Positions 1 through 23,303 of a DNA stretch of 23,303 nucleotides are shown piece by piece; position 1 is the first letter of the stretch; each line of letters opens with the position of its first letter. Source of the DNA: a virus; the IMG/VR virus record IMGVR_UViG_3300025695_000098, positions 1 to 23,303 of that record. The stretch is one strand, 5' to 3'. Both the position numbers and the translations under genes were made by a program. The notes beneath the pieces are model-generated. The model saw nothing but the letters and a program-made list of their open reading frames with translations, did not search any database and was not told where the DNA came from.

Positions 1-207
1 TTTAGCATTGTTTAACATTTTTAGCATTGTGTTTGTGTCTCTCCCTATCTATTCTTTTTGTAATGTTATAACATATCAAACTATGTTAAACATTCTTAAC
101 AATCTTTCCACATTGTGGAACATTATTTAAAAATAATACTTGCATCTATTTTTATTTTCATGTTATAATTAATCATGAGATAAAATGCAATAACTAGGAG
201 TAGTAGC
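1..207. promoter_or_regulatory. Left control region with AACAT-type repeats and dyads
   Basis: No gene is visible in these 207 bases. The region is very AT-rich and repetitive. TTTAGCATTGT occurs at 1-11 and again at 20-30. ATGTTATAACAT at 63-74 is a perfect 12-bp palindrome, and close relatives of its half-site (TTAACAT, GTTAAACAT, GGAACATT) recur between 10 and 125. TTCCACA-T-TGTGGAA at 106-120 is a perfect dyad with one central base. These look like protein-binding sites upstream of the early promoter at 140-169. Whether this is near the physical genome end cannot be told from the window. Confidence 0.55.
140..169 (+). promoter_or_regulatory. Early promoter P1, sigma70 type with extended -10
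   Basis: The -35 element TTGCAT lies at 140-145 and a perfect -10 TATAAT at 164-169, 18 bp apart. TG at 161-162 makes an extended -10. Transcription would start near 176, about 30 nt before the first gene at 208. T7-like phages use host RNA polymerase for early genes, so this fits the main early promoter. Confidence 0.75.
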
Positions 208-408
208 ATGAAAACTAAGACAGTAAAAGTATTCGGTAAAAGAGTAGCAGTATATGGCAATCGTAACAGAGTGGTCAAGAATAGGTTTGGAGTATCTAGG
301 GGTACTACATTCACGGGCTTACACTTTGGTAAGGCAAGCCATTATCTACACATACCAGCACTATCTCAACGTAGTTTTGGTGGTGTTAAAGACATAGTTA
401 ATATTTAA
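208..408 (+). CDS. Small basic early protein, unknown function
   Basis: This 66-aa protein is the first gene after promoter P1. It has a good ribosome binding site (TAGGAG about 10 nt before the ATG). The protein is strongly basic, rich in Lys, Arg and His, and has no membrane segment or recognisable motif. Small basic proteins at the very start of T7-like genomes often act on host functions (T7 gp0.3 and gp0.4 are examples of the position, not of the sequence). I do not recognise the family. That it is a real gene is supported by the RBS, its position and the neighbouring promoters on both sides. Confidence 0.75.
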   Translation: MKTKTVKVFGKRVAVYGNRNRVVKNRFGVSRGTTFTGLHFGKASHYLHIPALSQRSFGGVKDIVNI

Positions 409-410
409 TA

Positions 411-439
411 TTGACTTTGTAGGGGTGCAATAGTATAGT
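411..439 (+). promoter_or_regulatory. Early promoter P2, sigma70 type
   Basis: The -35 element TTGACT lies at 411-416 and the -10 TATAGT at 434-439, with ideal 17-bp spacing. It lies just after the first gene and would start transcription near 446, ahead of the Gp88-like gene at 486. The -10 box is partly inside an inverted repeat (424-461). Confidence 0.75.
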
Positions 440-461
440 CTCCATAATGTACTATTGTACC
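424..461. repeat. 12-bp inverted repeat over promoter P2, operator candidate
   Basis: Bases 424-435 pair with 450-461 (11 Watson-Crick pairs plus one G-T), leaving a 14-base centre. The left arm covers the first two bases of the -10 box and the right arm falls just past the expected start site. This placement suits a repressor site. Alternatively, transcripts arriving from P1 would carry a 12-bp hairpin here, which could be a processing site. No T-run follows, so it is not an intrinsic terminator. Confidence 0.6.
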
Positions 462-485
462 TTGTAACAGCTAGGAGTAGAAAAG

Positions 486-1193
486 ATGACTTATAACTTA
501 ATAGGCGTAGGTAATAACGCTAAGACTATCAAAGGTGATGGCTCGGAATATATGACAGGTATTCAATATATGAAGCCAGAGAAAACAGAATACAAAGGCA
601 AGGTGTTTAACCTATGTGCAATGGCAGGTGTAGCAGGATGCGCTAAAGGGTGTCTCAATACCGCAGGGCGTGGGCAGATGGGTGTAGTCCAGAAAGGTAG
701 ATTGCGTAAGACTATGCTATACTTGTCTGATAGGATAGGCTACATGGATAACCTCTTTAAGGACTTAGTTAAGTTTAGTAGTAGATACACAAAGCAAAAC
801 ATAAAGCCATGCATCAGGTTAAATGGTACTAGCGATATACAATATGAGAAGACAGGTATCATGCAACAATTTCCAGAGGTACAGTTTTATGACTATACTA
901 AAATTGTAAAACGTGCTTATGCCAAGCTTCCAGATAATTATCACTTGACATTATCATATAGCGAAGCTAACATGGATTATGCCAATCACGTTTATCAGGC
1001 AGTACTAGATACAGGTATCAACATGGCAGTAGTATTCAGGGATAAGTTACCCAAAACATTCAGAGGATTACCTGTTATAGATGGAGATAAGGATGACCTA
1101 AGATTCCTTGACCCGAAAGGTGTAGTAGTAGGACTAAAAGCTAAGGGTAAAGCTAAGCTTGACAAATCAGGTTTTGTAATTGACGTAAAATAA
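486..1193 (+). CDS. Gp88-family phage protein
   Basis: This 235-aa protein begins TYNLIGVGNNAKTIKGDGSEY and carries a cysteine cluster, C44, C52 and C56, followed by LNTAGRG. That arrangement is the hallmark of the phage Gene product 88 family, as I recognise it. Members are widespread in phages, but no biochemical role is established. The clustered cysteines could bind metal, which is inference. The start is clear: TAGGAG lies about 10 nt upstream, and the gene follows promoter P2. It is the largest early gene before the RNA polymerase. Confidence 0.8.
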   Translation: MTYNLIGVGNNAKTIKGDGSEYMTGIQYMKPEKTEYKGKVFNLCAMAGVAGCAKGCLNTAGRGQMGVVQKGRLRKTMLYLSDRIGYMDNLFKDLVKFSSRYTKQNIKPCIRLNGTSDIQYEKTGIMQQFPEVQFYDYTKIVKRAYAKLPDNYHLTLSYSEANMDYANHVYQAVLDTGINMAVVFRDKLPKTFRGLPVIDGDKDDLRFLDPKGVVVGLKAKGKAKLDKSGFVIDVK

Positions 1194-1207
1194 AAGGGAG
1201 TAGTAAC

Positions 1208-1429
1208 ATGAGAACAACAAAAAGAATGTTAGAAACAAGATTATTAAGAATTAATACTAGACTAGGCACAGAATTTTCGTTAAATACCGAGACATATTAT
1301 GGCGGTTATGAATTGACAACAGAGAATGGTAATATAATTCACTACAGAATACCAGCCAGAGAGATGCTAAAGTATCTAGATGGATTGCTAACAGGCATGG
1401 ACATGCAAGAATGGGGAGCTTACACATGA
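1208..1429 (+). CDS. Hypothetical early protein (73 aa)
   Basis: The 73-aa protein has a basic N-terminus (MRTTKRMLETRLLRINTRL) that could form an amphipathic helix, followed by a more polar, Tyr- and Glu-rich part. The start has a strong RBS (AGGGAG about 7 nt upstream). Its stop overlaps the next start by ATGA, which implies translational coupling with the 35-aa membrane peptide. I do not recognise a family. Confidence 0.7.
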   Translation: MRTTKRMLETRLLRINTRLGTEFSLNTETYYGGYELTTENGNIIHYRIPAREMLKYLDGLLTGMDMQEWGAYT

Positions 1430-1533
1430 TATATTATATACTAGTATTTGGTGCAATCTTTTTACCGCTAGGATTATGGTACATAGACGCAACAATTAGA
1501 AAGGATTTAGATAAATGGGACATAAAAGAATAG
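1426..1533 (+). CDS. 35-aa single-pass membrane miniprotein
   Basis: The start codon overlaps the previous stop as ATGA. The peptide begins IYYILVFGAIFLPLGLWYI, a clear hydrophobic segment of about 19 residues, and ends in a charged tail (RKDLDKWDIKE). It therefore looks like a one-span inner-membrane peptide. Its end overlaps the next gene by 19 bases. The function is unknown. Tiny early membrane proteins in phages may act in host takeover or superinfection exclusion, but nothing here proves that. Confidence 0.6.
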   Translation: MIYYILVFGAIFLPLGLWYIDATIRKDLDKWDIKE

Positions 1534-1817
1534 AGATAGAGTTACCAGATTTAGAACAAAAGCTTTCATTGGTACAAATAACACATGATGATGGACACGT
1601 ACAACATGAGATAGGTTTACTACATTATTATGAGGATGATAGAGGGTATGGTTTAATAGGTGACCCTATATTTACTAACGATTTACAAGAAATGTTTGAC
1701 ATAGTAGACTATGCTATGAAGGGTAACTATAATATTTTTAAGAATACTATTGACATAAAACTTGATGATGGTGTACAATTAGAATTAATAGTAGACAATA
1801 CAAGGGACACAGACTAA
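1515..1817 (+). CDS. Hypothetical acidic early protein (100 aa)
   Basis: The 100-aa acidic protein alternates beta-like hydrophobic and charged stretches (for example IEIELPDLEQKLSLVQI near the start and IDIKLDDGVQLELIVD near the end), suggesting a small beta-rich fold. AAGGA lies about 9 nt before the ATG. It overlaps the membrane miniprotein upstream and is followed within 3 nt by a zinc-ribbon gene. No family is recognised. Confidence 0.7.
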   Translation: MGHKRIEIELPDLEQKLSLVQITHDDGHVQHEIGLLHYYEDDRGYGLIGDPIFTNDLQEMFDIVDYAMKGNYNIFKNTIDIKLDDGVQLELIVDNTRDTD

Positions 1818-1819
1818 CA

Positions 1820-1981
1820 ATGAATTGTTTACGCTGTAGAACAGAGCTTATATGGGGCAATGACCATGACATATCAGACGAGAGTGGAGAGTTTGCTATC
1901 CTGTCTATCTTGTCTTGCCCTAACTGTAACGCATTAGTAGAGGTATATTACCCGAAGGAGAGTGGATGTGAAAAGCTATGA
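1820..1981 (+). CDS. Zinc-ribbon miniprotein (53 aa)
   Basis: This 53-aa ORF starts two bases after the previous stop. It carries two CxxC knuckles, CLRC at residues 3-6 and CPNC at 33-36, a standard zinc-ribbon layout, plus one extra Cys at residue 50. Such miniproteins in phages may bind nucleic acid or a host protein. The gene ends inside the start region of the next gene, as is usual in this block. The RBS is weak, so translation is probably coupled to the gene upstream. Confidence 0.65.
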   Translation: MNCLRCRTELIWGNDHDISDESGEFAILSILSCPNCNALVEVYYPKESGCEKL

Positions 1982-2210
1982 TATAAAACTAGAAGTAACT
2001 ATGTGGTACGATAAAAACTATACTATCGAAGCACATAATAAAAACCAAGCTATGAAAATAGCAAAAGATTATGCTAAACATGATTTAGAATGTTTTGAAA
2101 ATGTGGATTTGATATCAGATGAAGGAGAAAGCTGGACATATGGGGACATAGAACTACAAGAAGTTTATACAGAGGAGAATGAAGATGGCAAATCACACAG
2201 ACAATACTGA
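1968..2210 (+). CDS. Hypothetical acidic protein (80 aa), GTG start
   Basis: I place the start at the GTG at 1968, because AAGGAG at 1955-1960 gives 7-nt spacing. An earlier GTG at 1962 would leave only one base. The protein begins with a beta-strand-rich stretch (KSYDIKLEVTMWYDKNYTIEA), then a helix with KNQAMKIAKDYAKHD, and ends in an acidic tail. The pattern of a strand followed by an EAxNKxQAMKIAKD-type helix is common in small phage proteins of unknown role. It overlaps the genes on both sides. Confidence 0.65.
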   Translation: MKSYDIKLEVTMWYDKNYTIEAHNKNQAMKIAKDYAKHDLECFENVDLISDEGESWTYGDIELQEVYTEENEDGKSHRQY

Positions 2211-2376
2211 AAGATTAAACGAATTAGATTTAAAAGCATTTAAAGATGGGGTAGCAGATGCTTGCTTGCGTGGCACAAGAGATGAGAAGCAAACACGCTA
2301 CTACTACTACAAGCAAGGCTACGACTTTGGCATGGTACTATACTCAGACATGATACAGGAGAATAATAATGTATAG
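2185..2376 (+). CDS. Small Tyr-rich early protein (63 aa)
   Basis: Two ATGs are available, at 2179 and 2185. GGAG at 2174-2177 is 7 nt from the second, so 2185 is chosen. The 63-aa protein holds FKDGVADACLRG and then a YYYYKQGYDFGMVLY core. The core resembles the DDGYVMGYFNGY and YYIKYGSGYQRGK stretches of the 55-aa protein at 3154, so the two may be distant paralogues. It overlaps the gene before by 26 bases and the next start by 8 bases. No function is known. Confidence 0.65.
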   Translation: MANHTDNTERLNELDLKAFKDGVADACLRGTRDEKQTRYYYYKQGYDFGMVLYSDMIQENNNV

Positions 2377-2491
2377 ATACTACGTAACATACGCATGGCA
2401 AGGCAAGGGGCATGAAATTATTATAGTAGCTGATAGTGAACAAGAAGTACGTAGAGTTATGGATTACTATGATATAGTAGATATAAAATAA
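2369..2491 (+). CDS. 40-aa hypothetical miniprotein
   Basis: The start overlaps the end of the gene upstream. AGGAG lies about 7-8 nt before the ATG. The 40-aa product (MYRYYVTYAWQGKGHEIIIV at the start) alternates strand-forming residues and ends with a short helix EQEVRRVMDYYDIVDIK. It looks like a small beta-beta-alpha unit. It is too short for family assignment. RBS, overlap and operon position are the only support. Confidence 0.55.
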   Translation: MYRYYVTYAWQGKGHEIIIVADSEQEVRRVMDYYDIVDIK

Positions 2492-2502
2492 GAGGAATAG
2501 TT

Positions 2503-2643
2503 ATGAATAGTATTGACTTGTTACATATACAAGTGCTAGAATATTTCAAAGAAGAACTAAAGAATAGACTTGACGAACAGGAACAACCAGTATATCTATG
2601 GTTAGATTTAAAGATAAAGGAAATAAAAAACAGGAAAGAATAA
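2503..2643 (+). CDS. 46-aa helical miniprotein
   Basis: AGAGGAA precedes the ATG at good distance. The 46-aa product is probably one long amphipathic helix: LLHIQVLEYFKEELKNRL, then a short break, then a second charged segment YLWLDLKIKEIKNRKE. It may self-associate or bind another protein, which is inference. Family unknown. The next gene begins 20 nt downstream with its own RBS. Confidence 0.55.
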   Translation: MNSIDLLHIQVLEYFKEELKNRLDEQEQPVYLWLDLKIKEIKNRKE

Positions 2644-2663
2644 ACAAGAAGGGGACTGGCAAC

Positions 2664-3161
2664 ATGAATATATTTTATCTAAGTGAGTACGCAGACGAGG
2701 CGGCAGAGATGCATTGTGATAAACACGCAAGCAAGATGGTGTTAGAGACAGTACAGATGATGAGTGCCGCACATAGATACCTTGATGGTGATGAGTATGC
2801 AGACAGGGTAGGTTTGTATAGCATGGGCAAGGGTCACATGAACCACCCATCTACTAAGTGGGTACGTGCCAGTGAACAGCACTACTACTGGACACTAGAG
2901 TTACTATGGTATCTATCAGCAGAGAAGCTACTCAGGTTTGGTACACCACACAAATCAGCTAGTCTTATAGATGCACTAGCAGTACCACCTGAGAACATAG
3001 AAGACAATGGTTTTGTACCACCACCACAGTGTATGCCTGACAAGTACAAGTGTGATGATACTGTGCAAGCGTACCGCAATTACTATCATGGTGAAAAACC
3101 ATTTGCAGTTTGGAAATACACACAACAACCTACATGGTGGAAGGGATATGGATATGCGTAA
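2664..3161 (+). CDS. Conserved phage protein with HCDKH motif (165 aa)
   Basis: The frame is open from 2598, but the start is placed at 2664, where the ATG follows AAGGGG and the conserved N-terminus MNIFYLSEYADEAAEMHCDK begins. The protein has HCDKHASKMVLETVQMMSAAHR (residues ~17-38), NHPSTKWVR around residues 60-68, and a C-terminal AYRNYYHGEKPFAVW region. I recognise this as a family found in many phages. Its members usually carry HCDKHVVKMxxE, NHPxxxWxR and a Trp-rich C-terminus. The invariant His, Cys, Asp and Lys suggest a metal site or enzyme, but I know of no established activity. Confidence 0.75.
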   Translation: MNIFYLSEYADEAAEMHCDKHASKMVLETVQMMSAAHRYLDGDEYADRVGLYSMGKGHMNHPSTKWVRASEQHYYWTLELLWYLSAEKLLRFGTPHKSASLIDALAVPPENIEDNGFVPPPQCMPDKYKCDDTVQAYRNYYHGEKPFAVWKYTQQPTWWKGYGYA

Positions 3162-3321
3162 TGAATATGATGATGGATATGTAATGGGGTACTTCAATGG
3201 GTATCATGGGTTGACAAGTGTTAATCCTTATGATAGAATGAAACAACCACAGTATTATATTAAGTATGGTTCAGGATACCAACGAGGTAAGCTATTGAAA
3301 GTAAAGGAGAATAAAGAATGA
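3154..3321 (+). CDS. Small Tyr/Gly-rich early protein (55 aa)
   Basis: ATGs occur at 3148 and 3154. AAGGGA at 3141-3146 gives 7-nt spacing to 3154, so that start is preferred; it overlaps the preceding stop by 8 bases. The 55-aa protein contains DDGYVMGYFNGYHG and YYIKYGSGYQRGK. These resemble the core of the protein at 2185, suggesting a small paralogous pair. It ends in a Lys/Glu-rich tail and overlaps the following start (ATGA). Function unknown. Confidence 0.65.
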   Translation: MRNEYDDGYVMGYFNGYHGLTSVNPYDRMKQPQYYIKYGSGYQRGKLLKVKENKE

Positions 3322-3497
3322 GCATGGGGTTCAAGCCCTGTCCACACTGTAAGGGTAAGGGTGAAGCAGAGGCTCTACTTGCAGTAGATGGACAGATAGA
3401 GTGGTTCTGTTCTAATTGTCACAAGTCTTGGACAGAGACACCTACTGATTTAACTACAATATATCAAGACGTTTATACAAAGGAAGAGGTAACTTAA
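3318..3497 (+). CDS. Second zinc-ribbon miniprotein (59 aa)
   Basis: The start overlaps the upstream stop as ATGA, with AAAGGAG about 8-10 nt before it. The 59-aa product begins MSMGFKPCPHCKGKGEA and has CPHC at residues 8-11 and CSNC at 31-34, the typical Lar/restriction-alleviation style of zinc ribbon seen in small phage proteins. The similarity is to the general pattern only. It may bind nucleic acid or a host enzyme. It sits immediately before a membrane miniprotein and the RNA polymerase. Confidence 0.7.
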   Translation: MSMGFKPCPHCKGKGEAEALLAVDGQIEWFCSNCHKSWTETPTDLTTIYQDVYTKEEVT

Positions 3498-3499
3498 TT

Positions 3500-3652
3500 A
3501 TGGTATTACTAACAACAATATTTATAGTAGGACTACTAGCAGTATCACTATATGGATGTGTTGATAATGACACAGATGTGAGTGTACTACAGACTGTAAT
3601 CATGTCAGTAGGAGTAGTAGTTATAGGACTAGCAGGACTAGTAGCTATATAA
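3500..3652 (+). CDS. 50-aa two-span membrane miniprotein
   Basis: The ORF starts 2 nt after the previous stop. Residues 2-20 (VLLTTIFIVGLLAVSLYGC) and about 30-50 (LQTVIMSVGVVVIGLAGLVAI) are hydrophobic and flank a short acidic linker VDNDTD. This predicts two membrane helices with an acidic turn. The RBS (AGAGG, ~12 nt upstream) is distant, so coupling to the zinc-ribbon gene is likely. A holin-like or host-membrane role is possible, but the early position argues against lysis timing. Confidence 0.55.
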   Translation: MVLLTTIFIVGLLAVSLYGCVDNDTDVSVLQTVIMSVGVVVIGLAGLVAI

Positions 3653-3674
3653 GGTATGTAAAGGGGGCTTTCTC

Positions 3675-4481
3675 TTGGTTGTAACTTTAGAAACAAATGA
3701 AACAGAAACTGACCTCATACAAGAACAGTTATCACTAGAAACAGACATGCTTACTGGTGGTATACAACGATATAGAAGTGAGGTATCAAAAGCAGTAGAC
3801 AAGGGCATGGAATCTAACACTGTGTATGGCAGAGCTATAGTATCCAGACTTGTTGAGACTGTAACAAATGGACTGAAAGATTATCTAGCTCATCCTACTA
3901 ATACTAGTAGAGATATTGCTTGGAAAAAATTAAAAGAGATGTTACCTGAAGAGGTAGCCTATCTATCCATAGTATCAATGGTTGATTCCATTAGTAGGAA
4001 GAACACCCTACTGTATGTAGCCAGAACTATTGGTGGTAACGTGGAGATACAAGACAGGCTAGACAGATGGGTACACAGTGAAGGAGATGTAGCAAAGAAT
4101 ACAATCAAGTCAGCCATGAAGAAAGCTTATGGTGCTAGACGTTATGGTCTGACTAACAAGATGAACAAGGATGGGTACGAAGAAAGTGCTTGGTTAAAAT
4201 CTGAGCGAGTACACGTAGGTTTCAAGATGATAGACATCATCATACAGACAACAGGTATAGTTAAGCTTGACACACAGCTAGTATCTAGTAAGCGTAGGGC
4301 AACCTATGTCATACCTACTGAAGATACTATGGATTGGATAAAAGCTTTTAACGAATACATTGAACCATCAAGACCTAGATACTTACCATGTATTATACCA
4401 CCTAAAGAGTGGACAAGCGTAAAGGGTGGTGGGTATCATGGACATGACATAGATGAACTACCTATAGTGAGGCGCAAATGA
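3675..4481 (+). CDS. T7-type RNA polymerase, N-terminal domain as separate gene
   Basis: This 268-aa product matches roughly the first 300 residues of T7 RNA polymerase (promoter-binding N-terminal domain), as judged from memory of the T7 protein. Landmarks in order are PEEVAYLSIVSMVDS near residues 95-109, the SERVHVGFKMIDIIIQTTG stretch near 175-195, and LPCIIPPKEWTSVKGGGY near 237-256. The catalytic motifs are absent and lie in the next gene. The start is TTG at 3675, with AAGGGGG 7 nt upstream. No ATG in frame precedes the homologous region, and the first internal Met (residue 25) lies inside it. The stop overlaps the next ATG as ATGA. The two products must associate to form an active phage polymerase. 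Confidence 0.85.
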   Translation: MVVTLETNETETDLIQEQLSLETDMLTGGIQRYRSEVSKAVDKGMESNTVYGRAIVSRLVETVTNGLKDYLAHPTNTSRDIAWKKLKEMLPEEVAYLSIVSMVDSISRKNTLLYVARTIGGNVEIQDRLDRWVHSEGDVAKNTIKSAMKKAYGARRYGLTNKMNKDGYEESAWLKSERVHVGFKMIDIIIQTTGIVKLDTQLVSSKRRATYVIPTEDTMDWIKAFNEYIEPSRPRYLPCIIPPKEWTSVKGGGYHGHDIDELPIVRRK

Positions 4482-6124
4482 GTTTGAATACACACTTAAA
4501 CAGGCTACAACAACAGGACTTGTCACAAGAATACTCTTGTCTCAACACACTACAGGATACTGAATGGAGAATAAATAAAAAAGTTCTTGAAGTCATACGT
4601 AATCTGTGGGATAATGGACAGGAGTGGGGCAAGCTACCTGCAAGAGAGGACGTACCCTTACCAGTATATCCTTTCACTAAAGAGCCTGACCAGATGACTG
4701 AGGAAGAGAGGAATGAGTTTCGTACATGGTCACGCAAACGAAATGCTATCTACTCCCTTAACAACCGTAGCGTGAGCAAACGTATACAAGTAGAACGAAC
4801 ACTACAGATAGCAGAGCAGTACGCTAAGTACGACAGGTTCTACTATGTGTGGCAGAATGACTTTCGTTCACGCAAGTATGCAAGTAGCACGTTTCTCTCA
4901 CCTCAGTCTGCTGATTGGAGCAAGTCACTACTTGAGTTTGGATACTCAATGACTATTAATAATTGGGATGATGCAAGATGGTTGTGTATTCATGGTGCTA
5001 ACCTATTCGGTAATGATAAGGTATCTCTGAATGACAGAGAGCAGTGGGCTTGGGACTTTGCAGATGAAGTACACAGGATAGTAGCTAATCCTTATGACAA
5101 CCAGCTATGGTTAGAAGCAGACAAACCCTTTCAGTTCTTAGCTTGGTGTTATGAGATGTCAGCCCTTGTTAAGAATGGGTGGGGACATGCAACAAGACTA
5201 CCATGTGCAGCAGATGGTTCTTGCAATGGACTACAACACCTCTCTGCAATCCTCAGGGATGAGGCAGGGGGCAAGGCAACTAACCTTATACCTAGTGACC
5301 TACCGCAAGACATCTACACTCAAGTAGCAGAGGCTACAATCGCTTCTATTAAGGCAGAGGATACAGAGTTAGGACGTATGTGTTTAGAGTTTGGCATTGA
5401 TAGGAAGATAGCTAAGCGTCCTGTTATGATAGTACCCTACTCTGGTACTCGTCATGCCTGTAGGACTTACATAACAGAAGCACTAGAAGATAGGATAAAA
5501 GCAGGTACTCCTAACATATTTGGAGATGACTTGTTTGAGGTATCAGCCTACCTAGCTAGACATGTATGGGATGCAATCAGTAATGTTATTGTGTCTGCTA
5601 GAAGGGTAATGGATTATGTTAAGGAAGTTAGTGAAGTCTATACTAACCACCAAAAACATATGGAGTGGGTTACACCTACTGGTTGGTTAGTACTCCAACA
5701 GTATAGTAACTCACAGCAGAAGCGTATCAAGACACACATCAATGGGGATATTGTATCTCTATCCTTTCCTAAGGATAAACCTGATACTGTGAATAAGAGT
5801 AGAACAAGTCTAGGTGCTAGTCCTAATTTCATTCACAGTCTTGATGCGTCAGCTATGACTAAGACTATTAACAAAGCTACCAAGGTAGGTATTCAAGACT
5901 TTGCTATGGTGCATGACAGCTACGGTACTCACAGTAGTAACATGCCACTGATGTCTGAGATATTACGTGAAGAGTTTGTTAATATGTATGAAGAAAATAA
6001 TGTCTTGCATAACTTGAGACAACATGCTATACTCACACTAGGTACTAACGATGTACCTGAACCACCTGAGTGTGGCAACCTAGACCTACGTAACGTACTG
6101 AAGTCAGACTATTTCTTTGCCTGA
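4478..6124 (+). CDS. T7-type RNA polymerase, catalytic C-terminal part as separate gene
   Basis: The 548-aa product matches T7 RNA polymerase from about residue 300 to the end. Homology starts near its first residues (TEWRINKKVLEV matches T7 TAWKINKKVLAV). Motif A is ADGSCNGLQH with the metal-binding Asp at 247. Motif B has R309, K313 and Y321 in the same spacing as T7 R627, K631 and Y639. Motif C is MVHDSYG with Asp 480. The C-terminus LDLRNVLKSDYFFA matches T7 NLNLRDILESDFAFA, including the final FA that is important in T7. GAGG at 4469-4472 lies 5 nt before the ATG, so it can be translated separately. With its partner, total length is 816 aa versus 883 in T7. Confidence 0.92.
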   Translation: MSLNTHLNRLQQQDLSQEYSCLNTLQDTEWRINKKVLEVIRNLWDNGQEWGKLPAREDVPLPVYPFTKEPDQMTEEERNEFRTWSRKRNAIYSLNNRSVSKRIQVERTLQIAEQYAKYDRFYYVWQNDFRSRKYASSTFLSPQSADWSKSLLEFGYSMTINNWDDARWLCIHGANLFGNDKVSLNDREQWAWDFADEVHRIVANPYDNQLWLEADKPFQFLAWCYEMSALVKNGWGHATRLPCAADGSCNGLQHLSAILRDEAGGKATNLIPSDLPQDIYTQVAEATIASIKAEDTELGRMCLEFGIDRKIAKRPVMIVPYSGTRHACRTYITEALEDRIKAGTPNIFGDDLFEVSAYLARHVWDAISNVIVSARRVMDYVKEVSEVYTNHQKHMEWVTPTGWLVLQQYSNSQQKRIKTHINGDIVSLSFPKDKPDTVNKSRTSLGASPNFIHSLDASAMTKTINKATKVGIQDFAMVHDSYGTHSSNMPLMSEILREEFVNMYEENNVLHNLRQHAILTLGTNDVPEPPECGNLDLRNVLKSDYFFA

Positions 6125-6126
6125 TT

Positions 6127-6140
6127 TCTAAAGTTACAAC
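6127..6140 (+). promoter_or_regulatory. Repeated 14-mer, candidate phage promoter element (copy 1)
   Basis: TCTAAAGTTACAAC begins 2 nt after the RNA polymerase stop and lies in the 58-nt gap before the SSB gene. An identical copy occurs at 14536-14549 before the virion module. T7 has promoters phi2.5 and phi6.5 at the corresponding places. The following bases are similar but shifted by an indel (CTAGC versus ATTAGC), and the sequence is unlike the T7 consensus, so the role is inferred from position and repetition only. Confidence 0.4.
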
Positions 6141-6182
6141 CTAGCCAATCGGCAAAAGCAACAGCAATCGAAGGAGTTTAAT

Positions 6183-6794
6183 ATGATTGTAATTAAAGGT
6201 AAAGCTAAGTGGTGTAAAGTATTTGAACCTGATACTCGTTTCAATGATGATGGTGAATATTCTACACAAGTAATACTACCAGTAGCAGAAGCAGCACAAG
6301 TTTGTGAACAGCTAGAGGCACTCGTTGATGAAGAGTATGCTAAGCTCGTCAAGGAAAAACCTGCACTTAAGGTTGGACTGTCCAAACGTCCTGTGTTTGA
6401 ACACGAAGTAGATGAGAACGGTAACGAGACAGGTAATGTCGTATTCAAGACAAAGCTTAAAGCTCTCATCAGAGGTAAGAACGGTACTAACTATCCTCAG
6501 AAAGTTAATGTAGTAGATTCAAAGCGTACCCCTATGTCAGGTACACAGTTGGTTGGTAATGGTTCTGTTATCAAGGTAGCTGTAGAACCTAACACCTACT
6601 ACATGCCTAGTAACAAACAGGTAGGAGTATCCCTAAGATTAAAAGCTCTTCAGGTTATTGACTTGATTGAACATGGTGGTAGTATTGATAACCTCTTTGA
6701 TGAAGAAGATGGTTTCGTTACCTCTGCTGTAGAGAAGGACGATAACTCTGACATCTTTGTAGAGGATACTACTAATGACGAAGGGGACTTTTGA
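6183..6794 (+). CDS. Single-stranded DNA-binding protein, gp2.5-like
   Basis: This 203-aa protein occupies the T7 gene 2.5 position, between RNA polymerase and endonuclease I. The first part (KGKAKWCKVFEPDTRFNDDG and following) suits an OB-fold, and the last ~35 residues are strongly acidic and end in EGDF. The acidic tail with a terminal Phe is the signature of T7 gp2.5, where it contacts DNA polymerase and primase-helicase. It would coat single-stranded DNA during replication and promote annealing. T7 gp2.5 is 232 aa. GAAGGAG lies about 8 nt before the ATG. The gene overlaps the next one by 20 bases. Confidence 0.85.
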   Translation: MIVIKGKAKWCKVFEPDTRFNDDGEYSTQVILPVAEAAQVCEQLEALVDEEYAKLVKEKPALKVGLSKRPVFEHEVDENGNETGNVVFKTKLKALIRGKNGTNYPQKVNVVDSKRTPMSGTQLVGNGSVIKVAVEPNTYYMPSNKQVGVSLRLKALQVIDLIEHGGSIDNLFDEEDGFVTSAVEKDDNSDIFVEDTTNDEGDF

Positions 6795-7134
6795 GGAGAG
6801 GGTCATCTCTGACCTTGATGAACGTGGCGTTACATATGTGTATGAACCTAAGAAGTTATCATACTATGTGGAACGTCACTACATCCCTGACTTAGAGGTA
6901 GGCAAGATGATAGTAGAACTGAAGGGATACTTCAGGCAAGATAGTCAACGTAAGATGAAGGCTATCAAGGCACAGTATCCAGACCTTGACATACGCTTTG
7001 TATTTCAGAAGGCAAGTTCTACTATCCAAGGAGCTAAGAAAAGAAAGGATGGTACTAAGATGACCTGTCAAGAATGGGCAGACCGTAATGGTTTTATATG
7101 GGCTGAAGGAACTATACCAAAGGAGTGGTTGTAA
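6775..7134 (+). CDS. Endonuclease I (Holliday-junction resolvase), gp3-like
   Basis: The 119-aa protein matches T7 endonuclease I. The catalytic set is visible as FEERV near residues 6-10, PDLEVGKMIVELKGYF with D39, E48 and K50 (T7 D55, E65, K67), and a C-terminal TCQEWADRNGFIWAEGTIPKEWL block. It cleaves branched DNA, resolving recombination and replication junctions before packaging and helping to degrade host DNA. It is shorter than the T7 protein (149 aa), mainly at the N-terminus. It overlaps the SSB gene by 20 bases and the next gene by one base. Confidence 0.88.
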   Translation: MTKGTFEERVISDLDERGVTYVYEPKKLSYYVERHYIPDLEVGKMIVELKGYFRQDSQRKMKAIKAQYPDLDIRFVFQKASSTIQGAKKRKDGTKMTCQEWADRNGFIWAEGTIPKEWL

Positions 7135-7397
7135 TGGCAATACTTGAAGCACAAGACAAGATGGTAACTGAGATTGAATCTGAAGTAGATGTTCAGGTTA
7201 ATCTAAACCATGCTGGACTTACATTCAGTTTGTATATAGATGAAGAACATTTTAATGATGATGTTACTTGGGACTTAATAGCAGACAGTGTGTTAGATGA
7301 TTACATAGAACACGTTATCACTGATGATGAACTGAATGACATGATAGATGGTCTTAAATTTTTAGTGAAAGAGTTGAAGGATGCAAGAAGAAAGTAG
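7134..7397 (+). CDS. Hypothetical acidic protein (87 aa)
   Basis: The frame is open from a GTG at 7125, but GGAG at 7122-7125 with 8-nt spacing selects the ATG at 7134, which shares its A with the previous stop (TAATG). The product is acidic, with a beta-rich first half and helical Asp/Glu-rich second half ending in LKFLVKELKDARRK. It sits where T7 carries gene 3.5 lysozyme, but it has no zinc-amidase His/Cys motif and is too short, so it is not a lysozyme. It overlaps the primase-helicase start by 17 bases. Function unknown. Confidence 0.65.
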   Translation: MAILEAQDKMVTEIESEVDVQVNLNHAGLTFSLYIDEEHFNDDVTWDLIADSVLDDYIEHVITDDELNDMIDGLKFLVKELKDARRK

Positions 7398-8994
7398 TGA
7401 GTTCATAAGGCATGAAGCCTGTACTCACTGTGGCAGTAGTGATGCTAATGCTTTGTATGCAGATGGTAATCACTACTGCTTCTCTTGTCAGACTGTAACT
7501 AGAGCAGACGATAAACAAGGAGTGATTGCAGTGACAACACAGAAACCTAACGTAGGTTTTATACCTATAGAAGTATCAGCTTTATCTAAGCGTAAGATAA
7601 ATGAGAAGACTGCTAAGCAATGGCAGTATGGTATTGGTACTTACAAGGGTAGCAGAGTACAAGTAGCTAACATGTATGATAGAAACGGTACACTACAAGC
7701 ACAGAAGATAAGGTTTCCTAACAAAGACTTTACTGTGCTTGGAGATATAAAGAAGATAGGTTTGTATGGTGAACACCTATGCCGTGATGCAGGTAAGATG
7801 ATTACCATAGTAGAGGGTGAGTTGGATGCACTATCACTGAGCCAATGCTTTGATAACAAGTGGGCTGTAGTATCTGTACCTCAGGGCTGTCAGTCTGCTA
7901 AGAAAGCTGTAGCTAAAAGTCTTGAGTGGTTGTGTAACTATGATTCAGTCATAATCATGTTTGATAATGATGAGCATGGACAGAAAGCAGCAATAGAAGT
8001 AGCCAACATTCTACCACCTAACAAAGCTAAGATAGCAAAGCTACCTCTGAAGGATGCCAGTGAAATGTTACAAGCAGGTAGACAGGCTGAGTTAGTGGAT
8101 GCAGTATGGGCTGCTAAGACATACAGACCTGATGGTATCATAGCAGGTACAGACTTGTGGGATACTATCATAACAAACGATGAGAAAGATTCTGTACCCT
8201 ACCCATATGTAGGACTACAGGATAAGACACAAGGCTGTCGTAAGGGAGAGATAGTTACAATTACGGCAGGTTCAGGCATAGGTAAGTCACAGTTAGCACG
8301 TGAGTTTGCACATGCCTTTATAAAAGAAGGGCAGACAATAGGTTACATAGCACTTGAAGAGAACGTAAAACGTACTGCTCTTGGGTTGATGTCACTAGAA
8401 TTAAACAAGCCTCTACACTTGAGGCAAACAGAGATACCAGAAGAGGAGTTAAAATATGCGTTTGAAAAAACGGTGGGCAACGGTGCTGTTTATTTATATG
8501 ACCATTGGGGTTCCACTGATTCAGACAATCTACTATCTAAGATTAGATACTTGGTTCGTGGATGCAACTGTGACTACATTATTCTTGACCATATTAGCAT
8601 TGTTGTGTCTGGACTTGAGGGTGGAGACGAGAGAAGACTAATAGATAATACTATGACTAGGCTTCGTGCTTTAGTTGAAGAGCTTAACTGTGGTATGCTT
8701 TTAATATCACATTTGAAAAGACCCTCTGGTGACAGAGGACATGAAGATGGAGCGCAAACTTCTATGTCACAACTACGTGGAAGTGCTGCTATCGGACAGC
8801 TATCTGACCTAGTGATAGGGTTAGAAAGAAACCAACAAGATGACGACAACGCAAACATCAGTCAGGTCAGAGTGTTAAAGAACAGATGGTCTGGTGATAC
8901 AGGATTATGTTGTAGTCTTGAGTATGTACCTGATACAGGACGTATGATAGAAACTTTCTTCAGTGATGAGGAAGAGGATGACATAGAATTTTAA
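7381..8994 (+). CDS. DNA primase-helicase, gp4-like
   Basis: The 537-aa protein unites primase and hexameric helicase. A zinc-binding domain uses C14, C17, C33 and C36. The TOPRIM primase core has IVEGELDALSL (E145, D149) and MFDNDEHG (D195, D197). The RecA-like helicase has Walker A GSGIGKS at 297-303, Walker B YIILD at 399-403, and LLISHLKRP near 440-448. The tail EEEDDIEF is acidic and ends in Phe, as in T7 gp4, where it docks on DNA polymerase. It unwinds the fork and makes primers for lagging-strand synthesis. T7 gp4 is 566 aa. A second in-frame start may exist at codon 51. Confidence 0.95.
   Translation: MQEESSEFIRHEACTHCGSSDANALYADGNHYCFSCQTVTRADDKQGVIAVTTQKPNVGFIPIEVSALSKRKINEKTAKQWQYGIGTYKGSRVQVANMYDRNGTLQAQKIRFPNKDFTVLGDIKKIGLYGEHLCRDAGKMITIVEGELDALSLSQCFDNKWAVVSVPQGCQSAKKAVAKSLEWLCNYDSVIIMFDNDEHGQKAAIEVANILPPNKAKIAKLPLKDASEMLQAGRQAELVDAVWAAKTYRPDGIIAGTDLWDTIITNDEKDSVPYPYVGLQDKTQGCRKGEIVTITAGSGIGKSQLAREFAHAFIKEGQTIGYIALEENVKRTALGLMSLELNKPLHLRQTEIPEEELKYAFEKTVGNGAVYLYDHWGSTDSDNLLSKIRYLVRGCNCDYIILDHISIVVSGLEGGDERRLIDNTMTRLRALVEELNCGMLLISHLKRPSGDRGHEDGAQTSMSQLRGSAAIGQLSDLVIGLERNQQDDDNANISQVRVLKNRWSGDTGLCCSLEYVPDTGRMIETFFSDEEEDDIEF
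7517..7533 (+). promoter_or_regulatory. Internal RBS and GTG start for a helicase-only form
   Basis: AAGGAG at 7517-7522 lies 8 nt before an in-frame GTG at 7531 (codon 51 of the primase-helicase). A product from here would be 487 aa, lack the whole zinc domain (residues 14-36) and keep the TOPRIM and helicase parts. T7 gene 4 makes exactly such a short form (4B) from an internal start after its zinc domain. The match in design is suggestive, but translation is not shown. Confidence 0.5.
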
Positions 8995-9012
8995 CCAGTG
9001 CGGAGACACGGT

Positions 9013-10725
9013 ATGGATTTAGTATTTGATATAGAGGCAGACAACTTACTTGATGAAGTTACTCAAGTGTGGTGTATTGTAGCTAGGGATATAACATGGG
9101 ACACAGAAAAGGTTTATACCTTTGAACCCGATAACATAAAAGAAGGGCTTGTGTTTCTATCCAAAGCAGATACACTCATAGGTCATAACATTATTGACTA
9201 TGACTTGAGGGTCTTAAAGAAACTGTACGGCTTTGAGTACAATGGCAGAGTAGTAGACACACTAGTGTATGCTAGAACAATATGGGCTGACGTAAAAGAG
9301 ATAGACTTTAAGCTACACAAGAGAGGCGACTTCTCTCAGAAGCTTATAGGCAGTCACTCTCTGAAGGCTTGGGGTTACAGGTTAGGAGAACACAAAGGTG
9401 ATTTCAATAGTGGTGGTGAGAGCTTTGCCTCTTACTCACGTGAGATGCTCGATTACTGCATACAAGATACAGCAGTTAATAGTAAACTTTATTACAAAAT
9501 TATGGAGAAAAATTTTAGTCAAGAGGCACTAGACCTTGAGACAGAGTTACATACATTACTACTACAACAAGAGGAGAGAGGTTTTCCTTTTGATGTTGCA
9601 GCAGCTAAAGAACTGTGGTATAAGATAGCTTCTCGTAGGTCAGAGATTGAGGACACGTTGGTTGAAACCTTTGAGCCTACAATCATAGAGCTAAAGACTA
9701 AGACTAAAACTATTCCATTCAATCCAGCATCACGACAACAGATAGCAGACAGGTTGATGAGGAGAGGATGGAAGCCTGAGTTGTTTACAGCCAATGGTGA
9801 ACCTAAGGTAGATGAGAATGTACTACAAAGTATAGACATGCCAGAAGCTAAGTTACTTAGTGACTACCTGATGTTAAACAAACGTATCGGACAGCTATGT
9901 ACAGGCAAGCAAGCATGGCTAAAGATGGAGAAGAATGGTAGACTACATGGCAGGGTCAACCACATGGGTGCTGTCACCTCTCGTTGTACTCACTCCAATC
10001 CTAACATGGCACAAGTACCTAGTGTAGGTGCTGAGTATGGTGAGGAATGTAGGTCACTCTTCTATGCTCCTGCTGGTTACAGTCTTCTTGGTGCTGATGC
10101 TAGTGGGTTAGAACTTAGATGTCTAGCACACTACATGGCTGCTTATGATGATGGTAACTATGCTGACGTAGTATTAGATGGTGATGTACACACTACTAAC
10201 CAAGAAGCAGCAGGTCTACCTACTCGTTCCAATGCTAAGACATTCATCTATGGATTTCTTTATGGTGCTGGTGACGAGAAGATTGGTAAGATTATAGGCA
10301 AGGGTAGCAAAGAAGGTAAGAAGATTAAGAACAAGTTTCTTAAACAACTACCTGCTCTGAAGTACTTGAAGGATGCTGTGTCAAAAGCAGCAGAAGAACG
10401 TGGTTGGGTCAAGGGTTTGGATGGACGTATCATACCTGTAAGACATAGCCATGCTGCACTGAACACTTTACTACAGAGTGCAGGTGCTATAATATGTAAG
10501 ACTTGGTATGTGTTTGTAGCACGTGCCTTGAAACAAGCAGGATTGGATGCACATATTGTAGCGTTCATACATGATGAAGTGCAACTCTTAGTAAAGAAAG
10601 GACAAGAGGATGAAGCAGGAAGAATTATTCAAGGAGCTATGGGAGAAGTCGAGCAACATTTTAACTTCAGATGCAGACTTGACAGTGAGTACAAGTATGG
10701 AAGTAATTGGGCAGACACCCACTAG
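9013..10725 (+). CDS. DNA polymerase, family A, gp5-like, without thioredoxin-binding insertion
   Basis: The ATG at 9013 is preferred over a GTG at 8998 because MDLVFDIEADN aligns with the T7 start MIVSDIEAN; the product is 570 aa. The 3'-5' exonuclease is intact: DIE (D6, E8), HNIIDYD (D63) and YCIQD (D152). Polymerase motifs are ADASGLELR (D362), the O-helix RSNAKTFIYGFLYG (R405, K409, Y413) and FIHDEVQ (D521, E522). Tyr 413 corresponds to T7 Y526 and E. coli F762. The C-terminus NWADTH matches T7 NWAICH. T7 gp5 is 704 aa; most of the shortfall is the thioredoxin-binding loop, replaced here by about ELKTKTKTIP before FNPASRQQIA. Confidence 0.95.
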   Translation: MDLVFDIEADNLLDEVTQVWCIVARDITWDTEKVYTFEPDNIKEGLVFLSKADTLIGHNIIDYDLRVLKKLYGFEYNGRVVDTLVYARTIWADVKEIDFKLHKRGDFSQKLIGSHSLKAWGYRLGEHKGDFNSGGESFASYSREMLDYCIQDTAVNSKLYYKIMEKNFSQEALDLETELHTLLLQQEERGFPFDVAAAKELWYKIASRRSEIEDTLVETFEPTIIELKTKTKTIPFNPASRQQIADRLMRRGWKPELFTANGEPKVDENVLQSIDMPEAKLLSDYLMLNKRIGQLCTGKQAWLKMEKNGRLHGRVNHMGAVTSRCTHSNPNMAQVPSVGAEYGEECRSLFYAPAGYSLLGADASGLELRCLAHYMAAYDDGNYADVVLDGDVHTTNQEAAGLPTRSNAKTFIYGFLYGAGDEKIGKIIGKGSKEGKKIKNKFLKQLPALKYLKDAVSKAAEERGWVKGLDGRIIPVRHSHAALNTLLQSAGAIICKTWYVFVARALKQAGLDAHIVAFIHDEVQLLVKKGQEDEAGRIIQGAMGEVEQHFNFRCRLDSEYKYGSNWADTH

Positions 10726-11170
10726 AACTTGTAAAGTGTGTTCAGTAAACTTGACATTACAACAGAACTGGACACTAGGTAACAAGAAAAAGAGCGTGTA
10801 TTTTTGTCGTACTTGTGATAACACTAAGCGTAAGTACAATGCTTTAAAACAAAAAGCAAAGTACATTGGTAGTACAGCACTGAAAGCTTTTAATAAAGTT
10901 AAAGAAGGCTACGTCTACATCTTAGTTAATCCTGTTTACCCTGATTGGGTAAAAATAGGTATGGCTGTAGATGCTGAAGATAGGTGCAAGTCCTATCAAA
11001 CTGGTGACCCATTTAGAAGTTACAAAATGATGTACACTGCTTACTCAAAAGACAGAGCTATGTCAGAAAGTAAAGCACATAAAGCAGCAGAAGTTGTTGC
11101 AGAACGTAGAGGTGAGTGGTTTAGAATGTCAGTAGCACAGGCAAAGGAGTGCATACAACATGGACTTTGA
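10697..11170 (+). CDS. GIY-YIG (T5orf172/MUG113-like) protein with N-terminal zinc knuckle
   Basis: The frame opens at 10610 inside the polymerase gene, which would give a 116-base overlap. The ATG at 10697 gives 29 bases and a 157-aa product, and is more likely. Numbering from that start, the N-terminal part has CKVC and, some 25 residues on, CRTC, a four-Cys zinc site. The C-terminal ~85 residues read GYVYILVNP, VKIGMAVDAEDRCKSYQTGDP and a closing GEWFRMS, the pattern of GIY-YIG nucleases of the T5orf172 type. It may be a free-standing homing endonuclease or a DNA-processing enzyme. It sits between DNA polymerase and exonuclease. The nuclease activity is inferred. Confidence 0.75.
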   Translation: MEVIGQTPTRTCKVCSVNLTLQQNWTLGNKKKSVYFCRTCDNTKRKYNALKQKAKYIGSTALKAFNKVKEGYVYILVNPVYPDWVKIGMAVDAEDRCKSYQTGDPFRSYKMMYTAYSKDRAMSESKAHKAAEVVAERRGEWFRMSVAQAKECIQHGL

Positions 11171-11354
11171 TTTCTTTTTTAAGATGGTATGTACTGTTAG
11201 CTTTGCTGGTGTTACACTATGCCTATGTATCAAGTGGATAGTAGAAGCTTACTTAGATTACATACAAGTACAACATGGAATACAGGTAATGACTTTAAGA
11301 ATGTTACAAGAAAAGAACAAAGAGGAGATAGACGATGACCCTACTGCTTATTGA
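11160..11354 (+). CDS. Small single-span membrane protein (64 aa)
   Basis: The start lies within the end of the GIY-YIG gene, with AAGGAG about 10 nt upstream. Residues ~5-29 (FFFKMVCTVSFAGVTLCLCI and on) form one hydrophobic span. The rest is a charged helix ending in KNKEEIDDDPTAY. It would be an inner-membrane protein with a cytoplasmic or periplasmic tail. It overlaps the exonuclease start by 20 bases. Family and role unknown. Confidence 0.6.
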   Translation: MDFDFFFKMVCTVSFAGVTLCLCIKWIVEAYLDYIQVQHGIQVMTLRMLQEKNKEEIDDDPTAY

Positions 11355-12051
11355 TGGAGACATCATAGCTTACAAAGCATGTGCTTCTGCTGAAACTCCT
11401 GTTAATTGGGGTGATGGTTTGTGGACACTGCATTGTTATGAACAAGATGTAGCCGTAAGAATAGATGACCAACTAACTAAGCTTGTGGAAGAAGCACCAG
11501 TTCAAGATTGTATTGTAGCTTTTTCAGACAAGGAGAACTATCGTAAAGAACTAGCACCGTACTATAAGGCTAATCGTTCTAACAATAGAAAGCCTATGCT
11601 ACTAGGATGGTCTAGAGAATACGTAGCTAGTAAATACAACACAATTATTTATAGGAGATTAGAAGCAGATGATGTCTTGGGAATACTTGGTACTGCAAAC
11701 AAGGACACTATTATCTGGTCTGAAGATAAAGACCTACAAACTATACCAGCAAATCATTGGATTGGTGGACAGGTTGTTACCATTAGTGAAGCAGAAGCTG
11801 ATAGAATGTTTTACTACCAAACTCTTATTGGAGATAACACTGACAACTACAAGGGATGCCCTAGTGTTGGTGCTGTTACTGCTAATAAGATTCTTGATGC
11901 TGATTGTTCATGGGCTTCGGTGGTTAGTACGTTTGCTAAGAAAGGACTTGGCGAGTCGGTTGCAATAGAACAGGCTAGACTAGCAAGGATATTACGTAAT
12001 GGTGAATACGATACAGATACAGCAGAGGTAAAGTTATGGACACCCATGTAG
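11335..12051 (+). CDS. 5'-3' exonuclease, FEN/PIN-type, gp6-like
   Basis: The 238-aa protein begins LLLIDGDIIAYKACA, the first metal-binding Asp motif of 5'-3' exonucleases. It then shows AFSDKENYRKELAPYYKANR (the helical-arch Arg/Lys), LEADDVLGI, IWSEDKDLQTI with paired Asp, and IGDNTDNYKGCPSVGAVTANKIL, the last being the Asp-rich, helix-hairpin-helix region of FEN enzymes. It would degrade host DNA and remove RNA primers, as T7 gp6 does. T7 gp6 is about 300 aa, so this is a compact version. It overlaps the membrane protein upstream by 20 bases and the DUF3310-like gene by 16. Confidence 0.92.
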   Translation: MTLLLIDGDIIAYKACASAETPVNWGDGLWTLHCYEQDVAVRIDDQLTKLVEEAPVQDCIVAFSDKENYRKELAPYYKANRSNNRKPMLLGWSREYVASKYNTIIYRRLEADDVLGILGTANKDTIIWSEDKDLQTIPANHWIGGQVVTISEAEADRMFYYQTLIGDNTDNYKGCPSVGAVTANKILDADCSWASVVSTFAKKGLGESVAIEQARLARILRNGEYDTDTAEVKLWTPM

Positions 12052-12326
12052 GTTATGGAGATTATATGAGAGATAGAATGAAGCAAGCTAATGAACAATC
12101 AGATGTGATAACTAAACCTAGTCACTATGAGAGGTACGAGATAGAACCTATATGTTTCATAATGAAGAATGAGTTACCCTTCTGGATGGGTAATGTAATT
12201 AAGTATGTAATGAGAGCAGGACATAAGGATAATACTGCTGAAGCTGTTGACTTAAAGAAAGCTAGAAGATATATTGACATGCGTTTAAATCAATTAGAGG
12301 GATACGAACCAAATGAAGTTAGATGA
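12036..12326 (+). CDS. DUF3310-like protein, putative nucleotide-metabolism protein
   Basis: The 96-aa product has KPSHYERYEIEPICFIMKN near residues 28-46, then GNVIKYVMRAGHKDNTAEAVDLKKARRYID. The HY-x(n)-EPI and NxIKYVxRxGxKD patterns define the DUF3310 family, common in phages and often labelled nucleotide kinase without solid proof. Its neighbours are a MazG-like gene and ribonucleotide reductase, which supports a role in nucleotide pools. AGAGG lies about 8 nt before the ATG. A later Met (residue 11) is an alternative start. Confidence 0.8.
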   Translation: MDTHVGYGDYMRDRMKQANEQSDVITKPSHYERYEIEPICFIMKNELPFWMGNVIKYVMRAGHKDNTAEAVDLKKARRYIDMRLNQLEGYEPNEVR

Positions 12327-12642
12327 GTACCAAGAGAAAGCCAGTAAGACAGCAATTTATCCTAAGGGGTTTGAGATAACTTACCCTGCCTTAGGGTTAG
12401 CAGGTGAAGCAGGTGAAGTAGCTAATAAAGTAAAGAAGTTTATTCGTGATGGAGCAGATAAAGAGACATTCGAAGCTAAGAAACTAGAGATTGCTAAAGA
12501 ACTAGGAGATGTGTTGTGGTATATAGCTGCTCTAGCTACTGACTTAGATGTTAAACTATCTGCACTTGCAGCAGGTAACTTAGATAAATTAGAAGACAGA
12601 ATGAAACGCAATGCTATTAGTGGGGATGGAGACAACAGATGA
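12313..12642 (+). CDS. mazG: MazG-like nucleotide pyrophosphohydrolase
   Basis: The 109-aa all-alpha protein has the MazG metal-binding signature: LGLAGEAGEVANKVKKFIRDG (the ExxE helix, near residues 27-47) followed by IAKELGDVLWYIAALATDLD (ExxD, near 60-79). Such enzymes hydrolyse NTPs or dNTPs to the monophosphate and pyrophosphate. Phage forms have been proposed to clear non-canonical nucleotides or to alter ppGpp and host physiology. It overlaps the DUF3310-like gene upstream and the reductase start (ATGA) downstream, so the three are probably co-translated. Confidence 0.88.
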   Translation: MKLDEYQEKASKTAIYPKGFEITYPALGLAGEAGEVANKVKKFIRDGADKETFEAKKLEIAKELGDVLWYIAALATDLDVKLSALAAGNLDKLEDRMKRNAISGDGDNR

Positions 12643-14540
12643 TAAGCAATCAATTACCAACAGATTACCAGACCTTCATTGCTACTAGTAGATATGCTAG
12701 ATGGTTAGATGATGAGGGTAGAAGAGAGACATGGGGTGAGACAGTCTCAAGATACATCAGCTTCATGGGTAGTAAAGTTAAACTACCTAATAAAACATGG
12801 GATGAGTTAGAAGATGCTATTCTTAACCTAGAAATTATGCCAAGCATGAGGGCATTGATGACATCAGGAGCAGCAGCAGAGCGTGATAACACCTGTATAT
12901 ATAACTGCTCCTACCTACCAGTAGACCACATTAGAGCTTTCGATGAAGCTATGTTTATTCTACTGTGTGGTACTGGTGTTGGGTTTAGTGTTGAACGTCA
13001 GTTCATAGCCAAGTTACCTGAGATACCTAGTGAGTTAAATAAGACTGATGATATAGTAGCTGTTGGAGATAGTAAAGAAGGTTGGGCTAAGTCCTTACAC
13101 AAATTACTATCACACTTATACACAGGTGACATACCTACTTGGGACTTGTCAAAGGTAAGACCAGCAGGTTCTAGGCTGAAGACGTTTGGTGGTAGAGCTT
13201 CAGGAGCAGAACCATTAAATGATTTGTTTAACTTTGTGGTAGCTAAGTTTAAGGGTGCAGCAGGACGTAAGCTTAATAGTATTGAGTGTCACGATATCAT
13301 GTGTAAGATTGGTGAGGTTGTAGTTGTAGGTGGTGTACGTAGGTCAGCTATGATTAGCTTATCCAACCTAAGTGATGGACGTATGGCACATGCTAAATCA
13401 GGTTCATGGTGGGAGAATGAGGGACAACGTGCGTTGGCTAACAACTCTGTAGCTTATACTGACAAGCCTGACATGGAAGGTTTCATGCGTGAGTGGTTAT
13501 CTCTAGTAGAATCTAAGTCAGGTGAACGTGGAATCTTTAGTCGTATAGCTGCTGATAGACATGTAGAGAAGAATGGTAGACGAGAGATAGGACATGAGTG
13601 GGGTACTAACCCATGCAGTGAGATTATCCTACGTCCATACCAGTTCTGTAATCTAACAGAGGTAGTGGTACGTGAGAGTGATAGCATTGATACACTAAAG
13701 CGTAAGGTTAAACTTGCTACTATACTAGGTACAGTACAATCTACATTTACTAACATGCCTTACTTACGTAAGATATGGCAGAAGAACACAGAAGAAGAAC
13801 GACTACTAGGTGTATCTCTGACAGGTATTATGGATAACCCACTGCTCTCTAAGACAGTAGATAGTCCTCGTTGGTTAGCTGAGATGAAGAAAGTAGCTAT
13901 AGATACTAATGCTGAGTATGCTAAGAAGTTTGGTATCCAACAGTCTGCTGCTATTACCTGTGTTAAACCTAGTGGTACTGTATCACAGTTAGTTGATAGT
14001 GCCTCTGGTATTCATGCTAGACACAGTGAGTACTACATACGTACTGTTCGTGGTGACAACAAAGACCCACTCACACAGTTTATGAAGGACAGTGGTATCC
14101 CTGCTGAAGCCTGTGTAATGAAGCCAGATAGTACAACAGTGTTTAGTTTCCCAATGAAAGCACCTAGTACTGCTATTACTCGTAACGATATGACAGCACT
14201 AGAACAATTAGAGTTATGGAAAACATATGCACTAGCATGGTGTGAGCATAAACCTTCTGTTACTATTACTGTACGTGATGATGAGTGGATGTCAGTAGGA
14301 GCATGGGTATATGAGAACTTTGATATATGTTCTGGTATCTCGTTCTTACCTCACAGTGACCACACTTATGCACAAGCACCTTATCAAGAAGTGGATAAAG
14401 ATACTTATGAAAACCTCAAGGAACAAATGCCTGATGCGATCGATTGGTCTGCTTTATCGTTATATGAGAAGGAAGATTCAACGAATGGTAGCCAAACTTT
14501 AGCTTGTACTTCAGGTGCTTGCGAGATAGTTGACATCTAA
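12639..14540 (+). CDS. Class II (adenosylcobalamin-dependent) ribonucleotide reductase, monomeric type
   Basis: The 633-aa protein reduces ribonucleotides to deoxyribonucleotides for phage DNA synthesis. Active-site features are GTGVGFSVERQ near residue 111, NPCSE with C326 as the candidate radical cysteine, C337 in YQFCNL, and PSGTVSQLVDSASGIHARH. C326 and C337 are 11 residues apart, as are C408 and C419 in the Lactobacillus leichmannii triphosphate reductase. The C-terminus has C623-x4-C628, matching C731-x4-C736 of that enzyme. It needs vitamin B12 from the host or medium and no oxygen-dependent radical subunit. It starts at an ATGA overlap with mazG. No small subunit gene is nearby, as expected for class II. 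Confidence 0.93.
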   Translation: MISNQLPTDYQTFIATSRYARWLDDEGRRETWGETVSRYISFMGSKVKLPNKTWDELEDAILNLEIMPSMRALMTSGAAAERDNTCIYNCSYLPVDHIRAFDEAMFILLCGTGVGFSVERQFIAKLPEIPSELNKTDDIVAVGDSKEGWAKSLHKLLSHLYTGDIPTWDLSKVRPAGSRLKTFGGRASGAEPLNDLFNFVVAKFKGAAGRKLNSIECHDIMCKIGEVVVVGGVRRSAMISLSNLSDGRMAHAKSGSWWENEGQRALANNSVAYTDKPDMEGFMREWLSLVESKSGERGIFSRIAADRHVEKNGRREIGHEWGTNPCSEIILRPYQFCNLTEVVVRESDSIDTLKRKVKLATILGTVQSTFTNMPYLRKIWQKNTEEERLLGVSLTGIMDNPLLSKTVDSPRWLAEMKKVAIDTNAEYAKKFGIQQSAAITCVKPSGTVSQLVDSASGIHARHSEYYIRTVRGDNKDPLTQFMKDSGIPAEACVMKPDSTTVFSFPMKAPSTAITRNDMTALEQLELWKTYALAWCEHKPSVTITVRDDEWMSVGAWVYENFDICSGISFLPHSDHTYAQAPYQEVDKDTYENLKEQMPDAIDWSALSLYEKEDSTNGSQTLACTSGACEIVDI

Positions 14541-14549
14541 AGTTACAAC
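14536..14549 (+). promoter_or_regulatory. Repeated 14-mer, candidate phage promoter element (copy 2)
   Basis: TCTAAAGTTACAAC overlaps the reductase stop codon and precedes the virion module by about 12 nt. It is identical to 6127-6140. The following bases ATTAGCGAAAGTTTGC only loosely match those after the first copy. T7 has phi6.5 at this point of the map. A promoter role is inferred from location and repetition. Confidence 0.4.
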
Positions 14550-14561
14550 ATTAGCGAAAGT

Positions 14562-14750
14562 TTGCATGAAATGAAAGTATTAGGCAATGATTTTAACATA
14601 ACAGATGGATTGTTAGATTACCTATATGGTATATATCCTAACAAGCTTCCGCTAGAACAAGTTACCCCTGAGGACTTAGCTTTCCTTAGGGGGCAACAGT
14701 CTGTTATACAGAAGCTTGTAGAATTACAACACCAAGATTATGAGGAGTAA
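14562..14750 (+). CDS. Hypothetical 62-aa protein at start of virion module
   Basis: The product is acidic and helical, with LLDYLYGIYPNKLPLEQVTPEDLAFLRGQQSVIQKLVELQ through most of its length, suggesting two or three short helices. The RBS is weak. ATGs at 14562 and 14571 are both possible. It sits in the place of T7 genes 6.5-6.7, just before the gp7.3-like gene, and may be a virion or assembly accessory protein. That role is inferred from position only. Confidence 0.65.
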   Translation: MHEMKVLGNDFNITDGLLDYLYGIYPNKLPLEQVTPEDLAFLRGQQSVIQKLVELQHQDYEE

Positions 14751-14753
14751 GAT

Positions 14754-14993
14754 ATGGGTGGTTTATTTGGAGGTAGCACACCAGCACCAGCACCAGTACC
14801 AGCAAGACCAGTAACTGCTGTAGCAAAAACACCTGACATTGAGTTAGATGATACAGAACTACAGTCAGACGTGATGATGAAAAAGCGTAGAGGTAAGAGA
14901 GCTTTACGACAGGATATTACCAGTGGAGACACAGGTGTTCAGATACCTAAGACTGCTAGTGGTAGTTCTGCTGGTGTTCAAGTACCTAAATAG
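14754..14993 (+). CDS. gp7.3-like tail/virion protein (79 aa)
   Basis: GAGGAG precedes the ATG. The 79-aa protein starts MGGLFGGSTPAPAPVPARPV, a Gly then Pro/Ala-rich disordered stretch. It has a basic KKRRGKRALRQ at 43-53 and ends in two GVQIPK-type motifs (residues 61-66 and 74-79). T7 gp7.3, also about 100 aa, has a similar low-complexity body with a basic KKARAGGKKSLSVA segment and a hydrophobic C-terminal motif, and lies at the same map position before the portal. I call it gp7.3-like on layout and weak similarity. T7 gp7.3 is a minor virion protein needed for adsorption. Confidence 0.55.
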   Translation: MGGLFGGSTPAPAPVPARPVTAVAKTPDIELDDTELQSDVMMKKRRGKRALRQDITSGDTGVQIPKTASGSSAGVQVPK

Positions 14994-15002
14994 GAGATTA
15001 CC

Positions 15003-15167
15003 ATGGGTGGTATTATGACATCACGTAGCGGAGCAGCTAAGAAAGTACAAAAGTCTATAAAAAGTGGTGACACTGTTGTACCTTCTGTAGTAGGTTTAGC
15101 TTATGCTGATAGACAGAAAAAGAAAAAACAAGAACAAGAACAAAATGATTTACAAATTCCTAAGTAA
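15003..15167 (+). CDS. Small basic virion-module protein (54 aa) with QIPK end
   Basis: This ORF starts 10 nt after the preceding stop with TAGGAG upstream. The 54-aa product begins MGGIMTSRSGAAKKVQKSIK, has a short hydrophobic stretch TVVPSVVGLAYA, then QKKKKQEQEQ, and ends in DLQIPK. Its start (MGG) and end (QIPK) resemble the preceding gp7.3-like protein, suggesting related short linear motifs. It is probably a minor head-tail or assembly protein. No family is recognised. Confidence 0.65.
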   Translation: MGGIMTSRSGAAKKVQKSIKSGDTVVPSVVGLAYADRQKKKKQEQEQNDLQIPK

Positions 15168-15178
15168 AGGATAAATAA

Positions 15179-16714
15179 ATGGAACAAGAAGTAGGCACAG
15201 TAGCTAAACGCTACAGTCAACTAGAGAGTGAACGTGATACGTTCCTTGAACGAGGACGAGAAGCGGCTAAGCTAACCATTCCTACTCTTATGCCAGAGGA
15301 AGGACATAGTAGTTCATCTATCTATGCCACACCATATCAAGGCATTGGAGCAAGGGGTGTAAACAACCTTGCATCTAAACTATTACTTGCTTTATTGCCA
15401 CCTAACAGTCCCTTCTTTAGACTAACTATAGATGATTTTGACCTACAACAACTAGCAGGTGATAATCGTGGACAAGTTGAAGAAGGTTTAGCACGTATTG
15501 AACGTGCAGCTATGCAAGAAATAGAAGGTAAAGCAATACGTGTACCTACATTTGAAGCGTTAAAGCTTCTTATAGTTACAGGTAATGCATTAGTATACCT
15601 ACCTAGAGAAGGTGGTATGCGAGTATACAGACCTGATAGGTATGTTACTAAGCGTGATGTTATGGGTAATGTATTAGAAATTATAACTAAAGAAAGCATG
15701 TCTCCATTAATGCTTCCTGAATCGGTTAAAGATTTAATACCTGAAACAGATACACCAGTAAAAAATTATGACCTATACACATGTGTTAAAAGAACAGAAA
15801 AAGGTTTTGAAGTACATCAAGAAGTATCAGGAATAGAAGTTCCTAATTCACGTGGTACATTTAAGAAAGATAATAGCCCATTCATTCCATTACGTTTTAT
15901 TCGTATTGATGGAGAAGATTATGGAAGAGGTTTTATCGAAGAATACATTGGAGACTTGAGAAGTCTTGAGGCTCTAACACAGGCTATCGTACAAGGTAGT
16001 GCTGCATCAGCTAAAGTATTATTCTTAGTACGTCCTAATGGTACTACTAAGTCAGCCAATTTAGCCAAAGCTCCTAACGGTGCTTTCTTAACTGGTGATA
16101 CTAATGATGTATCCACACTACAAGTACAAAAGTCTAGTGACTTTAGAGTAGCTTTAGAAACTATGCGTATGATTAACGATAGACTTTCTGCTGCTTTCTT
16201 ACTTAACAGTAGTGTACAACGTGCAGCAGAACGTGTTACAGCAGAAGAAGTACGCTTCATGGCACAGGAATTAGAGACAGCACTTGGTGGTGTGTACTCT
16301 ATTCTATCTCAAGAGTTTCAATTACCACTAATTAATCTACTACTAGAGTCTCTTACTAAGCAGGGTAAGATGCCGAAGATGCCTAAAGATAGTGTCATTC
16401 CTACAGTAGTGACAGGTATCGAAGCACTTGGTAGAGGACAAGACCTTAATAAACTAGCTACTTTCCTACAATACTTACAGCCACTAGGTGCTGAAGTTAT
16501 TGCTAGTGAAATGAACCTAAGTGATTACATAGACAGACTTGCTGCTTCCCTAGGGATTGATACATCTGGTCTGATTAAGTCAGCAGAGCAGAAGCAACAA
16601 GAAGCTATGATGCAACAACAGATGCAACAACAACAAATGTTAGAACAAACAGCTATGGGTATGGCTCAAGGAGCAGCACCTCAACTAGCTAAAGGCGTAG
16701 CAGAATCGGAGTAA
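15179..16714 (+). CDS. Portal (head-tail connector) protein, gp8-like
   Basis: The 511-aa protein matches the T7-type portal in length (T7 gp8, 536 aa) and motifs: RDTFLERGREAAKLTIPTL and NNLASKLLLALLPPNSPFFRL near residues 18-83, FIPLRFIRIDGEDYGRGFIEEYIGDLRSLE near 235-264, and AERVTAEEVRFMAQELE near 347-363. Twelve copies form the ring at the packaging vertex through which DNA enters and leaves, and on which scaffold, capsid and tail assemble. The C-terminus is Gln/Met-rich (QQQMQQQQMLEQ). AAAGGA precedes the ATG. The scaffold gene begins 3 nt after its stop. Confidence 0.95.
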   Translation: MEQEVGTVAKRYSQLESERDTFLERGREAAKLTIPTLMPEEGHSSSSIYATPYQGIGARGVNNLASKLLLALLPPNSPFFRLTIDDFDLQQLAGDNRGQVEEGLARIERAAMQEIEGKAIRVPTFEALKLLIVTGNALVYLPREGGMRVYRPDRYVTKRDVMGNVLEIITKESMSPLMLPESVKDLIPETDTPVKNYDLYTCVKRTEKGFEVHQEVSGIEVPNSRGTFKKDNSPFIPLRFIRIDGEDYGRGFIEEYIGDLRSLEALTQAIVQGSAASAKVLFLVRPNGTTKSANLAKAPNGAFLTGDTNDVSTLQVQKSSDFRVALETMRMINDRLSAAFLLNSSVQRAAERVTAEEVRFMAQELETALGGVYSILSQEFQLPLINLLLESLTKQGKMPKMPKDSVIPTVVTGIEALGRGQDLNKLATFLQYLQPLGAEVIASEMNLSDYIDRLAASLGIDTSGLIKSAEQKQQEAMMQQQMQQQQMLEQTAMGMAQGAAPQLAKGVAESE

Positions 16715-16717
16715 TAA

Positions 16718-17488
16718 ATGGCAGAAGCTATAAACACTTATCAAGAACCTCAACCTGAAAATCCAGAGCATGTAAAAGAAATGCTTGAGAAAGTAGAAGG
16801 TAGTCAACAAGACCCTGAACGTCCTGAGTGGCTACCTCAAAAGTTTAAATCCCCTGAAGACATGGCTAAAGCTTACTCTGCTTTAGAAGGTAAGCTAGGT
16901 AAGGGGGAAGATACAACAGAGGAAACTAGCGGAGCAGAAGAAGTAGAGGTATCTGGTAACGAGAACCCTACAGAAGTAGCAGACTTACTAGATAGTAAAG
17001 GATTAGACTTTGACGTATTCGCTCAAGAGTACGCTGAGAATGGTTCACTATCTGAGGATGCTTATGCTGCTCTAGAAGAAGCAGGTTTTCCTCAGGCTAT
17101 GGTTGACACATGGGTAGCAGGGCAGGATGCTTTAGCTTCTCAGATGAAGACAGAAATATATTCAATGGCAGGTGGTACTGAACAGTACTCTGGCATGATA
17201 CAATGGGCATCAGATACCTTACCTGAAAATGAGATTGATGCCTTTAATGCAACGATGGAATCGCAAGACATGAATATGATTAAGCTTGCGGTACAAGGTC
17301 TTAATGCACGATATCGTTCTGAGGCAGAGCCTAGACTTCTCTCAGGAGAAACAGGTGCTGTATCCTCAGGTGGGAGATTTGAAAGTAATGCGGAACTCAC
17401 TGCTGCTATGAGTGACCCTAGATACGGCAAAGACCCTGCTTACAGGCAACAGGTAGCTGATAAGTTAGCTAAATCTAGCCTGTTCTAA
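16718..17488 (+). CDS. Capsid assembly scaffolding protein, gp9-like
   Basis: The 256-aa protein lies between portal and capsid genes, as T7 gp9 does (307 aa). It is very acidic in the first half (KGEDTTEETSGAEEVEVSGN and around), with PEWLPQKFKSPEDMAKAYSALEGKLG near residues 38-63, a motif common in podovirus scaffolds. Its C-terminal part has FESNAELTAAMSDPRYGKDPAYRQQVADKL, the typical capsid-contacting end with charged helix. It shapes the procapsid and leaves before maturation. CGGAG precedes the ATG. Confidence 0.92.
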   Translation: MAEAINTYQEPQPENPEHVKEMLEKVEGSQQDPERPEWLPQKFKSPEDMAKAYSALEGKLGKGEDTTEETSGAEEVEVSGNENPTEVADLLDSKGLDFDVFAQEYAENGSLSEDAYAALEEAGFPQAMVDTWVAGQDALASQMKTEIYSMAGGTEQYSGMIQWASDTLPENEIDAFNATMESQDMNMIKLAVQGLNARYRSEAEPRLLSGETGAVSSGGRFESNAELTAAMSDPRYGKDPAYRQQVADKLAKSSLF

Positions 17489-17506
17489 CATGTTGCAAAT
17501 GGGATT

Positions 17507-17529
17507 GAGGAAGTCTCCTTTCCTTCCTC
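17507..17529 (+). ncRNA. Hairpin P0 abutting the capsid-leader RNA core
   Basis: GAGGAAG at 17507-17513 pairs with CTTCCTC at 17523-17529 (7 bp, 9-nt loop). It ends exactly one base before helix P1 of the three-way junction begins at 17530, so the two helices could stack end to end. It lies 19 nt after the scaffold stop codon. No U-run follows, so it is not a standard terminator. Confidence 0.5.
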
Positions 17530-17685
17530 TCTCCTTCTAAATATATAAATTCACCACCTGAAGTTACGTCATACGTGCAGAAGCTTCGCTACCTTAGGAC
17601 GTTATATACGGCTGCTTGGGCAGGTGTCAGCAGGAGTATCTAGGCATTAACTAATACTCCTGCTTCTTATATATTTAGAAGGGGA
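17530..17685 (+). ncRNA. Structured RNA candidate: three-way junction upstream of capsid gene
   Basis: The 156-nt element is closed by helix P1: 17530-17548 pairs with 17667-17685 over 19 bp (18 Watson-Crick and one G-U, no bulge) at a distance of more than 100 nt. Inside, P2 pairs CACCTG 17555-17560 with CAGGTG 17621-17626, and can extend past a GGG bulge with AAG 17561-17563 and CTT 17615-17617. P3 pairs 17629-17639 with 17654-17664 (11 bp) and can extend by 3 bp past one bulged base to a 7-nt loop at 17644-17650. The interior of P2 (17564-17614) has several competing pairings. No family is recognised. The strand is inferred from the neighbouring genes. Confidence 0.65.
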
Positions 17686-17808
17686 AACCCTACTCAAAAT
17701 TACTACTCACGAATACCCCTGACCCCTTGCGAGGGACAATCTGTCGGAGAAAGTATAGTAAAGTTGAGGCACAACTTAAACTTAAATTAAACTAACGAGG
17801 TAATAATT
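17686..17808 (+). promoter_or_regulatory. Rest of the capsid-gene leader with small hairpins and RBS
   Basis: This non-coding stretch carries short hairpins: 17724-17727 with 17732-17735 (CCCT/AGGG), 17735-17738 with 17742-17745 (GACA/TGTC), and AAGTTG 17761-17766 with CAACTT 17772-17777. The RBS ACGAGG lies about 10 nt before the capsid ATG, in an AT-rich, unpaired-looking stretch, which suits high translation. A capsid-gene promoter, like T7 phi10, would be expected in or before this region, but no element can be assigned with confidence. Confidence 0.45.
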
Positions 17809-18930
17809 ATGGCACAAGCCGCTTCAAACCCTGCTTATAGCGTAAGCTTTCAGGGACAAAATAACCTCACAGGTGACGTTCGTGACCTCTTTCTAAAGCT
17901 ATATGCTGGTGAAGTCCTAACTGCCTATGAGGAAAAGAAAGTCCTAATGGACAAAGTGCGTACTCGCACAATTTCAAAAGGTAAATCCGCATCATTTCCA
18001 ATGACAGGACGAGCAACTGCTGAGTACCTGACCCCTGGAAATGAGATTACTGGTGGGTCAATTCGTGCAGGTGAACGTATTGTAACTATTGATGATTTGC
18101 TCATCTCTAGCCAATTCATTGCTAACATTGATGAAGCAATTAACCACTACGATGTACGCTCAATCTACTCTAAAGAAGCTGGTATTGCATTAGCTAACGA
18201 AGCAGACCGTAACGTAGCTCGTATGCTTGTTAAAGCTGCTCTATCAACTAATGCTACTGCTGCTGCTGGTCTTATCCAAGACTACAAAGCATTTAGTGAG
18301 GAAGACTTTACTGGTAACGTCACTGTTGGTACAGCTACTGCTGACCTACTTGACCCTGCAAAGTTAGCCAAAGCTATCTTTGATGCTAAGAAGACTATGG
18401 ACATTGCTAATGTTCCTTCAGAAAATGCAGTAGTAGTACTTCCACCAGAACAGTACTACGCATTAATGGATGTAACTGATGGTTCTAAGCTGACATACAT
18501 GAACTCAGACTTTGGTGGTAACGGTTCAGTTGCTTCAGGTCTAGTTCCAGCTATTGCAGGTATTCCTGTAATCATGTCAAATCATGCTAACGTAACTAAC
18601 TTGTATTCAAGTTTAACAACAGGTGCTGGTACTGAAGGTGAAACATCAGACAATGCTCCACTAGCTAACACTGCTGGTTCAGGAAGAACAACTCATTATG
18701 ACTTACCAACTACTGACGTAGACGGTAGAGATATGGTTGCTGAAGCTTCTCTAATCAAAGGCTTTGTATTCACTCCAGAAGCTGTAGCTACAGTAAAGCT
18801 ACTAGACTTAGGTATGGAATCTGAGTATCAAATTAATCGTCAAGGCACACTAATGGTTGCTAAGTATGCAATGGGACATAACGTACTACGTCCTGCTTCA
18901 TGCATTGCATTGCTTGACGCTAACGCTTAA
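17809..18930 (+). CDS. Major capsid protein, gp10-like
   Basis: The 373-aa protein forms the icosahedral shell. It is recognisable from the T7-like start (SNPAYSVSFQGQNNLTGDVRD, LFLKLYAGEVLTAYEEKKVL), then TISKGKSASFPMTGRATAEYLTPGNEI near 58-84, DLLISSQFIANIDEAINHYDVRS near 95-117, and VVLPPEQYYALMDVTDG near 209-225. The fold family is HK97. T7 gp10A is 345 aa. I see no slippery heptamer near the end that would make a longer 10B-type product. It has the largest non-coding leader in the window, and a terminator follows 11 nt after the stop, so it can be made as a strongly expressed unit. Confidence 0.96.
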   Translation: MAQAASNPAYSVSFQGQNNLTGDVRDLFLKLYAGEVLTAYEEKKVLMDKVRTRTISKGKSASFPMTGRATAEYLTPGNEITGGSIRAGERIVTIDDLLISSQFIANIDEAINHYDVRSIYSKEAGIALANEADRNVARMLVKAALSTNATAAAGLIQDYKAFSEEDFTGNVTVGTATADLLDPAKLAKAIFDAKKTMDIANVPSENAVVVLPPEQYYALMDVTDGSKLTYMNSDFGGNGSVASGLVPAIAGIPVIMSNHANVTNLYSSLTTGAGTEGETSDNAPLANTAGSGRTTHYDLPTTDVDGRDMVAEASLIKGFVFTPEAVATVKLLDLGMESEYQINRQGTLMVAKYAMGHNVLRPASCIALLDANA

Positions 18931-18940
18931 CTCTAACACG

Positions 18941-18973
18941 AAGGGAGAGGTTTCTAGAGCCTCTCTCTTTTTA
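18941..18973 (+). terminator. Intrinsic terminator after the capsid gene
   Basis: AAGGGAGAGG at 18941-18950 pairs with CCTCTCTCTT at 18960-18969 (10 bp with one G-T, 9-nt loop), and the descending arm runs into a T-run (18968-18972). This is a good rho-independent terminator shape. T7 has its phage terminator T-phi in the same place, right after gene 10. It probably lowers, rather than stops, expression of the tail genes. Confidence 0.8.
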
Positions 18974-18986
18974 TTAGGAGATACTA

Positions 18987-19109
18987 ATGCCACAGGTAGG
19001 TACAAAAAAGTATAGTTATAATAAAAAAGGTATGGCAGCAGCTAAGAAAGAAGCAAAGGCTACAGGTAAGCCTATGCAAAACTTAGATAAATATAAGAAG
19101 AAGAAATGA
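18987..19109 (+). CDS. 40-aa Lys-rich virion-module protein
   Basis: The ORF follows TTAGGAG by about 7 nt and comes directly after the terminator. The 40-aa product reads MPQVGTKKYSYNKKGMAAAK and continues with KEAKATGKPMQNLDKYKKKK, so it is very basic. The GTKKYSYNKKGMAAAKKEAKATGK pattern resembles small Lys-rich proteins that lie between capsid and tail genes in marine podophages. It may bind DNA or be a minor virion part. The next gene begins 1 nt after its stop. Confidence 0.7.
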   Translation: MPQVGTKKYSYNKKGMAAAKKEAKATGKPMQNLDKYKKKK

Positions 19110-19110
19110 T

Positions 19111-19368
19111 ATGGCTATAGAACGTGGTGGAGAAACTTTTAAGGGATTGAAGATACCTAAACGAACACCTAATCATTCTACAAAATCTCACGCTGTTCTT
19201 ATAGGTACTAAGGATAAACCAGAGTTAATTAGGTTTGGTGAGCAGGGTGCTGAAACAAATAAAAACCCTAAACAACGTAAAGCTTTCAAAGATAGGCACA
19301 GGAAAAATATAGCCAAGGGTGAAACCAGTGCTGCTTATTGGGCGAATAGGGTCAAATGGAAGGCATAG
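19111..19368 (+). CDS. Conserved basic protein of marine T7-like phages (85 aa)
   Basis: The 85-aa basic protein has HSTKSHAVLIGTKDKPELIRFGEQGAET near residues 22-49 and ends RKAFKDRHRKNIAKGETSAAYWANRVKW. The LIRFGEQGA and RxxFKxRHxKNIxKGxxSAAYWANxVKW motifs recur in many phages, as I recall, usually near structural genes. It is likely a virion or assembly protein; the activity is unknown. It sits between the 40-aa Lys-rich gene and tail tube A. Confidence 0.75.
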   Translation: MAIERGGETFKGLKIPKRTPNHSTKSHAVLIGTKDKPELIRFGEQGAETNKNPKQRKAFKDRHRKNIAKGETSAAYWANRVKWKA

Positions 19369-19377
19369 GAGTAAGAG

Positions 19378-19962
19378 ATGGCAGGAACAACTAAGCTAGA
19401 TGCAGTAAACACGATGCTTTCTGCCATAGGCGAAGCACCAGTAAATAGTTTATCTTCTGGTCTTATTGAGGCAGAGATAGCAGAAACAATTTTAGACACA
19501 GTAGATAAAGAAGTGCAATCTATGGGTTGGCACTTTAACACAGAATTAAATAAAAGCTTCGCAAAGGACACTAATGGTGAAATAATACTAGGTTCAGATG
19601 TACTTAGAGCAGACGCTACATTAAAGGCACAAAGTCCTGATTTAGTACAGCGTGGCTTAAAAATGTATGACAGAACTAACCATACATTTAACATAGGTGC
19701 TTCTACTCAGTTAGATGTAGTAGTACAATTAACATTTGAAGATGTACCTGAAGTTGCAAAAAGATATATAGTATTAAGAGCTACACGTATATTCCAAGAC
19801 CGTGTAATAGGTTCTAATACACTACATGATTTTCAAAAGCGTGATGAAGATATGTCACTAATGGAATTGAAAGACTTTGATAAAGCTGCCGATGACCATA
19901 ACATATTTGATAACTATGACACGTATGCCATAATTGATAGACAGGGCAGGAGAACACTCTAA
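19378..19962 (+). CDS. Tail tubular protein A, gp11-like
   Basis: The 194-aa protein matches T7 gp11 in size (196 aa) and place. The opening LDAVNTMLSAIGEAPVNSL is a hallmark, followed by VDKEVQSMGWHFNTELNK near 41-58, and RYIVLRATRIFQDRVIGS near 127-144. It forms the adaptor ring between portal and tail nozzle. GGAG lies about 9 nt before the ATG. Its stop overlaps the next start by one base (TAATG). Confidence 0.93.
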   Translation: MAGTTKLDAVNTMLSAIGEAPVNSLSSGLIEAEIAETILDTVDKEVQSMGWHFNTELNKSFAKDTNGEIILGSDVLRADATLKAQSPDLVQRGLKMYDRTNHTFNIGASTQLDVVVQLTFEDVPEVAKRYIVLRATRIFQDRVIGSNTLHDFQKRDEDMSLMELKDFDKAADDHNIFDNYDTYAIIDRQGRRTL

Positions 19963-22304
19963 TGACACTGATTAGTCAATCCATCCCCAACCTTATAAAT
20001 GGGGTATCACAACAGCCACCTTCTTTACGTCTTAACACTCAAGCAGAACTACAAGAGAACGGTTTATCTAGCGTTGTAACAGGATTGTCTAAGCGTCCTT
20101 GTACAGAATACATAGCTAACTTAGGTACTATATCTAATTTAGATAAAGCTTTTATCCATACTATACGTAGAGATGAAAATGAATTTTATTCCTTAGTCGT
20201 AGATACTGCTGGTACTATAAAAGTATTTGATAAAGATGGTGTATCTAAGACAGTAACAAATAATGCAGCTTCTTACTTATCAGGTCTAACAGACCCAAGT
20301 AAAGAACTAGCTGCTGTGTCTATAGCAGACAGTACATTCATTGTAAATAAAAACGTAACTGTAGCAAAAGGAACTACTACAAGTTCTTCTCGTAACCCTG
20401 AAGCTTTGGTATATGTTAAACAAGCTGATTATTCTTCTACCTATCGTTTGAAAATAACTAAGGGTGTTAATACAGATACAGTAGAATTTGCTACAAAATC
20501 TAGTACACAGAGCAGTACAACTTTAACTCAAGATGCAGAGCGTGGTGCATCAACTGACTTGATTGCAGAAAACTTAGATACTTTTTCTGGTACTTCTGTT
20601 AGTACTACTTTCTATGATAACATAACTGATGCTGCTGCTGTGTCAGGTATAACTATAACACGATATGGTTCTGTATTACATATACAATCAGACGATACTA
20701 CTGATTTTCAGGTAGAAGTAGGTGATTCTCATGGTAATGAACACTTACTTGTATTTAAAAATGAGACACCTGATTTTAAAAAGTTACCTGTAGAAGCACC
20801 AGAAGGTTTTGTTATAAAAGTATCTGGAGATAATGAGAAAGCACAGGATGATTACTATGTAAAGTACACAGAAGATGGTGTATGGAAAGAAACAACAGAG
20901 CCTAACATATTAATTGATTTAGATGATTCAACTCTACCACACAAGCTAAAAAAGTTAGGTAGTGGTGACTTTGAATTTGATGTTGTTGCTTATGCGGATA
21001 GAGATGTAGGTGATGATACTAGTAATCCATATCCTTCTTTTGTAGATTTTACTCTGTCAGATATATTCTTTCATCGTAATCGTTTAGGACTATTAGCAGA
21101 TGAGAATGTAATCTTCTCACGTTCAGGTGAGTTTGCAGAGTTTGACTTCTTTAGAAAATCTACACTAACTATAATAGATAGTGACCCTATTGATGTAGCA
21201 GTATCTTCAAACAAGGTTAGCATACTTAAACATGCTGTACCTTTTAATGATAGTTTAATATTGTTCTCAGATTTAACACAGTTTAAATTAACAGGACAAC
21301 CTATACTAAGTCCTGATACTGTTAATATTTCTAGTACTACAGAGTTTGAAGCAAGTCTACAAGCTAAACCTGCACAGTCAGGTAGGTTTGTTTACTTTGG
21401 TTCTAAGCGTGGTTCTTACTCAGGTCTATGGGAATACTTTGTTGATACTGATACAGACACTAACAATGCTTTAGAGATTACAGCACACGTTCCTGAGTAC
21501 TTAGAAGGTGAAATAAAAAATATACAAGCATCTTCTAATGAAGACATGTTACTAGTACAAACTACTGATGACACACAGGCTATATATGTGTATAGGTACT
21601 ACTGGCAGGGTAGGGAAAGATTACAAGCTTCTTGGTCACGTTGGACATTTGATGGCGATGTGATTGGTATATCTTTTAACAGAGCAGATATAACTCTACT
21701 GATAAAAAGAGGTACAGAGTTACACTTAGAACGTATGAACTTGTCAGTAGATAGTGCTACTACTTATACTGTAGGTGAGTTTCCTGTACACTTAGATAGA
21801 CGAGTAAGATTAGAGACTAGTGGTTTAACTACTATTCCTTATGTTGATTCTTCTACTATATACATAGATGAGACAGGTAAGATTATTACCCTATCTGATG
21901 TAGCTGGTAAGTTATCTGATGGTGAAGTAGTATTTGCTGGTGTTCCCTACACATTTAAGTATACATTTTCTGAACCTGTTATAAAAATAAATGATAGACC
22001 TGTCACTACTTCTAAATTACAGATAAGAAACTATGCAGTAGTTTATGATGATACAGGTTTCTTTGAGGTATCCATAGCTCCTTATAAAAGAACTCCTTAT
22101 ACTAGGAACTTTACAGGACGAGTAGTAGGTAGTGCTGCTAATATACTTAACCAAGCTGCTATTGAGTCAGGTACTTATAGATTTGGTGTAGTAGGTAAAG
22201 CAGGAGATACAACCGTAACACTACAAAGTAGTAGTCACTTACCCTGCAAGTTTCAATCAGCAGAGTGGGAAGGCTTCTACGTCTTACGCTCTAGGAGAAT
22301 GTAA
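19962..22304 (+). CDS. Tail tubular protein B (nozzle), gp12-like
   Basis: The 780-aa protein matches T7 gp12 (794 aa). The N-terminus SQSIPNLINGVSQQPPSLRL is the family signature, with FHRNRLGLLADENVIFSRSGEFAEFDFF near 370-397 and a beta-rich remainder. Six copies form the tail nozzle that, with gp11, seals the DNA channel and contacts the tail fibres. Start and stop overlap both neighbours by one base (TAATG), so tube A, tube B and gp13-like protein are probably co-translated. Confidence 0.95.
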   Translation: MTLISQSIPNLINGVSQQPPSLRLNTQAELQENGLSSVVTGLSKRPCTEYIANLGTISNLDKAFIHTIRRDENEFYSLVVDTAGTIKVFDKDGVSKTVTNNAASYLSGLTDPSKELAAVSIADSTFIVNKNVTVAKGTTTSSSRNPEALVYVKQADYSSTYRLKITKGVNTDTVEFATKSSTQSSTTLTQDAERGASTDLIAENLDTFSGTSVSTTFYDNITDAAAVSGITITRYGSVLHIQSDDTTDFQVEVGDSHGNEHLLVFKNETPDFKKLPVEAPEGFVIKVSGDNEKAQDDYYVKYTEDGVWKETTEPNILIDLDDSTLPHKLKKLGSGDFEFDVVAYADRDVGDDTSNPYPSFVDFTLSDIFFHRNRLGLLADENVIFSRSGEFAEFDFFRKSTLTIIDSDPIDVAVSSNKVSILKHAVPFNDSLILFSDLTQFKLTGQPILSPDTVNISSTTEFEASLQAKPAQSGRFVYFGSKRGSYSGLWEYFVDTDTDTNNALEITAHVPEYLEGEIKNIQASSNEDMLLVQTTDDTQAIYVYRYYWQGRERLQASWSRWTFDGDVIGISFNRADITLLIKRGTELHLERMNLSVDSATTYTVGEFPVHLDRRVRLETSGLTTIPYVDSSTIYIDETGKIITLSDVAGKLSDGEVVFAGVPYTFKYTFSEPVIKINDRPVTTSKLQIRNYAVVYDDTGFFEVSIAPYKRTPYTRNFTGRVVGSAANILNQAAIESGTYRFGVVGKAGDTTVTLQSSSHLPCKFQSAEWEGFYVLRSRRM

Positions 22305-22765
22305 TGAAAGCTTATGTGAGAAAAAGTATTCAATCAGATGTAGATTATTTAAAAGATAATCTTAGACCTGAAGATGCAGAAGAAGTACGTTTCTCTCACG
22401 GTGGTAGTGAACAAGCTTTACAATTAGGATTAGACCAATCAGAGGAATGTTGGACTATTATAATAGAAGATACAGAAGAAATAGCAGGTATGTATGGGGT
22501 AGGTAGGATAGACGAGCTAACAGGCTCTGTCTGGTTACTTACCTCTCCTCATATAACAAAGATATGGTTACCTTTCTTACGTGGTTCACGTGAGTGGGCT
22601 GCAAAATTAAACGATAAATACCCTGTACTAACAAATGCTGTTGATGAGGAATATAAGTTAGCTATAAACTGGCTACGTTTCTCAGGCTTTACATTTATTA
22701 AAAGACATCAAACATGGGGTGGAAACAATAGACCCTTTTTAGAATTTGTGAGGATTAAACAATGA
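22304..22765 (+). CDS. Internal virion protein A-like, gp13-like (GNAT-fold)
   Basis: The 153-aa protein occupies the T7 gene 13 position (138 aa). Its layout of RKSIQSDVDYLKDNLRPEDA, CWTIIIEDTEEIAGMYGVG and a C-terminal LAINWLRFSGFTFIKRHQTWGG resembles acetyltransferase-type folds and the DUF2833/gp13 family. In T7 gp13 is an assembly or ejection factor for internal virion proteins. Whether it has enzyme activity is unknown. It overlaps both neighbours. Confidence 0.8.
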   Translation: MKAYVRKSIQSDVDYLKDNLRPEDAEEVRFSHGGSEQALQLGLDQSEECWTIIIEDTEEIAGMYGVGRIDELTGSVWLLTSPHITKIWLPFLRGSREWAAKLNDKYPVLTNAVDEEYKLAINWLRFSGFTFIKRHQTWGGNNRPFLEFVRIKQ

Positions 22766-23303
22766 ACCCTATGGTAGCATTTCAGATAGTTAAGGGTGTA
22801 GCAGCTTTTGGACAAGCTAATGCTGACTATCGAAGAACAGAAGCTGATTACTTTAGAAACAGACAGGCTGCTGTACAAGCACGTGATTTAAATATTCAAG
22901 CTTTAAATAGAAGAGCTATTCAAGAAGCTGATGCAGCAGGTCAACAAAAGTTTGACTTAGCTATAAGAGCATTAGAAGTACAAGGAGCTAAAGCTGCTGC
23001 TAAAGCAGAGACAGGTTTAGATGGACAGAGTTTTAGACTATCCGAAGCTATGACAGAAGCTAAGAAACTTAGGGGTGAGACTACCTTAAATCAACAACTA
23101 GAGTACACCTTAAATCAGATAGAGTTAGAAGCAGCAGGTCTTAACACCACAGCTTTGAATAGAATAAACTCCCTACCTAGAGGACAGAAACCTAACTTTG
23201 CTATGCATGCTTTACAAACCGCAGCTAGTGCTTATGGAGCAGATAAACAGTTTGGTGATGGTGTATTTAGTGATAAGGTTGATAGCTTATTTAACTTAGA
23301 AAA
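22762..23303 (+). CDS. Internal virion protein B, gp14-like (partial, cut by window end)
   Basis: The start overlaps the gp13-like stop (ATGA). The frame stays open for 180 codons to the window edge. The visible part starts NPMVAFQIVKGVAAFGQANA and is Ala- and Gln-rich, with long helices (QAAVQARDLNIQALNRRAIQ and on), like T7 gp14. T7 gp14 forms the outer-membrane part of the ejection conduit that carries DNA into the host. T7 gp14 is 196 aa, so perhaps only a few dozen residues are missing here. Confidence 0.85.
   Translation, partial: MNPMVAFQIVKGVAAFGQANADYRRTEADYFRNRQAAVQARDLNIQALNRRAIQEADAAGQQKFDLAIRALEVQGAKAAAKAETGLDGQSFRLSEAMTEAKKLRGETTLNQQLEYTLNQIELEAAGLNTTALNRINSLPRGQKPNFAMHALQTAASAYGADKQFGDGVFSDKVDSLFNLE

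Follow-up and report, generated by a model that had tools for sequence, protein, structure and literature searches.

A mobile RNA module complementary to 23S rRNA in the capsid leader of T7-like marine phages

The scaffold-capsid gap and the fold of the capsid leader

The window, a stretch of 23,303 nucleotides (IMG/VR virus record IMGVR_UViG_3300025695_000098, positions 1 to 23,303), is a fragment of a T7-like (Autographiviridae-type) phage genome. Its genes lie on the + strand in the usual order: RNA polymerase, DNA polymerase, ribonucleotide reductase, head-tail adaptor, scaffold, capsid and tail. The scaffold and capsid genes are separated by 320 nt, the size given in the original prediction. 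A terminator-like hairpin with a T run (GAGAGGTTTCTAGAGCCTCTCTCTTTTT) is found directly 3' of the capsid gene (18931-19000), a placement like that of the T7 late terminator. In pelagiphage HTVC025P (L232 2133-3388) the gap between scaffold and capsid genes is filled by an HNH endonuclease and several small genes, which marks this position as an insertion hot spot in the wider family. The features of the region are listed below; the 23S rRNA helices (H67-H71) carry the names used for the general 23S structure.

16718-17488, + strand: scaffold gene
17489-17808: scaffold-capsid gap, 320 nt
17507-17529, + strand: hairpin P0, 5' of P1, found in nearly all relatives with compensatory changes
17530-17548, + strand: 5' arm of helix P1, pairing with 17667-17685; relatives that lack the insert have a simple hairpin with a short loop here
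17550-17630, + strand: inserted antisense domain, complement of 23S domain IV minus H68 and H71 (profile match 17551-17630, E 6e-23)
17563-17580, + strand: antisense block I (GTTACGTCATACGTGCAG), complement of the 23S strand 3' of H71 (UGCACGAAUGGCGUAA)
17585-17600, + strand: antisense block II (TTCGCTACCTTAGGAC), complement of 23S GUCCUAAGGUAGCGAA, 5' of H71
17600-17612, + strand: shortened H69 complement (CGTTATATACGGC), absent in CRP-7 and L159
17617-17630, + strand: antisense block III (TGGGCAGGTGTCAG), complement of the 23S strand at H67/H68 (CUGACRCCUGCCC)
17630-17663, + strand: hairpin B, which accompanies the antisense domain; strongly covarying, with a bulge near the loop
17667-17685, + strand: 3' arm of helix P1
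17722-17742, + strand: 21-nt block ACCCCTTGCGAGGGACAATCT, found in nearly all leaders, once per genome
17809-18930, + strand: capsid gene

A large structured RNA had been proposed in this leader, and the predicted fold lies far beyond chance. The segment 17530-17685 has a minimum free energy of -58.7 kcal/mol (z -6.93), a value reached by 0 of 200 dinucleotide shuffles, while the folding energy of 17507-17777 corresponds to a z of -4.77. The architecture described earlier is recovered: the 19-bp long-range helix P1 pairs exactly 17530-17548 with 17667-17685 and closes a three-way junction with an imperfect hairpin (17550-17630) and the bulged hairpin B (17630-17663), and P0 abuts P1 on its 5' side.

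The covariation check proposed with the original prediction revealed compensatory changes in P1 and in hairpin B. Pairing of P1 is maintained in this way across 69 leaders with 16 different arm pairs; the fifth pair, for instance, is found as C-G, A-T or T-A and the eighth as A-T or G-C. P0 and hairpin B likewise covary, the pairing of the latter being judged from single folds because MAFFT misaligned it in alignment A1. On the + strand the P1 arms display 15 G-U cells versus 1 A-C cell, showing that the RNA is the mRNA strand. Conservation of a long helix through compensatory changes in the mRNA, as seen for P1, is expected of an RNase III site. Scans with Rfam release 15 gave 0 matches in the window at the gathering threshold and chance matches only (E 7-9) in an E-value search of 17480-17830, in line with the earlier view that no known family could be recognised; scans of other loci yielded a sub-threshold isrG match only.

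The most conserved stretch of the leader is the 21-mer ACCCCTTGCGAGGGACAATCT (17722-17742), which is exact in 73 of 80 loci. Its single copy per genome in seven ~40-kb relatives rules it out as a multi-copy phage promoter.

A search with the capsid protein identified 80 close relatives in IMG/VR, whose scaffold-capsid gaps mostly cluster around 170-215 nt and around 320 nt, some others being 272 nt long. Both P0 and P1 are present in almost all aligned leaders, and in most of them P1 is a short-loop hairpin. A P1 interior of ~110 nt is found in the window and in 14 others of the 76 rows of the capsid tree. On this tree of 76 capsid genes its distribution requires a minimum of 7 gains or losses, and well-supported branches force at least 4 of these. 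The ~110-nt insert is a module that comes and goes at one place. The original prediction was right about the structure but missed that its interior is separable, is absent from most relatives and carries sequence antisense to 23S rRNA.

A second, unrelated insert of ~61 nt (CCTTACAGGAATGTGCAATCCGCACTGTAGGGTG...) is located directly after P1 in L013 and also in L011, L016, L018 and L112-L125, with at least 3 changes on the capsid tree; the capsid leader accepts, therefore, different RNA modules. Neither this insert nor the conserved 21-mer has a match in the rrn operon. Among 70 scored capsid relatives, 47 have neither of the two inserts, and the near-complete (~40-kb) insert-free relatives (G001-G005 and G008-G010) have no match to the ~110-nt module anywhere in their records.

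Complementarity of the module to 23S rRNA domain IV

The core of the insert, TTCGCTACCTTAGGAC..GTTATA, complements a near-universal segment of 23S rRNA around H69-H71. Three blocks make up the match. One corresponds to the strand 3' of H71, another to the strand that runs 5' of H71 through H69 and the last to the strand at H67/H68, while the rRNA hairpins H68 and H71 are skipped by the phage element. The reverse complement of the insert scores 63-66 against E. coli 23S, compared with shuffle maxima of 40-44 and a sense-strand score of 23, and the antisense strand of the domain IV segment alone stands out when the whole rrn operon is compared. Twelve elements outscore 300 shuffles when compared with the 23S of one or more host groups, which is never the case for the sense strand. 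The complementarity is imperfect: all type-A elements lack one base in the H69 part and several positions of block I differ. Within block II, TCGCTACCTTA is invariant in 16 of 16 aligned elements and is the longest rRNA complement. Single-sequence folds predict it to be largely unpaired in the element, mostly in an apical loop. The element thus combines extended complementarity to a host RNA beyond chance with a pairing region that is conserved and, in predicted folds, largely accessible, two features expected of a trans-acting antisense RNA.

A sequence profile built from the 16 phage elements only matches the minus strand of the 23S in 5 of 5 rRNA genes tried, those of Sulfitobacter, Vibrio, E. 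coli, Leptolyngbya and Prevotella (E 8e-8 to 6e-6). It also recovers L133, L165, L127, L128, L169 and L161, none of which was used in its building.

The elements carry signatures of host lineage. In phage CRP-7, whose host belongs to the Rhodobacteraceae, TCGTTACG and GGCGTCAGA match the 23S of Rhodobacterales and not that of E. coli; TCGTTACG and CACCGGGCAGGCGTCAGA are found in CRP-7 as in Rhodobacterales 23S, the E. coli counterparts being TCATTACG and GTCACA. The element of L165 has its best score with E. coli 23S. In the columns covered by at least 10 elements, base changes that keep 23S pairing stand against those that break it at 53 versus 10 when counted by sequences and at 12 versus 8 when counted as distinct changes, a result that is weakly supportive of rRNA pairing and not decisive.

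Pairing was modelled by cofolding with a 190-nt fragment of Sulfitobacter (Rhodobacterales) 23S domain IV, the energies being net of unfolding both partners. In this model, which disregards ribosomal proteins and tertiary structure, long elements reach net energies of -45 to -62 kcal/mol (window -55.7, L110 -61.6, CRP-7 -57.5), versus -7 +/- 3 for shuffles. These three values and those for L165 (-42.3) and L161 (-29.7) compare with about -5 to -8 for dinucleotide shuffles, while L133 (-41.0), L169 (-32.9) and the Vibrio phage element L127 (-21.9) were set against mononucleotide shuffles. Minimal elements of gut phages (L162) pair weakly (-13.8 versus -4.9 for shuffles). The predicted complexes of long elements have 55-65 intermolecular pairs and leave H68 and H71 of the rRNA folded; in that of CRP-7, whose element is devoid of the H69 part, H69 is predicted to remain folded too. 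Different phages drop different rRNA hairpins yet retain the junction strands, and we take this hairpin-skipping pattern as the strongest sign that the target is folded or folding rRNA.

Distribution of the element in other phages

A 17-base piece of the insert occurs in 31 IMG/VR stretches, some with entirely different flanks, and a pattern requiring the H71 skip matched further phages. Long elements adjoin genes coding for the terminase large subunit (TerL) in L107, L110, L131, L132, L137, L159 and the cultured roseophage CRP-7, and L133 has a shorter element near a terminase gene. The element is positioned just upstream of the terminase start in CRP-7 and L159, and 3' of the terminase gene in L131, L133 and L137. 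At every locus inspected, in about ten separate contexts, it is carried by the coding strand. The annotated start of the CRP-7 terminase falls inside the antisense element (L179 3015-3130; MK613349 record ~54240-54353), and the true one is more likely a downstream ATG that matches the start of the L159 protein.

In smaller relatives the boxes UUCGUGCA and UUCGCUACC are part of a hairpin or loop that is immediately followed by an intrinsic terminator (7 matches: L155, L161, L162, L165, L167, L169 and L170). Scanning with the reversed box sequences as a control gave 35 matches, 2 of them outside genes and 0 of the 35 before a terminator. Most other matches of the phage pattern scan were discarded as chance matches inside genes.

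Two Vibrio phages code for a further structured RNA with the motif GTGCA-TAAGA-TTCGCTACCTTAGG. This RNA (L127 1420-1700, and L128) contains GTGCATAAGATTCGCTACCTTAGG and adjoins tRNA genes; a long hairpin and a terminator lie downstream of it, and the annotation of OX241562 assigns part of the RNA to a small hypothetical protein. The pattern with the H71 skip, GTGCAN{3,6}TTCGCTACCTTAGG, has one chance match, inside a coding stretch, in 84,980 species genomes, which identifies the long form as a phage feature, and a BLAST search of plasmids with the insert gave no match.

Loci sharing only TACCTTAGGACGTTATA (L083, L088, L111, L099, L105 and L109) were initially grouped by a 21-22 nt match to the H69 complement. 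They were dropped as a third class because their net pairing is within that of shuffles and they have no profile match. Three unrelated phage contigs among them (L099, L105 and L109) have in common another conserved RNA, located immediately 3' of a gene, of the form ACACC-loop-GGTGTGCCCGGCTGCTGGGC...AGGAGTCGTGCCC..GGAATG...AGTGAGCAC, which has no Rfam match; its loop resembles the complement of 23S H69, with pairing not above that of shuffles. L130 and L136, which on inspection look like divergent rRNA, were left out.

Proposed function and comparison with known systems

We favour, with a probability of about 0.58, the interpretation that the module, which sits in the P1 loop, is a mobile antisense RNA by which the phage targets 23S and interferes with the host 50S subunit, likeliest during its assembly. 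The conserved two-hairpin leader RNA (P0 and P1) of a T7-like marine phage family would receive the mobile ~110-nt module in the loop of P1. This helix would be a holder, a hairpin conserved for a reason of its own, perhaps so that RNase III can process the scaffold-capsid transcript, with a loop that takes up the module and could set it free. The module would act in trans late in infection, either as a domain of the mRNA or as an RNA of ~120-156 nt cut out at P1, for example by RNase III. Its three blocks would base-pair with the strands converging on the H67-H71 junction, H68 and H71 staying folded. The antisense RNA may in this way bind domain IV in nascent or free 50S particles and block or divert host ribosomes, interfering with their assembly or recycling. 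The intersubunit region of domain IV is among the last parts of the 50S subunit to mature and is inaccessible inside active 70S ribosomes; a target in assembly would therefore spare ongoing translation. This would serve the phage, which needs capsid synthesis.

Several observations can be read differently. The element might be a relic, a captured piece of antisense rRNA that became structural (for mRNA stabilisation or as an RNase III site) and does not pair with 23S. It does fold on itself, its own hairpins covary and P1 is conserved with or without it. Such a reading appears unlikely, however, when the invariant TCGCTACCTTA, predicted to be largely unpaired, is also the longest rRNA complement, when the rRNA hairpins skipped vary by phage while the junction blocks stay the same, and when host-lineage bases are retained. 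Action in cis, the 23S complementarity tethering the 50S subunit to the phage mRNA and enhancing translation of the following capsid or terminase gene, would fit the position of the element in the capsid leader of the window clade and just upstream of the terminase start in CRP-7 and L159; the capsid needs high expression, which speaks for the same idea. We consider it quite unlikely, given that the element follows the terminase gene in L131, L133 and L137, that the small relatives occupy 3' regions immediately ahead of terminators, and that most relatives of the window lack the element yet have the same capsid leader.

A MazF-type toxin is known to cut 23S in H70, and a bound antisense RNA could mask such a cut site. 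On this basis the element could, instead of harming the ribosome, counter a host defence nuclease that acts in the vicinity of H69-H71, either by shielding 23S or by sequestering fragments of rRNA. Window-type elements nevertheless stop short of the UUCCU cut site of H70, which is reached only by those of CRP-7, L159, L161 and L165, and no link to a defence system was seen, making such protection improbable. A role in packaging or assembly was suggested in the original prediction, and the element does neighbour TerL genes in L107, L110, L131, L132, L133, L137, L159 and CRP-7 and the capsid gene in the window clade. The idea is hardly credible for a module that close relatives with the same capsid lack anywhere in ~40-kb records and that has no Rfam match, and it leaves the 23S complementarity unexplained. 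There is as little reason to favour a feature acting at the DNA level, a copy of a homing endonuclease target in 23S (an I-CeuI-type site) that serves mobility. The core overlaps the known I-CeuI site in 23S and the module is gained and lost, but the element keeps to the coding strand in all of about ten separate contexts, the covariation of its RNA hairpins includes G-U pairs on this strand, a missing base alters the site and no endonuclease gene adjoins the element in the window.

Phages take over host translation, and we know of no natural viral RNA antisense to rRNA. The open-access literature searched revealed no phage RNA antisense to rRNA, and the paper describing CRP-7 (PMC6918029) makes no mention of such an RNA. 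The odds are about even that the elements make up a mobile and widespread family of phage antisense RNAs whose shape fits the folded H67-H71 junction and which are exchanged horizontally among marine phages of several families, the first natural viral class to attack or capture bacterial ribosomes by base pairing with rRNA. As a natural RNA class it would be categorically new, antisense pairing itself being a known principle. If 23S is bound, this would be a new way of controlling ribosomes and would show a design route for RNA directed against a folded rRNA junction. The region concerned hardly varies among bacteria and lies near the decoding and peptidyl-transfer sites. Cultures exist of both CRP-7 and its host, a Rhodobacteraceae strain, which makes the idea directly testable.

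With the phi29 packaging RNA, to which the leader had been loosely likened, the window RNA shares being a structured phage RNA of similar size with a long closing helix. The resemblance does not extend further: the search of all Rfam families gave no covariance-model match, the module is not kept by all close relatives, near-complete ones included, and its core is explained by complementarity to 23S. The T7 gene 10 leader and T7 RNase III sites also offer late-leader stem-loops between the scaffold and capsid genes, but P1 in the window carries a removable insert, and to our knowledge the rRNA antisense module has no T7 counterpart. Archaeal and eukaryotic box C/D and H/ACA guide RNAs, likened by function only, are natural RNAs with split complementarity to the rRNA core; the phage element has longer pairing and sits in bacterial viruses, and we know of no modification machinery associated with it. 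Trans-acting bacterial antisense sRNAs likewise combine conserved unpaired blocks with imperfect pairing to an RNA target, as suggested here by sequence, and the small phage relatives end in intrinsic terminators as they do. Unlike them, the phage element would target rRNA rather than mRNA, its predicted pairing is split in three blocks that track a folded rRNA junction, and it is phage-encoded and mobile.
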